From: an uncultured Flavobacteriaceae bacterium | Lineage (GTDB): Bacteria > Bacteroidota > Bacteroidia > Flavobacteriales > Flavobacteriaceae | DNA: 64,000 bases | NCBI GenBank assembly: GCA_913065125.1 | Contig: CAJYAG010000002.1 | Coordinates: forward strand, 186,001 to 250,000 | Direction: 5' to 3' | Shown here: positions 1 through 64,000 of the stretch, one piece after another | Layout of the letters: each line of letters opens with the position of its first letter | How positions within the stretch are numbered: the stretch's first letter is position 1 | Notes under the pieces: model-generated | What the model saw: the letters and a program-made list of their open reading frames with translations, nothing else | Told to the model about the DNA's origin: nothing | Database searches by the model: none | Position numbers and translations under genes: made by a program

Positions 1-669
1 TTGTATACAAAATGTTATGATTTAACCTTGGTTACAAACCCAGTATTAAGCTTTAAAATGGCTTTTGATATTGAGCAAGATTGGGATTATATGAATGTAG
101 AATACACCACCGACCAAGGAAAAAATTGGTCTATTCTTGGTTCATCAACAGATGCCAATTGGTATAATAGTTCTACTACCTCAGATGCTACTGGAAGATC
201 TAGCTTACCAGGAAAACAATGGACAGGGGAAGGAGAAGATTCAAATCCTCTTGGAGGCACAAATGCAACATTACATGACTATAGTTTTGATTTGGCTGCA
301 TTTAAAAATGAATCTAATGTAATCTTTAGGTTTAAATATCTTGCTGATGACCAAACAAATGAAGAAGGAGCTCTAATTGATGATTTAGTAATTACAGGGG
401 TTTTACCAGTTGAAGAGTTTAATGAAATTGAAGGACTTGATATTTCTCCTAATCCATCAAATAGTATATTTAATATCAATTGGAAACAAGGCGCTGATTT
501 TTCTATTTCCGTTTTTGATATTACAGGAAAAGTAGTTCTACAGCAAAAAAATAGTTCGCTAGCTATAAAACGATTTGAATTAGACATGTCTAAATACAGT
601 AAAGGAATTTACTTTGCTAAAATTAAAGTTGATGATTCTTTAAGTTCTAAAAAGTTAATTCTTAAGTAA
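1..669 (+). CDS. T9SS-secreted surface protein, C-terminal part (5' truncated by window edge)
   Basis: The frame is open at the left edge, so only the last 222 codons are seen and the true start lies outside the window. The visible N-terminal part (about residues 10-130) is a beta-rich stretch with many Asp, Asn, Gly and aromatic residues, like the MAM or choice-of-anchor jelly-roll modules found before sorting tails in Bacteroidota exoproteins. Residues from about 148 match a type A T9SS sorting domain: an ISPNPS-like opening, an ISVFDITGKVV-type core strand and the ending YSKGIYFAKI then SKKLILK. Such a tail directs export through the T9SS, whose translocon gene sprA lies in this window, and is removed at the surface. 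The enzymatic part, if any, is not visible, so the substrate cannot be named. A strong hairpin terminator follows the stop codon. Confidence 0.85.
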   Translation: MYTKCYDLTLVTNPVLSFKMAFDIEQDWDYMNVEYTTDQGKNWSILGSSTDANWYNSSTTSDATGRSSLPGKQWTGEGEDSNPLGGTNATLHDYSFDLAAFKNESNVIFRFKYLADDQTNEEGALIDDLVITGVLPVEEFNEIEGLDISPNPSNSIFNINWKQGADFSISVFDITGKVVLQQKNSSLAIKRFELDMSKYSKGIYFAKIKVDDSLSSKKLILK

Positions 670-675
670 ATTAAG

Positions 676-706
676 AATAGCCTCTTAAAAAGAGGCTATT
701 TTTTTT
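676..706 (+). terminator. Rho-independent terminator
   Basis: Perfect 10-bp arms (AATAGCCTCT and AGAGGCTATT) enclose a five-base loop and are followed by a run of T. It sits just after the stop of the T9SS cargo gene and overlaps the end of the convergent recX. Confidence 0.9.
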
Positions 707-1175
707 CTAATACATTCTTTACAGTTGAAAAAATAAGATCAAATTCAAAACCTTTTCTTATAAGGTAATCTGTTAATTTCTTTTTCCTTTTATAAAAATC
801 TGATTCTTTTAATATTGAGTTTCGTTTAATAGCAATTCTATGGATTGTTGCTAAATACACTTCTTCATCTATTTCTTTAAGTGCGGTTTTTATATTGTAC
901 TCAGAAATATCTCTAAGTTTCAATTCTCTTATAATTCTTTGTTTCCCCCAGCTTTTAATATTGAATTTTCCTCTTGCAAAACTTTTACAAAAGCGTTCTT
1001 CATTTAAAAAATCATGCTCCATCAAATGTAAAATTATTTGATTCCGTGCCTCTTCAATTAATATAAATTCTCTTAATTTTATCTCAATTTCTTTATGACA
1101 ACGATCTTGATATACACAGTACCTTTCTAATTTTCTTTTAATTTCTTCAATCGAAAAGTATTTATTTTGACTCAT
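696..1175 (-). CDS. recX: Regulatory protein RecX
   Basis: The 159-residue protein has the size and composition of RecX, a small all-helical protein built of three-helix repeats that binds RecA filaments and limits recombinase activity in the cytoplasm. The family feature around residues 54-75 is visible: HDFLNEERFCKSFARGKF, followed by the conserved GKQRIIRELKLRDIS block. The gene is alone on its strand, converges with the T9SS cargo gene and is divergent from the surface-protein gene starting at 1242. No recA is seen nearby, which is common in Bacteroidota. The ATG at 1175 gives a typical RecX N-terminus. Confidence 0.85.
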   Translation of the reverse strand: MSQNKYFSIEEIKRKLERYCVYQDRCHKEIEIKLREFILIEEARNQIILHLMEHDFLNEERFCKSFARGKFNIKSWGKQRIIRELKLRDISEYNIKTALKEIDEEVYLATIHRIAIKRNSILKESDFYKRKKKLTDYLIRKGFEFDLIFSTVKNVLEKK

Positions 1176-1241
1176 GTATTGTAACTTCTTATTTTTAAAT
1201 GTATCTAATGTTTAGTATATTACACGTAAAATATCTAGAAA

Positions 1242-3401
1242 ATGAAAAAATTAGTAACAGTATTCGCCGGAATACTTCTAGCATTTAATGTCAATTCCCA
1301 AACAACGTTATCAGCTGGTGATATTGCAATATTACAATATAATGCTGATGGTTCTCCAGAAGTTATCAAATTTTTAGCTTTAAAAAGTATGGAAGCAGGT
1401 ACCACAATTAACTTTACAGATAATGGGTGGAGAAGCAATAATACTTTTAGGTCTAACGAAGGAATAGACGTTTGGACAGCTCCTTCAAATATTACATGTG
1501 GAACTATCATCACATTTACTCTAACAAACATAGCTTTAGGGACTAATGGAGATCAAATTTTAGCATACCAAGGTTCTAGTGGATCTCCCACATTTATTTT
1601 TGCCATTAATAATCAAGGGGCTGCAGTTTGGCAAACAACTGCAAATAATGCAAGTAACTCTGCTTTACCAACAGGATTGACAAATGGTGTAAATGCGATA
1701 GCAATTTCAGAAATAGACAATGCAAAATATGATAGCAGTACACTTGTTGGCACTAAGGCTGCAATTTTAAGTGCAATTTGTAACAATGCTAATTGGGGTG
1801 GATCAAATTCAGTAAACCAAACTTTTGGCAATACTTTTACCTCAGAAACAACATGGACAACTTCTTGGTCTAACCCAAATCCTGAAGATTATTTTAAAGC
1901 CATTATTGATGGAGATTACAACACTTCTGACGATGGTGATTTTAGTGCATGTGAATTACAAATTAATAGTTTAAAAACATTAACCGTTAATTCTGGCGGA
2001 ATAGTTAGTATTGAAAATGGCATCTCTGTTAGTGGGAATATCGTTATTGAAGATAATGGTTCTCTAGTACAAACAACAAAAGATGGCCCAAATACAGGAA
2101 CTGGTTATTCTGTGAACAGAATTTCTACATCACAAGATGAAGAAGGAAATTATACCTATTGGTCTTCTCCATTAACCTCATCAACCTTAGCTGAAGTTGC
2201 AAACACACAAAGGTATTATTCTTTTACCGCATCAAGTCAAGCTTGGGTTGCTGGTACTTCATCAACTTCTATCACTCCTGGTTTTGGTTATATTACTACT
2301 GGAGATTCTGGTATTACCTATCCAAATACCTACACAGCAAACTTTACAGGCTCAGCATTTAACAACGGAGATATTTCTGTTACGTTAGGTTTTACTGCTG
2401 ATGCTGACCCAGAAACCGATTGGAACTTGTTAGGAAATCCATATCCGTCTGCAATAGATGCTGATGCTTTTATTGCTGATAATACAACCATTGGCGGGAC
2501 ATTATATTTTTGGACACACAATACTTTAGATTCGGCTGGCAACAATACTCAAGATGATTATGTTCTTTGGAACGGAAGTGGCGGAATTGGTTCTTGTACA
2601 GGTTGTACTGCTCCTGATGGAAATATTGCTTCAGGGCAAGGGTTTTTTGCACAAGCACTTTCTACGGGCACAGCTACGTTTACAAATTCTATGAGAGTTT
2701 CTGGAAGTAATACTTTATTTTACAAAGGAGTAAAAAAAGAAAAAGACAGAATTTGGTTAAACTTAACTGCTGAAAATAGTTTTAGTCAAATTTTGATTGG
2801 TTTCTTTAAAAAAGCTACTGATGGTGTGGATCGAATTTATGATGGTTTGCGTTTAAATGGTGGAGCAAGCATTAACTTTTACTCCATTTTAGAAGATAAT
2901 CATTATGGCATCCAAGGAAAATCCTCTTTAAAAGAAAGTGAAGAAGTACAATTAGGATTTAATTCAACAAAAACGGGTGAATTTAAAATTGGAATCGAAA
3001 AAATTGAAGGTTTATTAAAAAAATCGAAAATTGTTTTACTTGACAAAGAATTAAATAAAAGACACAACTTAAAAAAAGGTCCTTATCCTTTTAATGTTGA
3101 TGTAGCTGGAACTTATAATGATAGGTTTGAATTATTAATCAACCCTAAAAAAATTGAAGTAATTGATCCTTCAAACAAAATTGCAAACATCTATCTAAAA
3201 AGAAACACGCTACATATTAAGTCTAAAATAAAAATTAAAAACGTTAAGGTACTAAACCTTTATGGTCAAAAATTATTTAACAAAAAAGTTAATCGTAAAG
3301 CGTTAAACATTAACCTTAAAAGAATAAAATCTACTAATATATATATTGTAAAAGTGTTATTAGAAAACGGAAAAATAATCACAAAGAAAGTAGTTCAATA
3401 A
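1242..3401 (+). CDS. Secreted cell-surface protein with T9SS-type C-terminal domain
   Basis: This 719-residue protein starts with a signal peptide (KKLVTVFAGILLAFNVNSQ, cleavage expected after the Ser-Gln). Residues about 22-130 form a beta-rich domain with an FTDNGW motif, similar to modules found beside secreted nucleases and lamin-tail proteins of Bacteroidota. The middle (about 280-480) contains the YWSSPL and GNPYPSAID motifs that recur in flavobacterial surface proteins. The C-terminal 70 residues look like a divergent, Lys-rich sorting domain (VKVLNLYGQKLFNKKV, ending IYIVKVLLENGKIITKKVVQ). It is therefore likely exported by the T9SS and surface attached. No catalytic motif was recognised, so an adhesin or structural role is only a guess. 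The strongly basic tail (many Lys from residue 600 on) contrasts with the acidic first half. Confidence 0.75.
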   Translation: MKKLVTVFAGILLAFNVNSQTTLSAGDIAILQYNADGSPEVIKFLALKSMEAGTTINFTDNGWRSNNTFRSNEGIDVWTAPSNITCGTIITFTLTNIALGTNGDQILAYQGSSGSPTFIFAINNQGAAVWQTTANNASNSALPTGLTNGVNAIAISEIDNAKYDSSTLVGTKAAILSAICNNANWGGSNSVNQTFGNTFTSETTWTTSWSNPNPEDYFKAIIDGDYNTSDDGDFSACELQINSLKTLTVNSGGIVSIENGISVSGNIVIEDNGSLVQTTKDGPNTGTGYSVNRISTSQDEEGNYTYWSSPLTSSTLAEVANTQRYYSFTASSQAWVAGTSSTSITPGFGYITTGDSGITYPNTYTANFTGSAFNNGDISVTLGFTADADPETDWNLLGNPYPSAIDADAFIADNTTIGGTLYFWTHNTLDSAGNNTQDDYVLWNGSGGIGSCTGCTAPDGNIASGQGFFAQALSTGTATFTNSMRVSGSNTLFYKGVKKEKDRIWLNLTAENSFSQILIGFFKKATDGVDRIYDGLRLNGGASINFYSILEDNHYGIQGKSSLKESEEVQLGFNSTKTGEFKIGIEKIEGLLKKSKIVLLDKELNKRHNLKKGPYPFNVDVAGTYNDRFELLINPKKIEVIDPSNKIANIYLKRNTLHIKSKIKIKNVKVLNLYGQKLFNKKVNRKALNINLKRIKSTNIYIVKVLLENGKIITKKVVQ

Positions 3402-3403
3402 AA

Positions 3404-3431
3404 AAAGGCTGAGGAAATTTCCTCAGCCTTT
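3404..3431. terminator. Bidirectional terminator, perfect 28-nt palindrome
   Basis: AAAGGCTGAGGAAA is followed directly by its exact reverse complement. The A run at 3401-3406 gives a T tail on the minus strand, so it can end the leftward efflux operon as well as the rightward surface-protein gene. Confidence 0.9.
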
Positions 3432-3452
3432 CTCAACTATTAAAAGAAACAA

Positions 3453-6400
3453 TTATGCCATCTTTAAACGCAACCACATTTTAAATTTTGTGACTAAGTA
3501 AAATAATATTGGCACTACGATTAATGTTAAAAATGTTGCGATTAAAAGACCGTAAATAACTGTCCAAGCTAAAGGTCCCCAAAATACAACGTTGTCTCCA
3601 CCCATGTATATATTTGGATCAAAATCACTAAATAATGTAAAGAAGTTAATGTTAAATCCGATTGCCAAAGGCACCAGTCCTAAAATGGTTGTAATTGCTG
3701 TTAGTAAAACCGGACGTAAACGCGCCTTACCAGCTCTTACAATGCTCTCAAACAAATCGTTATCTTCTAAAAATGCCTTTTCATCTAAACCTAATTCTAT
3801 CTTTTTTCGATCGATTAATAACTGTGCATAATCTAACAATACAACACCATTATTAACTACAATTCCGGCGAGTGATATAATCCCCATCATCGTCATCATA
3901 ATTACAAAAGCGTTTCCTGTAATCACCAAACCTCCAAAAACTCCGATCAAACTTAAAAAGATTGCCAACATAATAATGGTTGGTCTAGATACAGAATTGA
4001 ATTGGAAAATTAAGATAAAGAAAATCAATCCTAAACCTGTAACTAAGGCGCCCATTAAGAAAGACATTTGTTTGTTTTGCTCTTCAATTTGACCTGTATA
4101 ATCTATCTTTATTCCGTTTGGTAAGTCTTGAAAATTCTTCATCTCTTTTTGAACCTGACTCACAATTGCCGCAGCATCTGTATAACCCGGAGACAATGCA
4201 GAATAAACCGTAACCACACGTTTTGTATCGTTGTGTTTAATGGCGCTAAAACCAGAGTTATTCGTGTGTTCTGCTAAAGTAGAAACCGGAATTTCTTTTA
4301 CTTTACCAGTATTATCTCTAAATGTTATTTTCTGATTAAAGATAGCACTTGTATTGTATCTGTTTTCTTCATTAAAACGCACATAAATATCAAAATCATC
4401 GCCACCTTCTTTGTAAACTCCAGCTTTTGACCCAAAAATTGAAGTACGTATTTGTTGACCAACTTGCGATGTGCTTACTCCTAATTCACCCGCTTTTTTT
4501 CTATCAACAAGTACTTGCATTCCTGGTTTGTCTTTGTTTACATCAATTTTTAATTCGTCAATTCCTGCAATACTTTTTGTGTTGATAAAATCGCGCATTC
4601 TTTCAGCAGTAACAATTAACTCATTATAATCACTTCCTTCAATTTCAATATTAATTGGTGCTCCAGCCGGTGGTCCGTTTGCATCTTTTTCTACAGAAAT
4701 TAAAACTCCTGGATAAATGCCAACCAATGCTTTTTGTACTTTTTGTCTTAACAGTTCACTATCTTCTCCTCTTCTATATTTAAACTGACGCATCGAAGCG
4801 GTAATTTTTCCTTTATGTGGCATTTCTGCTGCTGAACCACCATCTGTTTGCGGATTCCCAGCACCTTCTCCAACTTGAGAAACAGCACTTTCTACCATAA
4901 AGTTATAATCGCCATCCATATATTTCTTGTCGTTTAAAACATCAAATACCTTCGCTTCAATTTCTTTTGTAATGACGTTTGTTTTTTCAATATCTGTCCC
5001 TTGTGGATATTCGATATAAACTACAATTTGATTTGGCTTATTATCTGGGAAAAACTCCACTTTAGTTCTTTGCATTCCTAAAGAAGCTCCAAATGCTACA
5101 AATGCTACAATTAATAATAAAAACGTTCCTCCGATTAACCAATATGGCGCTTTACCTCTTAAGGCTTTTCGGAGTCTTTTTTCATACCAATTTTCTAAAC
5201 GTGGTAATGCTTTTGTTTGAAAACTATTTGCCCATCTTCTTAAGAACAATCTATACACCCACAACATGATTGCTGTAAAGATCATTAAACTTCCTAAGGC
5301 ATTATACGAACCTCCAAAAAGCAATATTAAAATACCAATTACAGCTATAATACTTGTTGTTTTAATAATTTGTTTTAACGGCATATCTTTATCTTCTACA
5401 CTCATAAAGTCTGAGACTAAAACGGAATTGAAAAAGATGGCTACGATTAATGATGATCCTAAAACTGTAGACAATGTTATTGGTAAGAGTTTCATAAATT
5501 CTCCCATAACTCCTGGCCATAAACCTAGCGGAATAAACGCTGCAACTGTTGTTGCTGTAGAAATGATAATAGGAAATGCAATTTCTCCAATTCCTTTTTT
5601 AGCGGCTTCGGTTCTGCTCATTCCTTCTTCATCCATTAAACGATATACGTTTTCTACTACTACAATTCCGTTGTCTACCAACATTCCGAGCCCCATAATT
5701 AATCCGAAAAGAATCATGGTGTTTAAGGTATAGCCGAATGAGTTTAGTAACATTAAAGACATAAACATTGACATCGGAATTGCAAATCCAACAAAGACTG
5801 CATTTTTAAATCCTAAGAAAAACATTAACACGGTTACCACTAAAATAACTCCGAAAATAATATTGTTAACCAAATCATCTACTGCAGCTATAGTTGTTGC
5901 CGATTGATCATTGGCAATAGTAACTTTTAGATCTTGTGGAAAAACATTTTTTATGGTGTTGGCTACAATTACTTTTATTTGTTCTGTAGCAGCAACCATA
6001 TTTGTACCTGCACGTTTTTTAACGTCTAACATTACTACTTGATTTCCAAACTCTCTTGCATAAGTTGTTCTATCTTTTTCTTTAAAAGAAACGGTTGCAA
6101 CATCTTTTAAATAAATAGGATTGTTGTTCTCTGATTTTACCACAAAATCTTCTAGCTCTTTTGGATTCTCAATTTCGCCTAAAATTCTAATAGTACGCCT
6201 CTGTCCGCTTGTAATTAAATTTCCGGCAGACATGGTTACGTTTCCTCCTTGAATGGTATTTATAATGTCGTTAAAACTAACTTTTGCTGCCATCATTTTG
6301 TAAATATCAACAGCAATTTCTACCTCTTTTTCTTGAACTCCACGAATATCTACTTGCTTAATCTCTTGCAAATTTTCTATTTCATCTTGTAAATATTCTC

Positions 6401-6917
6401 CAAATTCTTTTAATTTCCCAACCGGATAATCTCCAGAGATATTAATATTTAAGATGGGCATTTCTTCACTCATACTTAGCGAAAACACATTTGGTTCTAC
6501 TTTTGCACCGTTAAATGTTGGCCAATCTTCTCCTGAAGTTTCAGAGTCTATTTCGTCTTTTATCTTTTGTTTTGCGAGTTCTACCGTAATATTTTCATCA
6601 AACTCTACTATAACCATAGAAAAATCTTCTTGAGAAGTGGAGGTGATTTTTATTACGTTACTTACCGTTTTTAGTTTGTCTTCTAACGGATCTGTAATTA
6701 ATTTTTCGATATCTTCTGCTGTATTTCCTGGATATACAGAGCTGATATATATTTTGGTTTCTTTAATCTCTGGAAAACTTTCTCTTGGCATTTCAAAAAA
6801 TGCTGAAATTCCTAAGTAAAAAATAACCAACATAACTACGTACATAGTAGTTTTATTGGAAATTGCCCAAGACGAAAAACCAAATTCTTTATTTACTTTT
6901 TTATTTTTATCTGACAT
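3453..6917 (-). CDS. RND-family efflux transporter, inner-membrane pump (AcrB-like)
   Basis: At 1154 residues this is a full-length RND pump: TM1 near residues 25-41, a first periplasmic porter region to about 340, TM2-6 to about 500, an extended TM7 region with an extra hydrophobic segment near 525-560, a second porter region, and TM8-12 from about 935. It would extrude drugs or amphiphiles with the adaptor and TolC channel encoded just upstream. The TM4 relay motif reads LVDNGIVVVENV, so Asp415 is kept and the second Asp of AcrB is Asn416. The TM10 motif reads GIVVNNGVVLLDYA, with Asn1022-Asn1023 where AcrB has its relay Lys. This single-Asp pattern places it with the NolG/SwrC-like branch rather than with classical AcrB. 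It is the last gene of the TetR-controlled operon, 8 bp after the adaptor gene. The substrate cannot be deduced. Confidence 0.92.
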   Translation of the reverse strand: MSDKNKKVNKEFGFSSWAISNKTTMYVVMLVIFYLGISAFFEMPRESFPEIKETKIYISSVYPGNTAEDIEKLITDPLEDKLKTVSNVIKITSTSQEDFSMVIVEFDENITVELAKQKIKDEIDSETSGEDWPTFNGAKVEPNVFSLSMSEEMPILNINISGDYPVGKLKEFGEYLQDEIENLQEIKQVDIRGVQEKEVEIAVDIYKMMAAKVSFNDIINTIQGGNVTMSAGNLITSGQRRTIRILGEIENPKELEDFVVKSENNNPIYLKDVATVSFKEKDRTTYAREFGNQVVMLDVKKRAGTNMVAATEQIKVIVANTIKNVFPQDLKVTIANDQSATTIAAVDDLVNNIIFGVILVVTVLMFFLGFKNAVFVGFAIPMSMFMSLMLLNSFGYTLNTMILFGLIMGLGMLVDNGIVVVENVYRLMDEEGMSRTEAAKKGIGEIAFPIIISTATTVAAFIPLGLWPGVMGEFMKLLPITLSTVLGSSLIVAIFFNSVLVSDFMSVEDKDMPLKQIIKTTSIIAVIGILILLFGGSYNALGSLMIFTAIMLWVYRLFLRRWANSFQTKALPRLENWYEKRLRKALRGKAPYWLIGGTFLLLIVAFVAFGASLGMQRTKVEFFPDNKPNQIVVYIEYPQGTDIEKTNVITKEIEAKVFDVLNDKKYMDGDYNFMVESAVSQVGEGAGNPQTDGGSAAEMPHKGKITASMRQFKYRRGEDSELLRQKVQKALVGIYPGVLISVEKDANGPPAGAPINIEIEGSDYNELIVTAERMRDFINTKSIAGIDELKIDVNKDKPGMQVLVDRKKAGELGVSTSQVGQQIRTSIFGSKAGVYKEGGDDFDIYVRFNEENRYNTSAIFNQKITFRDNTGKVKEIPVSTLAEHTNNSGFSAIKHNDTKRVVTVYSALSPGYTDAAAIVSQVQKEMKNFQDLPNGIKIDYTGQIEEQNKQMSFLMGALVTGLGLIFFILIFQFNSVSRPTIIMLAIFLSLIGVFGGLVITGNAFVIMMTMMGIISLAGIVVNNGVVLLDYAQLLIDRKKIELGLDEKAFLEDNDLFESIVRAGKARLRPVLLTAITTILGLVPLAIGFNINFFTLFSDFDPNIYMGGDNVVFWGPLAWTVIYGLLIATFLTLIVVPILFYLVTKFKMWLRLKMA

Positions 6918-6925
6918 CGATTTGC

Positions 6926-8098
6926 TTAGTATTTAATTACCTTAACTGTTTGTCCTTCTTTAACACTTCTTGCGCCTTCTTTAATAATTTGCACATTGTT
7001 TTTAATCCCTTCAACAACTTCTATAATATCGCCTTGTGTTCTTCCTGTTTTAATAATTCGACGTCTTGCAATACCTTCATTTTTAGCATTGCTGTTTTCT
7101 ACAACATATACATATTGATCTCCGTTTGCATTTTCGGAAATGATACTTTGCGGAATTAAAAAAGACTCTTTATTCGTATAATCGTTAATCTTTAACTTTG
7201 CTGTTAAATTAGGTTTGATGTGGTTTCCAATATTTGGAACATCAATTTCTACTTTAAAAGATCTATTATTTGGGTTGATGTAATTACCCACTTGTCTAAC
7301 TTTAGTTTGAATTGTTTTTCCTAAAACAGGAAAATACACCTCAACTGATTTTCCTTTTGTTATAAATGCGATATAACTCTCTGGTACCTCTGCCTCGATA
7401 TACATGTTAGAAAGGTTGATAATTCTAAAAACCTCTGACCCAGGACCTGGAGCAACAACACTTCCTTTTTCTTTAAATACTTCATCAATTACACCATCAA
7501 AAGGCGCAACAATAGTTGTTTTTTCTAATTGATTTTTTAATTGATTTACCATATTTACTTGTGACAAGTATGAAGTTTTTGATTGTAAATATTGCATTTC
7601 TGAACCAATTTTTTGATTCCATAATCGCTCTTGTCTATCAAACGTAGTTTTTGCTAATTGCAACTGTGTTTCTGCTTGTGCTAATTGCTGGCTTAAACCA
7701 CCGTCATTTATTGTTGCTAAAATGTCTCCTTTTTTAACCGATACTCCTTCTTTAACAAGTACAGATTCTAAAATTCCTGGCATTTCTGGGTACATAATTA
7801 TGTTTTGTTTGGTACTTACATTTCCTTGCAATTCTAAATAGTGATTAAATTCTGAAGTTTTAGTAATAAACGTTGTTACTAAAGGTAATTTTTTAATAGT
7901 ATCTAGTTTAGAAATAGCAACATTTAATGAATCTAATTGATTCACTATTAATTGCTGTTTACTTTCAATTTCGGTTTTCTTTTTTCTAATTTCTTCTAAG
8001 TTTCCTTTAGCAATAACAGCTTCAACTGTTTGTTCTTTTTTGCTACCGCACGATGCTAAAACAATAGTACTTGCTAAGATTAAATATATTTTCTTCAT
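6926..8098 (-). CDS. RND efflux periplasmic adaptor (HlyD/AcrA-type lipoprotein)
   Basis: The 390-residue protein begins with a lipoprotein signal ending LASC (Cys17 lipidated), followed by a coiled-coil stretch (about 28-65, rich in Lys, Glu and Gln). The barrel-sandwich or lipoyl half motif appears near residues 100-130 (PGILESVLVKEGVSVKKGD) and its partner near 198-215 (TTIVAPFDGVIDEVFKEKG), with an alpha-hairpin between them (QLAQAETQLQLAKTTFDRQ). The beta-barrel and membrane-proximal domains follow. It links the RND pump to the outer-membrane channel. Gaps of 8-9 bp to both neighbours point to one transcript. It is of usual length for the family, with no anomaly seen. Confidence 0.92.
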   Translation of the reverse strand: MKKIYLILASTIVLASCGSKKEQTVEAVIAKGNLEEIRKKKTEIESKQQLIVNQLDSLNVAISKLDTIKKLPLVTTFITKTSEFNHYLELQGNVSTKQNIIMYPEMPGILESVLVKEGVSVKKGDILATINDGGLSQQLAQAETQLQLAKTTFDRQERLWNQKIGSEMQYLQSKTSYLSQVNMVNQLKNQLEKTTIVAPFDGVIDEVFKEKGSVVAPGPGSEVFRIINLSNMYIEAEVPESYIAFITKGKSVEVYFPVLGKTIQTKVRQVGNYINPNNRSFKVEIDVPNIGNHIKPNLTAKLKINDYTNKESFLIPQSIISENANGDQYVYVVENSNAKNEGIARRRIIKTGRTQGDIIEVVEGIKNNVQIIKEGARSVKEGQTVKVIKY

Positions 8099-8107
8099 AA
8101 TGTTTGA

Positions 8108-9454
8108 TTACTTATTTAATGGAATGTTTAATGCGTTTTCTAATGCTGCCTTTTTAGCAATTACATTTAGCATTGATTGTACATAATTTTGTTGTTGTGT
8201 GTATAATTGATTTTGAGCCTGAGACAAATCAAAACTTGTAGAAACACCTTCAAAAAATTTTATTTGTTGCTTTTTTTCTATTCTTTGTGCCAATTCTAAA
8301 TTTTGTTTTGCTGCTTCATATTGCTCTACACTAAACTTATAATCGCTTTTTGCAGTAGCAGCTTGTAAGTTTAGTTGTTCTTTTATTTCTATTAGTTGAA
8401 TGTCTGCATTATCAAATTCAAATTTAGCTTGTCTCGTTTTTGATCTTCTTTCAAAACTGCTAAAAATTGGAATGTCTAAACTAACCCCAAATAAAGACGA
8501 ATTGTACCATTTTTGATCGCTATTAAAAAAACTGAAAGTATCTGAATTACCTGTATATCCGTAATTCACAAAGGCTCTTAAAGAAGGCAATGCTTTCGAT
8601 TTTTCTAACAACACAAGCAGTCTATTTCCTTCTTTGTTGTTTTCTGCAATTTTATAATCTATATGATTTGTAACACTAAACGTTTTAGCTAATACACTTA
8701 AATCTATATTTTCTAAAATTAAAGTATCTAAATTATCTGTTAATACAATCTCCTCGTCTATGAAGTTTCCCATAGAAATATTTAGCATTTTATACCCAAG
8801 ATTTCTTAACCTAATTGTATTATTTAATTGACTTTTTACTGTCGTTAACGTAATTTGCAATTGCTCAACATCTTCTTCTTCTGTCAATCCATTTTTATAG
8901 ATTTTCTTTGTATCAGAAAGCATTTTTTCTAAAGTCATTAAATTTCTTTTTAGAATTTCTATGCTTTTTTCTGCTATCAACACATTTCCGTAGGCATTAA
9001 TTACTGCTTCTCTAATACTTAATGCTGTTTTTTCTTTTGCCTGTTTAGAGATGTTTAAATAGGTTTTTGCAGATTGCAAACCAACAATATAAGAACCATC
9101 AAAAATTAATTGATTTAAGGTAATGGCTGCATTTACATTTTGCTTTGTACCAAAAGTTACCGGAACAAAAGTTCCTGCTGGTCCTCCAGTAATTTCAGCT
9201 GGCAACAAAGAAACTTGTTGCTTTAACCAATTTTGATAATCTACTTTTGCGCTAATTTTTGGCAACCCAATTGTTGTCGTTTCCCATTGTTTTTCTTTTG
9301 CTGCCAACACATTATTTTGTGCCGTTTTTGCATTGTAGTTATTTTTTATAGCAAAATCTACAGCTTCTTTTAAAGAAAAACCCTTTGTTTTTTCTTGAGA
9401 GAAGCCTAAAGCTATAAAACATAAACTAAAAAATAGTATTAATTTATTTTGCAT
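8108..9454 (-). CDS. TolC-family outer-membrane efflux protein (efflux operon)
   Basis: The 448-residue protein has a signal peptide (LILFFSLCFIALGFSQ) and the TolC pattern of two repeats. Each repeat holds long helices that start with a SLKEAVDFAIKNN-type motif (residues about 27-39), and the second repeat ends with the FFEGVSTSFDLSQAQNQL segment near 400-418. It would form the outer-membrane exit duct for the pump and adaptor encoded downstream. Its start overlaps the end of the TetR gene by 11 bp, which suggests translational coupling. A second TolC homologue lies at 38975-40309 without a pump next to it. Confidence 0.92.
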   Translation of the reverse strand: MQNKLILFFSLCFIALGFSQEKTKGFSLKEAVDFAIKNNYNAKTAQNNVLAAKEKQWETTTIGLPKISAKVDYQNWLKQQVSLLPAEITGGPAGTFVPVTFGTKQNVNAAITLNQLIFDGSYIVGLQSAKTYLNISKQAKEKTALSIREAVINAYGNVLIAEKSIEILKRNLMTLEKMLSDTKKIYKNGLTEEEDVEQLQITLTTVKSQLNNTIRLRNLGYKMLNISMGNFIDEEIVLTDNLDTLILENIDLSVLAKTFSVTNHIDYKIAENNKEGNRLLVLLEKSKALPSLRAFVNYGYTGNSDTFSFFNSDQKWYNSSLFGVSLDIPIFSSFERRSKTRQAKFEFDNADIQLIEIKEQLNLQAATAKSDYKFSVEQYEAAKQNLELAQRIEKKQQIKFFEGVSTSFDLSQAQNQLYTQQQNYVQSMLNVIAKKAALENALNIPLNK

Positions 9455-10064
9455 TGTATTCTGATTGTTTGTTTGTTATAATTTTATTTAATTTTTCAAT
9501 CCCTTTTTCTGAACATATTCCTCTTAGGTGATATTCTAAGTAAAAACTCATAATATTATTCATAGAGAATTGATTTAAGGGAAATAATTCTTCGTCCTTT
9601 AAGCCAATCATACCATGAAAATAAATTCTTGATACAAAGTCAATATCTATGGTATTTCTGTAAAACCCTAACGCTACACCTCTATTTAAATTTCTAATAA
9701 CACAGTCTTGCATTACATCAAATTGTTTACTTTTTAATGTTGCATAAATCTTTGGATAGTATTTTTGTAGTTGATATTGTGGAGATGTTTTTTCATTTTT
9801 TAAATACTTCATAGAAAAACGTTTTATTTCATACAATTCATCTATTGGATTATTTTCTTTGCTACAAATCATATCAATTCCTGTACAAACTGTTTCAAAA
9901 ACAGAGCTGGTTACCTCGTTAATTAAATCTGTTTTATTTCTAAAATGATTGTAAATCGTTTTTTTTGAAACACCTAGTTCATTTGCGATATCATCCATCG
10001 TAACACTTTTAAACCCAAGGCTTAAAAACATCTCAGTTGCTTTATGTAATATTTTATCTTTCAT
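9444..10064 (-). CDS. TetR-family transcriptional regulator of the efflux operon
   Basis: The N-terminal helix-turn-helix is clear: KATEMFLSLGFKSVTMDD, then IANELGVSKKTIYNHFRNK (residues about 8-45). The rest is the usual variable ligand-binding helical domain. I place the start at the ATG at 10064 (206 aa). A reading frame extends further upstream to 10103, but those codons would lie across the promoter elements and precede the expected transcription start. The predicted leader is only a few bases, so the mRNA may be nearly leaderless. It is the first gene of the operon with the TolC-like, adaptor and pump genes. An inverted repeat over its promoter (10087-10114) suggests that it represses itself and the whole operon; this is inference. 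Confidence 0.88.
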   Translation of the reverse strand: MKDKILHKATEMFLSLGFKSVTMDDIANELGVSKKTIYNHFRNKTDLINEVTSSVFETVCTGIDMICSKENNPIDELYEIKRFSMKYLKNEKTSPQYQLQKYYPKIYATLKSKQFDVMQDCVIRNLNRGVALGFYRNTIDIDFVSRIYFHGMIGLKDEELFPLNQFSMNNIMSFYLEYHLRGICSEKGIEKLNKIITNKQSEYNAK

Positions 10065-10073
10065 AATCGAGTG

Positions 10074-10114
10074 CAAATATACAAACGGAAACTTAAAAAA
10101 CAATAAAAGTTTCC
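10074..10114 (-). promoter_or_regulatory. Promoter and probable TetR operator of the efflux operon
   Basis: On the minus strand the -7 box TATATTTG lies at 10081-10074 and a TTG -33 element at 10103-10101, with a 19-bp spacer. A perfect inverted repeat, GGAAACTT at 10087-10094 and AAGTTTCC at 10107-10114, spans the -33 element. That is the expected place for a repressor dimer site. Confidence 0.65.
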
Positions 10115-10164
10115 AAAGTTTTTACAATTCTTTAACTTTAGAGTTTACAAAGCAAAATCTTTGC

Positions 10165-10172
10165 TACATTTG
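10165..10172 (+). promoter_or_regulatory. Promoter -7 box of the prenyl synthase gene
   Basis: TACATTTG fits the Bacteroidota TAnnTTTG consensus. It predicts transcription starting near 10178 and therefore rules against the earlier in-frame TTG at 10161 as the start codon. A good -33 element is not evident. Confidence 0.5.
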
Positions 10173-10190
10173 CTCTTTAAAATAATTACT

Positions 10191-11162
10191 TTGGATTTAT
10201 CAAAATTTCAACAAGAATTTTCAGCTTATAAAGAGGCTCAAAACTTAACTCAAGAACCAAAAAACCTCTACGAACCCATCCGTTATATTTTAAGTTTAGG
10301 TGGTAAAAAAATTCGTCCTGTTTTAACATTAATGGCGGCAAGTTTGTTTTCTGATGAGTATAAAAAAGCGCTTCCAGCAGCTTATGCTGTAGAAATGTTT
10401 CATAACTTCACTTTAGTGCATGATGATATTATGGACGATGCCCCGTTGCGAAGAGGAAAAGAAACTGTTCACGAAAAATGGAATATCAATACTGGTATAT
10501 TATCTGGCGATGCAATGCTGATATTAGCCTACCAGTATTTTGAAAATTATTCTCCAGTCATTTTTCAAAAATTAGCACAGTTATTTAGTAAAACCGCCAT
10601 TGAAGTTTGTGACGGACAACAATTAGATGTAGATTTTGAAACTAGAAATGATGTTTCTATCGAAGAATACATCAAAATGATTTCTTTAAAAACATCGGTT
10701 TTAATTGGTGCCGCTTTAAAAATGGGCGCAATTGTTTGTGAATCTAACGAAAAAGATGCCGATATTTTATATGCTTTTGGATTAAATCTTGGTATCGCTT
10801 TTCAGTTACAAGATGATTATTTAGATACTTACGGAAATCCTGAAACTTTTGGAAAACAAGTTGGTGGAGACATTATTGAAAACAAAAAAACCTTTCTGTA
10901 TTTAAAAGCGCTAGAATTAGCTTCATCAGAAGATAGAAACCTGTTAAATAAGTTTTATCAATCTAAGCTAGAAGATAATAACGAGAAAATAACATTAGTG
11001 AAAAGAATGTTTGACAAATATCAGATTCCTACTTACATGAAAACACAAATAAACGATTATAGCCAAAAAGCCTTTGCTGTTTTAGATGACATAAACATTT
11101 CTGATAAAGCAAAAAACGGGTTGTTAGAATTTGGAAAAGCACTAATGACACGTAACGTATAA
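10191..11162 (+). CDS. Polyprenyl (farnesyl/geranylgeranyl-type) diphosphate synthase
   Basis: This is a trans-isoprenyl diphosphate synthase, which adds isopentenyl diphosphate to allylic diphosphates in the cytoplasm for quinone, carotenoid or carrier-lipid synthesis. Both Asp-rich motifs are present: DDIMD followed by APLRRG (residues about 78-91) and QLQDDYLD (about 206-212). The GGKKIRP motif near 38-44 and the late FGKQVGGDI motif also fit. The first Asp-rich motif has no two-residue insertion and a Phe sits five residues before it, which fits a short-to-medium-chain (GGPP-like) enzyme more than classical bacterial farnesyl synthase; chain length remains unresolved. I use the TTG at 10191 (323 aa), because the -7 box lies just upstream and the earlier TTG at 10161 would precede the transcript start. 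Confidence 0.9.
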   Translation: MDLSKFQQEFSAYKEAQNLTQEPKNLYEPIRYILSLGGKKIRPVLTLMAASLFSDEYKKALPAAYAVEMFHNFTLVHDDIMDDAPLRRGKETVHEKWNINTGILSGDAMLILAYQYFENYSPVIFQKLAQLFSKTAIEVCDGQQLDVDFETRNDVSIEEYIKMISLKTSVLIGAALKMGAIVCESNEKDADILYAFGLNLGIAFQLQDDYLDTYGNPETFGKQVGGDIIENKKTFLYLKALELASSEDRNLLNKFYQSKLEDNNEKITLVKRMFDKYQIPTYMKTQINDYSQKAFAVLDDINISDKAKNGLLEFGKALMTRNV

Positions 11163-11180
11163 AGAAATTATATTTTTAGT

Positions 11181-11212
11181 TTGGTGTAATTCAAAAAAGA
11201 TAGTAGTTTTGC
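11181..11212 (+). promoter_or_regulatory. Promoter of tRNA(CAT)
   Basis: TTTG at 11181-11184, a 20-bp spacer and TAGTTTTG at 11205-11212 match the Bacteroidota housekeeping sigma consensus. They lie directly before the tRNA gene. Confidence 0.7.
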
Positions 11213-11224
11213 CAAACTTTAGTA

Positions 11225-11298
11225 GGACCCATAGCTCAGTTGGTTAGAGCATCTGACTCATAATCAGAGGGTCCCAGGTTCGAGCCCTGGTGGGTCCA
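11225..11298 (+). tRNA. tRNA with CAT anticodon (elongator Met, or Ile with modified C34)
   Basis: The 74-nt cloverleaf is complete: acceptor GGACCCA/TGGGTCC, D arm GCTC/GAGC, anticodon stem TCTGA/TCAGA with loop CTCATAA, T stem CCAGG/CCTGG, and discriminator A73. CCA is not encoded. The anticodon CAT may belong to elongator tRNA-Met or to tRNA-Ile2, whose C34 becomes lysidine. The GGACC acceptor resembles the B. subtilis Ile2 tRNA, but I cannot decide from sequence alone. It is not an initiator by its context. Confidence 0.93.
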
Positions 11299-11321
11299 CT
11301 ATTTTATTGAAATTTAATTCC

Positions 11322-11329
11322 TATATTTG
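11322..11329 (+). promoter_or_regulatory. Promoter -7 box of the PID-CTERM peptide gene
   Basis: TATATTTG matches TAnnTTTG and lies 24 bp after the tRNA and about 57 bp before the GTG start of the small gene. It suggests separate transcription of this gene. No good -33 element was seen. Confidence 0.4.
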
Positions 11330-11385
11330 GTCCGTAAGTATTGATTTTTTCTCATTATTTACAAAATCAAATTATATTTTATAAA

Positions 11386-11568
11386 GTGAAAAACAAAACT
11401 AAAATATTGTTATTTGTTGTTGTATTTTGTACAACTTTCACTTATGCGCAAATGGTTCCACCACCAGTTCCACCACCACCACCACCGGGATTGCCAATAG
11501 ATGGAGGAATTTTATTTTTAATTATTTCTGGAATTCTTTTAGGGGTTACAAAACTAAAGAAGAATTAG
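11386..11568 (+). CDS. Small PID-CTERM-type exported protein
   Basis: The 60-residue product (GTG start at 11386) has three parts: a signal peptide (KILLFVVVFCTTFTYAQ), a proline-rich hinge holding PPPVPPPPPPGLPIDGG, and a C-terminal hydrophobic helix (ILFLIISGILLGV) ending in the basic tail TKLKKN. This is the layout of the small PID-CTERM proteins of Flavobacteriia, in which a Pro-Ile-Asp-Gly-Gly motif precedes a transmembrane helix and Lys/Arg cluster, like other C-terminal sorting tripartite signals. What processes it and what it does are unknown to me. The frame extends upstream to a TTG at 11341, but no signal peptide would result from that start. Its stop overlaps the end of the convergent ribE by 4 bp. 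Confidence 0.7.
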   Translation: MKNKTKILLFVVVFCTTFTYAQMVPPPVPPPPPPGLPIDGGILFLIISGILLGVTKLKKN

Positions 11569-12155
11569 TTTCTTAAAGCATTTAGTTTCACAACATATTT
11601 TCCAAGTACATCAAACTCTAAGTTTACCTTGTCTCCTATTTTTAATAGATGAAAAGTAGTATGTTCTTTTGTAAAAGGAATGATTGCAACACTAAACTCA
11701 TTCGCTTTAGAGTTTACAACAGTTAAACTAACACCATTTATTGTAATCGATCCTTTTTCTATCGTAAGATTGTTGCTTCCAGAACTATACGTAAACGTAA
11801 AGATTGTACTTCCGTTTTGTTCTAAAATAGCTGAACAAACTCCTGTTTCATCTACATGACCTTGCACAATATGACCGTCTAATCGATCACCTAATTTCAT
11901 AGCTCTTTCTAAATTTACTTTTTCGCCAATAACCAAATCACCGATAGCTGTTTTATCAATTGTTTCTTTAATTGCTGTTACTGTATATGCATCATTATCT
12001 ATAGCAACAACCGTTAAACATACACCATTGTGAGCAACACTCTGATCTACTTTTAATTCATTCGTAAAATTACTCGTAACCGTTATGTGTAAATTGTCTT
12101 TTTCTTTAACGATTTGTTTCACTTCTCCTAAGCTTTCAATAATTCCAGTAAACAT
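11565..12155 (-). CDS. ribE: Riboflavin synthase
   Basis: Riboflavin synthase dismutates two 6,7-dimethyl-8-ribityllumazine molecules to riboflavin in the cytoplasm. The family start MFTGIIESLGEV is intact. The two homologous halves each show their signature: HNGVCLTVV near residues 42-50 and INGVSLTVV near 138-146. GHIVQGHVDETG near 94-105 is also conserved. At 196 residues it has standard length. It is divergent from pdxA, with a 61-bp gap, and both are cofactor-synthesis genes. No FMN-riboswitch-like leader is visible. Confidence 0.95.
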   Translation of the reverse strand: MFTGIIESLGEVKQIVKEKDNLHITVTSNFTNELKVDQSVAHNGVCLTVVAIDNDAYTVTAIKETIDKTAIGDLVIGEKVNLERAMKLGDRLDGHIVQGHVDETGVCSAILEQNGSTIFTFTYSSGSNNLTIEKGSITINGVSLTVVNSKANEFSVAIIPFTKEHTTFHLLKIGDKVNLEFDVLGKYVVKLNALRN

Positions 12156-12176
12156 AGATTCTAAATTTTAATTCGT

Positions 12177-12184
12177 TATTTTTG
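12177..12184 (+). promoter_or_regulatory. Promoter -7 box of pdxA
   Basis: TATTTTTG fits TAnnTTTG and lies 33 bp upstream of the pdxA ATG, in the short region shared with the divergent ribE. Confidence 0.5.
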
Positions 12185-12216
12185 CACGAATCAAAACTAA
12201 TAATATTGAATCATAA

Positions 12217-13263
12217 ATGATGGATAAATTAGAAAAAATAGTTGTTGGAATATCAATTGGAGATTTAAATGGAATTGGAATTGAAATCATTTTAAAAACT
12301 TTTGAAGATAAAAGAATGCTAGATTTTTGTACTCCGGTTATTTTTGGGTCAACTAAAAGTATTTCATATCACAAAAAATTATTAAATTCTGAAACACAAA
12401 TACACAGCATTACGGCTATAAAACAAGTAACTGAAAATAAAATTAATTTATTAAATATTTGGAAAGAAGAGGTTGCATTCGAAATAGGAAATGCAACTAA
12501 AATTTCTGGCGAATATGCGTTTAAATCTTTAGAAACGGCAGTAAACCATTTAAAAGACAACACCATTGATGTTTTACTAACTGCACCTATCAATAAAGAA
12601 AACATACAATCAGATAGCTTTCATTTTCCTGGTCATACAGAATATTTAGAAAACAAATTGGAAGGTGAAAGTTTAATGATTTTAATTTCTGATAAATTAA
12701 GAGTAGGTCTAGTTACGGGACACATTCCTATTGCTAAAATTTCTGAAACCATTACACCCGAATTGATTAAAAAGAAAGTAGCAATTATGCATGCTACTTT
12801 GGTAAAAGATTTCGGAATTAACAAACCCAAAATTGCAATTCTTGGATTAAACCCACATTGCGGAGATAAAGGTGTTATTGGCAAAGAGGATGATGAGATT
12901 ATTAGACCAACTATTAACGAAATAAAAGAATCTGGCAAATTGGTTTTTGGGCCTTATGCTGCAGATGGGTTCTTTGGATCTAACACATACAAACAGTTTG
13001 ATGGCGTTTTAGCCATGTATCACGACCAAGGTTTAGCGCCTTTTAAAGCGCTGTCTTTTGGCAACGGAGTAAATTATACTGCGGGTTTATCAAAAATAAG
13101 AACGTCGCCAGATCACGGAACAGCTTTTGAAATCGCTGGAAAAAACGAAGCAAATCACACCTCATTTAAAGAAGCTCTTTTTACAGCAATTGAAATTTAC
13201 AGAAAAAGAAAAGAATACAATAACTTAACTGTTAATGTACTTGAAGTGAAACAAATAAGATAA
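12217..13263 (+). CDS. pdxA: 4-hydroxythreonine-4-phosphate dehydrogenase PdxA
   Basis: PdxA oxidises 4-phosphohydroxy-L-threonine to a product that yields 3-amino-1-hydroxyacetone phosphate for pyridoxal phosphate synthesis. Landmarks in the 348-residue protein are GISIGDLNGIGIE at the N-terminus, the FPGHTEYL metal-site His (about residue 137), GLNPHCGDKG (about 209-218), MYHDQGLAPFKAL near 268-280 and the RTSPDHGTAFEIAG motif near 292-305. All are intact. Translation can begin at either of two adjacent ATG codons (MMDK). The following gene has its own promoter, so pdxA appears monocistronic. Confidence 0.95.
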   Translation: MMDKLEKIVVGISIGDLNGIGIEIILKTFEDKRMLDFCTPVIFGSTKSISYHKKLLNSETQIHSITAIKQVTENKINLLNIWKEEVAFEIGNATKISGEYAFKSLETAVNHLKDNTIDVLLTAPINKENIQSDSFHFPGHTEYLENKLEGESLMILISDKLRVGLVTGHIPIAKISETITPELIKKKVAIMHATLVKDFGINKPKIAILGLNPHCGDKGVIGKEDDEIIRPTINEIKESGKLVFGPYAADGFFGSNTYKQFDGVLAMYHDQGLAPFKALSFGNGVNYTAGLSKIRTSPDHGTAFEIAGKNEANHTSFKEALFTAIEIYRKRKEYNNLTVNVLEVKQIR

Positions 13264-13306
13264 ATTTCTTTTTTAAAGATTCTTTATTTAATAAAACAAT
13301 TTTTTA

Positions 13307-13314
13307 TATCTTTG
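13307..13314 (+). promoter_or_regulatory. Promoter -7 box of the DUF177-rpmF operon
   Basis: TATCTTTG, an exact TAnnTTTG box, lies 22 bp before the ATG of the DUF177 gene. Confidence 0.55.
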
Positions 13315-13336
13315 CACGCTCAAATTGATTTTGTAG

Positions 13337-13873
13337 ATGAAAGACTTGAAACAATTTAACATCCAGTATGTAGGATTAAAAGAAGAAAGTCATCTGTTTG
13401 AATATCAAATTGGAAAAACGTTCTTTGACGCTTATAATTTTGATGATTTTTTTGATGCTACTATAAATATAGTATTAACACTTGATAAGAAAAACACATT
13501 GTTAAATTTATCATTTAAAGCAGAAGGCACAATTAATGTTACTTGTGATGTTAGTGGAGAACCTTTTGATCAAGAAATAGAAACTGAATTACAGTTAATT
13601 GTAAAATTCGGAGAAGAATATAATGATGATAATGAAGAAATATTAATTCTTCCGTATTCAGAATTTCAATTAAATGTTGCACAATACATCTATGAAATGA
13701 TTGTATTATCAGTACCAACAAAAAGAGTTCATCCAAAAGTTTTAGATGGCTCAATGGAATCAGAAGCATTAAAGAAGTTAGAAAAATTAAGAGTAAAAGA
13801 AGTAAAAACTACAGAAGATGTAGACCCAAGATGGGATAAATTAAAAAGTTTAATAACAGAAAAAAAGACATAA
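13337..13873 (+). CDS. DUF177 / YceD family protein
   Basis: The 178-residue acidic protein belongs to the DUF177 (YceD) family, which almost always precedes rpmF, as here with a single base between the genes. In plants and bacteria the family is linked to 23S rRNA accumulation or processing. The conserved central block is visible as CDVSGEPF near residues 70-77, followed by an acidic stretch and the VPTKRVHP motif near 126-133. The C-terminal [10 protein letters not shown] is typical of the Bacteroidota version. The exact biochemical role is not established. Confidence 0.88.
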
Positions 13874-13874
13874 A

Positions 13875-14069
13875 ATGGCACATCCAAAGAGAAAAATATC
13901 GAAAACTAGAAGAGACAAAAGAAGAACTCATTACAAAGCTAGCGTTCCTCAAATTGCCGTAGATCCAACAACTGGTGAATCTCATTTATATCACAGAGCG
14001 CACTGGCACGAAGGTAAATTATACTACAGAGGTCAAATTGTATTAGAATCTGCTGCTGCAGAAGCATAA
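13875..14069 (+). CDS. rpmF: 50S ribosomal protein bL32
   Basis: This is a 64-residue basic ribosomal protein with the diagnostic start [20 protein letters not shown] and the HLYHRAH motif. It has no cysteine, so it is the zinc-free form of bL32, which lacks the four-Cys ribbon. It is translated together with the DUF177 gene and closes that operon at the terminator at 14091. Confidence 0.97.
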
Positions 14070-14090
14070 TAGACTTACTATAAAGTACAT

Positions 14091-14118
14091 AAAACTCTCT
14101 TTTTTGAGAGTTTTTTTT
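14091..14118 (+). terminator. Rho-independent terminator after rpmF
   Basis: AAAACTCTC and GAGAGTTTT arms enclose a T6 loop and run into a T tract. Confidence 0.85.
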
Positions 14119-14232
14119 GTTTTTTAACCAAATTCAAATGCTTTTTGATGCTTTTTACTCAAAAATGTAAAATAATTTTCATTTCTTTGAATATTGCATT
14201 TAAAGCCTCCTTCTAATAATTAAGGTAAAAAT

Positions 14233-15228
14233 ATGACAAAAATAACTGCAGCAATTTCAGCAGTAGGAAAATACGTTCCTGACTACATTCTAACCAATAA
14301 AGAGTTAGAAACAATGGTAGATACCAACGATGAATGGATAACATCAAGAACTGGTATTAAAGAGCGTAGAATACTAAAAGGGGAAGGCAAAGGAACTTCT
14401 TTTATGGCAATTAAAGCCGCAGAAAACCTACTAAAAAAATCCAATAAAAATCCCTTAGACATAGATTTGGTTATTGTAGCAACGGCAACACCAGATTTAC
14501 CTGTAGCATCAACAGCAGCTTTTGTAGCCACAAAAATTGGCGCAACAAATGCATTTTCTTACGACTTACAAGCTGCCTGTTCTAGTTTTTTATACGGTAT
14601 GTCTACTGCTGCTAGCTACATAGAATCTGGCAGATATAAAAATGTTTTACTTATTGGAGCCGATAAAATGTCTTCGATTATAGATTATACAGATAGAGCA
14701 ACATGTATTATTTTTGGCGATGGAGCAGGTGCTGTTTTATTTGAACCAAATAATGAAGGACTTGGTTTACAAGACGAATATCTTAGAAGCGACGGAAACG
14801 GTAGAGAGTTTCTAAAAATAGATGCAGGTGGTTCTATTTTACCAACATCAGAAGAAACTTTAAAAAACAAGCAACATTCTGTACATCAAGAAGGAAGAAC
14901 TGTTTTTAAATTTGCAGTTTCTAACATGGCAGATGTCGCAGAAAAAATGCTAACTAGAAATAACCTAGTAAAAGAGGATATACAATGGTTAGCACCGCAT
15001 CAAGCAAACAATAGAATTATTGAAGCTACTGCAAATAGAGTTGGATTAGAAAGCGATAAAGTAATGGTAAATATTCACAAATACGGAAATACTACTTCTG
15101 GTACCTTACCTTTACTATTAGCTGACTACGAAAACCAATTAAAAAAAGGAGATAATATAATTTTTGCCGCATTTGGTGGTGGTTTCACATGGGGAGCTAT
15201 CTACTTAAAATGGGCATATAACGCATAA
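14233..15228 (+). CDS. fabH: 3-oxoacyl-ACP synthase III (KAS III)
   Basis: FabH condenses acetyl-CoA (or branched acyl-CoA) with malonyl-ACP to start fatty acid synthesis. The Cys-His-Asn catalytic set is complete: Cys116 in QAACSSFLYG, His256 in PHQANNRI and Asn286 in KYGNTTSGT. The C-terminal GGGFTWGAIYLKW is typical, and the length of 331 is standard. It heads a fabH-accB-accC cluster that joins chain initiation with malonyl-CoA supply. The gap to accB is 26 bp. Branched-chain primer use, usual in Flavobacteriia, cannot be shown from these motifs. Confidence 0.95.
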   Translation: MTKITAAISAVGKYVPDYILTNKELETMVDTNDEWITSRTGIKERRILKGEGKGTSFMAIKAAENLLKKSNKNPLDIDLVIVATATPDLPVASTAAFVATKIGATNAFSYDLQAACSSFLYGMSTAASYIESGRYKNVLLIGADKMSSIIDYTDRATCIIFGDGAGAVLFEPNNEGLGLQDEYLRSDGNGREFLKIDAGGSILPTSEETLKNKQHSVHQEGRTVFKFAVSNMADVAEKMLTRNNLVKEDIQWLAPHQANNRIIEATANRVGLESDKVMVNIHKYGNTTSGTLPLLLADYENQLKKGDNIIFAAFGGGFTWGAIYLKWAYNA

Positions 15229-15254
15229 AATCAAATAACTAAAATTTAAGAATT

Positions 15255-15722
15255 ATGGATATTAAAGAGATTCAAAATCTTATTAAATTTGTAGCAAAGT
15301 CTGGTGCAAGTGAAGTAAAGTTAGAAATGGAAGATATAAAAATCACCATAAAAACTGGCTCTGAAAAAACAGAAACAACTATTGTACAAGCAAACCCAGT
15401 TGCACAAATGCCAACTCAAGTTGCTACACCTACAATTACTGAAACACCAAAACCAGCTGCAGCAACTGAAGAAAATTCAAATTATGTAACAATTAAGTCT
15501 CCAATTATTGGAACTTTTTATAGAAAACCTTCTCCAGATAAACCTAATTTTGCTGAAGTTGGTGACACTATTAATTCGGGCGATACAGTTTGTGTTATTG
15601 AAGCCATGAAATTATTTAACGAAATTGAATCTGAAATTTCAGGAAAAATCGTTAAAGTATTAGTTGATGATTCTACTCCTGTAGAATTTGATCAACCATT
15701 ATTCTTAGTAGATCCATCATAA
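15255..15722 (+). CDS. accB: Biotin carboxyl carrier protein of acetyl-CoA carboxylase
   Basis: The 155-residue protein has the AccB layout: a short N-terminal region (1-45), a flexible Ala/Pro/Thr-rich linker (about 46-76) and a C-terminal biotinyl domain. The biotin-accepting lysine is Lys119 in VIEAMKLFNEIES, and the domain's KSPIIGTFYRKPSPDKP segment (the thumb-containing type) is present. It carries CO2 on biotin between AccC, encoded next, and the AccA/AccD carboxyltransferase, which is not in this window. Confidence 0.96.
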   Translation: MDIKEIQNLIKFVAKSGASEVKLEMEDIKITIKTGSEKTETTIVQANPVAQMPTQVATPTITETPKPAAATEENSNYVTIKSPIIGTFYRKPSPDKPNFAEVGDTINSGDTVCVIEAMKLFNEIESEISGKIVKVLVDDSTPVEFDQPLFLVDPS

Positions 15723-15789
15723 TTTAATATCGATTGAATAAGTTGTTTTTGCAATTCAAATTCAATTGAACATCACTAATACACAAGGT

Positions 15790-17130
15790 ATGTTTAAAAA
15801 AGTATTAATAGCAAATAGAGGTGAGATTGCATTACGTGTAATTAGAACTTGTAAAGAGATGGGGATTAAAACTGTAGCAGTTTACTCTACTGCAGACGCT
15901 GAAAGTTTACATGTTAAGTTTGCAGACGAAGCTGTTTGTATAGGCCCTCCTCCAAGTAACGAATCTTACTTAAAAATGTCAAATATAATTGCAGCAGCAG
16001 AAATTACAAATGCAGATGCAATTCATCCAGGATATGGTTTTTTAGCAGAAAATGCTAAATTCTCGAACTTATGTGCAGAACATGGAATTAAATTCATTGG
16101 CGCAACTGGTGATATGATAGATAAAATGGGAGATAAAGCCTCTGCAAAAGCAACAATGATTGCTGCCGGCGTACCATGTATTCCCGGCTCAGAAGGAATT
16201 ATCGAAGATTTTGAAGAATGTAAAAAATTAGCGCATGAATTTGGGATTCCAGTTATGCTTAAAGCTACCGCAGGTGGTGGAGGAAAAGGAATGCGTGCTG
16301 TATGGAACGAAGAGGATTTACAAGAAGCTTGGGATTCTGCTAGACAAGAAGCAAAAGCTGCTTTTGGAAACGACGGAATGTACTTAGAAAAACTAATTGA
16401 AGAACCTAGACATATCGAAATTCAGATTGTAGGTGATTCTTTTGGTAAAGCTTGTCATTTATCAGAAAGAGATTGCTCTGTTCAGCGTCGTCATCAAAAA
16501 TTAACAGAAGAAACTCCTTCTCCTTTTATGACCGATGAATTGCGTTTAGCGATGGGAGACGCCGCTGTAAAAGCAGCTGAATATATAAAATATGAAGGTG
16601 CTGGTACCGTTGAGTTTTTAGTTGATAAGCATCGTAATTTCTATTTTATGGAAATGAATACGCGTATTCAAGTGGAACATCCAATTACTGAACAAGTGAT
16701 TGATTTCGATTTAATTCGTGAACAAATTTTAGTTGCTGCTGGAGTACCCGTTTCTGGAAAAAATTACCTCCCAAAAATGCACTCGATTGAATGTAGAATT
16801 AATGCAGAAGATCCTTACAACAACTTTAGACCTGCTCCTGGAAAAATAACAACTTTTCATGCGCCAGGCGGACATGGAGTTCGAATAGATACACATGTAT
16901 ATGCTGGATATTCTATTCCACCAAATTACGATTCAATGATTGCTAAATTAATTGTAACTGCTCAAACAAGAGAAGAAGCAATTAACAAAATGAAAAGAGC
17001 TCTTGATGAATTTGTAATTGAAGGGGTAAAAACAACCATTCCATTTCATAGACAACTAATGGTACATCCAGACTATATTTCTGGAAACTACACAACAAAA
17101 TTCATGGAAGATTTCGAAATGCAACCATAA
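15790..17130 (+). CDS. accC: Biotin carboxylase subunit of acetyl-CoA carboxylase
   Basis: AccC carboxylates the biotin on AccB using ATP and bicarbonate. The protein shows the N-terminal [19 protein letters not shown], the ATP-grasp glycine loop GGGGKGMR near residues 160-167, the HIEIQ segment, the [11 protein letters not shown] active-site strand and the RAPGK-equivalent RPAPGKI motif. I take the ATG at 15790 (446 aa, the family length). An in-frame TTG at 15766 would add eight residues with no family counterpart. It is the last gene of fabH-accB-accC and ends at a strong terminator. Confidence 0.96.
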
Positions 17131-17160
17131 AATACAGATATAGTTTAATAATTAAATAAA

Positions 17161-17196
17161 AAAATTAGGATATAGTTATATATCCTAATTTTTTTT
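17161..17196 (+). terminator. Rho-independent terminator after accC
   Basis: Perfect 14-bp arms (AAAATTAGGATATA and its complement) surround a GTTA loop and are followed by a T run. Confidence 0.85.
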
Positions 17197-17238
17197 ATAT
17201 TTACCCACAATAAAATCAACTAAACATATCCTTAAACT

Positions 17239-17700
17239 ATGATCAATAAAGTAAAAATCGATGGTATAGACAAAATTATCATAAAAAACCTAGTTAAAGA
17301 TGCTCGAACACCTATCTTAACTATTGCTAAAGAAGTTGGTATTTCTGGTGCCGCAATCCATCAAAGATTAAAAAAACTTGAAGCGTCTAAGTTAATTGTT
17401 GGTTCAAAAATGATTTTAAACCCAAAAGCGTTGGGTTACACTACAACAGCTTTTGTAGGTATTTTCTTAGATTCTGCTAGTATGTACACATCAGCAATTA
17501 AAAAACTAGAAGAAATTCCCGAAATTGTAGAAAGCCATTATACCACTGGTAATTATGCTATTTTTATTAAAATACTTTGTAGAAACAATGAAGATTTAAT
17601 GCATTTATTAAATCAAGATATTCAAAAAATCAAAGGTGTTGCACGAACAGAGACGTTTATTTCGTTAGACCAACAAATAGATCGACAGATAACCATTTGA
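17239..17700 (+). CDS. Lrp/AsnC-family transcriptional regulator
   Basis: The 153-residue protein carries an N-terminal winged helix-turn-helix (residues about 8-60, with LTIAKEVGISGAAIHQRLKK as recognition part) and a C-terminal RAM/AsnC ligand domain (about 70-145). In the RAM domain, VESHYTTGNYAIFIK is the usual dimer-strand motif. Such proteins sense amino acids and act as octameric activators or repressors. It is a single gene between two terminators, so its targets cannot be read from context. The nearby accC and sucA genes are possible but unsupported targets. Confidence 0.92.
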   Translation: MINKVKIDGIDKIIIKNLVKDARTPILTIAKEVGISGAAIHQRLKKLEASKLIVGSKMILNPKALGYTTTAFVGIFLDSASMYTSAIKKLEEIPEIVESHYTTGNYAIFIKILCRNNEDLMHLLNQDIQKIKGVARTETFISLDQQIDRQITI

Positions 17701-17719
17701 TTTTTAGCACATAAAAATA

Positions 17720-17751
17720 AAAAAGCCTTAACGTATTGTTAAGGCTTTTTT
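17720..17751. terminator. Bidirectional terminator shared by Lrp gene and tRNA-Asn
   Basis: AAAAAGCCTTAAC and GTTAAGGCTTTTT arms enclose GTATT. A and T tracts on both sides let it serve both strands. It abuts the 3' end of the convergent tRNA-Asn. Confidence 0.88.
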
Positions 17752-17752
17752 G

Positions 17753-17826
17753 CTCCTCCTCTAGGGCTCGAACCTAGGACCCTCTGATTAACAGTCAGAT
17801 GCTCTAACCAACTGAGCTAAGGAGGA
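17753..17826 (-). tRNA. tRNA-Asn (GTT)
   Basis: The 74-nt cloverleaf on the minus strand has acceptor TCCTCCT/AGGAGGA, D arm GCTC/GAGC, anticodon stem TCTGA/TCAGA with loop CTGTTAA (anticodon GTT), T stem CCTAG/CTAGG-type pairing and discriminator G73. CCA is not encoded in full. Confidence 0.95.
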
Positions 17827-17854
17827 GTTTGCAAGACTAAAAGTTTTGCGAGTG

Positions 17855-17885
17855 CAAATATAAATCTTTTTAAAAAACCGCCAAA
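17855..17885 (-). promoter_or_regulatory. Promoter of tRNA-Asn
   Basis: On the minus strand TTTG (17885-17882), a 19-bp spacer and TATATTTG (17862-17855) form a near-perfect Bacteroidota promoter. It predicts a start about 20 bases before the mature tRNA. Confidence 0.75.
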
Positions 17886-17959
17886 TTTTTTTGAAGAAAA
17901 AACAAAGAAATATTCATTCAATAAATTAAAAAAAGAAAGCTCATTTTTAGCAAAAGTTG

Positions 17960-17967
17960 TATTTTTG
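17960..17967 (+). promoter_or_regulatory. Promoter -7 box of sucA-sucB
   Basis: TATTTTTG matches TAnnTTTG. It lies 41 bp before the ATG at 18008 and inside the upstream extension of the frame, which argues for the later start. Confidence 0.5.
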
Positions 17968-18007
17968 TGTCAGTTATACTATTATACCCAAAGTATTAAA
18001 TAAATAT

Positions 18008-20740
18008 ATGGACAAATTTTCATTCTTAAACGCAGCACATACAGGTTTTATTGGAGATTTATATGATCAATATTTGATAAATCCAGATGCTGTTGAACCA
18101 AGTTGGAGGAGTTTTTTTCAAGGTTATGATTTAGCAAATGAAAATTACTCATTAACAGATGATGATGAATTTTACGCAGAAGTTCCCGATGATGTTAAAA
18201 AAGAATTTTTAGTTATCGACTTAATAAACGGCTATAGAACTCGCGGGCATTTATTTACAAAAACAAACCCTGTTAGAGAACGAAGAAAATACACTCCATC
18301 TTTAGCTATTGAAAACTTTGGATTATCTCAAAACGATTTAAATACAGTTTTTAATGCAAGTGATGTTTTAGGAATTGGCCCTAGAACTTTAACCGAAATT
18401 ATTGAACACTTAGAAAATGTGTATTGCAATTCTATTGGTGTTGAATACATGTATTTAAGAAATCCTGAAGAATTAAAATGGTGGCAAGATCGATTACATA
18501 AAAACAGTAACTTACCTAATTACAATGTAGATTCTAAAAAGTACATTCTACAAAAAGTAAATCAAGCTGTTGGTTTCGAAAATTTTTTACAAACTAAATA
18601 TGTTGGTCAAAAGCGTTTTTCTTTAGAAGGCGGAGAAGCATTAATTCCAGGATTAAGTGTTTTACTAAGAACTGCTGCAGAAAATTACGGTGTTAAAGAA
18701 TGTGTCCTTGGGATGGCACATCGTGGCCGTTTAAATGCATTAGTTAATATTTTTAAAAAACCCGTTAGAGAATTATTTAATGAGTTTGAAGGCAAGGATT
18801 TTGAAGATAAAGATTTAGATGGCGATGTCAAGTATCATCTAGGACTAACTCTAAGCAAGACATATAAAAACGGGCAAAGTATTAAAATGAATTTAGTACC
18901 AAACCCTTCACATTTAGAAACAGTTGGTGCTGTTACTGAAGGTATTGTTCGCGCAAAGATTGACAAAAAATACAAAGGAAATAATTCTAAAATATTACCG
19001 ATCGTTATTCATGGCGATGCAGCTATAGCCGGACAAGGAATTGTATATGAAATAGTACAAATGGCGCAGTTAAACGGTTATAAAACTGGTGGAACTGTAC
19101 ATCTTGTAGTAAACAATCAAGTGGGTTTTACAACAAACTATTTAGACGCAAGATCAAGCACCTATTGTACTGATATTGCTAAAGTAACACTATCACCAGT
19201 ATTACATGTAAATGCAGATGATGTAGAAGCCGTTTGTCATGCAATGGAAATTGCTATTGAATATAGAATGAAGTTTAAGAAAGATGTTTTTATTGATCTT
19301 CTAGGATATCGAAAATATGGCCATAACGAAGGTGATGAACCTCGTTTTACCCAACCTAACTTATACAAAGCAATTGCAAAACATAAAAACCTAAAAGATA
19401 TTTATGCCAATCAATTACTTAATGAAGGTACTGTTACAAAAGAGTATTTAACTCAAATTACAGATGAATTTAAATCAATGTTAGAAGTTGAGTTTGACAA
19501 AGCTAAACAAGACACATCTTCTAAAGTAAGAGAGTTTATGAAAACCACATGGAAAGGTTTTCTACGACAGGGAAAAGAAGCTATGTTATTGCCAGAAAAC
19601 ACAACATATGCCATAGAAAAATTAAAAAACATAGCCAAAGTTGTTTCTACAGTTCCAGAAAATGTGAAGTTTGTAAGAAAAGCAGAACGTATTTTAAAAG
19701 GAAGAGAAAAAATGGTTTTCGAATCTAATGAATTAGATTGGGGAATGGCAGAAACACTAGCCTATGGTTCATTATTAGAAGAAGGATATAACGTACGTAT
19801 TTCTGGACAAGATGTAGAGCGTGGAACTTTTTCACACAGACATGCAGTTTTACGTGATGAAATTACAGAGGAAAGAATCAACTTACTAAATACAAACCCT
19901 GAAAATAAAGGGAATATGACCATTTACAATTCTCATTTATCAGAATATGGTGTTTTAGGATTTGATTATGGGTACGCAATGGCCTTTCCAAATTGTTTGA
20001 CAATTTGGGAAGCACAATTTGGTGATTTCTCTAATGGAGCGCAAATTATGTTTGACCAATACATATCTGCATCAGAAGATAAATGGAAATTACAAAACGG
20101 AATTGTAATCTTATTGCCTCACGGATATGAAGGACAAGGTTCTGAGCATTCATCTGCCAGAATAGAACGTTATTTGCAATTATGTGCTGTAGATAATATG
20201 ATTGTAGCCAATTGTACAACTCCTGCAAATATGTATCATATTTTACGCAGACAAATGAAACGCAACTACAGAAAACCTTTAATTGTTTTTACACCAAAAA
20301 GTTTATTACGCCATCCAAAAGCTGTGAATCCTATCGAAGATTTAGCAAACGGAACTTTTCAAGAAGTAATTGACGATCATTTAGTTGATAAAGAAAAAGT
20401 TAAAAAAGTTGTATTTTGTATGGGTAAATTCTATTATGATTTACTTGCAGAACGCGAAAAATTAGAAAGAAACGATATTGCGTTGGTAAGAATAGAACAA
20501 TTATTCCCATTGCATGAAGAACAATTAGAAAATGTGATAGCAGCATATCCAACAGCAGAGCGTTTTGTTTGGGCACAAGAAGAACCAAAAAATATGGGAG
20601 CTTGGAGCTATATGTTAGAACGCTTTCCTAAGTTAAGGTTAGAAGTTGCATCTAGAGAATATCACGCAGTTCCTGCCGCCGGTTCTAGCGCACGTTTTAA
20701 AAAAAGACAACAAAAAGTTTTAGACAAAGTTTTTGATTAA
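18008..20740 (+). CDS. sucA: 2-oxoglutarate dehydrogenase E1 component
   Basis: E1 of the 2-oxoglutarate dehydrogenase complex decarboxylates 2-oxoglutarate with thiamine diphosphate in the TCA cycle. The N-terminal FLNAAHTGFIGDLYDQYL and SWRSFFQGYD form the E2-binding tail. MAHRGRLNALVN, the ThDP site GDAAIAGQG with the following NNQVGFTT, and the late HGYEGQGSEHSSARIERYLQ motif are all present. I take the ATG at 18008 (910 aa). The frame continues upstream to 17957, but that part overlaps the -7 box. sucB (E2) follows after 39 bp; the E3 gene is not in the window. Confidence 0.96.
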   Translation: MDKFSFLNAAHTGFIGDLYDQYLINPDAVEPSWRSFFQGYDLANENYSLTDDDEFYAEVPDDVKKEFLVIDLINGYRTRGHLFTKTNPVRERRKYTPSLAIENFGLSQNDLNTVFNASDVLGIGPRTLTEIIEHLENVYCNSIGVEYMYLRNPEELKWWQDRLHKNSNLPNYNVDSKKYILQKVNQAVGFENFLQTKYVGQKRFSLEGGEALIPGLSVLLRTAAENYGVKECVLGMAHRGRLNALVNIFKKPVRELFNEFEGKDFEDKDLDGDVKYHLGLTLSKTYKNGQSIKMNLVPNPSHLETVGAVTEGIVRAKIDKKYKGNNSKILPIVIHGDAAIAGQGIVYEIVQMAQLNGYKTGGTVHLVVNNQVGFTTNYLDARSSTYCTDIAKVTLSPVLHVNADDVEAVCHAMEIAIEYRMKFKKDVFIDLLGYRKYGHNEGDEPRFTQPNLYKAIAKHKNLKDIYANQLLNEGTVTKEYLTQITDEFKSMLEVEFDKAKQDTSSKVREFMKTTWKGFLRQGKEAMLLPENTTYAIEKLKNIAKVVSTVPENVKFVRKAERILKGREKMVFESNELDWGMAETLAYGSLLEEGYNVRISGQDVERGTFSHRHAVLRDEITEERINLLNTNPENKGNMTIYNSHLSEYGVLGFDYGYAMAFPNCLTIWEAQFGDFSNGAQIMFDQYISASEDKWKLQNGIVILLPHGYEGQGSEHSSARIERYLQLCAVDNMIVANCTTPANMYHILRRQMKRNYRKPLIVFTPKSLLRHPKAVNPIEDLANGTFQEVIDDHLVDKEKVKKVVFCMGKFYYDLLAEREKLERNDIALVRIEQLFPLHEEQLENVIAAYPTAERFVWAQEEPKNMGAWSYMLERFPKLRLEVASREYHAVPAAGSSARFKKRQQKVLDKVFD

Positions 20741-20779
20741 AAAATAAAGAAATTTAGATAAAAATAAAATTCAGTACTG

Positions 20780-21988
20780 ATGATTTTAGAAATGAAAGTT
20801 CCTTCTCCGGGAGAATCAATTACAGAAGTAGAAATTGCAACTTGGTTAGTTGAAGATGGAGATTATGTTGAAAAAGACCAACCAATTGCAGAAGTAGACT
20901 CTGACAAAGCAACCTTAGAATTACCTGCTGAAGAAAGCGGAATTATTACGCTAAAAGCAGAAGAAGGCGATGCCGTTGCTGTTGGCGAAGTAGTCTGTTT
21001 AATAGATACTAGCGCCGCAAAGCCCGAAGGGAAATCAACACCTAACGAAGAAGAAACTACAGAAAAAGTCGAAGTAAAGAAAGCTGAAGCTCCAAAAACA
21101 ACAACCTATGCAACCGGAACAGCCTCTCCTGCAGCTAAAAAAGTATTAGCTGAAAAAGGAATCGATGCAGCTTCTGTAAGCGGAACTGGAAAAGCTGGTA
21201 GAATTACGAAAGATGATGCTGTAAAAGCAGTGCCTTCTATGGGAACTCAGCCCGCAAACGGTTCAAGAGGAACAGAACGCAAAAAAATGTCTATGTTGCG
21301 TAGAAAAGTTGCTGAACGTTTGGTTGCTGTAAAAAGTGAAACTGCAATGTTAACTACATTTAATGAAGTAAACATGCAACCAATCTTTGACTTACGTTCT
21401 CAATACAAAGAAGATTTTAAAGCAAAACACGGTGTTGGATTAGGCTTTATGTCTTTCTTTACCTTAGCAGTTGTGAGAGCATTAAAAATGTATCCTGATG
21501 TAAATTCTATGATTGATGGAGATTTTCAAATCAAACACGATTTTCAAGATATTTCTATTGCAGTTTCTGGCCCTAAAGGATTAATGGTTCCTGTAATTAG
21601 AAATGCAGAAAATTTATCTTTTAGAGGTGTAGAATCTGAAGTAAAACGTTTGGCTTTAAGAGCTAGAGACGGACAAATAACTGTTGATGAAATGACAGGA
21701 GGAACATTTACCATTACTAATGGTGGAGTTTTTGGCTCAATGTTATCAACACCAATTATCAATCCTCCACAAAGTGGAATTTTAGGAATGCACAATATTG
21801 TAAACAGACCAATGGCTGTTGATGGACAAGTGGTAATTCAGCCAATAATGTATGTGGCATTATCTTATGATCACAGAATTATTGATGGGCGTGAATCTGT
21901 TGGATTCTTAGTTGCAATAAAAGAAGCATTAGAAAATCCAGTAGAATTATTGATGGATAATGATATTAAAAAAGCATTAGAAATGTAA
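20780..21988 (+). CDS. sucB: Dihydrolipoyl succinyltransferase (2-oxoglutarate dehydrogenase E2)
   Basis: E2 passes the succinyl group from lipoate to CoA and forms the complex core. The 402 residues show one lipoyl domain with Lys43 in [12 protein letters not shown], an Ala/Pro/Thr/Glu-rich linker (about 75-110), a peripheral-subunit-binding domain (about 112-150, [18 protein letters not shown] and [10 protein letters not shown]) and the catalytic domain. The catalytic His365 and Asp369 lie in [10 protein letters not shown]. The sequence ends ALEM, without the DL motif of some relatives. It is cotranscribed with sucA and ends at a terminator. Confidence 0.96.
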
Positions 21989-22026
21989 ATTGGATTTCTA
22001 GATTCTTAGAAATTTTAGAAATAAAT

Positions 22027-22055
22027 AATCCTGAGCATATTGCTCGGGATTTTTT
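22027..22055 (+). terminator. Rho-independent terminator after sucB
   Basis: AATCCTGAGCA pairs with TGCTCGGGATT (one T-G wobble) across a three-base loop and is followed by a T run. Confidence 0.8.
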
Positions 22056-22218
22056 AGTTATTATCAACTACTAACTTGTTAATAATAACCTATGTATACA
22101 ACTTTGCAAGCTACAATTACAAAAATTGTGTTAAAAACTGTTAAAAGACACTCTTTTAGAACCTCTTAATCGTTCTTTTTTGTAATATCGCACTACTTAA
22201 CTATAACAACCGAATCAA

Positions 22219-23769
22219 ATGAAAAAAACACTATTACTATTAAGCGTAATGTTTATAGCATTTTCTTGTAAAAAAGAAGCAACACATGAGGATGTTGTCG
22301 CTTATGGGAGCACTATTACCCAAGAAGAATTAAAAGAGCATTTATATGTTTATGCTTCTGATGAATTTGAAGGACGTGATACTGGGTCTCCAGGACAAAA
22401 AAAAGCTGTTGAATACATTAAAAAACACTACGAAGCTTTAGGAATTAATTCTTTAATTGATGGAAACTATTTTCAGAATGTACCATTAAACATTGTAAAA
22501 ACTCCAGAAGTAAGCATCTCTGTAAACGGAAAATCATTTAGTTATTTTGACGATTTTATTTCGCAAACAGCTGCAGCTACAGGAACTGTAAATGCTTCTG
22601 AAGTGGTGTATGCAGGTTACGGAATTGATGATGAAAAATATTCTGACTACAACAACCTTGATGTAAAAGGGAAAATAGTAGTTGTTAGAAGTGGAGAACC
22701 AACAGATAAAGCTGGTAACAATGTAATTACTGGTGATAAAAAAGCTTCAAAATGGTCTAATGGTCGTCAAGCACTTTCATCAAAAAGAAATGCAGCAAAA
22801 GACAACGGAGCAAAAGCTTTATTTTTTATGGATGACGCATTGTTTACGCGTTATTCAAAATTATATAAAGAACGTGAAGAAAAAGGAGGCAGTAATAGAT
22901 TGTCACTACCAACTAAGCAAGATGGTGATGCAGAAATGTACTATTTCTTAATTAGCGAAAAAATGGGGAAAGCATTAGTAAGTAACATTACAAAATCGAC
23001 TAAAACCGTTTCAGTTGCAACCAAGTTTGAAATGAATTTTAAAAGTATTACCGTTTCTCAACCATCAGAAAATGTTGTAGCAATGATTAAAGGTTCTGAA
23101 AAACCAGAAGAATACATTATTATTTCTGCACATTTAGATCACGTTGGTGTAAATGCAAAAGGAGAAATCTTTAATGGAGCAGATGATGATGGTTCTGGAA
23201 CAGTTTCTATGTTAGAAATTGCTCAAGCATTTAAAAAAGCGGTTGATAATGGTCACACACCTAAACGTTCTGTTATTTTCTTACACGTAACTGGAGAAGA
23301 AAAAGGATTATTAGGATCTAGATACTACACAGATTACGAGCCTTTAGTTCCTTTAGCAAATACAGTTGCTAACTTAAATATTGACATGGTTGGTCGTATT
23401 GATCCAAAACGTGAAGGAGACAGAAATTATATTTATTTAATTGGTGCAGATAAATTAAGTACAGAATTACACGAAGTTTCTGAACAAGTAAACAAAACGT
23501 TTACAAATATTGAGTTAGATTATACGTACAACGACGAAAACGACCCAAATCGTTTTTACTACCGTTCTGACCACTATAACTTTGCAAAAAATAACATTCC
23601 AATTATTTTCTATTTTAATGGAACACATGATGACTATCACAGACATACAGATACTCCAGACAAAATTAACTATGACTTGCTAGAAAACAGATCTCGTCTT
23701 GTTTTCCATACAGCTTGGGAGTTAGCTAACAGAGAAAACCGTATTGTTGTAGATAAGGCTACAGAATAA
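22219..23769 (+). CDS. M28-family zinc aminopeptidase, lipoprotein
   Basis: The 516-residue protein starts with a lipoprotein signal (MKKTLLLLSVMFIAFSC, lipidated Cys17) and so should sit on a membrane facing the periplasm or surface. Residues about 100-270 hold a PA-like insert. The M28 peptidase core shows the two-zinc ligands: His305 and Asp307 (AHLDHVG), the bridging Asp in ADDDGSG (322-324), the general base Glu360 and ligand Glu361 (TGEEKGLLGS), Asp389 (NIDMVG), and a His in DDYHRHTDT near 475-477. It probably trims amino acids from peptides. It is monocistronic between terminators; its promoter was not identified. Confidence 0.92.
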   Translation: MKKTLLLLSVMFIAFSCKKEATHEDVVAYGSTITQEELKEHLYVYASDEFEGRDTGSPGQKKAVEYIKKHYEALGINSLIDGNYFQNVPLNIVKTPEVSISVNGKSFSYFDDFISQTAAATGTVNASEVVYAGYGIDDEKYSDYNNLDVKGKIVVVRSGEPTDKAGNNVITGDKKASKWSNGRQALSSKRNAAKDNGAKALFFMDDALFTRYSKLYKEREEKGGSNRLSLPTKQDGDAEMYYFLISEKMGKALVSNITKSTKTVSVATKFEMNFKSITVSQPSENVVAMIKGSEKPEEYIIISAHLDHVGVNAKGEIFNGADDDGSGTVSMLEIAQAFKKAVDNGHTPKRSVIFLHVTGEEKGLLGSRYYTDYEPLVPLANTVANLNIDMVGRIDPKREGDRNYIYLIGADKLSTELHEVSEQVNKTFTNIELDYTYNDENDPNRFYYRSDHYNFAKNNIPIIFYFNGTHDDYHRHTDTPDKINYDLLENRSRLVFHTAWELANRENRIVVDKATE

Positions 23770-23790
23770 TAACATACATTCTTAAACTAT

Positions 23791-23819
23791 AAAAAGCCTT
23801 CCGTTGGGGAGGCTTTTTT
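23791..23819 (+). terminator. Rho-independent terminator after the M28 peptidase gene
   Basis: AAAAAGCCTTCC and GGGAGGCTTTTT pair (one wobble) around GTTG, followed by T. Confidence 0.85.
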
Positions 23820-23932
23820 ATTTACCCTTTCTATATAATTTGATAATATTAGATAAATTTTATTAAAACGGGAATCCTATTTGTTGCTTAACAAAATCTT
23901 TATGTCCAAACAATTTTATCCATTTTTTACAA

Positions 23933-23967
23933 ACTCATTTTTTGATTGTTTAACTTGCAACAAAAAT
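23933..23967 (+). repeat. 35-bp direct repeat, left copy
   Basis: This copy begins ACTCATTTTTTGATTG and ends CTTGCAACAAAAAT. It matches the copy at 26037-26071 in 34 of 35 positions (A against T at position 21). Each copy lies directly before a start codon: the LytTR gene here, the helicase gene for the other. The two copies bracket a three-gene block. Confidence 0.85.
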
Positions 23968-23982
23968 TTTCAAGGTTAAAAA

Positions 23983-24780
23983 ATGATGAAAGTAAATAAT
24001 ACAAAAAGTAAACTTCTAAATCCAAGTTTTAGATTATTAGTTGTGTTTTGTGTTATCTTATATGGTTTGGCTATTTTTCAAGATTACATTTTCTCTAAAG
24101 TGAAACCCGCAAGTTTTTATTGGTCAGACACCATGCTTTATAATATTTATTGGCTCTTATTTATCCCTTTTCTAAAAATTGCCAATTCCATTTATCATAA
24201 GGTTCAACCCAAATCATTAGTAAACAAAATTCTTTACGCTTCAATTACTGCATTTGTATTTAGCATATTGCATATATTTCTTTTTACTTCCATTTTTATT
24301 ATAGGAAGTCATATTATATTTCCTATTCCACACCGGTTTCTAACCATATTTAAAAATGCGATTTCTAATCAGTTACAAATTACAATTATCGCATATTTAT
24401 GTAGTCCTTTTGTTATTGATTACTTTAAAAGGAAAAGGCACACTCAAAAAGTCAACAAAACCATAATATTAAAAAACGGGACACGAAGAATTAAAATAGA
24501 CACTTCTTCAATTTTATTTATTAAAACAGACCGACCTTATACAAAGGTATATTCAAAGGATAAAAAATTTCTACACGATGAAAGCTTGAAAAAACTTGAA
24601 AAATTATTAGATCCTCAAATCTTTCTTAGAATCCACCGCTCTGCAATTCTTAATAAAAATCACATCACCGAATTGAAATCACGAAAAAATGGTGATTATG
24701 ATGGTATTTTAACAAATGGTCAAACTGTTCGGTTTAGCAGACATTATCGTCAGAACTGGAATGAGTTGTTAAACCACTAA
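23983..24780 (+). CDS. Membrane-bound LytTR-type DNA-binding regulator
   Basis: The 265-residue protein has four predicted membrane helices (about 17-33, 50-70, 83-107, 130-147) followed by a C-terminal LytTR DNA-binding domain (about 158-260). The LytTR part shows ILFIKTDRPYTKVYSKDKK, the LRIHRSAILNKNHI motif and RFSRHYRQNW. There is no receiver domain or histidine kinase beside it, so it is a one-component regulator that may sense a membrane or envelope signal directly. It is followed by genes for a secreted dioxygenase-like protein and a DoxX membrane protein on the same strand, whose control is its most likely task (inference). Two ATG codons stand at the start. Confidence 0.85.
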   Translation: MMKVNNTKSKLLNPSFRLLVVFCVILYGLAIFQDYIFSKVKPASFYWSDTMLYNIYWLLFIPFLKIANSIYHKVQPKSLVNKILYASITAFVFSILHIFLFTSIFIIGSHIIFPIPHRFLTIFKNAISNQLQITIIAYLCSPFVIDYFKRKRHTQKVNKTIILKNGTRRIKIDTSSILFIKTDRPYTKVYSKDKKFLHDESLKKLEKLLDPQIFLRIHRSAILNKNHITELKSRKNGDYDGILTNGQTVRFSRHYRQNWNELLNH

Positions 24781-24875
24781 GCTTTAAAACCAATCCTGTT
24801 AGCCTATTTTCTGATAGTTCCCTTTTCAACACATTAGATTTTTTGGACTTTTGATGTTCATTAAAATTTAAAACA

Positions 24876-25535
24876 ATGACTCATAAAAAAAACATTATAG
24901 CGTTATCCATAGCTATTTTATTCATTACAATTAACGTGTGTTCACAATCAACTAAAAAATATAATGCAAATTTAAAAACAGGTATTTCCTCAAAAAATAC
25001 GAATCAAAAAGATTGTAATTGGTGTGGAGCTTTTGAAGCTCCGGAAGATGTTTCTTGGAGAACTATTATTCCACCAAAAGAGGAACAAGGAGACAAACTA
25101 ATTATTTCTGGAACCATTTATTTGCCTGATGGTAAAACGCCTGTAAAAGATGTCATTATTTACGTTTATCACACCAACACGAAAGGAGTCTATCCAAAAA
25201 AAGGAAATGAAAAAGAAAATGGAAAACACCATGGATACTTGAGAGGATGGATGAAAACAAATTCAAATGGTAAGTATGAATTTGAGACCATTCGCCCTGC
25301 TCCTTATCGTACTCACGACGGAGAACCAGCACACATACATTATAATATTGAAGCTCCTGATTACCCTGAATATTGGTTAACTGGACTATGGTTTGCTGAT
25401 GATTATAGGGTGAATGAATATAAAGATAAAATTGAAAGAAATGGTGGATTTTCTAACATTATAACCTTAACAAAAGATGAAAACAATATCTTAAGAGGTA
25501 CAAGAAATATTATTCTAGAAAAATTTAATGATTAA
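24876..25535 (+). CDS. Exported intradiol ring-cleavage dioxygenase-like protein
   Basis: The 219-residue protein has an N-terminal export signal (hydrophobic stretch at about 8-20, then CSQS) and a beta-sandwich of the protocatechuate/catechol intradiol dioxygenase family. All four non-haem Fe(III) ligands can be placed by motif: Tyr106 (TKGVYPKK), Tyr144 (RPAPYRTHDG), His153 and His155 (PAHIHYNI). The WMKTNSNGKYEFETI strand also fits. Known intradiol enzymes are cytoplasmic and sit in aromatic degradation operons; this one is exported and no catabolic gene is near. The segment DCNWCGAFEAPEDVSW before the domain, with a CxxC pair, is characteristic of the extracellular subgroup. The substrate is unknown. 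The next gene (DoxX) starts 3 bp after its stop. Confidence 0.82.
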   Translation: MTHKKNIIALSIAILFITINVCSQSTKKYNANLKTGISSKNTNQKDCNWCGAFEAPEDVSWRTIIPPKEEQGDKLIISGTIYLPDGKTPVKDVIIYVYHTNTKGVYPKKGNEKENGKHHGYLRGWMKTNSNGKYEFETIRPAPYRTHDGEPAHIHYNIEAPDYPEYWLTGLWFADDYRVNEYKDKIERNGGFSNIITLTKDENNILRGTRNIILEKFND

Positions 25536-25538
25536 GTT

Positions 25539-25994
25539 ATGAATTCAATATCATTTTTAAACAAATCGATTTTTACTACCTCTGAAATAGGTGTCAGTTT
25601 TAGTTTACTTATAGTAAGGATTGGAATATCATTTTCTATGATTTATTTACATGGATATCCAAGACTTATAAATTTCAGTACTATTCATACTGAATTTGCC
25701 GATCCATTAGGTATCGGAACCACCTTAAGTTTAAGCCTTGTTGTGTTTGCCGAATTTTTTTGTTCTACATTCTTAATAGTTGGGTTGTTTACAAGGTGGA
25801 GCTGTATTCCATTAATAATTACAATGATCGTTGCGACTTGGGTAGTTAATGGCGGAAAAGGTTTTATTTTTCAAGAAAAGAGTTTTATTTTTTTAATTAC
25901 CTACATCTGTCTATTAATAAGCGGAGGAGGTTATTTTTCTTTAGATTATCTACTATTGGGTAGGAAAATGAAAACTAAAAAACAAACACACTAG
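25539..25994 (+). CDS. DoxX-family membrane protein
   Basis: The 151-residue protein has four hydrophobic segments (about 20-42, 62-83, 88-105, 112-135) and the DoxX-type features: a short N-terminal amphipathic part, then LIVRIGISFSMIYLHGYPRL, VVFAEFFCSTFLIVGLFTRW and GGGYFSLDYLL at the end. DoxX proteins accompany quinone- or thiol-linked redox enzymes, but most have no proven activity. The 3-bp gap to the dioxygenase-like gene suggests translational coupling and a joint role at the cell envelope. Confidence 0.85.
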   Translation: MNSISFLNKSIFTTSEIGVSFSLLIVRIGISFSMIYLHGYPRLINFSTIHTEFADPLGIGTTLSLSLVVFAEFFCSTFLIVGLFTRWSCIPLIITMIVATWVVNGGKGFIFQEKSFIFLITYICLLISGGGYFSLDYLLLGRKMKTKKQTH

Positions 25995-26036
25995 CAAAAC
26001 CTCTAAATCAAAAACAAATTTCTTTAATTTTTATAC

Positions 26037-26071
26037 ACTCATTTTTTGATTGTTTATCTTGCAACAAAAAT
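26037..26071 (+). repeat. 35-bp direct repeat, right copy
   Basis: This is the partner of the repeat at 23933-23967, 2,104 bp away and in the same orientation, with 34 of 35 bases identical. It ends 6 bp before the ATG of the helicase gene. Confidence 0.85.
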
Positions 26072-26077
26072 GCTACC

Positions 26078-28483
26078 ATGTCAAAAAATAATGAATTAGA
26101 ACTTGCTTTAGATTTTATAGAAAAGACAGATCGAAATTTGTTTATCACCGGAAAAGCAGGAACAGGAAAAACTACTTTTTTACATAAAATTAAAAACGAA
26201 TCTTTAAAAAGAATGGTGGTGATTGCGCCAACTGGTGTTGCTGCAATTAACGCAAAAGGTGTTACCATTCATTCGTTTTTTCAAATGCCTTTTGGTCCAA
26301 TTTTACCAAATCAAATTGCAAATACTTCTAACCAACAACGTAAATTTTCTCGAACAAAAATTGATATTATCAAATCGTTAGATTTAATTATTATCGATGA
26401 AATTTCTATGGTTAGAGCCGATTTACTAGACGGAATTGACCAAGTGATGCGACGCTATAAAAACCGAAATAAAGTGTTTGGCGGTGCGCAAGTTTTAATG
26501 ATTGGAGATTTACAACAATTAGCGCCAGTTGTAAAACCAAACGAATGGAGTTTGCTACAACAACATTATAAAACGGTTTATTTTTTTAGCTCAAAGGCCT
26601 ATCAAGAAGCCAATGTGGTTTCTATAGAATTGAAACATATTTATCGTCAAAAAAACGAAGATTTCATCAAAATTCTAAATGAAATTAGAAATGATAATTT
26701 ATCTGAAGCATCAGCAAAAACATTAAACGAACGATACAATCCAACTTTTTCTCCTAAAAAAGACGATGGTTATATTACCTTAACAACACATAATAATAGA
26801 GCAAATGCCATCAACAATTTAGAGCTTGAAAAATTAAAAACCAAAACTTCTTTTTTTAAAGCGGATATTTCTGGAAAATTCAACGAAAACTCTTTTCCGA
26901 ACGATGAAAAACTAGCGCTAAAAGTTGGTGCGCAAGTCATGTTTATCAAAAACGATTCTTCGCAAGAAAAAAGATATTACAACGGAAAAATTGGAATTAT
27001 TACAGACATTTCTAAAGAAACAGTAACTGTGCAATGTGCCAATGAAATCGACGAAATTGTGACCGAAAAAGAAACGTGGGAAAACATCAACTACTCTATT
27101 AATGATGAAACCAAAGATATAAAAGAAGATATTACCGGTTCGTTTTCTCAAATCCCGTTGCGTTTGGCTTGGGCAATTACCATCCATAAAAGTCAAGGTT
27201 TAACCTTCGAAAAAGCAATTATTGATGCCGAAGCTTCTTTTGCGCACGGACAAACCTATGTTGCGTTAAGTAGATGTACTTCGTTAGAAGGTATTGTCTT
27301 GAAGACAAAAATTAGTAGCAACGCCATTATTAATGATGCAAAAGTGGGTTCGTTTAATAAAAGTGTGGAAGAAAATCATCCAGATGAAAGTGTTTTAATC
27401 GAATCTGAAAAACAATTTCAACTTAATTTAATTTCAGAATTGTTTGATTATCAACAATTTTTATATCCAACAACAAGATTAATTGACATTTTTTATAAAA
27501 ACAGAACGAGTATAAAAGGCGACGTAATTGAGCATTTACAAATTATAAAAGACAACGGAATTGTAGCATTGATGAAAGTTGCAAACGGATTTAAAATTCA
27601 GTTAAAAACAGTTTCAGAAGCAGCAATTTTACCAGAAAACAGTTCTTTAATTCAGGAACGATTTACAAAAGCAGTTGATTATTTTTTAACACAAACAATC
27701 AAAAATATCGTTCAGCCTTTGTCAAAAATTTCTTTTTCATCAGATAACAAAGCGGTGAAAAAAGATTTTGACAAGCAGTTTGATGCATTACAAGAAGTGC
27801 TCACGGAAAAAGTTTTTGCTCTTAAAAAAATGACTGAAGGTTTTACTACAAAAACGTATTTGCAAGTTAGAGCAAACGCAGTTTTACAAAATGTAGAAAA
27901 ACCAAAAAAGAAGAAGGTTGCTTCTAAAAGAGACCCAATTATCGCCTTAAAATTGAGAGAATTGAGAGATGATATTGCCAAAGCAGAAAACATTCCTCAT
28001 TTTCAAATTTTTACACAAGAAACGTTATACTTACTATGTGATGAACTTCCTAGAACAGAAAAAGAATTGCTTAAAATAAAAGGAATGGGTAAAATCCGAG
28101 TTCAAAAATATGGCGAAGAAATTCTAGAATTGATAAATTCTTACTGTCAAGAAAATGGTATCAATCATTTAAATCAACAGAAAAAAGAAGATAAAAAACC
28201 AACGAAACAAATTTCATTTGAGCTGTTTAAAAGCGGGTTATCGATAAAAGAAATTGCCAAAGAGCGCAGTTTAAAAAGCAACACTATAGAAAGTCATTTG
28301 GCAAGTTATATTCCGTCTGGAGAAATTGATGTTTTAGAATTAATTGCACTAAAACGCTATAACAAAATTATAAAAGCAATTGAAGAAACAACGTTTAAAA
28401 ACTTAACAGAACTCAAAGAAAAAGTAGATAAGAGTTTTACTTTTATGGAGTTAAGAATGGTGTTATTATCAATGGAAAATTAA
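26078..28483 (+). CDS. Pif1-like superfamily 1 helicase with HRDC and HTH tail
   Basis: The 801-residue protein begins with an ATPase core: Walker A GKAGTGKTT (residues about 25-33), the VIAPTGVAAINA motif, Walker B LIIIDEISMV, GGAQVLMIGDLQQLAPV and the late SF1B motifs AITIHKSQGLTF and YVALSRCTSLEGI near 370-410. After a middle region there is an HRDC-like domain (about 635-690, ending LKIKGMGKIRVQKYGEEIL) and a C-terminal helix-turn-helix (about 710-760, SGLSIKEIAKERSLKSNTIESHL), a pair also seen at the end of RecQ proteins. It probably unwinds forked or structured DNA during replication or repair. It is a single gene between the right repeat copy and a terminator. Confidence 0.9.
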   Translation: MSKNNELELALDFIEKTDRNLFITGKAGTGKTTFLHKIKNESLKRMVVIAPTGVAAINAKGVTIHSFFQMPFGPILPNQIANTSNQQRKFSRTKIDIIKSLDLIIIDEISMVRADLLDGIDQVMRRYKNRNKVFGGAQVLMIGDLQQLAPVVKPNEWSLLQQHYKTVYFFSSKAYQEANVVSIELKHIYRQKNEDFIKILNEIRNDNLSEASAKTLNERYNPTFSPKKDDGYITLTTHNNRANAINNLELEKLKTKTSFFKADISGKFNENSFPNDEKLALKVGAQVMFIKNDSSQEKRYYNGKIGIITDISKETVTVQCANEIDEIVTEKETWENINYSINDETKDIKEDITGSFSQIPLRLAWAITIHKSQGLTFEKAIIDAEASFAHGQTYVALSRCTSLEGIVLKTKISSNAIINDAKVGSFNKSVEENHPDESVLIESEKQFQLNLISELFDYQQFLYPTTRLIDIFYKNRTSIKGDVIEHLQIIKDNGIVALMKVANGFKIQLKTVSEAAILPENSSLIQERFTKAVDYFLTQTIKNIVQPLSKISFSSDNKAVKKDFDKQFDALQEVLTEKVFALKKMTEGFTTKTYLQVRANAVLQNVEKPKKKKVASKRDPIIALKLRELRDDIAKAENIPHFQIFTQETLYLLCDELPRTEKELLKIKGMGKIRVQKYGEEILELINSYCQENGINHLNQQKKEDKKPTKQISFELFKSGLSIKEIAKERSLKSNTIESHLASYIPSGEIDVLELIALKRYNKIIKAIEETTFKNLTELKEKVDKSFTFMELRMVLLSMEN

Positions 28484-28503
28484 AATAGCAATCTGTATTA
28501 CAT

Positions 28504-28537
28504 AAAAAAACCGAGTAGATACTACTCGGTTTTTTTC
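28504..28537. terminator. Bidirectional terminator between helicase and PiT genes
   Basis: CCGAGTAG and CTACTCGG arms enclose ATA. A7 precedes and T7 follows, so it serves both convergent genes. Confidence 0.9.
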
Positions 28538-28556
28538 ACATTACTTTTTATCTTTT

Positions 28557-30821
28557 TTATAGATTTTCTACTTCTTTTGTAGACAAATGAAACTCTTGAT
28601 AGGTTTGCAATAAGTTTAATAAAGCACCAACCAAATCTTTAGTTTCTAATAACACGCTAAAATACAAAGTAGTGTTTTTAGGACTAGTTTCGTCTGTTCT
28701 AATTCTTGCCACCTGTTTTTCTATTGATTCAGAAACATCATTTAACAATGCTTGTTTTTCGATTAAGATTCCGTCTAAATGATCAAAAGTTCTATTTTCA
28801 AAAACATCACTGACCTTATCTAATAATTCTGTTAATTGATTGTCAATTTCTTTTAAATCTTTTAACTGTCCTTTTTTAAGATTTTTATGATTGTTATTAA
28901 CGTGTTTAAAGCTTGCTCTAGAAATATAACTAATAGATTGTGCAACATCTTGTAAATATCCTAATACTAAAATATAGAACCTACTTGCTTGTACAGATGT
29001 TTCGTCTAGTGATTTTATAAAATAGAAAACACCATCTTTTAAATCATCAATTTCATCATTTAACTTCCCAACATGTTTGTCGGTTTTACGTAATTTATTT
29101 AGATCGTGATTTGCCAAATCATTTACAACATTGGTGTATAATTTATTTACACGAGAAGCAACTTCTGCAATATGATCTGAACTCTCTTCAATTACACCAT
29201 TAATAGTAATTAATTCTGCTCTTTCAATATACATTTGTTTCTTTACTTCTTGATTTTTCTTTGTGTGTTTGATAGAGTTTCTTGCAATCAACCCAAATAC
29301 TAGTAAAAGTAAAACACCAACCATTACAATTCCGCCTAAATTGATCAAATACGCAACAGTAGCAGCGGCAACGAATGCCACTAAGGCTGTCATAAACCAG
29401 CCACCAATTACATTTAATACTCCAGCAACTCTATACACTGCACTTTCTCTTCCCCAAGCTCTATCGGCAAGAGACGTTCCCATTGCAACCATAAAGGTTA
29501 CATATGTTGTTGATAGAGGTAATTTTAACGAAGTACCAACTGAAATTAAAATTCCAGCAACAATTAAGTTTACAGAAGCTCTAATCATATCAAAAGCTGG
29601 CATTTCGTAAGATTTGTTTTTTGATAATTCTATGACTGGTTTTTGAAATTTAGAATCTACAAATGCTAATGTTTTCTTTGGAAATAAATAACCAATACCA
29701 ATATTTAACCCCATTGCTGCTCTAACTACTACTCTAGACATTGGGTTTGGCTGAAATTTCTCGTGCCCTTCTCCTTGACGAGATAAATTAATTCCAGTTT
29801 CAATTACCGTTTTTGCTTTTTTAGAAGTCCAGATAGTTACGACCATTATTGCCCCTGCAATTAATAATAACCAAACATTAGATGGCACTTTTTTAGCCAA
29901 CACTCCCATTGAGAATGAATCAGCAGCAACACCAGATGCCTGCCATGCTTCATAAGAATTCCAAGCAGCAATTGGTACACCAATAAAGTTTACCAAATCG
30001 TTTCCAGCAAAAGCCAACGCTAATGAGAAGGTACCAATACCAATAATTAATTTTAAAACGTTTACTTTAAATAGCTTTATTAAAAGTTGAGATGCGATAG
30101 ACCAAAAAGTAAATCCTATTAACAAAATTATTGCAAGATTCCCTTCTATTAAGTGCTTTACATCTTTATAAAAAGGAGTTCCTTTTAACCCTTTTATCAC
30201 AATAAAATAGGTTATTGCAGTAATGGCAAATCCACCAAACAATGCATTTACATAACTAGGTCTACTTTCTATATGAAAAGAATAAATTAACCTAGATATA
30301 AATTGTACAATTGCTCCAATAGAAAATGCAACTACCACAGAAAGTAAAATACCAAAAATGATAAACATAGCAGTTTCTGTATTGATATACTTCCCTAAGT
30401 TAGCAACTGTTTCCCCAGAATCTGTTGTATAAATTTTTATCAACGCCATTGCAACTGCTGCTCCTAATAATTCAAAAACAATAGAAACTGTTGTAGAAGT
30501 TGGCATTCCTAGCGAGTTAAAAACATCTAACAGTAGTATGTCTGTAATCATTACGGCCATAAAAATGTACATGATTTCATTAAAATAGAATTCGCTCGGA
30601 ACAAAAATCCCTTTTCTAGCAACCTCCATCATTCCGCTTGATGTTACTGAGCCAACAAAAACACCAATACTGGCAATAATCAAAATTTTCTTAACTGAAA
30701 TAGCTTTAGAACCAATTGCAGAGTTTAAAAAATTGACTGCATCATTACTTACCCCAACAACTAAATCTATAATTGCTAAAGCGGTCAATGCAATTAGCAT
30801 TAAAATATATGGATTCTCCAT
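28557..30821 (-). CDS. PiT-family inorganic phosphate transporter with PhoU-like C-terminal domain
   Basis: The 754-residue protein holds the two PHO4 halves: GVSNDAVNFLNSAIGSKA (about 23-40) with LGMPTSTTVSI, and the second copy AFAGNDLVNFIGVPIAAW with LKLPLSTTYVTF. About ten membrane helices run to residue 520. From about 535 to the end follows a soluble, helical PhoU/DUF47-like domain rich in Lys, Asp and Leu, where bacterial PiT proteins usually stop or use a separate Pit-accessory gene. It imports phosphate with H+ or Na+, and the tail may gate or regulate it. It is divergent from a phosphate-selective porin across a control region with 11-bp repeats. Confidence 0.92.
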   Translation of the reverse strand: MENPYILMLIALTALAIIDLVVGVSNDAVNFLNSAIGSKAISVKKILIIASIGVFVGSVTSSGMMEVARKGIFVPSEFYFNEIMYIFMAVMITDILLLDVFNSLGMPTSTTVSIVFELLGAAVAMALIKIYTTDSGETVANLGKYINTETAMFIIFGILLSVVVAFSIGAIVQFISRLIYSFHIESRPSYVNALFGGFAITAITYFIVIKGLKGTPFYKDVKHLIEGNLAIILLIGFTFWSIASQLLIKLFKVNVLKLIIGIGTFSLALAFAGNDLVNFIGVPIAAWNSYEAWQASGVAADSFSMGVLAKKVPSNVWLLLIAGAIMVVTIWTSKKAKTVIETGINLSRQGEGHEKFQPNPMSRVVVRAAMGLNIGIGYLFPKKTLAFVDSKFQKPVIELSKNKSYEMPAFDMIRASVNLIVAGILISVGTSLKLPLSTTYVTFMVAMGTSLADRAWGRESAVYRVAGVLNVIGGWFMTALVAFVAAATVAYLINLGGIVMVGVLLLLVFGLIARNSIKHTKKNQEVKKQMYIERAELITINGVIEESSDHIAEVASRVNKLYTNVVNDLANHDLNKLRKTDKHVGKLNDEIDDLKDGVFYFIKSLDETSVQASRFYILVLGYLQDVAQSISYISRASFKHVNNNHKNLKKGQLKDLKEIDNQLTELLDKVSDVFENRTFDHLDGILIEKQALLNDVSESIEKQVARIRTDETSPKNTTLYFSVLLETKDLVGALLNLLQTYQEFHLSTKEVENL

Positions 30822-30871
30822 TTTATTTACTTAAATTATTATTCTGCAAAATTAGATACAGCATCCTCACG

Positions 30872-30914
30872 CAATGTTATTTTAATGTTATCAAAGTGTT
30901 ATGAAATAACATTG
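30872..30914. promoter_or_regulatory. Probable phosphate-regulon operator (Pho-box-like repeats)
   Basis: TGTTAT occurs at 30875, 30886 and 30897, three copies at exact 11-bp spacing, with a weaker TGTTAA at 30919 (two periods further). An outer inverted repeat, CAATGTTATTT at 30872-30882 and AAATAACATTG at 30904-30914, frames the array. PhoB-type regulators bind direct repeats with 11-bp period. The site lies between the divergent PiT and phosphate-porin genes. The regulator is inferred, not seen. Confidence 0.6.
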
Positions 30915-30969
30915 TATATGTTAACTTATCTTAAAATTTATAACATTTGCACTTTAATAAAAATTTAAA

Positions 30970-32184
30970 ATGACGTTATCTAAAAATTATTTTTCATTTA
31001 TTCTATTGTTAATCAGTCAAATTGGTTTTTCTCAAAATTCGTTTGATTTTAAATGGGACAAAGGGTTTAAAGTTGAAAGTGCAGACAAACAATTTCAATT
31101 AAAATTTGGAGGAAGAATTATGATAGATCATGCATTCTTTTCTCAGGATGAAGGTTTAGATGCTGCTTTTAATCCATTAACAACAATATCTGGAACCGAA
31201 CTTAGACGCGCTAGAATATTTACTTCTGGAACCTTATATGGGAATGTAGATTATAAGTTCTCTGTAGATTTTGCAGGCAATAAATCAACTATCAAAGACG
31301 CCTATATTGGATTAAAAAATTTACCAATAATAGGCAATCTTAGAATTGGTCATGTGAAAGAACCTTTTAGGTTAGATGTAATAACAAGCAGCAAATACAT
31401 GACTTTTATGGAGCGTTCTTTTGCCGATGATTTTATGCAAACAAGAAACAACGGAATCGTATTTTTTAATGATTATTTTGGCAATAAATTATCTGTTCAA
31501 GCTGGTTATTTTTTAAACGAAGACAATTCTTCTGATGATAAATCAGCAAATAAAGGTTATGCAATTACAGGTAGAGTAACAAGTTTATTAATTAATGATA
31601 AAGAACAAAAAGAAATGTTACATGCTGGGGTTGCATATACAAATAGAAAACCTAATTCTAAAGAATATAAAATTGAATCAAGACCAGAAAGTCATTTAAG
31701 TAGAATTAAATATATCTTTACTGGTCCAATAAGTAGCGTTAAAAATGTAAGTATGTTTAATTTTGAAACCGCTTATGTAAAAAAAGCTTTTGCTTTTCAG
31801 GCTGAATATTTAACGACGAAAATAAATACAGGAATTGCTAATCCAATTGATACTTATCATTTTTCTAGTTATTACGGAGAAGTAAGTTATTTTTTAACTG
31901 GAGAAAGCAAAAAATTTAAAAGCTCTTATGCTGGATTTGATCGATTAAGTCCAAAAAATAATTATGGTAAAAGTGGATCTGGAGCTTGGGAAATAGCCTT
32001 AAGGTATTCTAATTCTGATTTAAACAATCGTGATATTTATGGCGGAGAGCAAACTGATGTTACCTTGGGACTTAACTGGTACTTAAACCCATCAACTCGA
32101 TTTATGGTGAACAACGTTTTTGCAGATGTAAAAAACAAAGGAAAAGCAACCATTTTCCAATTTCGTTTTCAAATCGATTTTTAA
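30970..32184 (+). CDS. Phosphate-selective porin O/P family outer-membrane protein
   Basis: The 404-residue protein has a signal peptide (FSFILLLISQIGFSQ) and a 16-strand-type beta-barrel pattern. Family landmarks are the LKFGGRIMIDHAFF strand, SGTELRRARIFTSGTLYGNVDYKF split over adjacent strands, GNLRIGHVKEPFRLD, and the terminal strand ending in FRFQIDF with C-terminal Phe for barrel assembly. OprP/OprO proteins let phosphate or polyphosphate cross the outer membrane. Its divergent partner is the PiT transporter, giving an outer-plus-inner membrane phosphate route. The shared repeats suggest induction at low phosphate (inference). Confidence 0.88.
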   Translation: MTLSKNYFSFILLLISQIGFSQNSFDFKWDKGFKVESADKQFQLKFGGRIMIDHAFFSQDEGLDAAFNPLTTISGTELRRARIFTSGTLYGNVDYKFSVDFAGNKSTIKDAYIGLKNLPIIGNLRIGHVKEPFRLDVITSSKYMTFMERSFADDFMQTRNNGIVFFNDYFGNKLSVQAGYFLNEDNSSDDKSANKGYAITGRVTSLLINDKEQKEMLHAGVAYTNRKPNSKEYKIESRPESHLSRIKYIFTGPISSVKNVSMFNFETAYVKKAFAFQAEYLTTKINTGIANPIDTYHFSSYYGEVSYFLTGESKKFKSSYAGFDRLSPKNNYGKSGSGAWEIALRYSNSDLNNRDIYGGEQTDVTLGLNWYLNPSTRFMVNNVFADVKNKGKATIFQFRFQIDF

Positions 32185-32211
32185 GCTACATTTAATATAA
32201 TTATAATTTCT

Positions 32212-32243
32212 AGCGATTTGGTTTTTATCAAATCGCTTTTTTT
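32212..32243 (+). terminator. Rho-independent terminator after the porin gene
   Basis: AGCGATTTG and CAAATCGCT arms surround an eight-base loop and end in T7. The next promoter starts inside its T run. Confidence 0.82.
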
Positions 32244-32250
32244 ATCTTTG
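32217..32250 (+). promoter_or_regulatory. Promoter of the DUF255-MscS operon
   Basis: The exact -7 box TATCTTTG lies at 32243-32250, with a possible TTTG at 32217-32220 (22-bp spacer, somewhat long) inside the preceding terminator stem. The ATG follows 20 bp after the -7 box. Confidence 0.5.
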
Positions 32251-32269
32251 GTTAGACACAAAACCACCA

Positions 32270-34312
32270 ATGGAAAAATTTAAGAACCATTTAGCTTCAG
32301 AAACAAGTCCGTATTTATTACAACACGCACACAATCCTGTGAATTGGTTTGCATGGAATTCAGAAACCTTAGCAAAAGCAAGAAAAGAAAATAAATTACT
32401 GCTAATTTCTATCGGATATTCTTCGTGTCATTGGTGCCATGTCATGGAAGATGAAAGTTTTGAAAACGAAGAAGTTGCCGAGATTATGAATCACCATTAC
32501 ATCAATGTAAAAGTTGATCGAGAAGAAAGACCAGACATTGATCAAATTTATATGAATGCTGTTCAATTGATGACTGGCGCAGGCGGTTGGCCATTAAACT
32601 GTGTTGCTTTACCAGACGGAAGACCTGTTTGGGGCGGAACGTATTTTAAAAAAGAAGAATGGTCGAATATCTTACATCAAATTGGTGATTTATATCAAAA
32701 AAATCCTAAAAAAGTTATTGAATATGCCGAAAAATTAACGAAAGGAGTTCAACAATCTGGATTGATAACATTAAACACGGAGAAGCCATTTTTTACCAAA
32801 GAATACCTAAATGAAACTGTAAAAAAATGGAGCATTTATTTTGATGAAGTATTGGGAGGATTTAACAAAGCTCCAAAATTTCCGATGCCAAATAATTATC
32901 ATTTTTTATTGAGACATGCTTATCAAAATAACGATAAATCTTTACTAAAATACGTAAATACTACACTTACAAAAATTGCTTTAGGCGGAATTTTTGATCA
33001 TGTTGGCGGTGGATTTTCCAGATATTCTGTAGATACAAAATGGCATATTCCGCATTTCGAAAAGATGTTGTATGACAATGGGCAGTTGGTAAGTTTATTT
33101 TCTGATGCTTTTTTAATTACAAAGAATGAACTCTATAAAGAAACAGTGTATGAAACATTAAAATTTATTGAACGAGAAATGCTAGATGTTTCTGGTGGTT
33201 TTTATACAGCAATTGATGCCGATAGTTTAAATGCTAAAAATAAATTGGAAGAAGGAGCTTTTTATGTTTGGAAAAAAGAGGAATTACAAATTCTCTTAAA
33301 AGAAGATTTCAATCTGTTTTCTGAGTATTATAATATAAATTCTTACGGATTCTGGGAACACAACAACTATCATTTAATTAAAAATAGTTCTGATGAAGCT
33401 TTTGCAAAAAAGCACAATTTGTTAATAATTGAACTTAAAAATACAATTATTAAATGGAAATCGATTTTACTAAAAGAAAGAACTAAAAGAAAGCACCCAA
33501 GGTTAGACGATAAAATATTAACTTCTTGGAACGGCATTATGTTAAAAGGATATGTTGATGCATATCGCGTTTTTAATGATGCTCATTTCTTAGAAATTGC
33601 TTTAAAAAATGCCCACTTTTTAGAGTTAAAAATGCTTAAAGAAGACGGAACTCTATATCGCAATTATAAAAATAAACAAGCAACCATAAATGGTTACCTT
33701 GAAGATTATGGAACGGTTATTGATGCTTTCATTTCGTTATACGAAGTAACTTTAGATGAAAAGTGGCTGATGCTTTCTAAAAACCTAACTGATACTTGTT
33801 TTGACTATTTCTTTAATACATCAACGAGTATGTTTTATTTTACATCAAATAAAGATTTAGAATTAATTACCAGAAAAACCGAAACTGAAGACAATGTTAT
33901 GCCTTCATCAAATTCAATGATGGCTAAAAATTTATTCAAGTTGAGTCATTATTTTAAAAATGAATACTATTTAAAAACTAGTAATCAGATGTTGAATAAT
34001 ATGACAAGTACAATGCAAAATTTTGGTTCAGCATATTCAAATTGGTTAGATGCATATAGTAATTTCACTGATAATTATTTTGAAATTGCAATCAATGGTG
34101 CTAAAGCAAAAGAAAAATTAATAGAAATACATAAAGAATACATTCCTAATAAATTAATTTGTGGCAGTCTAACTAAAAGTAATCTACACTTGTTAAAAAA
34201 TAGGTTTATAAAAGACAAAACACTAGTATATGTTTGTCAAAATAAAACATGTAACTTACCAACAGAAAATACAGAAGATGCAATTTATCAACTAAGAAAC
34301 TTTAAAGGATGA
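32270..34312 (+). CDS. Thioredoxin-domain DUF255 protein (YyaL/spermatogenesis-associated 20 family)
   Basis: The 680-residue protein starts with the family hallmark [19 protein letters not shown] (residues 6-24). An N-terminal thioredoxin-like domain carries Cys53 and Cys56 (SSCHWCHVM), followed by [19 protein letters not shown] and a C-terminal (alpha/alpha)6 barrel like those of N-acylglucosamine epimerases. [25 protein letters not shown] and ADSLN are also typical (the former spans residues about 244-268). The cellular function of the family is not settled. It begins a five-gene rightward run, and its stop overlaps the next start by four bases (ATGA). Confidence 0.92.
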
Positions 34313-34665
34313 CACTATTAATTACATTTCTTATTGCGTTGGTAGCTTTTGAACATTTCTGTTTTTTAGTTTTAGAAATGTTTTTATGGACAAAGCCCAA
34401 AGGCATTAAAATTTTTGGATTAAAATCTAAAGAATTTGCTGAAGAAACAAAAGTATTGGCAGCAAACCAAGGATTATACAATGGTTTTCTTAGTGCTGGT
34501 TTATTTTGGTCTTTACTAACCAATGATTTAAATGTGAGTGTTTTCTTTCTAAGTTGTGTAATTATTGCTGGTGTTTATGGAGCATACTCAACAAAAAAGA
34601 TAAGACTCTTTTATATCCAATCAATTCCCGCTATTTTAGCAGTAACAATTATACTCTTAAATTAA
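34309..34665 (+). CDS. DUF1304 family membrane protein
   Basis: The 118-residue protein has four hydrophobic segments. The DUF1304 pattern is clear: an N-terminal helix with [14 protein letters not shown], then [11 protein letters not shown], and the conserved [18 protein letters not shown] block (about 52-69). The function is unknown. It is translationally coupled to the DUF255 gene and lies 6 bp before the MscS gene, so it may belong to an envelope-stress operon (inference). Confidence 0.85.
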
Positions 34666-34671
34666 TTTAAA

Positions 34672-35472
34672 ATGGATAGATATTTAGAAATAGCTGAAGC
34701 TTTTTTAATAAAATACGGGCCAGATGTGCTAACTGCTTTATTAATTTTACTAATTGGTTTATTTTTCATAAACATACTTGTAAAAGTATCAAAAAAGATC
34801 ATGACAAAAAGTAACATTGAACTTACGTTACAAAAATTTTTAAGTGATTTATTAAGCTGGATTTTAAAAGCATTATTAATTATTACAGTAATTTCTAAAC
34901 TTGGCGTGCCTACTACATCTTTTGTTGCAATCATTGGTGCTGCAGGGCTAGCTGTAGGTTTAGCATTACAAGGTTCTTTAGCTAATTTTGCAGGTGGTGC
35001 TTTAATAATGATTTTTAAACCTTTTAAAATTGGAGATTTCATCTCGGCTCAAGGAGAATCCGGTACAGTAAAAAGCATTGAAATATTTACCACTAAATTA
35101 AATACTGTAGATAATAAAGAAATTATTATTCCGAATGGAGCTTTATCAAACAGCAATATTGTTAATTTTTCCACCGAAGAAAAACGTAGAGTTGATTTAA
35201 AATTTGGTGTTACATATGATGCAGATATAAAAGAAACTAAAAATGTTTTTGCATCTATTGTAAACAATCATCCATTAATTTTAAAAGATCCTGCTCCAGT
35301 AATTTTATTAACAGAATTAGGTGATAGTTCGATTAATTTTGCTGTTCGATCTTGGGTGAAATCTGGCGATTATTGGAAGGTTTACACGGAGGTTCTAGAA
35401 CAAACTAAAGAAGCTTTAGATAAAGCCAATATTGATATTCCTTATCCACATCAAGTACACATAAAAAAATAA
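34672..35472 (+). CDS. MscS-family small-conductance mechanosensitive channel
   Basis: The 266-residue protein has the core MscS layout: three membrane helices with the pore-lining TM3 GAAGLAVGLALQGSLANFAGGALIM split by its Gly/Ala ridges (about 91-115), followed by the beta domain (FKIGDFI, then TVKSIEIFTTKLNTVDN and IIIPNGALSNSNIVNFS) and the C-terminal alpha/beta domain. It releases osmolytes during hypo-osmotic shock. The length is close to E. coli MscS (286). It sits in the rightward run after DUF1304 and before two secreted paralogues. Confidence 0.93.
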   Translation: MDRYLEIAEAFLIKYGPDVLTALLILLIGLFFINILVKVSKKIMTKSNIELTLQKFLSDLLSWILKALLIITVISKLGVPTTSFVAIIGAAGLAVGLALQGSLANFAGGALIMIFKPFKIGDFISAQGESGTVKSIEIFTTKLNTVDNKEIIIPNGALSNSNIVNFSTEEKRRVDLKFGVTYDADIKETKNVFASIVNNHPLILKDPAPVILLTELGDSSINFAVRSWVKSGDYWKVYTEVLEQTKEALDKANIDIPYPHQVHIKK

Positions 35473-35489
35473 CCCGTAAATATAACAAA

Positions 35490-36179
35490 ATGAAACATTT
35501 AAAATACTCAGTAACACTTTTGTTTTTATCATTAGGACTTTTTGTAAATGGTCAAAACGAAGCAGCTTTCGCACTAGAAGGAGGAAACTCTTTTTTAACC
35601 ATTAAACAAAAATTTGACGCAAAAATAAAAGGAAGTTTATTTATCAACAAAAATTTTGAAACTGTAAAAATTGATGATATCCCAATTCAATATCCTGCAA
35701 GATATAATGGGTATACAGATAATTTTGAAGTAAAGCATATGGGGAAAACAAAATATATTGTTCCCTCTTTAGAAAGTAAAGTGCAGGTACTTTTTATAGA
35801 GTCTAACAAAACTTATAAAATCTATAACTACTTATACAAAGATGACTTAAAAGCTGGTTTTTTTGTTATAAAAAGTATAGGCAAAAATTATGATTTTGTC
35901 GTAAAAGAAAAGATCGTTTATGTTGAAGAAAAGAAGCCTAAAACACCTTACGAAAAATATAAAAACCCTGAGTTAAAAAGAGTAAAAGACACTTATTATT
36001 TAAGAATAAATGGAGCTGATGCTTTAAGTGAAATTAGACTGAGAAAAAAAGATGTTATCAAGTTTTTTGGTAACGATTCTAAAACAATTTCTTCTTTAAT
36101 TAAAAAGAACAAATTGAATGTTAAAAAAGAAAATGATTTTATTCAGTTGTTAAAACTATATGATAATCAAACACGATAA
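35490..36179 (+). CDS. Secreted protein of unknown function (first of two tandem paralogues)
   Basis: I do not recognise this 229-residue protein. It has a clear signal peptide (LKYSVTLLFLSLGLFVNGQ) and no further membrane segment. The mature part has a DAKIKGSLFINKNFETVKI block (about 43-61), a YPARYNGYTDNFEV block, a KTYKIYNYLY region and a Lys-rich C-terminus (KDTYYLRINGADALSEIRLR, then KNKLNVKKENDFIQLLKLY). The gene at 36218 has the same blocks in the same order, so the pair arose by tandem duplication. Beta-rich composition and basic tail suggest a periplasmic or outer-membrane-attached protein. It lies 17 bp after the MscS gene. Confidence 0.75.
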   Translation: MKHLKYSVTLLFLSLGLFVNGQNEAAFALEGGNSFLTIKQKFDAKIKGSLFINKNFETVKIDDIPIQYPARYNGYTDNFEVKHMGKTKYIVPSLESKVQVLFIESNKTYKIYNYLYKDDLKAGFFVIKSIGKNYDFVVKEKIVYVEEKKPKTPYEKYKNPELKRVKDTYYLRINGADALSEIRLRKKDVIKFFGNDSKTISSLIKKNKLNVKKENDFIQLLKLYDNQTR

Positions 36180-36217
36180 TTAATAAAAATTGCTACTAAC
36201 TTTAAAACAAAAAAATT

Positions 36218-36892
36218 ATGAAATCTATTCTAATAACATTACTTTTTATTTCTACAGGTGCCTTTTCTCAAGTAGACCAGATAAACAATTTACAAGATGT
36301 TTTTACGTTAAAAAATGATGTTGACGCTAGGTATAATCGTCAAAATGATCCAAGTATTAAAGGTTCTCCTTTTATACATTCTGAATATCAAAACATAAAA
36401 ATTAAGGGTGTTGCAATGAAAGGCAGGTATAATGCCAATCTAGATTATATCGAAGTAGATAACAAAGGTGAAGTAATTTTCTTTGTACCAACAATGCAAC
36501 ATAGATATGACGTTGTTTTTACCGATGAAAATACAACCTACAGAGCATTTGAATATGAAAACTTAAAATTTGGTTTCTATAAAATATTAGCAAAAAAAGA
36601 CAAAGCTTTTTTACTTAGCAAACAATTTATAAAATTCAGTGATAAAGTTAAGCCTAAAAGCAATTTTGAAATTGCTAAACCAGCAAAATTTGAAAGAAAA
36701 AAAGACACTTATTTTATAAAATTAAGTGATCAAGATATTGTTATTGAGTTACCAACGAGGAAAAGTAAATTTTTAAAAGTATTTAAATCAAAAGCTAATA
36801 CTATTAAGAATTTCATTAAAAAAGAAAGATTAGGAATCAAAAAAGAGGAAGATTTAATTAAAATCTTTAATTTTTATACTTCTCTAAAATAA
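36218..36892 (+). CDS. Secreted protein of unknown function (second tandem paralogue)
   Basis: The 224-residue protein has a signal peptide (SILITLLFISTGAFSQ) and parallels its upstream neighbour: DPSIKGSPFIHSEYQNIKI (about 45-63) matches the first block, GRYNANLDYIEV the second, NTTYRAFEYENLKFGFYKI the third and KDTYFIKLSDQDIVIEL with the final KERLGIKKEEDLIKIFNFY the last. Identity looks moderate, so the duplication is old. No catalytic motif is evident. Its stop codon is directly adjacent to that of the convergent tsaB. Confidence 0.75.
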   Translation: MKSILITLLFISTGAFSQVDQINNLQDVFTLKNDVDARYNRQNDPSIKGSPFIHSEYQNIKIKGVAMKGRYNANLDYIEVDNKGEVIFFVPTMQHRYDVVFTDENTTYRAFEYENLKFGFYKILAKKDKAFLLSKQFIKFSDKVKPKSNFEIAKPAKFERKKDTYFIKLSDQDIVIELPTRKSKFLKVFKSKANTIKNFIKKERLGIKKEEDLIKIFNFYTSLK

Positions 36893-37570
36893 TTATAAGT
36901 TCTTTTTTTGAGGAACAACAATAAAATCTTTTAGATAAAAAGGTTCAAAATAAGCGACATCTTCGATGTCGTTTTTTTTGTATTTGACATACGACAATAC
37001 ACTCATTTCTTTTGCTGACGGAAACTTAGAATCAATAAATATGGCATTTGAATGCGTTATTAAAGATTTACACTTTTCTGCTCCATCACCCAAAAAATAA
37101 ACTTTAGAGGATTCTAAATATTGAAGAAAAGAGTTTTCATTAATGATTTCTGCTTTAATTTCTCTGATTTGATTATAATCTGAATCAAAAATTGCAGAAT
37201 ACACTTCCATTCTTCTAGCATCTAACATTGGTGCAATAAGACTATTATCAGCTGAAATAGACTTTGCAAGCGACTGTAACGTGTTTACAGAAATTAACGG
37301 AATATTCAGTGCAAAACATAGTCCTTTTGCTGCAGAAACACCAATTCGCAATCCTGTATAAGAACCTGGTCCTTTACTAACTGCAATAGCTCTTAGTTTG
37401 TCTGAAGTGATATTAGCATCACTAATTACATCATTTATATAAGGATGTAAAACTTCAGCATGGGAATAACTACCATTGTTTAATTCTTTAACTGCAATAA
37501 GCTTTCCGTCTTTAGAAATACTTACCGAACAGTTTTTTGTTGAAGTTTCAATATTTAAAATATACGCCAA
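36893..37570 (-). CDS. tsaB: tRNA threonylcarbamoyladenosine biosynthesis protein TsaB
   Basis: TsaB is the inactive ASKHA-fold partner of TsaD in making t6A37 in ANN-decoding tRNAs. The start LNIETSTKNCSVSISKDGK, the SHAEVLHPYI motif and the SKGPGSYTGLRIGVSAAKGL signature (near residues 65-84) are intact. I choose the TTG at 37570 (225 aa; product M-A-Y-I-L-N-I-E-T-S-T) because this gives the family N-terminus. A -7 box lies just upstream at 37593-37586, and the ATG at 37606 lies upstream of it. It is a single gene, convergent with the second secreted paralogue. Confidence 0.9.
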   Translation of the reverse strand: MAYILNIETSTKNCSVSISKDGKLIAVKELNNGSYSHAEVLHPYINDVISDANITSDKLRAIAVSKGPGSYTGLRIGVSAAKGLCFALNIPLISVNTLQSLAKSISADNSLIAPMLDARRMEVYSAIFDSDYNQIREIKAEIINENSFLQYLESSKVYFLGDGAEKCKSLITHSNAIFIDSKFPSAKEMSVLSYVKYKKNDIEDVAYFEPFYLKDFIVVPQKKNL

Positions 37571-37585
37571 TTGAATTGTTTTTTG

Positions 37586-37593
37586 CAAAGATA
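37586..37593 (-). promoter_or_regulatory. Promoter -7 box of tsaB
   Basis: TATCTTTG on the minus strand is an exact TAnnTTTG box. It predicts a transcript start near 37579, a few bases before the TTG start codon. Confidence 0.5.
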
Positions 37594-37708
37594 CATTAAG
37601 CTTCAAAAAAACACATATAGATTAGTATAATTCCTTAAAATGAAATAAAATTTTGAAAGTACGTGTAGCATTGTTACTTTTAGCATTGAAACACAATATG
37701 ATTCACTC

Positions 37709-38905
37709 TTGAAAATTAAGTTAAAATACTTTATTGGCCTCTTTATTCTTCTTTTAAGCAGTTTTGTGCTAAGCACTAAAACTGTAAAGGCGGCCCCAAA
37801 AATTGCAGTGAAAGAAGTTGTGAAAGATTCAATTATAGTTAAAGAACCAACTATTGTTTTAGAAAAATTTTCAAAAAAAGAAACAGAAAAAGTCAGTCAT
37901 AAATTAGACTCTTTGTTAAAAAGAATAAATAAAAGACACGATTTTCATGGTTCTATTCTTGTGGCTAAAGAAGGAAAGTTAATTTATCAAAATCAAATTG
38001 GATATGCAGATTTTAGAAAGAAAAGCAAACTAAATGAGGAATCCATTTTTCAATTAGCTTCTGTAAGCAAACAATTTACAGCTGCTTCAATTATGATTTT
38101 AAAAGAACGAAATCAATTACAATTATCAGATACAATTACCAAATACTTCCCGAAATTTCCTTTTAAGAATATTACAATTCAACATTTACTAAACCATACA
38201 TCTGGCTTACCAAAATACTTTTGGGTTGCAGAAAATCTGTGGGAAAAAGATAAAGCTCCAAATAATAATGAAATGATGGAGTTTTTAGAAACAACTAATG
38301 TTTCAACATTTTTTAGTCCTGGCAGAAGATTTGATTATTCAAATACTGGTTATTTTGTTTTAGCATCGCTTATCGAGAAAATATCAAAAATGAGTTATTC
38401 TAATTTCTTAGAAACTACTATTTTTAAACCGCTACAAATGAATAATTCTTTTGCTTTTAGTTTTGAAAACGACACTTTAAGAGCAAATCAATTAATTGGT
38501 TATAGATTATATAGAGGTTGGAGACACAGAACAATACCAAATACAATTAATGACGCAATAGTTGGTGATAAAAATATTTATGCCACAAACGAAGATTTAT
38601 TAAAATGGGTAAACGGATTGAATAGTGGAAAACTAATTTCTAAAGAGTCTTTGGAGCTTATGTACACGAAAGGAAAGAATAAATATGGACGTGAAATTCC
38701 TTATGGTTTCGGTTTTAGAATAAATACTAAAAATGATGAAAAGGTTGTTTATCATTATGGGAAATGGAACGGATTTAGTACCGGAATTACTCAGTATCGA
38801 GAAGATGACTTAGTAGTTATTATTTTAGAGCATACAAGCTACCGGTCAATAGATTATTTAAATAAAAAGATTCGGAATATTGTTGAGAATAATTTTGAGT
38901 CTTAG
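37709..38905 (+). CDS. Serine hydrolase of the beta-lactamase (class C / PBP4*-like) family
   Basis: The 398-residue protein has an N-terminal hydrophobic signal (IGLFILLLSSFVLS) and the three motifs of penicillin-recognising serine hydrolases: Ser118-Val-Ser-Lys121 (LASVSKQFT), Tyr210-Ser-Asn212 (FDYSNTGYF) and HYG in YHYGKWNGFSTG as the KTG equivalent. The NHTSGLPKYF motif is also typical. Most such proteins are peptidases or esterases acting on the cell wall or small peptides; true beta-lactamase activity cannot be claimed. Translation must start at a TTG, as no in-frame ATG precedes the signal peptide. It is a single gene convergent with a TolC-type gene. Confidence 0.85.
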   Translation: MKIKLKYFIGLFILLLSSFVLSTKTVKAAPKIAVKEVVKDSIIVKEPTIVLEKFSKKETEKVSHKLDSLLKRINKRHDFHGSILVAKEGKLIYQNQIGYADFRKKSKLNEESIFQLASVSKQFTAASIMILKERNQLQLSDTITKYFPKFPFKNITIQHLLNHTSGLPKYFWVAENLWEKDKAPNNNEMMEFLETTNVSTFFSPGRRFDYSNTGYFVLASLIEKISKMSYSNFLETTIFKPLQMNNSFAFSFENDTLRANQLIGYRLYRGWRHRTIPNTINDAIVGDKNIYATNEDLLKWVNGLNSGKLISKESLELMYTKGKNKYGREIPYGFGFRINTKNDEKVVYHYGKWNGFSTGITQYREDDLVVIILEHTSYRSIDYLNKKIRNIVENNFES

Positions 38906-38921
38906 CAAAAACTTATTTCAC

Positions 38922-38955
38922 AAAAAATCCCTGAGAGTTTTCTCAGGGATTTTTT
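38922..38955. terminator. Bidirectional terminator
   Basis: Perfect 15-bp arms (AAAAAATCCCTGAGA and its complement) enclose GTTT. The A and T tracts serve both the hydrolase gene and the convergent TolC gene. Confidence 0.92.
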
Positions 38956-38974
38956 ATGGTTTTTAAATTACATT

Positions 38975-40309
38975 TTAATCTAAAACAGATTCTCCATTAT
39001 AAAATTTCAACACTTTTGATTTAAATACATAATCATATTTTGCTCTAATCAAAGTTGACTCTGCGTTTACCAATCTATTTCTTACTTGGTCAAATTCAAA
39101 GGATGTAATTGCTTCAAAAGTATATCTCTGTTGTGCATTTTTAAATGCTTCTTGCTGTGCATCTAAAGATAACCTGGCTGCTTCATAACTTTTTAACGCT
39201 GCTTTAGCATCTAAAAAAGCTCGTTGAATTGTTTGTTGTAAGCTTAACTTTGCATTTTCAAGATTTAATTTGGAGTCTTCTTTATCAATTATTGCTCTGT
39301 TAAGATTGACTTTGTTCTGAAATCGATTAAAAATAGGGATATTCACTGATAAACCTATACCATATCCAAAGTTATCATTTAATTGTTTGAAAAAATAATC
39401 ATTTTGTTGCCCTTGAAAAATAGTGAACCTGTGACTAAAATTAGTTCCTGCACTTGCAGAAGCAGTTACACTAGGTAAAAATCCACTTTTAGCAATTGCA
39501 ATTTGTAAGTCTCCGTACTCACCCTGTAATTTTGCACTCAGTATTTCAGGTCTAGTTTCTACTGCTTTTTTATAAACAGCATCTGGGCTTTTAAACATTA
39601 AAGAAGCAGAAGGAGCTCCAACATCTATTTTTGCAACATCAAAATTATTTGGATCCACTTGTAATAATTGAGCAAGTCCTAATAATGCAATATCTAACGT
39701 GTTTTCTAAAGAAACAACAGTTTGTAAATCATTTGCATAAGCAGACTGAGCGTTTAATAATTCGCCTTTAGGTTTAGAACCCGCATCTACTTGGTTTTTG
39801 GCTACTTCAATTTGCTTTTTACTTATTTCTGCTTGCACTTTTGCTACTGCTAAATTTTCTTTAGCAAACAATATATTTAAATAAGAGTTGACAACATTTA
39901 AAGAAATATCATCTTTAATCCTTTGTAAATCTAATTGATTACCTAAAAGATTCAATTGATTACTTTTATAGGTATTTAATAACCTAAAGCCGTTAAAAAC
40001 TGTAACACCACTGTTTATACGATAAGAAGAGCTAAAACTAGTAGAAGAAATTCTACCATTACTTACAGGGTCAATGGTGGAACCAAAATTTAAATTGGCC
40101 CCAGAAGAAGCGTTTAAATTTGGTAAAAAATTTCCTTTTGCCCCAATAATATTTTGGTTTGCTTTTTCTATAGTTAACTCACCTTTTTTAATACTGATAT
40201 TATTTTTTAATGCATACTCTACCGCTTCTTTTAAGTCCCATTTTTTTTGCGACATTCCTGAGAAGGAAAAAGCAATGAATGCTATAACTACTAAAAATTT
40301 TGTTTTCAT
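38975..40309 (-). CDS. TolC-family outer-membrane protein (solitary)
   Basis: The 444-residue protein has a signal peptide (VVIAFIAFSFSGMSQ) and two TolC repeats: WDLKEAVEYALKNNISIKK at the start, VNIPIFNRFQNKVNLNRA near residue 325 and the late YTFEAITSFEFDQVRNRL segment. It would form an outer-membrane duct for an efflux or type I secretion system. Unlike the TolC gene at 8108, no adaptor or pump is adjacent, so its partner must be elsewhere. The 230-bp region upstream contains nested inverted repeats that may hold control sites. Confidence 0.9.
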   Translation of the reverse strand: MKTKFLVVIAFIAFSFSGMSQKKWDLKEAVEYALKNNISIKKGELTIEKANQNIIGAKGNFLPNLNASSGANLNFGSTIDPVSNGRISSTSFSSSYRINSGVTVFNGFRLLNTYKSNQLNLLGNQLDLQRIKDDISLNVVNSYLNILFAKENLAVAKVQAEISKKQIEVAKNQVDAGSKPKGELLNAQSAYANDLQTVVSLENTLDIALLGLAQLLQVDPNNFDVAKIDVGAPSASLMFKSPDAVYKKAVETRPEILSAKLQGEYGDLQIAIAKSGFLPSVTASASAGTNFSHRFTIFQGQQNDYFFKQLNDNFGYGIGLSVNIPIFNRFQNKVNLNRAIIDKEDSKLNLENAKLSLQQTIQRAFLDAKAALKSYEAARLSLDAQQEAFKNAQQRYTFEAITSFEFDQVRNRLVNAESTLIRAKYDYVFKSKVLKFYNGESVLD

Positions 40310-40427
40310 TAATGATATTTTGTTAGTTTCTATTTACTCTTTATAGTATAATTCAATAGTCAAGCCAAAACAAATAAGTCTATAAGTATCTGTTTTACTG
40401 CAATTTAAAAAAACGTAATTAAATGCA

Positions 40428-40465
40428 AGTGTTTGATAATGAACACTATTAATTATAATCAAACA
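40428..40465. repeat. Nested inverted repeats upstream of the solitary tolC gene
   Basis: AGTGTT (40428-40433) pairs with AACACT (40442-40447). TGTTTGAT (40430-40437) pairs with ATCAAACA (40458-40465). The region 40310-40539 holds no gene that I can see. In such AT-rich DNA these arms could be chance, but they are the only structured element in the gap. Confidence 0.35.
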
Positions 40466-40539
40466 TAAATTTATTTGATGGTGTTTATATGACGAGTGAA
40501 AACAGAATTTGTTACAGGTTTTTTTACCTTATTGAAGAG

Positions 40540-40752
40540 TTAATTTTTTATTCTTTTTTTATATCTGTATAAAACATAGCCTAAAAGTGCAACTAAAAGA
40601 TATGGAAAAGCCATTAAATAAGTAATGCCTGTATTTATTCCTTCTGCCATTTCTTGATCACCATTTTCTACAACAGCTTTACACATTGCACACTGTGCAT
40701 TTGCATCAATTGCAAAAAATAGAACAACAACTAAAACAATACTTTTTTTCAT
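40540..40752 (-). CDS. Small membrane protein of the cytochrome oxidase cluster
   Basis: I take the ATG at 40752 (70 aa), which gives a proper signal peptide (KKSIVLVVVLFFAIDANAQ). The frame continues upstream into the DUF420 gene without a sensible N-terminus. The mature protein begins with CAMCKAVVENGDQEMAEG, a CxxC pair, followed by one membrane helix (TYLMAFPYLLVALLGYVLY) and a basic tail RYKKRIKN. It is last in the oxidase cluster, 2 bp after the DUF420 gene. The exported CxxC pair could bind a metal or be redox active, for example in CuA or CuB assembly, but this is inference. Confidence 0.75.
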   Translation of the reverse strand: MKKSIVLVVVLFFAIDANAQCAMCKAVVENGDQEMAEGINTGITYLMAFPYLLVALLGYVLYRYKKRIKN

Positions 40753-40754
40753 AA

Positions 40755-41300
40755 TTATAAATAATAAGGAGAAATCATTATGTAAACTAAAACACCCGTT
40801 ATTGCAACATACAACCATAAAGGGAAGGTGATTTTTGCAACTTTTTTGTGTTCAGAAAATTTTCCCAATCTTGCTCTTACAAAGGTAATTAACACAAAAG
40901 GGATGACTACTATTGATAGCAAAATATGTGTAATCAAAATAAAATAATACATATACTTTATCACTCCTTCTCCTCCAAATTTAGTAGATTCAGAAGTCAT
41001 ATGATAAGCAACATACATCAACAAAAACAATGCAGAACAAATAATTGCAGTTGTGTTTAATTGCTCGTGTAGCTTTCTGTTTCCTTTTTTAATTGCGATA
41101 ACTGAACCGACAAGAAGAATGGCTGTAACTCCATTTATTGTGGCATAAATTGGCGGCAAAAATGTTAAAGGGGCTACGTCAAAGCCTAATTTTCTTAGGT
41201 TTACGCCAAATAAAAGAGCAACAACTAAAGGAATACTTATTGATAAAAAAACAATTATTCTATTGTACTTTTTTTCTTGATTAGATATTTTCTTACTCAT
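40755..41300 (-). CDS. DUF420 membrane protein (cytochrome oxidase-associated)
   Basis: The 181-residue protein has five hydrophobic helices and matches DUF420 (YozB-type), a family that co-occurs with caa3/aa3 oxidases. Recognisable parts are PPIYATINGVTAILLVGS (about 50-67), the helix with HEQLNTTAIICSALFLLMY, AYHMTSESTKFGG, and FILITHILLSIVVIPFVLIT with its His. These conserved His residues may bind metal or haem. Its start overlaps the end of the Sco1 gene by 8 bp. The molecular role is not established. Confidence 0.87.
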   Translation of the reverse strand: MSKKISNQEKKYNRIIVFLSISIPLVVALLFGVNLRKLGFDVAPLTFLPPIYATINGVTAILLVGSVIAIKKGNRKLHEQLNTTAIICSALFLLMYVAYHMTSESTKFGGEGVIKYMYYFILITHILLSIVVIPFVLITFVRARLGKFSEHKKVAKITFPLWLYVAITGVLVYIMISPYYL

Positions 41301-41937
41301 TTAACAAAATCTTTATATCTTCTTTTAGTTCTGCTATTTGATCGGCAAAACCATTTTCTTCTAAAGCTCTATAATACATTATTGGGTTTCCGTGAGGATC
41401 TCTTCTAGAGCGAATGTTACCTTCTTTATCAATTAATGCAAACAAACCAGAATGTTCAAATCCACCATGTTCACCATCGCCATTTCCAGCGTATAATTTA
41501 AATCCTTTGTTAGATAAATCATATACATATTCTTGACTTTTGCCTGTTAACATTTGCCAATTAGCACTTGTAATATTATGTTCTTTTCTGTATTGATTTA
41601 AAACTTCTGGAGTATCAATATTTGGTGTGATGGAAAAAGAAGCAATGCCGAAGTTTGGATTTCCATAAAATTTATTTTGTACATCAATCATTTTTTGATT
41701 CATAATAGGGCAAATAGACGGACATGTTGTAAAGAAAAATTCAACTACAAATACTTTTCCTTCAAAGTTTTTATTGGTAATTGTATTTCCATTGTGGTTG
41801 ATAAATTCGAATTCAGGAACTTTATTAAAAGTAACCAAATCAGATTTTTGAAATTTCTTTACTACTTTTGGTACTACATAAATTCCGAAGAGTAAGATCA
41901 CAAATGAGATACCGATATAAGAATACTTTTTTTTCAT
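41293..41937 (-). CDS. Sco1/SenC-family copper chaperone
   Basis: Sco1 proteins deliver copper to, or reduce, the CuA site of cytochrome oxidase subunit II. The 214-residue protein has an N-terminal membrane anchor (about 7-23) and a thioredoxin fold with the copper ligands Cys72 and Cys76 (TTCPSICPIMN) and His162 (FEHSGLFALID). The DTPEVLNQYRKEHNI and NWQMLTGK segments are typical. It sits between an Sco-like gene without these ligands and DUF420, inside the oxidase accessory cluster. Confidence 0.93.
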   Translation of the reverse strand: MKKKYSYIGISFVILLFGIYVVPKVVKKFQKSDLVTFNKVPEFEFINHNGNTITNKNFEGKVFVVEFFFTTCPSICPIMNQKMIDVQNKFYGNPNFGIASFSITPNIDTPEVLNQYRKEHNITSANWQMLTGKSQEYVYDLSNKGFKLYAGNGDGEHGGFEHSGLFALIDKEGNIRSRRDPHGNPIMYYRALEENGFADQIAELKEDIKILLNE

Positions 41938-41943
41938 TTTACT

Positions 41944-42591
41944 TTATATTTTACGTTTAAAGCGTTTCTCCTTTTCTAACGATTTTTTTAATTGATAGTA
42001 TATAATTTCAATATCCTTTTTCATTTTATTTTTAAGATCATTTACAGAATTCATATCGTACCCATATAATCTTCCATTGTCTGTATCCTCATCGTCTTTT
42101 CTTCCACGTAAACGCAATTCTCTATCAACAATAAAAACGTATTCTGAACTTAAATCTTGGTTGATTGTATAGGGAGAATCAAAACTATTAAACACCTTTT
42201 TAATATCATCAGCACTCATAAAAACAAACTTCCAGTTGTTAATATCTGTATAAGAGCTTAACTTTTTCTTTAAAGCGTTTACTTGTATTTCTGTTCCTTC
42301 TGGAGCAATTAATACAGATTGAAAAAACATACTTTTACGATATCTTTTATAAATAACTTCGTTTAAGTTAAAGAGTCCACCTTTATTTTTTTCGATATCC
42401 GTACCTAAAAAACTAACTACAGAAAAATGATCTTTAAATGAAACTTCTCCTTTTACATTTTCTACATTTTTGGTTAGAATTGGTAAATTAGCATGGTGAT
42501 AAATTCCTAAAGACAAGAAAATATAAAAGATTAACGGCCCTAAAAATAATGCAGATAAAGCGAGAGCTTTTGTTTTTCTATTTTTTATCAT
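41944..42591 (-). CDS. Sco-like membrane protein lacking the copper ligands
   Basis: The 215-residue protein has one N-terminal membrane helix (about 9-30) and a soluble part that follows the Sco1 plan. FSVVSFLGTDI takes the place of the Sco1 strand VVEFFFTTCPS, a TDINNWKFVFMSADDI segment parallels NWQMLTGK, and SSEYVFIVDRELRLRGR parallels HSGLFALIDKEGNIRSRR. Neither the CxxxC pair nor the distal His is present; it has no Cys at all. It is therefore probably a non-copper-binding scaffold or an assembly partner of the adjacent Sco1. This relationship is my reading of the pattern, not an alignment result. A terminator-like hairpin lies just upstream of its start. Confidence 0.65.
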   Translation of the reverse strand: MIKNRKTKALALSALFLGPLIFYIFLSLGIYHHANLPILTKNVENVKGEVSFKDHFSVVSFLGTDIEKNKGGLFNLNEVIYKRYRKSMFFQSVLIAPEGTEIQVNALKKKLSSYTDINNWKFVFMSADDIKKVFNSFDSPYTINQDLSSEYVFIVDRELRLRGRKDDEDTDNGRLYGYDMNSVNDLKNKMKKDIEIIYYQLKKSLEKEKRFKRKI

Positions 42592-42596
42592 GTGGC

Positions 42597-42623
42597 AAAA
42601 AAAAAGGTGGTTAAAACCACCTT
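42597..42623 (-). terminator. Internal terminator after the subunit IV gene
   Basis: On the minus strand AAGGTGG pairs with CCACCTT and is followed by a run of nine T. It lies between subunit IV and the Sco-like gene, so it should cut or attenuate transcription within the cluster. Confidence 0.75.
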
Positions 42624-42641
42624 ATTATTTTTTAATACAAA

Positions 42642-42989
42642 TTAGTAATTCCATTTTGTCAAAGGAGACAATACATCAAATATATATCCTCCTTCTATTA
42701 ATAGCAAAGTAACAAGATAGCATATTAAAAATACTGATGTCCAAACTACAGCTCTTCTAAACCATTTTTTTTCACCCTCCATGTGCATAAATGCCCAAGT
42801 AATACCATAAGCTTTCGCTATTGTTAAAATGATGAAAATCCAATTTAAAGGGCTTGTTCCTAAAAAGCTTGTTAAATGTAAACTAGCTGGTTTAATAATA
42901 CCAAAAATAACTTCTACTATTGTTATTACAGATAGTATTCCAAAAACCATCCATATTCTTTTTGTATTTGACTCGTGCGCGTGTGCCAT
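42642..42989 (-). CDS. Cytochrome c oxidase subunit IV family protein
   Basis: The 115-residue protein has three membrane helices and fits the prokaryotic COX4/CtaF type. It shows HESNTKRIWMVFGILSVITI at the N-terminus, then LTIAKAYGITWAFMHMEGEKKW with the conserved His-Met-Glu-Gly-Glu motif, and a C-terminal helix. It is a small accessory subunit of the haem-copper oxidase. It follows the second subunit III gene by 19 bp and is followed by a terminator. Confidence 0.88.
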   Translation of the reverse strand: MAHAHESNTKRIWMVFGILSVITIVEVIFGIIKPASLHLTSFLGTSPLNWIFIILTIAKAYGITWAFMHMEGEKKWFRRAVVWTSVFLICYLVTLLLIEGGYIFDVLSPLTKWNY

Positions 42990-43008
42990 TTTTATAATTT
43001 TTTTATAA

Positions 43009-43989
43009 TTAAACTAAGTAGAAGAATGTAAATACAAATACCCAAACTAAATCTACAAAGTGCCAATATAATCCTACTTTTTCTACCATTTCATAATGTC
43101 CGCGGCGCTCGTAAGTACCAATAATAACATTAAAAAATATAATAATATTTATAAGAACCCCTGTGAATACGTGAAACCCGTGAAAACCAGTTATAAAGAA
43201 AAAGAAGTCTGCAAAAATTGGATTTCCATATTCATTTACTTGAAGGTTTGCCCCTTCAACAACTTGTTTTGCATTTAACAAATAACGAGCTCCTTCCTCT
43301 CTAGAAAGTATTGTTTTTTGTTTTGTTGATAGGTCTATTTTCTCAGTTCTAATTAAAACATCTGGATTATTCTTGTAAGAATTTACAACTTCATTAACAG
43401 AATAACTTGGTAGAGTTGCTTCTGAAACATTCCATATTCCATTTTTTCTTGTATGTTCTACTCTTTCTTCATGTGCATCAACTACAAAATCTGACAAAGC
43501 GATTTGATGACCATCTTTAACAAATTGTAAAATTTTACCATCTGTAGTTTGTACAGCTCCGTAAGAACCTTTGATAAAGTTTTTCCACTCCCAAGCTTGT
43601 GATCCTAAGAATATTAAACCTCCAATAATCGTAAATAACATGTACCAAGCTACTTTCTTCTTTTTCATTTGATGACCAGCATCAACAGCTAACACCATTG
43701 TTACAGAAGAAAAGATTAAAATAAATGTCATTAAAGCTACATAGTACATCGGTGCATGTACTCCATGTAAAAACGGAAAGTGTGTAAAAACTTCATCGGC
43801 AATTGGCCAAGAGTCTATAAATTTAAATCTTGTTAAACCGTATGCGGCTAAAAACCCAGAAAAAGTTAATGCATCTGATACGATAAAAAACCACATCATC
43901 ATTTTTCCGTAACTCGCTCCAAAAGGTTTTTTCCCGCCACCGTTCCAGGCAGTTTTGTCTTCAGAATTTACAGCAATAGTTGCTCCCAT
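43009..43989 (-). CDS. Cytochrome c oxidase subunit III (long form)
   Basis: This 326-residue subunit III starts with a long cytoplasmic part, then FGASYGKMMMWFFIVSDALTF (helix 1). Helices near residues 75-95 and 115-130 are followed by a hydrophilic insert of about 110 residues (about 140-250), then FFFFITGFHGFHVFTGVLIN and the final HFVDLVWVFVFTFFYLV. The HGFHV and WHFVDLVW motifs are diagnostic of subunit III. The insert is absent from the shorter neighbour encoded at 44045. Subunit III stabilises proton uptake by the catalytic subunit, which is not in the window. Confidence 0.9.
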   Translation of the reverse strand: MGATIAVNSEDKTAWNGGGKKPFGASYGKMMMWFFIVSDALTFSGFLAAYGLTRFKFIDSWPIADEVFTHFPFLHGVHAPMYYVALMTFILIFSSVTMVLAVDAGHQMKKKKVAWYMLFTIIGGLIFLGSQAWEWKNFIKGSYGAVQTTDGKILQFVKDGHQIALSDFVVDAHEERVEHTRKNGIWNVSEATLPSYSVNEVVNSYKNNPDVLIRTEKIDLSTKQKTILSREEGARYLLNAKQVVEGANLQVNEYGNPIFADFFFFITGFHGFHVFTGVLINIIIFFNVIIGTYERRGHYEMVEKVGLYWHFVDLVWVFVFTFFYLV

Positions 43990-44044
43990 AAATAGCTATA
44001 TTAATTATTTTTTAAAATAGTTTGTCAAAATTACATAATTTTCA

Positions 44045-44629
44045 TCATCTAATAAAATAGAAAAAGAAAAATAGATACATCCAAAGTACTCCTACAAAGT
44101 GCCAAAAAATTGCACCAAGCTCAAAACCAAGCATTTCTGCGGAATTATACTTAGATTTAAAATGATTATAAATTACTACTAGTAGCACAATTAACCCTGC
44201 CACTAGATGTAAAACGTGCATAAAAGTAATACCAATTATAAATGAAGTTGAAACTGTACTGTTTGGTCCGGTAAAAAACAACCCAACATTTCTTAATTCA
44301 ATGAACCCTTCGTATTGATAATAAATAAATCCAACACCTAGAACTAAAGTAACTAAAAGGAGTAAAAAACTTCCTTTTGTTTTGTCTTTTTTAAGTAATC
44401 TCTGTGCTATAATAAATGTTAAGCTGCTAAAAATAATTAATGCTGTACTTATATAAAAAGACATAGGTAAATCAAACGATACCCAATCTTCTCTTTTTCT
44501 ACTTACTACATAAGCACTTGTTAATCCGGCAAAAAACATCGTCATGCTAATCATAGAAATCCACAACATTGGTTTTGCTGAACTCTTTTTGGCTACATTT
44601 AATTCTGCCTTTAAACTTTCTTGACTCAT
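44045..44629 (-). CDS. Cytochrome c oxidase subunit III (short form)
   Basis: The 194-residue protein has five membrane helices and subunit III motifs: AKPMLWISMISMTMFFAGLT, SRKREDWVSFDLP, IGITFMHVLHLVAGLIVLL and the C-terminal GAIFWHFVGVLWMYLFFFFY. It lies 5 bp after ctaB and 55 bp before a second, longer subunit III gene. Tandem paired subunit III genes are a known arrangement in Flavobacteriia. The two may form parts of one oxidase or alternative forms. Confidence 0.9.
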   Translation of the reverse strand: MSQESLKAELNVAKKSSAKPMLWISMISMTMFFAGLTSAYVVSRKREDWVSFDLPMSFYISTALIIFSSLTFIIAQRLLKKDKTKGSFLLLLVTLVLGVGFIYYQYEGFIELRNVGLFFTGPNSTVSTSFIIGITFMHVLHLVAGLIVLLVVIYNHFKSKYNSAEMLGFELGAIFWHFVGVLWMYLFFFFYFIR

Positions 44630-44634
44630 TGTAT

Positions 44635-45537
44635 TTAATGTAAAAATTTATCTATTACGTATATTATTTGAACTAGTGTAATATAAATTACACTTGATAA
44701 CATTAATTTTCTTGCTTCGGTATTAGATTCTGTTCTGTGTAATTGTATTCCATAGTACAACATCGAACAACCTGCTAAAGCTATAACTATTGCAGTTACA
44801 GGATAAATATAAAATGCTCCTGTTACCTTTAATACTGGTGCTACAGAAACTAAAATCATGATAAAAGTATAAAAGATAATTTGCTTTATTGCCCCTTTAT
44901 CTTTTTTATTCATTGGCAGCATGTTAAATCCTGCTTTTTGATATTCCTCAAATTGTAACCAACCAATTGCCCAAAAGTGTGGAAATTGCCAAAAAAACTG
45001 AATTAAAAATAAAAACCCAGCTTCAATACCAAATTGATTTGTTGCTGCAACCCAACCTAACATAAAAGGAATTGCTCCAGGAATTGCTCCTACAAAAACA
45101 GTTAATGGAGTTACAGATTTTAACGGAGTATAAACACTCGTGTATAAAAAAATTGATATCGCTCCAAACAATGCAGATTTTTCGTTGATGTTATATAAAA
45201 TTGCAATTCCTAAAACTGTGAAAGAAAATGCTATTATCAATGCAGTAGAAACGGTCATTCTGCCAGTTGGCAAAGGTCTATTCATCGTTCTTTTCATTAA
45301 AGCATCTGTATCTTTTTCTATCACTTGATTAAATGCATTTGATGCACCAACCATAAAATACCCACCAATAGCTAATTGAATGATGATAAAAGTATCAACA
45401 ATTTCGGCCGCTAATAAATAGCCAGCAATGGAAGAAAAGACTACACTTAAAGACAAACCGACTTTTGTAAGTTGCTTAAAATCTGTTATAAACTTTTTAA
45501 TTATTGATTTATCTTCTATGCTAGAAATCGAGCTCAT
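44635..45537 (-). CDS. ctaB: Protohaem IX farnesyltransferase (haem O synthase)
   Basis: CtaB attaches a farnesyl group to haem b to make haem O, the precursor of haem A for cytochrome oxidase. The 300-residue UbiA-family protein has about eight membrane helices, the first Asp-rich motif in NAFNQVIEKDTDALMKRTMN with NRPLPTGRM following (about 65-90), and HFWAIGWLQFEEYQKAGFNM as the second loop. It opens the leftward oxidase cluster and has its own promoter box. Confidence 0.95.
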   Translation of the reverse strand: MSSISSIEDKSIIKKFITDFKQLTKVGLSLSVVFSSIAGYLLAAEIVDTFIIIQLAIGGYFMVGASNAFNQVIEKDTDALMKRTMNRPLPTGRMTVSTALIIAFSFTVLGIAILYNINEKSALFGAISIFLYTSVYTPLKSVTPLTVFVGAIPGAIPFMLGWVAATNQFGIEAGFLFLIQFFWQFPHFWAIGWLQFEEYQKAGFNMLPMNKKDKGAIKQIIFYTFIMILVSVAPVLKVTGAFYIYPVTAIVIALAGCSMLYYGIQLHRTESNTEARKLMLSSVIYITLVQIIYVIDKFLH

Positions 45538-45559
45538 TTATTTGTTTTCAAACCTTTTG

Positions 45560-45567
45560 CAAAGATA
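45560..45567 (-). promoter_or_regulatory. Promoter -7 box of the ctaB-cox cluster
   Basis: TATCTTTG on the minus strand lies 23 bp before the ctaB ATG and fits TAnnTTTG. No convincing -33 element is visible. Confidence 0.5.
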
Positions 45568-45646
45568 TTTTATTCTGTGCTAATTTCTTGCTTTTTCTGC
45601 TATAAAAAATGAATTAGATTTCTATTTAAAATATTTCAAAAAAAAC

Positions 45647-45676
45647 TTTGGTAATTGCTTTTTTGTTTTAACTTTG
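45647..45676 (+). promoter_or_regulatory. Promoter of the tRNA-Gly/tRNA-Leu pair
   Basis: TTTG (45647-45650), an 18-bp spacer and TAACTTTG (45669-45676) form a near-ideal promoter, 42 bp before tRNA-Gly. The non-coding stretch 45538-46091 holds this promoter, the ctaB promoter, two tRNAs and two terminators, and nothing else I recognise. Confidence 0.75.
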
Positions 45677-45718
45677 CACCCGCATTGAAAGATATGCAAG
45701 TTCTTTAAAATATACTGC

Positions 45719-45790
45719 GCGAAAGTAGCTCAGGGGTAGAGCATCACCTTGCCAAGGTGAGGGTCGCGGGTTCAAATCCCGTCTTTCGCT
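45719..45790 (+). tRNA. tRNA-Gly (GCC)
   Basis: The 72-nt cloverleaf has acceptor GCGAAAG/CTTTCGC, anticodon stem TCACC/GGTGA with loop TTGCCAA (anticodon GCC), T loop TTCAAAT and discriminator T73. CCA is not encoded. Confidence 0.96.
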
Positions 45791-45813
45791 CTATTCTTTT
45801 ATATAATACCAAT

Positions 45814-45899
45814 GCTCAAGTGGTGGAATTGGTAGACACGCTGGACTTAAAATCCAGTGGGCAGTAATGCCCGTATGGGTTCAAGTCCCATCTTGAGTA
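45814..45899 (+). tRNA. tRNA-Leu (TAA)
   Basis: The 86-nt class II tRNA has acceptor GCTCAAG/CTTGAGT (one G-T pair), anticodon stem CTGGA/TCCAG with loop CTTAAAA (anticodon TAA), a long variable arm TGGGCAGTAATGCCCG and discriminator A73. It follows tRNA-Gly by 23 bp and probably shares its transcript. Confidence 0.96.
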
Positions 45900-45903
45900 C
45901 AAG

Positions 45904-45938
45904 AAAGTCTTAACATTAATTTGTTAAGGCTTTTTTTT
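45904..45938 (+). terminator. Terminator of the tRNA-Gly/Leu transcript
   Basis: AAAGTCTTAAC pairs with GTTAAGGCTTT (one wobble) and runs into T8. Confidence 0.85.
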
Positions 45939-45966
45939 ATGAAAAAATTACACAACTTTTAGAAAT

Positions 45967-45994
45967 AAAAAAACCCACTCTAAGTTAGAGTGGG
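45967..45994 (-). terminator. Terminator of the leftward RemB-like gene
   Basis: On the minus strand CCCACTCT and AGAGTGGG enclose five bases and are followed by T7. It lies about 100 bp past the stop of the gene at 46092. Confidence 0.8.
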
Positions 45995-46091
45995 AAAATT
46001 GCTATGAAAAAGAAAGTGGTTTTTACACCACATAACAAATATACAAGTTTTTAATAAATTCTACTATTTTTTTTTAAAATTTTACTGTTTT

Positions 46092-48152
46092 TTAAAAATC
46101 AAAATACCAGTTAAATAAATCTGCTTTTATTCCAACTGAAAACCACAATGCAACACTTTGAGTATTAGAGGGGTTTCTCTCTAAAGAAAAATTTCTAAAT
46201 GTAAATCCGCCAAATAAACTTAAATTATTTGATGTGTTTAATAAATACCTTCCTTGAAAATCTGCAATAAATATAGCCGCTTTGTTACCTTGACCAACTT
46301 CATTGTCATAATTTCCTTTTCTTAAATCGTACGACTTATAAATATCTCCACCATTACTTACAGAAGCAAATTCATCAAAACCTTTCTGCCCTATAATTAC
46401 TTTAGCACTTGTTGTCCATCTATCAAATTTATAATTTCCAATCAAAATTGCTTCCCAAAAATTGGCTCCCCAAGCATGACTTAATGGTTGGCTATAATTA
46501 CCATAATTTAAGAGGGGGTCTTTATGTGCAAACGTATATGGTCTTACAGTGTTTAATTCTGCTTGCACATACAAATCTTTTACATTAAATGCATCAAAAT
46601 ATTTAGCTCCAAATTGAAATCCAAATTTGTTTCCCCAATATCCTAAATCGCTAATTTTTCCGAAAGAAAATTCATCTACAACCAATTGAGAATATAAAAC
46701 GAGGTTTTCTTTTAGTTTGTATTTTGCTGTTAATCCTAACATTGCGTTTCCTGCATCTTCTCCTCTACTAAACTCTACAGCTCTATAAAACATTAATGGA
46801 TTCATAAAACCGATATCAAAACCTTGATCTCCTTTAGAAACAGCTGTTTCAAAAAACCCTATATTTAATTTATCTGTAAGGTTTAGACTTAAATAATGTA
46901 TGGCAATATATTTTCTTGGATGTTCATTGTTTACAACTACTGGATGCCTTACATCTGTTCCCCAAAGCCAAATATTTGTGTAATTTAATTTCCAAAAATT
47001 TACACTCATTTTTAAATATGGCATTGGTGATGAAACATCAGAAAGTAAAAGAGATCTATATCCGTCTCCAATAAAATTCTTTCCATTACCAAACTGAAAT
47101 TGCAAAAATTTATTTGGTGTATATGCCAAATATCCTTCGGCTACCGGATAATCGAAAGCATCCGCTTTAAACCCTTTTGCTTTTCCTCTTCCTGGAACTA
47201 ATCCTTCAGAAAATGCTGGCTTAAACGTATTTGATGGGTTTGAAATAAAATCATTTATGTAGCCTGCAAATCTACCTTGACTCTCATAAATTGTTGCTGA
47301 GAAGGAAAAATCGTTTCCTAATCCTCCGTTGACTGTTAAATTTCTAGAATTATTAAAAGTATAAGAAACATCAGAGTTGTCTTTCCCTAATTGCACATCT
47401 AATAAAAAATCTACGTTGAACCAATATCCATCGCCTCTAACTTCTAATAAATGTTCGTTCCAAAGTTTTCTTTTTAACCAAGTTGTTTCTTCTGGTTTTA
47501 AAAACTGACTTTTTTCTGCATCTAAATCATAAACAGCATTAACGTTATTATACACATAAGGCTTAACTGCAGTGTGAGCGTTGCTGTTTTTATTTAAAGC
47601 ATAATCATAATTAATATATCTTTGATGGGTAAACGGAATGTTTAACTGACTTTTATGTTCTATAAATGGTGCTTTTTTACGTTCATCAAGTGGAATGTTT
47701 TTTACTTCTTTAGGTTTTACCTCAACAACTTCTTCAATTATTTCCTCCGTAATATCATTATCAATTTGTAATGGAAAGTTTAATGGTAAAGCGAAACGCA
47801 TTTCTACATTATTGTTATTGTATTTTGCTGGAGAAATTACGGGCAAGGTTTTAAAAACCCTTTTTACCTCTTCTTGCAATTCTGCATAGAGCGAATTAAT
47901 GTAAATTACTTTAAAAGTACCTGTATTTGTAACTACAAAGACAACATTTACCGTTCCTTTAAACTTTTCATTTTCTAAAATAACTGGAGAATTAAATTCT
48001 TTAAAAAACAACTCTTTTGTTGTTTTGTAAAAGCATGATTCTATTTTATCGATGCTTTGGTTTTCACAATTTTTAAACACAGGATGGCGTTCTGCTTGAG
48101 CAGATAAAAATATTGGAATTAAAAAGAAGTATAAAAAAAGATAGTTTTTCAT
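46092..48152 (-). CDS. Wzi/RemB-like outer-membrane protein with TonB-like N-terminal domain
   Basis: The 686-residue protein has a signal peptide (YLFLYFFLIPIFLSAQ). Residues about 24-127 look like a TonB C-terminal domain: PVFKNCENQSIDKIESCFY, then VNVVFVVTNTGTFKVIYI, VFKTLPVISPAKYNNNNVEM and FALPLNFPL. These are the same blocks in the same order as in the two TonB paralogues encoded at 49576 and 50424. After a Glu/Val/Lys-rich linker (about 130-165), the rest is a beta-barrel of the capsule-assembly Wzi type (HLLEVRGDGYWFNVDFLL, GRFAGYINDF, FGNGKNFIGDGYRSLLLSD), ending in FNWYFDF. Proteins of this size and type in Flavobacteriaceae are often named gliding motility protein RemB. It follows an acetyltransferase gene by 8 bp, which fits a surface polysaccharide link. 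Confidence 0.78.
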   Translation of the reverse strand: MKNYLFLYFFLIPIFLSAQAERHPVFKNCENQSIDKIESCFYKTTKELFFKEFNSPVILENEKFKGTVNVVFVVTNTGTFKVIYINSLYAELQEEVKRVFKTLPVISPAKYNNNNVEMRFALPLNFPLQIDNDITEEIIEEVVEVKPKEVKNIPLDERKKAPFIEHKSQLNIPFTHQRYINYDYALNKNSNAHTAVKPYVYNNVNAVYDLDAEKSQFLKPEETTWLKRKLWNEHLLEVRGDGYWFNVDFLLDVQLGKDNSDVSYTFNNSRNLTVNGGLGNDFSFSATIYESQGRFAGYINDFISNPSNTFKPAFSEGLVPGRGKAKGFKADAFDYPVAEGYLAYTPNKFLQFQFGNGKNFIGDGYRSLLLSDVSSPMPYLKMSVNFWKLNYTNIWLWGTDVRHPVVVNNEHPRKYIAIHYLSLNLTDKLNIGFFETAVSKGDQGFDIGFMNPLMFYRAVEFSRGEDAGNAMLGLTAKYKLKENLVLYSQLVVDEFSFGKISDLGYWGNKFGFQFGAKYFDAFNVKDLYVQAELNTVRPYTFAHKDPLLNYGNYSQPLSHAWGANFWEAILIGNYKFDRWTTSAKVIIGQKGFDEFASVSNGGDIYKSYDLRKGNYDNEVGQGNKAAIFIADFQGRYLLNTSNNLSLFGGFTFRNFSLERNPSNTQSVALWFSVGIKADLFNWYFDF

Positions 48153-48160
48153 TATTGTTC

Positions 48161-48733
48161 TTACAGTTTAGTAACTCTATTATTTTTTAATTGATATTTT
48201 TCTTTACTCTCTAAACACTCTGCAACTCCACCTTCATTAAAGCTTAATCGATGTCCAAATTCACTGATCCAACCAATCTGTTTAGACGGGTTTCCAACCA
48301 CCAAAGCGTAAGGTAAAATTTCTTTTACAACAACTGCACCAGCTCCAATAAAAGAATATTTACCAATATCATTTCCACAAACTATGGTTGCATTGGCGCC
48401 AATACTTGCGCCTTTTTTAACAGTGGTTTTTAAATACTGATTTTTTCTATTTACAGCACTTCTTGGGTTGATAACGTTTGTAAAAACCATAGATGGACCT
48501 AAAAAAACATCGTCTTCGCAAATAACACCCGTATAAATAGAAACATTATTTTGAACTTTAACATTGTTCCCTAAAACTACTTCTGGAGAAATCACAACAT
48601 TTTGACCGATGTTGCAATTTTTTCCGATTTTACAATTTGGCATAATATGACTAAAGTGCCAAATACTAGTTCCCTCTCCAATTTCACAACCTTTATCAAT
48701 TACAGCTGTTTCGTGTGCTTTATATTTACTCAT
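48161..48733 (-). CDS. Left-handed beta-helix sugar N-acetyltransferase (WbpD/WlbB-like)
   Basis: The 190-residue protein is built of hexapeptide repeats (IGEGTSIWHFSHIMPNCKI, IGKNCNIGQNVVIS, LGNNVKVQNNVSIY), followed by the insertion loop GPSMVFTNVINPRSAVNRK and KGASIGANATIVCGNDIG. The closest type is the trimeric enzyme that acetylates UDP-3-amino-sugar uronates in O-antigen or capsule synthesis. The catalytic His is likely the one in WHFSHIMP. It starts 2 bp after the deoC stop and precedes the Wzi-like gene, consistent with surface sugar assembly. The exact substrate is not proven. Confidence 0.85.
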   Translation of the reverse strand: MSKYKAHETAVIDKGCEIGEGTSIWHFSHIMPNCKIGKNCNIGQNVVISPEVVLGNNVKVQNNVSIYTGVICEDDVFLGPSMVFTNVINPRSAVNRKNQYLKTTVKKGASIGANATIVCGNDIGKYSFIGAGAVVVKEILPYALVVGNPSKQIGWISEFGHRLSFNEGGVAECLESKEKYQLKNNRVTKL

Positions 48734-48735
48734 TT

Positions 48736-49479
48736 TTAATAATCTGAATTAATGTTTGTTGCATCAATTATTTCTCTAGCTGATGAAGTTCCAATTCTTT
48801 CAACCCCTAAAGTAATCATTTTTAAAGCATCATTCTTTGTTTTAACACCACCTGCTGCTTTTATTTTTAATGGCTTTGCATTCTCTGACATTATTTTAAT
48901 GCTCTCAAATGTTGCTCCGTTTGGCTTATTGTTTTCTGTTTTATAAAACCCTGTTGATGATTTCACAAATACGTATTTAGCATTCTCTTCACCAAAATTA
49001 TCAAGTATAACTTTTTTTATCAACTTAGAAATAACAGCAATTTCTTCATTATTTAAAGCGGCAACTTCAATAATCCACTTTACAGTTTTGTTGTTTTTTA
49101 GACCTAAAGCTGTCCCTTTTAATATTTCTTCTTTAATCAAAGAAGTTTCTCCTTTTTTAAATGCTTCATAATTTACAACAAAATCTAAATCATCAACACC
49201 TAAATTGATGGCTTTTTGCGCTTCATTTAATTTTTCCTCAATAGCATATGATCCTTCATGAAACCCAATTACTGTACCAACCAAAACATTTGATGTAGCT
49301 TTGCTTATCATCTCTTTTGCCAATGAAATATAATTGGCTCTTATCATTACCAATTTAAAATTGTAAGCAATGGCATCTTCAACTAGCTTAATAATAATTT
49401 CTTTCGTTTCTTTTACAGAAATATTAGCTTGTGCTGGAGTTTTTAAATAAGTAGAATCTAAGTATTGGACTAACTTCAT
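48736..49479 (-). CDS. deoC: Deoxyribose-phosphate aldolase
   Basis: DeoC cleaves 2-deoxyribose 5-phosphate to glyceraldehyde 3-phosphate and acetaldehyde. The class I lysines are visible: Schiff-base Lys173 in YVFVKSSTGF and Lys207 in IKAAGGVKT. VDDLDFVVNYEAF supplies the helper Asp, and GVERIGTSSAREI is the phosphate-binding end. The length of 247 is normal. It has its own promoter box and is first in a leftward run with an acetyltransferase and the Wzi-like gene, which are functionally unrelated to it as far as I can see. Confidence 0.94.
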   Translation of the reverse strand: MKLVQYLDSTYLKTPAQANISVKETKEIIIKLVEDAIAYNFKLVMIRANYISLAKEMISKATSNVLVGTVIGFHEGSYAIEEKLNEAQKAINLGVDDLDFVVNYEAFKKGETSLIKEEILKGTALGLKNNKTVKWIIEVAALNNEEIAVISKLIKKVILDNFGEENAKYVFVKSSTGFYKTENNKPNGATFESIKIMSENAKPLKIKAAGGVKTKNDALKMITLGVERIGTSSAREIIDATNINSDY

Positions 49480-49499
49480 TTACCGTTGATTTATCCAAA

Positions 49500-49507
49500 C
49501 AAAAATA
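49500..49507 (-). promoter_or_regulatory. Promoter -7 box of deoC
   Basis: TATTTTTG on the minus strand lies 21 bp before the deoC ATG and matches TAnnTTTG. Confidence 0.5.
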
Positions 49508-49523
49508 GTAAATATTAAGCGCA

Positions 49524-49555
49524 TTAAAAAAGAGCAACCTAATTGATTACTCTTT
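49524..49555 (-). terminator. Terminator after the second TonB paralogue
   Basis: On the minus strand AAAGAGTAA pairs with TTGCTCTTT (one T-G pair), followed by T. Its core resembles the terminator after the first TonB gene at 50371. Confidence 0.7.
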
Positions 49556-49575
49556 ATATTTTTATCTTATAATTA

Positions 49576-50322
49576 TTACTGAACTCTAAAAGTAATTGGT
49601 AATGTAAATTTTACATTAACCGGAACTTTACGTTGCATTCCGGGAGTGAATTGTGGTAGCTTTTCAATGATTCTAAATGCTTCCTTTTCTAACTTTGGAT
49701 GTGGTGCTTTAATTTTAATCTCACTTATATTTCCTGTTTTAGATATCACAAATTGTGCAAATATTTTATATGTTCCTGATCTTAAACTTAAGTTTTGAGC
49801 TAAATCTACATCAAATCTCTTAGACACAAACTTTTGAATTGATGAAATAAAACATTTTTTGTTTTCTTCTTGAGACAATCCTTCACATCCTTTAAAAACA
49901 GGTGCATCTTCTATAACAATAAATGGAACATCATCAATTATTATTAGATCCTCTGGTACATAATCATTCAAAGCTTTTCCAATATTTGCATCTATTTTAT
50001 CTAAAGGCTCTAAATCTGGTAATAAATCTTCGATGAAAGCATCTTCTTCTTTTTTAGGATCTATTTCGTCAAGAATTAAAACTCTTGGTGTTGCTTTTTT
50101 TATACTTCTTTTTTGTTCTTTCACAAAATTTGATGGATTTTCTTCTAATAATAGTTCATAATCAAAATTTGAGTCTGGCATAACAATACCAACCTTTTTT
50201 TCTATTGTTTTAAATTCGATTAACTGATATACAACAAACAAGACCAACACAAGTGATAATTGCATAAAAATGTTGGTGTACTTTTCTAATTGCTTTTTGG
50301 GATGCTTTTTTTCATTTTTCAT
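49576..50322 (-). CDS. TonB-family energy transducer (divergent second paralogue)
   Basis: The 248-residue protein has an N-terminal membrane anchor (about 17-34) and a C-terminal TonB domain (about 150-248): APVFKGCEGLSQEENKKCF, FAQFVISKTGNISEIKI, HPKLEKEAFRIIEKLPQFTPG and VNVKFTLPITFRVQ. It would couple the proton motive force, with ExbB/ExbD, to outer-membrane receptors. Compared with its neighbour at 50424, the proline-rich linker is lost and the periplasmic spacer is shorter in Pro and richer in Asp/Leu. This may alter its reach or partner. It arose by tandem duplication. Confidence 0.87.
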   Translation of the reverse strand: MKNEKKHPKKQLEKYTNIFMQLSLVLVLFVVYQLIEFKTIEKKVGIVMPDSNFDYELLLEENPSNFVKEQKRSIKKATPRVLILDEIDPKKEEDAFIEDLLPDLEPLDKIDANIGKALNDYVPEDLIIIDDVPFIVIEDAPVFKGCEGLSQEENKKCFISSIQKFVSKRFDVDLAQNLSLRSGTYKIFAQFVISKTGNISEIKIKAPHPKLEKEAFRIIEKLPQFTPGMQRKVPVNVKFTLPITFRVQ

Positions 50323-50370
50323 AAGTTTATAGTTTTAAGTTATGATGATGAATTCAAAAAAGATGCCAAT

Positions 50371-50402
50371 AAAAAAGAGCAACCAATTGGTTGCTCTTTT
50401 TT
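50371..50402 (-). terminator. Terminator after the first TonB gene, perfect palindrome
   Basis: AAAAAAGAGCAACC and its exact complement surround AATT, a 32-nt palindrome with terminal A and T tracts. Confidence 0.88.
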
Positions 50403-50423
50403 AACTTTATTTTCAACTAGATG

Positions 50424-51146
50424 TTACTCAACATTAAATGAAATTGGAAGTGTGTATTTCATCCCTACCGGAACTCCTCTTTGTCTACCAGGAATCATTT
50501 TAGGAAGTGTTTTTACAACTCTCTCAGCTTCTTGCCCTAATCTTGGGTGTGGTGTTCTAAAAGCATTAATTTCTGTAATGTTTCCTTTTGGATCAATTCT
50601 AAACTGAACCCAGATTTTCTTTTTCCCTGGAGATAAACCTAATTCACCTGCTAAATCACCATTAAACCTTCTAGCTATATGTTTTCTTATCTTCTCATTT
50701 AAACAATCACCTTTTTCTTTTCTGGTTCCAGTACATCCAGGAAAAACAGGTACTTCCTCAATTACTGCAAAAGGAACATCTTCTACAATACTCTCAACTT
50801 CTTCTACTTCTACAATTTCTTCTACTTCAACAGCTTCAGTTTCATCAGTTTCTGTAGTTTCGATTACAGTCTCTTCAACTTCTTTTTCGTCTTCTACGAT
50901 TTCGATCTTTTCTGGAGCTGGTGGTGGTGGAGCTTTAGGTTTAACTTCTTCTATACGTTCAGTAATCGGAATGTCTTCTTCCATTAAATCTTGCATGTTT
51001 GCATCACCAAATGCATCGATTGCTCTATCATAGGTCTTGTTTTCCATTGCTACATATGTAACAAAAAGTGCTAAAACCAAACCTAATTGAATAAACAATT
51101 TTGAGTAATTCTCTAAGTTTGATTTTGGATTTTTCTTAATTTCCAT
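50424..51146 (-). CDS. TonB-family energy transducer (first paralogue)
   Basis: The 240-residue protein has the standard TonB plan: a membrane anchor (about 15-33), a proline motif KAPPPPAPEK near 70-79, a very acidic spacer of repeated Glu-Val and Thr-Glu (about 80-120), and the C-terminal TonB domain with PVFPGCTGTRKEKGDCL, WVQFRIDPKGNITEI, HPRLGQEAERVVKTLPKMIPG and MKYTLPISFNVE. It drives TonB-dependent uptake across the outer membrane. It follows the vanZ-like gene after 64 bp and is the likely parent of the divergent copy at 49576. Confidence 0.92.
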   Translation of the reverse strand: MEIKKNPKSNLENYSKLFIQLGLVLALFVTYVAMENKTYDRAIDAFGDANMQDLMEEDIPITERIEEVKPKAPPPPAPEKIEIVEDEKEVEETVIETTETDETEAVEVEEIVEVEEVESIVEDVPFAVIEEVPVFPGCTGTRKEKGDCLNEKIRKHIARRFNGDLAGELGLSPGKKKIWVQFRIDPKGNITEINAFRTPHPRLGQEAERVVKTLPKMIPGRQRGVPVGMKYTLPISFNVE

Positions 51147-51210
51147 CCTAATGTTTTTTTAATAGTTCGCTAATTTAATTAAATTCTTATGACTTATGCA
51201 AGTATTAAAG

Positions 51211-51597
51211 TTAAATAGCATCAATTTTTTTATAAATTGAATTAAAAATTAACAATGCTATAAAAACCCCAACACAATTTGCAACAACATCAAGTAAACT
51301 TGCTGTTCTATAGGTTGTAAGAGTTGTTTGTAAAACTTCAATAATTATGCCATAAAAAACACATCCTAAAGCGATTGCATATTTCATAAGGTTATTTCTC
51401 CTAGATTCAGGAAAACTAAGCAACCATGTTAGCGCCAATGTAAAATATGCAATCGTATGATATATCTTATCTGAATTAGGTAAATTAATTGGTGACCTAG
51501 CTGTTTTTATCAAACTTAAAAAACCAATTGTTATGGCAACAATAAGTGCAATAAAAATAATTTTATCCTTTAATAAGATCTTGATAAGCTTGCGCAT
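51211..51597 (-). CDS. VanZ-like family membrane protein
   Basis: The 128-residue protein has four membrane helices and the VanZ-like pattern: [20 protein letters not shown] with the conserved Asp-Lys and His, [13 protein letters not shown], and [20 protein letters not shown] with the conserved Asp and Asn. The family is named after a teicoplanin-resistance protein, but most members, including the many linked to gcvH in Bacteroidota, have unknown function. Its start lies 35 bp inside the end of gcvH, which suggests translational coupling. Confidence 0.83.
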
Positions 51598-51943
51598 CTA
51601 ATAAATCATCTAATTGAGAAGCATCAGCTATTGTTACTTTAATCATCCAACCTTTACCATAAGGGTCTTTGTTTACTAATTCTGGTTCGTCTTCTAGGTT
51701 TTCATTAAATTCGGTAACTTCTCCGGTTAATGGCATAAATAAATCTGATACGGTTTTTACAGCTTCTACAGATCCAAAAACCTCATCTCTTTCTACGGTA
51801 TCATCAATAGTGTCTACATCTACATATACGATGTCTCCAAGTTCTCCTTGTGCAAAATCTGTGATACCAATTGTAGCTGTATCTCCTTCTACCTTAATCC
51901 ATTCGTGGTCTTTTGTGTACTTTAATTCTGATGGAATGTTCAT
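51563..51943 (-). CDS. gcvH: Glycine cleavage system H protein
   Basis: GcvH carries the aminomethyl group on lipoate between the P, T and L proteins of the glycine cleavage system. The 126-residue protein shows [31 protein letters not shown] and the lipoyl site Lys63 in [25 protein letters not shown] completes the family features. It follows sprA by 30 bp on the same strand and overlaps the vanZ-like gene. The P and T genes are not in the window. Confidence 0.96.
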
Positions 51944-51973
51944 TATAATTGTTTTATTATTATTGATTAATTT

Positions 51974-54900
51974 TTAATTGCCTAAGTTATAAATTAAATT
52001 GAAACCAGCATTAATAGACAGTCTTGGAAATGTGGTTGAGATTGCATATTTAGACATGGTGTGATTGTAATAAAATGATGTTGTTATGTTTCTACTTAAT
52101 TTATAGTCTGCTGCAAATTTAATAGATAAAAGTTTTTGACCACCACTTATTTGATTATTTTCTATATCTACAGATCTAATCATTGTTAAGTTATCTCTTA
52201 AAGAGATATCTGCTCTCATATTAATATCTCCTTTTAACTTTTGTCTTTTACCAGCAAAACGAGTATTAAATGCAATGTTTTTTAATCTGTATCCAACACC
52301 AAATATATACTCTGTTCCTTTTATATCTGTTAATGTACTATTGTCAAAATTCAAAGTAAGAGTTCTGTCTTTTCTAATTTCGCCTTTGAATGAAAATGAG
52401 TTTTTCATTTTCATGTCAATTTTAATAAGCGGAGAAAACTCATCAATTAAACTTGCTGCCGAAATTAATAATTTTGGTTGATAATTTCCAGTTGCATTTA
52501 CTTTTGTTAAATCTGCTTGATCGTATTGCAAGTTGTTGGTATAATTAGAAATTGTGTATGACGATTTATATCCGTTTGTTACTGTAAAACTAGTAAAGTT
52601 ATCTTTAAACCAACCTATTTTCATTAATCCGTTATAACGCAACGTCCAATTGGGAATCGGAATATTTTTAAACAAGCCTAATCCAACCGAATTTGCTTCA
52701 TCACCCGAATAAGCAGCAATAAACGCTGGCAGTAAAACTTGTTGCCCTGCTTCTTTAAAAGCAGCGTTTGCTGTGTTTGGCAACCCAGTTTCTGAAGATA
52801 GTCTCTGAGAAAGAATGGTTCTGTTTGCTAAAAATGAATTAAATAATTCATCAGAATCTAAAAATACTGTAGATAACATAGAAAAACTTGTACTAAAGTT
52901 TCCGGTTTCTGTAATTGGTGTTGATGTATTTAAAACGCCACCTTCTACATCTAATTGTTGCGAAATATTATTTGTTTCAATTTTATTACCCGTCAATTCT
53001 ATATTTAAATCATTAAATGGTTTTAATGAAATGGTATAGTCTAATTTATTGTAATGTGTTCTACTATATGTTTTACTATAATATTCAGAACCAACGGCTC
53101 TATCTACTAACCAACCTTTTTCAAAGGCTTTATTCCTGATGTCTATTTGACTACCAAAAACAAAACCTAATGTTGGCGCAAAACCTCCGTTTACCTGATC
53201 TCTTCCTAAAAACCCAGAACTTCCTAAATAACCTGGTAATAATGTTCCGTTGTTGGATGCATTACTAATTTTTACTGTTTTAACCGCTGTAACAAAATCA
53301 TAAACACCTAATAATAGTTTATCTTTTAACGTTGCTTTTTTTACCTTTACTTGGTTTACATTGGGTAATTGTGGTGCTTGAAATGGATTTGAGTTTTTGT
53401 TAGTTGCAGCTTTTCCATCACTAATAAATAATTTTTTAAACCCTGTATCTTCATATAATTTAGAAAAACTAAAAGTTGTATTAAAGTTATGTGTGTTTGA
53501 GTTTTGTAATAAATTTCCAATTTTATCTACATAACTTTTTGATGCCGCTTTCCAATCAAAATTTGCTGTATAACTGTAATCTGCAGTTACAAAACCTAGA
53601 TATGGAAGCTTATCAATTGGTAATTTATAATTGGCTGTTAACTTTTGATTGTAATGATCTGGTCGTCCCATATTAAAAAACTGATCAAAAATTTCTAGCT
53701 CTTCTCCGTTGCCAAAATTATCATACAAATAACTGTTGTTTGCATTAAAGTTTACACTCAACGATTTAGTAATGTCAAATCCGATAGTATAATCCCAATC
53801 AAACATAAATCTACGTTGCGTTAATGTTGGTTGCGGACTTAATCCTTCAATTAAGTTTCTAGATTTTTGTTGAACAAAATTTCTTGTAATTCTAGAATTT
53901 AATCCAATAGATTTTGGCAATAAATTGATATTGATATCTCTAATGATTTGCCAATACTTACTTTTACTAAAAAATTCTGAATCTTTAAAAGGTTCAATAA
54001 ACTTTGGTTGAAATGTAAAATTATAACTTGCACCAGCTCTTAAATTCTGATTTAAATACTTTTCTATATTATAATCTTTATGGTATTCTTCAGAAAAAGC
54101 GTATGAAATCGAAAAATTTTCTATATCGTAGGGTTTTGGCTTTTGTGTAGATTCTGGGTTTCGGTTTTTCTTAACATTATTAAAACTAATGCTTTTTCGC
54201 AACGTATAATCTTGAGAATTAGCACTATTTGGGTTTACCTCTTTTGCTTCAGCAAATTTTACATCTTGATATTGCGGATCGTACTTTGGGTCTCTAAACT
54301 CTTCTCCAACACTATAACTCATAGGCAACTGTACGCCCCAGTTTTTTGGCATCATTTTGCCTAAATTAATATTTGTAGAAATATCGTATTGTTTTGTTTC
54401 TTCTATACTTCTTTGGTTTACTCTGTCTTCTACATTTCCAAAACCAATGGTTTGCATTCTTCCTGTAACAGAAACATCTGCTAAATCAGCAAAATTTGCA
54501 TCTGCATTTACAACTGCTGCCCAACCACCTTTGTTGTCAAACCCAGAAGAGCGCAATTCATTAAACCAAATTTCTGCACTTTTTTGTGTTGGTCTTGTGT
54601 TTTTTACTCCTAGCATTAAGGTTCTAATTGATCCTAAAGTCGGATTTCCTTTTACTCTTAACACGACAGAATGCACAGGCGAATTTGTTGGAAACGGGTA
54701 TATTTTGTTGATAGATAATGTTCCGCCAGAATTTGGAATTTCTCCATCTCTTTTAAGTTTTATCCTTCCTAATTCTTCTAAAAGTACATCTAAATTATTT
54801 GCTTCTGGCCATACATTTGTTGGCTCTAAACTTCCGCTTACAGAAACTTTTAAAGGCACTTCTATTTGATAAAAGTTATCATCTAAATCTGTTCCTAATC

Positions 54901-57900
54901 TAATGATAGCAACCAAATCATTATCAGCAACACTTCCTGTAACAATTGGTTCTGCATGTATAAACATTTTTAAATTTTTATACATTCTTAAATCTACACT
55001 TACGTTTTTATATATTGCCCTGGTTTCGTTTTGCTTTAGGTCTTTTACTTTTAAAGAAACCGATTGCTCGTTTTGTTGTTGTATGGTAGAACTTCCCTGT
55101 AATTGCTCTCTAATAATTCCTGGAGGCAATACATATCTTCCTTCGTTTTGTTCAATATTTACAACACCAACTTCAAAATTATTTAAATCTTGATTTGTTA
55201 AATCTTGTGGAGGATTAACAGCTGGATTTAATGTTTTTGTATAGCGTCTATAATCTCCTCTTACCAATTCTAACTGACCAAAACGCAGTACAACTGGCAT
55301 TTTAAATTTGGTCATAAACATTCTAATAAACCGAATGCTATTAAAATCTGTAATTCCGTTTACTGGCGTTCCGCTTCTAACAGGAATTCTAAATTGATAC
55401 CATTTTGTTTTTCTAGAAGTTCCGTCTGCCAACGTTACCGATGTTTCTTTTTCATCAACAATATTATTACTTCCTTTTACCAAATCATTTTTGTTTAAAG
55501 ATACTTTGTATTCAAAGTAACTTTCAACCGTATTCATGGTTTGATCTTTGTTAATATCTTCTACATCTGGGTATGATGAAGACGAAGTTGGATATGATTC
55601 AGTTGATTGATTTGCCGTTGGCGAATTTCCTTCTGTATTGTTAAAATTTTTATATCTGGTAATTACAGACGCGTTTGTGTTATCAAAATTGGTACTTCTA
55701 AAATATTGAAAATTATCTGATGAAATATCATTCTTATTTAACTTACTAATGTCAAAAACTTTTGGTTGATAGAAACTCAATTCATCTTCGTTTTTCAATC
55801 CATCTAAACCAATATCTTGATTTTTTCTGGCCGCATCATCAACATCAAAGGCGTATAAAATAGATTGATTTGTTGGCACATTTCCCCAAGTTGATGCCGT
55901 AATGTTTGTGTTCGTTCCGTCTGCTGGCATTCCGTTTTCGTACATCTTCCTATTGTCTTTTAAGATGTCTTCAGAAATGTTTCCTAAGTTAAAATACAAT
56001 TCTCCGACTTGATTTACAGGATTTTTTGGATCAATTCCTGTTGGCAAACCTTCTGTATTTGTAATCGAATAATCTTGATACGGATCTTTAATCCAAAACT
56101 GAATATATTCTACATTTGCTTGATCAAAATTATTGGTGGTTAATGGTCGCATAATTCCGCCCCAACGATCTTGCGGATTCGAAAAAGTTCCATCTGCATT
56201 AACAGTTGCTCCGGTATCAAAATTATAGGTTCCTCTTTCTGATGGAAAATACGCTAAATCTAAAGTTCTTACTAAAATGTTTTGCGTTAAATCTAATTCT
56301 GTATTTGGAAACAATTCTGAATAACCAATTTGACGAACTTCTGTTCTAGACAATTCTATATTATCAATATTTGCAGGTTTAGCACCGTTTCCATAAAACA
56401 ATTGATCGATTGAATACCACGCTAATTTTGCTCGTTTATCGTTATAACTTAAATCGTTGGCGTCTCCATTTAAATTTTGAGTAAGTGGTGTACTTGCTGT
56501 AAACCAATTTAAAGGCGATAATAAATCAATCGGAATTTGTGATGCTTCAAAATCATCTACATACGTTGTTGCGGCTCCATTAACATCAACGCCACTTGGA
56601 GTTCCAGGAAGTAAATAGGCCAAATCTGCTCTAACAGACACATTTGATGGAACATCTGTATCTACAAACGGAATTTTATTTACCCATTTTGTAAAAATTG
56701 GCATTTCTGTTGTGTATTCTACATTCAACCCAAACATGGTGTTGTTAATAGGGTCGCTACCAAAATTTACTTTTTGAGTGATTGGTTTTTCATTGACGTT
56801 TAACAGTGTTCCTCCAAGTATAAAATCATCTGAAAACCGATGTTCAACTTCTAAACCCATAAAGGTTTTTTGCTGTTGGTTAAAAACCGAATTGTTTTCT
56901 GTTGAAACGTTTATTGGAACTCCAGAAGATTGCAATCCTGGGTCAATAATTTGAACTCTACCAAAATTATAATCTACAACAAAATCTACTCCTTCTACTA
57001 ATTGTCTACCACCAGCAGTAACTTTTACAGAACCTCTTGGAACATTAAATGCGTTTAACGGAATTCCGTTACTGTTTTCTGTTTTTGCATACCCTTTTAA
57101 AATAAATTTATCTTTATTCTGATGGTTATTTTTTGCTTGAGATTTTGTGTTGATATATAATTCATTGAACACATAATCGTTTTTATCTGATGGTGTTGTT
57201 AACGAACTTGATAAGTCTGAACCAAAAGGTTCTGTTTCTGGAAAAATGATAAATCCTCTGTTAGAATTTACAGTGACATTTTCTACATAATCAAAAAACC
57301 CATCTCCGTTTGCAACTGCATATGAACTCTGATCTAACTTGTCTAAATTTAAAACATTTAATAATGTTTTATTTGCTATTCCGGGTGTTGAAGCGTTTTG
57401 TAAGGTGTTAGACGGAATTCCTGTTTGATCATCTCTATATAAAATTTCGAATCTAAAACCATCTTGTGTTAATGGAAAAACACCTAAAGGGTACACATTT
57501 TTCATCATCAATTTCCAAGTAGGAAACTGTTCTTCGTTCCCTGCAACTGTTCTTTTTGTGGTGATTATTTCGCTGCGTAATAATTTTACTGCTAAATTAC
57601 TTGGGGCTACAATCCCGTCATTAGATAATTCTCCAACTTTAAAAGAAGTTTCTGAACTACCAACAACTGTATATTCATAAGCAACCGCTAAAACTTCTCC
57701 GTCAGAGAGTTTTCTGTTTAAAGAAATAAATCCTAGTTGCGGATTCAACGTATATTCGTTCTCTTCTAACTTTCTAGCATTTTGCAACATAGAATACCCA
57801 GTTCCTTGACTTAAACCATAATTTAAAAGTGTGCTTTCTACCGTTGTTATATCTCTAATTCCACTAGTTTCAGTTAATAAATTAGATAGATTATTTGCTT

Positions 57901-59059
57901 TATTCGATGGTATGTTTTTACCTTGAACTTGTGATGGAGAAGTTGGATTTACACCAGAACCAACATAATCTGGCTTGTTTGGCTCACCAATATCTGCTAA
58001 AGCAACAATGCTTCTAAAGTTTTCTGTGTTTGAGTTTCTATTGGTAATCCAAACTTCTATTCTAGTAACATTAATTGGACTACTAATTAGTGGGTAGTTT
58101 TGAAGAGAATTCTTGTAATTTTCTCTAAAATATTGCGATAAAAAAAAGTGTCTATTATCGTCGTAATCTGTTGCTCTTAACTCAAAAGGGTTAATGGATG
58201 CTCCTGCTTCGGCGGTTACAACTTTACTCTCAGAGTTTTGTTGAGAAAAAACGGCGGTTACCATTGTTTTACCAAATTGCAATTCGGTTTTTAAACCAAA
58301 CAAACTTTGTGCTCCGTTTATCAATGTGTTTTTTATCGGCATCGAAACATTACCAGCTTCAATTTTTCTGATAATATCATCTTCTGTTGGCGTATATTCT
58401 AGCTTAATTAAATTTTGAAAATCGAATGTAGATTGTGTATCGTAATCAGCAGTAACTTTTAATCTTTTTCCAACATTTGCAACAATACTTGCTGTTATTT
58501 GCTGATCAAAATCAAACGTAAAACTACTTCTATTATTTTCTGATAATTGTGGATTATCAACATTTTGGTAAATTCCACCTAACTTTATATTTAAATTTCC
58601 GCTCGGAATAACTTCAACGGTGTTTCCTCCAAAAATAGATTCAAAAAACGTTGAATTTACATAGTAAGTTGGTAGTAAGTTTTTTTGTGCAGCTTTATTT
58701 CCTTTCTTTTTACTTAAGGCATCGTTCTTTTCTTTGAAATACTCTTTAATATCTTTTTTTAAGCGATATTTCTGATATTCTTCCGGAGACATAAAAATTG
58801 GATTACCAACTTTAAAATCATCCAAAAATTCTACAACAATATATTTATTTAATTTTTTATCAAAAGTAACGGAATAGGTTGTTGGTGGGTTTAAAAAAAT
58901 GCTTCCTTTTTGATGTGCTTTAAACTTGTATTTAAGCGCTGGAATCGTGTCTTTTTTAATAGAATCATTCTTTGTTTTTACGGTTTGAGAAAAAACAGTT
59001 GTAGTTGCTAATATAGCAACTACACATATTAATAATCTATGAAAATACGTCCTACTCAA
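51974..59059 (-). CDS. sprA: T9SS outer-membrane translocon SprA
   Basis: At 2361 residues this is a full-length SprA (Sov in Porphyromonas), the giant 36-strand beta-barrel through which T9SS cargo crosses the outer membrane and which is needed for gliding. It begins with a signal peptide (HRLLICVVAILATTTVFSQ). Typical features are FFESIFGGNTVEVIPSGN, LNIKLGGIYQNVDNP, the GKRLKVTADYDTQSTFDFQN strand pair, and the conserved YVDDFEASQIPIDLLSPLNW region near residue 900. The final strand ends NAGFNLIYNLGN. It starts 5 bp after ruvA, within maeB-ruvA-sprA-gcvH, an order I know from other Flavobacteriia. T9SS cargo is encoded at the left end of this window. No break was seen in the frame. Confidence 0.96.
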   Translation of the reverse strand: MSRTYFHRLLICVVAILATTTVFSQTVKTKNDSIKKDTIPALKYKFKAHQKGSIFLNPPTTYSVTFDKKLNKYIVVEFLDDFKVGNPIFMSPEEYQKYRLKKDIKEYFKEKNDALSKKKGNKAAQKNLLPTYYVNSTFFESIFGGNTVEVIPSGNLNIKLGGIYQNVDNPQLSENNRSSFTFDFDQQITASIVANVGKRLKVTADYDTQSTFDFQNLIKLEYTPTEDDIIRKIEAGNVSMPIKNTLINGAQSLFGLKTELQFGKTMVTAVFSQQNSESKVVTAEAGASINPFELRATDYDDNRHFFLSQYFRENYKNSLQNYPLISSPINVTRIEVWITNRNSNTENFRSIVALADIGEPNKPDYVGSGVNPTSPSQVQGKNIPSNKANNLSNLLTETSGIRDITTVESTLLNYGLSQGTGYSMLQNARKLEENEYTLNPQLGFISLNRKLSDGEVLAVAYEYTVVGSSETSFKVGELSNDGIVAPSNLAVKLLRSEIITTKRTVAGNEEQFPTWKLMMKNVYPLGVFPLTQDGFRFEILYRDDQTGIPSNTLQNASTPGIANKTLLNVLNLDKLDQSSYAVANGDGFFDYVENVTVNSNRGFIIFPETEPFGSDLSSSLTTPSDKNDYVFNELYINTKSQAKNNHQNKDKFILKGYAKTENSNGIPLNAFNVPRGSVKVTAGGRQLVEGVDFVVDYNFGRVQIIDPGLQSSGVPINVSTENNSVFNQQQKTFMGLEVEHRFSDDFILGGTLLNVNEKPITQKVNFGSDPINNTMFGLNVEYTTEMPIFTKWVNKIPFVDTDVPSNVSVRADLAYLLPGTPSGVDVNGAATTYVDDFEASQIPIDLLSPLNWFTASTPLTQNLNGDANDLSYNDKRAKLAWYSIDQLFYGNGAKPANIDNIELSRTEVRQIGYSELFPNTELDLTQNILVRTLDLAYFPSERGTYNFDTGATVNADGTFSNPQDRWGGIMRPLTTNNFDQANVEYIQFWIKDPYQDYSITNTEGLPTGIDPKNPVNQVGELYFNLGNISEDILKDNRKMYENGMPADGTNTNITASTWGNVPTNQSILYAFDVDDAARKNQDIGLDGLKNEDELSFYQPKVFDISKLNKNDISSDNFQYFRSTNFDNTNASVITRYKNFNNTEGNSPTANQSTESYPTSSSSYPDVEDINKDQTMNTVESYFEYKVSLNKNDLVKGSNNIVDEKETSVTLADGTSRKTKWYQFRIPVRSGTPVNGITDFNSIRFIRMFMTKFKMPVVLRFGQLELVRGDYRRYTKTLNPAVNPPQDLTNQDLNNFEVGVVNIEQNEGRYVLPPGIIREQLQGSSTIQQQNEQSVSLKVKDLKQNETRAIYKNVSVDLRMYKNLKMFIHAEPIVTGSVADNDLVAIIRLGTDLDDNFYQIEVPLKVSVSGSLEPTNVWPEANNLDVLLEELGRIKLKRDGEIPNSGGTLSINKIYPFPTNSPVHSVVLRVKGNPTLGSIRTLMLGVKNTRPTQKSAEIWFNELRSSGFDNKGGWAAVVNADANFADLADVSVTGRMQTIGFGNVEDRVNQRSIEETKQYDISTNINLGKMMPKNWGVQLPMSYSVGEEFRDPKYDPQYQDVKFAEAKEVNPNSANSQDYTLRKSISFNNVKKNRNPESTQKPKPYDIENFSISYAFSEEYHKDYNIEKYLNQNLRAGASYNFTFQPKFIEPFKDSEFFSKSKYWQIIRDININLLPKSIGLNSRITRNFVQQKSRNLIEGLSPQPTLTQRRFMFDWDYTIGFDITKSLSVNFNANNSYLYDNFGNGEELEIFDQFFNMGRPDHYNQKLTANYKLPIDKLPYLGFVTADYSYTANFDWKAASKSYVDKIGNLLQNSNTHNFNTTFSFSKLYEDTGFKKLFISDGKAATNKNSNPFQAPQLPNVNQVKVKKATLKDKLLLGVYDFVTAVKTVKISNASNNGTLLPGYLGSSGFLGRDQVNGGFAPTLGFVFGSQIDIRNKAFEKGWLVDRAVGSEYYSKTYSRTHYNKLDYTISLKPFNDLNIELTGNKIETNNISQQLDVEGGVLNTSTPITETGNFSTSFSMLSTVFLDSDELFNSFLANRTILSQRLSSETGLPNTANAAFKEAGQQVLLPAFIAAYSGDEANSVGLGLFKNIPIPNWTLRYNGLMKIGWFKDNFTSFTVTNGYKSSYTISNYTNNLQYDQADLTKVNATGNYQPKLLISAASLIDEFSPLIKIDMKMKNSFSFKGEIRKDRTLTLNFDNSTLTDIKGTEYIFGVGYRLKNIAFNTRFAGKRQKLKGDINMRADISLRDNLTMIRSVDIENNQISGGQKLLSIKFAADYKLSRNITTSFYYNHTMSKYAISTTFPRLSINAGFNLIYNLGN

Positions 59060-59064
59060 TGTAA

Positions 59065-59646
59065 TTATAAACTTTTTAATGCACCTTTAATCAACAATTC
59101 TACAGTAGCTTCTGGTTGTTCTTTTAAAATTGTATTTAATACTTTATCTGATTGTTTTCTGTTAAAACCTAATACTTCTAATGCAGATAACGCTTCATCT
59201 TTATTCGTATTGTTTTTAATAACAGAAATTGTGTCTAAATCAAACGTTTTTAAAATTTTATCCTTTAAATCAATAATTACACGTTGTGCTGTTTTTGCTC
59301 CAATGCCTTTTACCGACTGAATTAAAGGGATGTTTTCTGATGCTATTGCTTGTTGTATTTCTTGAGATGACATTGAAGATAACATGGTTCTAGCAATGCT
59401 TGGTCCAACTCCAGAAACAGAGATTAACAATCTAAAAATTTCTCTTTCCGTTTTATCAATAAAACCAAACAACGTATGAGAATCTTCTTTAACTGATAGA
59501 TGCGTAAATAATGTAATTGCTTCGCTATCTGGTAAAGTAGAAAATGTATTTAAAGAAATGTGTAGTAAATAGCCAACTCCAGCACAATCTATCACAACAT
59601 ACGTTGGGTTTTTCTCTACTAATCTTCCTTTTATTTGTGTAATCAT
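59065..59646 (-). CDS. ruvA: Holliday junction DNA helicase subunit RuvA
   Basis: RuvA binds Holliday junctions as a tetramer and recruits RuvB for branch migration. The 193 residues show domain I (MITQIKGRLVEKNPTYVVID and CAGVGYLLHIS), the two helix-hairpin-helix motifs (LLISVSGVGPSIARTMLS and IQSVKGIGAKTAQRVIIDLK), and the C-terminal domain III (EALSALEVLGFNRKQSD) that contacts RuvB. It is directly adjacent to maeB (stop and start touch) and followed by sprA. Confidence 0.96.
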   Translation of the reverse strand: MITQIKGRLVEKNPTYVVIDCAGVGYLLHISLNTFSTLPDSEAITLFTHLSVKEDSHTLFGFIDKTEREIFRLLISVSGVGPSIARTMLSSMSSQEIQQAIASENIPLIQSVKGIGAKTAQRVIIDLKDKILKTFDLDTISVIKNNTNKDEALSALEVLGFNRKQSDKVLNTILKEQPEATVELLIKGALKSL

Positions 59647-61938
59647 TTAGTGTTTTTCAGAATTTCTTTTTTCTTTTTGTTGCGCATCAACAACAGCAAC
59701 TGCAGCCATATTAACCATTTCATCTACACTAGCACCCAATTGTAAAATATGAACAGGTTTTTTTAATCCCATCATAATTGGACCAATAGATTCAACTTCA
59801 TCAACCTGTTTCATTAATTTATAAGTAATGTTTGCAGCGTCTAAATTAGGAAAAATAAGCACATTTACCTTTTTCCCATTTAATTTAGAAAACGGAAATT
59901 CTTTAGCCAACATTTCTCTATTTAAAGCAAAATCTGCTTGTAATTCTCCGTCAATTACAACTTGCGGGAAATGTCTATGAATATACGAAACAGCTTCTCT
60001 AATTTTTAGAGCACTTTCAGATTCTGATGATCCAAAGTTAGAAAATGACAACATGGCTATATTGGGTTTTACACCAAACATTCTCGCTAAAGAATACGTT
60101 AATTGCGATATTTTTGCCAAATCTTTTGCATTTGGGTTGATGTTAATGGTTGTATCGGCTAAAAACATTGGTCCTTGTTTGGTCAACATTAAATTTGCAG
60201 CAGCAACTCTTGTAATTCCATGGTCTTTCTCTATCAATTCTAACATTGGTTTTACCACCGATGGATACGACCTAGAATATCCGGTAATTAACGAATCTGC
60301 TTCGCCTGCATTTACCATCATTGCTGCAAAATAATTACGCTCTCGCATCATTTTTTGAGCCTGAGATAATGTTATTCCTTTTCGTTGACGAGTTTTCCAA
60401 TAAATTTCTCCAAAACGATTTCTACGTTCGCTTTCTTCATCTGTTTTTGGATCTATAATTGGTACATCAGCGTTAAAACCTATCTCTTCTTTTAACTCTA
60501 AGATAACTTCTTTTTTTCCTAATAAGATAGGGTTTCCAATTTTCTCGTCATAAACTCTTTGTGCAGCTTTTAAAACATCTAAATGATCTGCTTCTGCAAA
60601 AACAATACTTTTAGGATTGTTCTTTGCTCTGTTGTGTAACAATCTGATTTCTTTACTTCCTGTACCAGAGCGCTCCATCAATTCTCCTTGGTATTTTTCC
60701 CAATCTGTAATGGGTTCTAATGCCACTCCAGAATCTATTGCGGCTTTTGCAATTGCTGGCGGAATTTCATAAATTAAACGTGGATCAAAAGGCTTTGGAA
60801 TGATATATTCTTTACCAAAAGACAAGCTAATTTCATCGTATACAATATTCACTTGTTCTGGCACGGTTTTTTTGGCTAAATCTGCTAAGGCATGAACAGC
60901 TGCCATTTTCATTTCCTCGTTAATTTTTGTTGCTCTAACATCTAAAGCTCCTCTAAATATAAATGGAAACCCAAGCACATTATTTACTTGGTTAGGATGA
61001 TCAGATCTTCCTGTTGCCATAATAATATCTTCTCTAGTTCTGATCGCTAAATCGTACTCTATTTCTGGAACTGGATTTGCCATTGCAAATACAATTGGGT
61101 TTTTAGCCATCGATAATAACATCTCTGGAGTAACCACATTTCCTTTAGACAATCCAATAAAAACATCCGCATTATGCATTGCTTCTTCTAAAGTAAAAAC
61201 ATCCTTTTTATCAGTAGCAAACTCGGCTTTTTGCGATGTCAAATCAGTTCTATCTTTTCTGATAACACCTTTACTATCGCACATTACAATGTGTTCTCTT
61301 TTAGCACCTAATGCTAAATACAATCTTGTACAAGAAATTGCCGCAGCTCCTGCTCCGTTTACAACAATTTGAACTTCTTCAATATTTTTTTCTGTGATTT
61401 CAATAGCGTTTTTTAACGCTGCGGCAGAAATAATTGCGGTTCCGTGTTGGTCATCGTGCATCACAGGAATATCCAACTCTTCTTTTAATCTTCTTTCTAT
61501 TTCAAAAGCTTCTGGAGCTTTAATATCCTCTAAGTTAATTCCTCCAAAAGTAGGAGCAATTGCTTTTACGGTTTCTACAAATTTATCTACATCTGTTGCA
61601 TCAACTTCAATATCAAAAACGTCAATATCAGCAAATATTTTAAACAATAACGCTTTTCCTTCCATTACTGGTTTTGACGCTAATGCACCAATATCACCAA
61701 GTCCTAAAACCGCGGTTCCGTTCGTAATTACAGCAACTAGATTTCCTTTTGCTGTATATTTATATGCGTTATTTGGATCTTTTTCTATTTCTAAACACGG
61801 TTCTGCAACTCCTGGAGAATATGCTAACGATAAATCGTGTTGTGAAGCGTACTTTTTAGTAGGAATTACCTCAATTTTTCCTGGCTTAGGTTTTGCATGA
61901 TATAATAAAGCTTCGTGTCTTTTCCTAGATTCACTCAT
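59647..61938 (-). CDS. maeB: NADP-dependent malic enzyme with phosphotransacetylase-like domain
   Basis: MaeB decarboxylates malate to pyruvate with NADP. The N-terminal malic domain (to about 420) shows the Tyr-containing [52 protein letters not shown] and the dinucleotide loop [10 protein letters not shown]. The C-terminal part (about 430-755) is a phosphotransacetylase-like domain ([24 protein letters not shown]-equivalent [25 protein letters not shown]) that in this family serves as an acetyl-CoA-sensing regulator. I use the ATG at 61938 (763 aa). An upstream TTG at 61965 overlaps the -7 box. It opens the maeB-ruvA-sprA operon. Confidence 0.95.
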
Positions 61939-61962
61939 GATGTTGTTGTTTCTATGAACCAA

Positions 61963-61970
61963 CAAATATA
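61963..61970 (-). promoter_or_regulatory. Promoter -7 box of maeB-ruvA-sprA
   Basis: TATATTTG on the minus strand, an exact TAnnTTTG, lies 24 bp before the maeB ATG. Confidence 0.55.
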
Positions 61971-62121
61971 CTCTTTTTTAAACGTGTTTTTACTAAAAAA
62001 AGAGCTTGGTGTGGTAACAAAAAAGGAACTCAAAGCGTCTATTAAAAAAGAAAACTTATTTTTAAGAAATAATTGTATCTACTTTAACAAAATAAAAAGT
62101 ACAATTTAATTTTACAACTGA

Positions 62122-62129
62122 TAAGTTTG
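62122..62129 (+). promoter_or_regulatory. Promoter -7 box of the DUF5686 gene
   Basis: TAAGTTTG fits TAnnTTTG and lies 22 bp before the ATG at 62152. Confidence 0.5.
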
Positions 62130-62151
62130 TACAGTTCAACTTTAAAAAACT

Positions 62152-64000
62152 ATGAAAAAAACTTTCACATTTATTATTTTATTTGTCTCGTTTTCAGCTT
62201 TTTCTCAAATAAAAGGGAGAATTGTTGACAACAATAATTCTCCGTTATCTTTTGTAAGTATTTATTTAGAAGGAACAATTACTGGAACAACTTCTAATAA
62301 TGATGGCGAATATGAATTACCCCTTAAAAAAACAGGAAACTATACCGTTGTATTTCAGTTTTTAGGTTTTAAAACAGTAAAAAAAGCTGTTAAAATTACT
62401 TCTTTTCCTTTTCAATTAAACGCAAAATTGATTGAAGAGCAAATCACGTTAAACGAAGTTGAGATTAGTAGTAATGAAAATCCAGCCAATAAAATTATTA
62501 GAAATGTAATTGCTAACAAGAAGAAAAATGAAAGTAAAATTCAAAAATTTACTGCCGATTTTTATTCAAGAGGTTTGTACAAAATTAAAAATGCACCGAA
62601 GAAAATTTTAGGACAAGAATTAGGCGATTTAGGTGGCGGATTAGATTCTACAAGAAGCGGAATTATTTATTTATCAGAAACTGTTTCTAAAATTTCGCAT
62701 CAAAAACCGAATAGTTTTAAAGAACATATTGTTGCGTCTAAAGTTAGCGGAAGAGATAATGGTGTAAGTTTTAACAGAGCCGAAGATGTAAATTTTAACC
62801 TGTATAAAAACACTATTGAATTAGGAAACGAAATTATTTCTCCAATTTCTAATTATGCTTTTGGTTATTACGATTATAAATTAGTTGGAACATTTTATGA
62901 TAAAAATGGACAATTAATTAGCAAAATTGCCATTTTACCAAAGCGGAAAAACGATCGGGTTTTTAATGGTTTTTTATACGTTGTAGAAGATGATTGGGCG
63001 CTGTATGGTTCAGAAGTTTCTGTAACTGGAGTGCAAGTAAATTTACCAATGGTAGATGTGTTGCGTTTAAAACAAACATTTAATAAATCAGCAAAAAATA
63101 ATGCTTGGGTTGTAATTTCTCAAACTATTGATTTTAAAATTGGTTTGTTCGGAATTAACATAAATGGACGATTTTCTTCTGCGTACAGCAACTATAATTT
63201 CAATCCAACTTTTGATGAAAATACCTTCGGGAAGGAAATTTTATCCTTTGAAAAAGAAGCAACAAAAAAAGATTCTGTGTATTGGAAATTGTTAAGACCT
63301 GTTCCTTTAACCAAAGAAGAAGTAACCGATTATGTGGTTAAAGACAGTATAAAAACAATAAGAAGATCTAAAAAATATTTAGATTCTGTAGATACAAAAA
63401 ACAACAAGCTTTCTTGGTCACTCCCTTTATCTGGTTATTCTTACAACAACAGTTACGAAAAATGGAATTTTAACATTAGTTCTCCGATTACTGATCTTAA
63501 CTTTAATACAGTTCAAGGCTGGAATTCTACACTAGAAATGCGTTATTTTAAAGAACTAAATGAATCCGGAAAATGGATAAATATAGGAACAAATTTTAAT
63601 TACGGCTTTTCTGATAAAAAATTAAGACCAACAGCATTTTTTGGTTATAAATGGAACAATATAAGTCGACCTGTTTTGCGTTTTTCTGGGGGAATTACAA
63701 CAAGACAATTTAATGGCGCAAACCCTATTTCACCTTTTTGGAACACCATAAATTCAATTTATTTTGAAAGAAATTACATGAAAATTTATGAAAAAACATT
63801 TGCGAATGTTTCTTTTTCAAGAGAAATCACAAATGGATTTCGATTTAACGGATCTCTTGAATTTGCTGATAGAAAAGCCTTGGTAAACACAACAAATTAT
63901 AGTGCTAAAAATATTGCAAATAGAGAATATGCATCAAACGATCCACAGAGTCCTACAAATTTTTCTTCATCTTTTACACCACATAAAATTTGGACATTAA
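62152..64000 (+). CDS. DUF5686 outer-membrane protein with carboxypeptidase-like regulatory domain (3' truncated)
   Basis: The frame runs from the ATG at 62152 through 616 codons and leaves the window open. It starts with a signal peptide (KKTFTFIILFVSFSAFSQ), then a carboxypeptidase-D regulatory-like beta-sandwich (about 20-105: IKGRIVDNNNSPLSFVSIYL, GTTSNNDGEYELPL, GNYTVVFQFLGFKT). This is the module that precedes plug domains in SusC-type receptors. The remainder matches the DUF5686 type: NPANKIIRNVIANKKKN, FTADFYSRGLYKI, the GRDNGVSFNRAEDVNFNLYKN block and later beta-barrel strands. It is probably an outer-membrane protein; the function is not established. It is divergent from maeB. Confidence 0.85.
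   Translation, partial: MKKTFTFIILFVSFSAFSQIKGRIVDNNNSPLSFVSIYLEGTITGTTSNNDGEYELPLKKTGNYTVVFQFLGFKTVKKAVKITSFPFQLNAKLIEEQITLNEVEISSNENPANKIIRNVIANKKKNESKIQKFTADFYSRGLYKIKNAPKKILGQELGDLGGGLDSTRSGIIYLSETVSKISHQKPNSFKEHIVASKVSGRDNGVSFNRAEDVNFNLYKNTIELGNEIISPISNYAFGYYDYKLVGTFYDKNGQLISKIAILPKRKNDRVFNGFLYVVEDDWALYGSEVSVTGVQVNLPMVDVLRLKQTFNKSAKNNAWVVISQTIDFKIGLFGININGRFSSAYSNYNFNPTFDENTFGKEILSFEKEATKKDSVYWKLLRPVPLTKEEVTDYVVKDSIKTIRRSKKYLDSVDTKNNKLSWSLPLSGYSYNNSYEKWNFNISSPITDLNFNTVQGWNSTLEMRYFKELNESGKWINIGTNFNYGFSDKKLRPTAFFGYKWNNISRPVLRFSGGITTRQFNGANPISPFWNTINSIYFERNYMKIYEKTFANVSFSREITNGFRFNGSLEFADRKALVNTTNYSAKNIANREYASNDPQSPTNFSSSFTPHKIWTL

Follow-up and report, generated by a model that had tools for sequence, protein, structure and literature searches.

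The window, a 64,000-nt stretch of the genome of an uncultured Flavobacteriaceae bacterium, carries a three-gene operon between two direct copies of one leader sequence, 5' of a helicase gene. The identities proposed earlier for the genes of this locus from the letters alone (LytTR, dioxygenase, DoxX, M28 peptidase and helicase) were all confirmed by domain search. The features are as follows.

20780-21988, + strand: sucB-like gene, which is conserved and bounds the hotspot on the left (66 of 75 congener stretches retain the order sucA-sucB-helicase)
22027-22056, + strand: terminator-like hairpin 3' of sucB, read from the sequence and present at the same position in short empty sites
22115-23824, + strand: M28 peptidase gene together with flanks of its own, likewise cargo (homologous to the M28 loci of genomes G020, G168 and G090; absent from the site in congeners)
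23908-23967, + strand: leader copy 1, a displaced putative helicase promoter region (35-nt core at 23933-23967)
23951-23958, + strand: -7-like box TAACTTGC, 32 nt 5' of the LytTR ATG (box conserved in helicase leaders)
23968-23990, + strand: junction stretch between copy 1 and the LytTR start region (84-nt alignment, junction comparison)
23983-24780, + strand: LytTR regulator (PF04397), first gene of the operon that was probably acquired, with relatives in other genera
24876-25535, + strand: intradiol-type dioxygenase (PF00775)
25539-25994, + strand: DoxX protein (PF07681)
26012-26071, + strand: leader copy 2, the in-place putative helicase promoter region (core at 26037-26071; conserved in congeners)
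26055-26062, + strand: -7-like box TATCTTGC of the helicase (conservation of TAnCTTGC across leaders)
26078-28483, + strand: PIF1-like helicase carrying HRDC and HTH_40 domains (domain search), which is conserved and bounds the hotspot on the right

The 35-bp direct repeat to which the sequence-only reading had drawn attention is real. Between the copies at 23933-23967 and 26037-26071, 34 of 35 positions are identical and one differs, and each copy stands, as had been said, just 5' of a start codon, that of LytTR or that of the helicase. When both were extended leftward, to 23908 and 26012, they were identical at 52 of 60 positions (8 mismatches), and BLAST placed them in an 84-nt alignment of 82% identity that covered both copies and reached into the LytTR and helicase starts. 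The repeat pattern was matched in none of 100 shuffled versions of the window. A search of the whole genome from which the window was taken (2.66 Mb, 6 contigs) returned the second copy at E = 1.6e-14; because the next-ranked match was 21 nt long with E = 0.008, the repeat is counted as two copies in this genome, with none beyond the locus. The junction stretch at 23968-23990 is possibly a remnant of the helicase start, or else a short sequence common with LytTR starts. No tRNA was found at the block junctions, the sole tRNA lying at 17752-17826, and an Rfam search of 21900-26600 gave no match.

Leaders of the helicase gene were compared across 75 congeners and the window. The box TAnCTTGC lay within 60 nt of the helicase start in 62 of these 76 leaders, and at -22 in 42 of the 62; among random 60-mers from the same loci, 0.7% carried it. 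It is similar, not identical, to the Bacteroidetes -7 consensus TAnnTTTG (PMC6414381, PMC2483708). Since the box is conserved in the helicase leaders of congeners, copy 2 is read as the native helicase leader, and the repeat is best described as two copies of the native putative promoter leader of the helicase; the earlier suggestion that this leader is present twice agrees with that description. In the leader alignment each copy retained bases common to G020 and G090 that the other had changed. Both were about equally close to the leader of G020, so donor and recipient alleles in the window are inseparable.

The LytTR-dioxygenase-DoxX operon is absent from the sucB-helicase site in 105 congener stretches (75 and a further 30, some of them short or lacking sucB). 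Dioxygenase and DoxX were present in none of the 105, and LytTR gave three weak matches (27-29% identity) in the first 75. The best match to the dioxygenase within the genus (59 relatives) was 36-41% identical; among 397 genomes of the family there was one match of 72%, in genome G409, and the next was 55%. Relatives of the operon were sought in a collection of 84,980 genomes using two LytTR peptide patterns. Seven genomes held LytTR relatives. The complete three-gene operon was present in five of them (Aquimarina atlantica, Maribacter antarcticus, a Leeuwenhoekiella MAG, an uncultured Flavobacteriaceae and a Bacteroidia MAG, the last being G409), while in the other two LytTR was accompanied by a dioxygenase of more distant kinship. 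Against the five carriers, nucleotide homology began 12-21 nt inside LytTR and ended 14-31 nt before the DoxX stop, and the foreign segment therefore nearly fills the space between the two leaders. The sequences 5' of LytTR in the seven relatives, as printed, contained no copy of the helicase leader. At 28-31.5% GC, the block does not stand out strikingly from the window, which has 30.9%. Outside the window the operon was seen in other genera only, and on these comparisons it was most probably acquired from another lineage. The block had been described as free of integrase and transposase genes, and its domain search likewise saw none.

As a separate observation, LytTR of G409, which belongs to another genus, is closely preceded by an imperfect inverted repeat with GTTGGCA at its end (L137 4720-4880; the same stretch in L207). 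By eye this repeat resembles a recombination site of the cassette type.

Within the genus, the interval between sucB and the helicase is an insertion hotspot without recognised mobile-element genes. In the 66 congeners that keep the gene order the gap measured 100-4916 nt (median 1541), while the sucA-sucB spacer measured 38-273 nt in 64 of the 66 and 992 and 1268 nt in the other two. Nine gaps were shorter than 250 nt, eight of them with the TAnCTTGC leader kept, and the empty site as read in these short gaps consists of the sucB stop, the terminator hairpin, the leader and the helicase. Cargo, counted as open reading frames of 100 aa or longer, came to 122 in 57 families. Pfam domains were assigned by scanning 48 proteins individually (15 without a match) and, for nine larger families, from a tally showing 25 of 63 Pfam families; metabolism, transport, regulation and surface functions were represented, together with one phage-type Bro-N domain, and neither an integrase nor a transposase was recognised among the scanned proteins. 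PADLOC matched HTH_VI in four members and otherwise gave single matches, and a defence-island pattern was not found.

Homologous recombination in the flanking core genes, which should be raised at a hotspot of this kind, was examined in 66 genomes (2145 pairs, 226 with cargo in common). On the helicase side, pairs that share cargo were closer than expected, as low a value being reached in 79 of 2000 permutations; at sucB the effect was reversed, 1996 of 2000 permutations being lower or equal. In each of four relatives compared by sliding identity, the values were higher close to the helicase 5' end, a pattern that fits constraint.

G020 is the closest congener found, with a helicase 94% identical to that of the window; it is without the block and has one leader copy, in keeping with the proposal that the three genes were inserted before the helicase. 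The empty site that had been predicted, with one repeat between the M28 peptidase and helicase genes, was not found because the M28 gene is cargo too: it was present at the sucB-helicase site in none of the same 105 congener stretches. The proposed comparison with relatives was thus right about the single leader where the block is absent and wrong about the empty site, which is sucB-terminator-leader-helicase without M28. Orthologues of the M28 gene lie elsewhere in the genomes of G168 (87%), G090 (84%) and G020 (83%), with homology over about 22115-23824, and the genes to the left of the G020 and G168 orthologues have their counterparts on another contig of the window's genome, where M28 does not adjoin them. 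The order of identity differs from that of sucA (G020 93%, G168 89%, G090 78%), which suggests that M28 was gained from a related lineage, and the gene appears to have been relocated. For this apparent relocation the recorded positions are 22115-23824 in the window and G000:C1:384825-386290.

Displaced pieces of the conserved edges were sought in other congeners by searching each gap for the sucB and helicase edges of its own genome (72 gaps on the helicase side). Thirteen real matches scored above the best null match (33.7 bits), the three strongest being in G183, the window and G064. The gap of G183 contained 129 nt of helicase codons 44-86 (97%), and that of G064 contained 42 nt of the sucB 3' end (97.6%) followed by sequence like the post-sucB DNA of other species. 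The ten weaker matches also exceeded the best null, and nine were inspected. Seven of these were rejected as terminator hairpins (L150 twice, L168, L144, L147, L154, L133); that in L142 was leader-like and was later recovered by a leader profile, and that in L165 was a possible sucB end (35 nt, 86%).

The leader profile was built from the 62 in-place helicase leaders. It detected displaced leaders in G143 (E = 2.4e-9), the window (2.4e-6), G001 (4.5e-4) and G029 (0.003), and weakly in G117 (E = 0.05); in 426 kb of neighbouring congener DNA, used as control, the best match had E = 0.48. Each of the five displaced leaders has a cargo gene on its own strand that starts within 80 nt of where the leader ends. 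An apparent second leader in G147 was rejected as a 119-nt identical overlap of two contigs, and a leader match in L229 was discarded because, through a slicing artefact, it was the in-place leader itself. No displaced leader was found in 30 further genomes, of which 17 had sucB in reach and 11 had the TAnCTTGC leader that the profile describes. The displaced leader of G029 scored 67.1 bits against in-place leaders of other species and 31.9 against its own; for G001 the values were 61.7 and 34.6. Judged by these scores, the displaced and in-place leaders of G029 and G001 are evidently of different ancestry. In G143 the leader is 5' of the Bro-N gene and the helicase retains only AAAAAAGCTACAATG; in its nearest relative found, G147, the leader is uninterrupted. 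The helicase of G117, like that of G143, is without a complete leader of its own, and therefore not every case has two leaders. The event in the window is one instance of repeated leader displacement at the hotspot.

G143 and G147 also form a clean before/after pair for the Bro-N gene between leader and helicase start, and AAAAAGCTA was noted on both sides of that gene in G143 (L173, oriented 8011-8063 and before the helicase).

The likeliest origin of the arrangement in the window is insertion by one-sided homology. The incoming DNA would have carried the operon, a leader and the helicase 5' end, and would have joined the hotspot on the right by homologous recombination within the helicase and on the left by an illegitimate join just 3' of the resident leader. 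The resident leader would then have stayed as copy 1, placed to drive the new operon, and copy 2 would have remained with the helicase. In other congeners resident edge pieces (leader, helicase fragment or sucB tail) would have been left in the same way. We infer this course, and with it which copy is the older, and regard it as having about an even chance of being correct; promoter activity of copy 1 for the operon is likewise putative. That the displaced leaders of G029 and G001 are closer to those of other species suggests replacement of the resident edge by incoming DNA. Products of homology-facilitated illegitimate recombination would be expected to show 3-10 bp of microhomology at the non-homologous junction, loss of resident DNA about as long as the insertion, and a requirement for RecA. 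A candidate microhomology for the left join is the AAAAA/ATGA-type similarity between the helicase start and the LytTR starts of relatives.

The main rival for the window is promoter capture by tandem duplication, in which the operon landed without a promoter to the left of the leader, the unit of operon and leader was duplicated, and the first operon copy was then lost. This course yields exactly the order leader-operon-leader-helicase, it has a precedent among transferred genes (PMC11111574), and the equal closeness of the two leaders to that of G020 accords with it. However, the sequence to the left of copy 1 retains no trace of an earlier operon copy, 8 of 60 bases differ between the two leaders, and the leaders of G029 and G001 have different nearest relatives. 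We consider it possible but fairly unlikely.

The repeat had alternatively been taken for a regulatory element common to both genes; selection would then have favoured one promoter or control site in front of each. Each copy is indeed just 5' of a start codon and has a -7-like box, and the displaced leaders elsewhere are also close 5' of cargo starts. A regulon would be expected to show many promoter copies, and is not supported as the genome has two only; moreover, the 426 kb of neighbouring congener DNA held no leader-like match better than E 0.48, the identity of the copies includes non-consensus positions, and the relatives of the operon are without such a leader. With the leader tied to the helicase in congeners, this reading was weakened and is now quite improbable.

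Because cargo starts within 80 nt behind a leader copy in five genomes (one weak), the helicase leader may also be a preferred entry point, with some process, or an open promoter catching incoming single strands, directing insertion behind the promoter. Such targeting we hold to be very improbable; if it did occur, insertion just behind this promoter would express newcomers at once. Least probable is a site-specific mobile element with attachment sites and its enzyme acting in trans: the direct repeats bracket the block closely and in the same five genomes the cargo begins shortly after the leader, but the duplicated edges elsewhere are other sequences (leader, helicase codons 44-86, sucB 3' end) and vary in place and length, so there is no constant core, a recombinase was recognised neither in the block nor among the scanned cargo proteins, no viral contig had the exact leader core, and G143 retains one leader only. 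The likeness of the repeats to attachment sites, noted earlier, is thus not borne out.

Hotspots, illegitimate recombination and promoter capture are already known. In homology-facilitated illegitimate recombination a homologous anchor on one side is combined with a non-homologous join on the other (PMC3240628), and such recombination has been given as the explanation of displaced immunity genes in Vibrio T6SS clusters (PMC5361080). The one-sided-homology reading of the window resembles those clusters in its proposed conserved anchor, its homology-free other side and the resident pieces left beside the newcomer; it differs in the nature of the remaining piece, a promoter leader (or the end of a gene) that the cargo can use, and in that the mechanism here is inferred only. 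Hotspots without mobile elements have been described (PMC5635113), and the present interval shares with them conserved core flanks, highly variable content and the lack of a recognised recombinase. Recombination and repair genes have been noted next to those hotspots, and the helicase has such a position here; the present comparison is between species of one genus and not within species. As in the promoter capture of PMC11111574, a transferred gene stands behind a copy of a resident promoter; unlike that case there is no second operon copy, and the leaders differ in ancestry in two related genomes. Small variable genome segments, a minority flanked by direct repeats, have also been reported (PMC2884548). 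They are likewise short insertions without known mobile elements, some of them repeat-flanked, but here one site was hit repeatedly and the repeat is the promoter of a core gene. In the open-licence literature, searched with few terms, no account was found of a hotspot at which the promoter of one core gene is displaced and reused time and again. The locus suggests how a hotspot free of mobile elements may express its cargo, the core gene's promoter staying and the newcomer reusing it. If so, earlier insertions could be recognised by the displaced promoters that they left as scars, and recombination-driven gene gain could be tested on the series of such events that this interval provides in one genus.

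Two minor observations concern the sequence between cargo genes. The stretch GGATG(T/C)(C/T)GTTTCAATC(A/T)GGGCTAAA recurs in several gaps (L128 2970-3040, the gap tail of L170 and the gap of L186) and appears to be an intergenic repeat that is widespread in these genomes. In G183 two similar intergenic stretches follow cargo genes (L128 4595-4812 and 5468-5562; 74% over 95 nt), one of them directly 3' of the helicase fragment, and they are perhaps members of a repeat family marking cargo ends.
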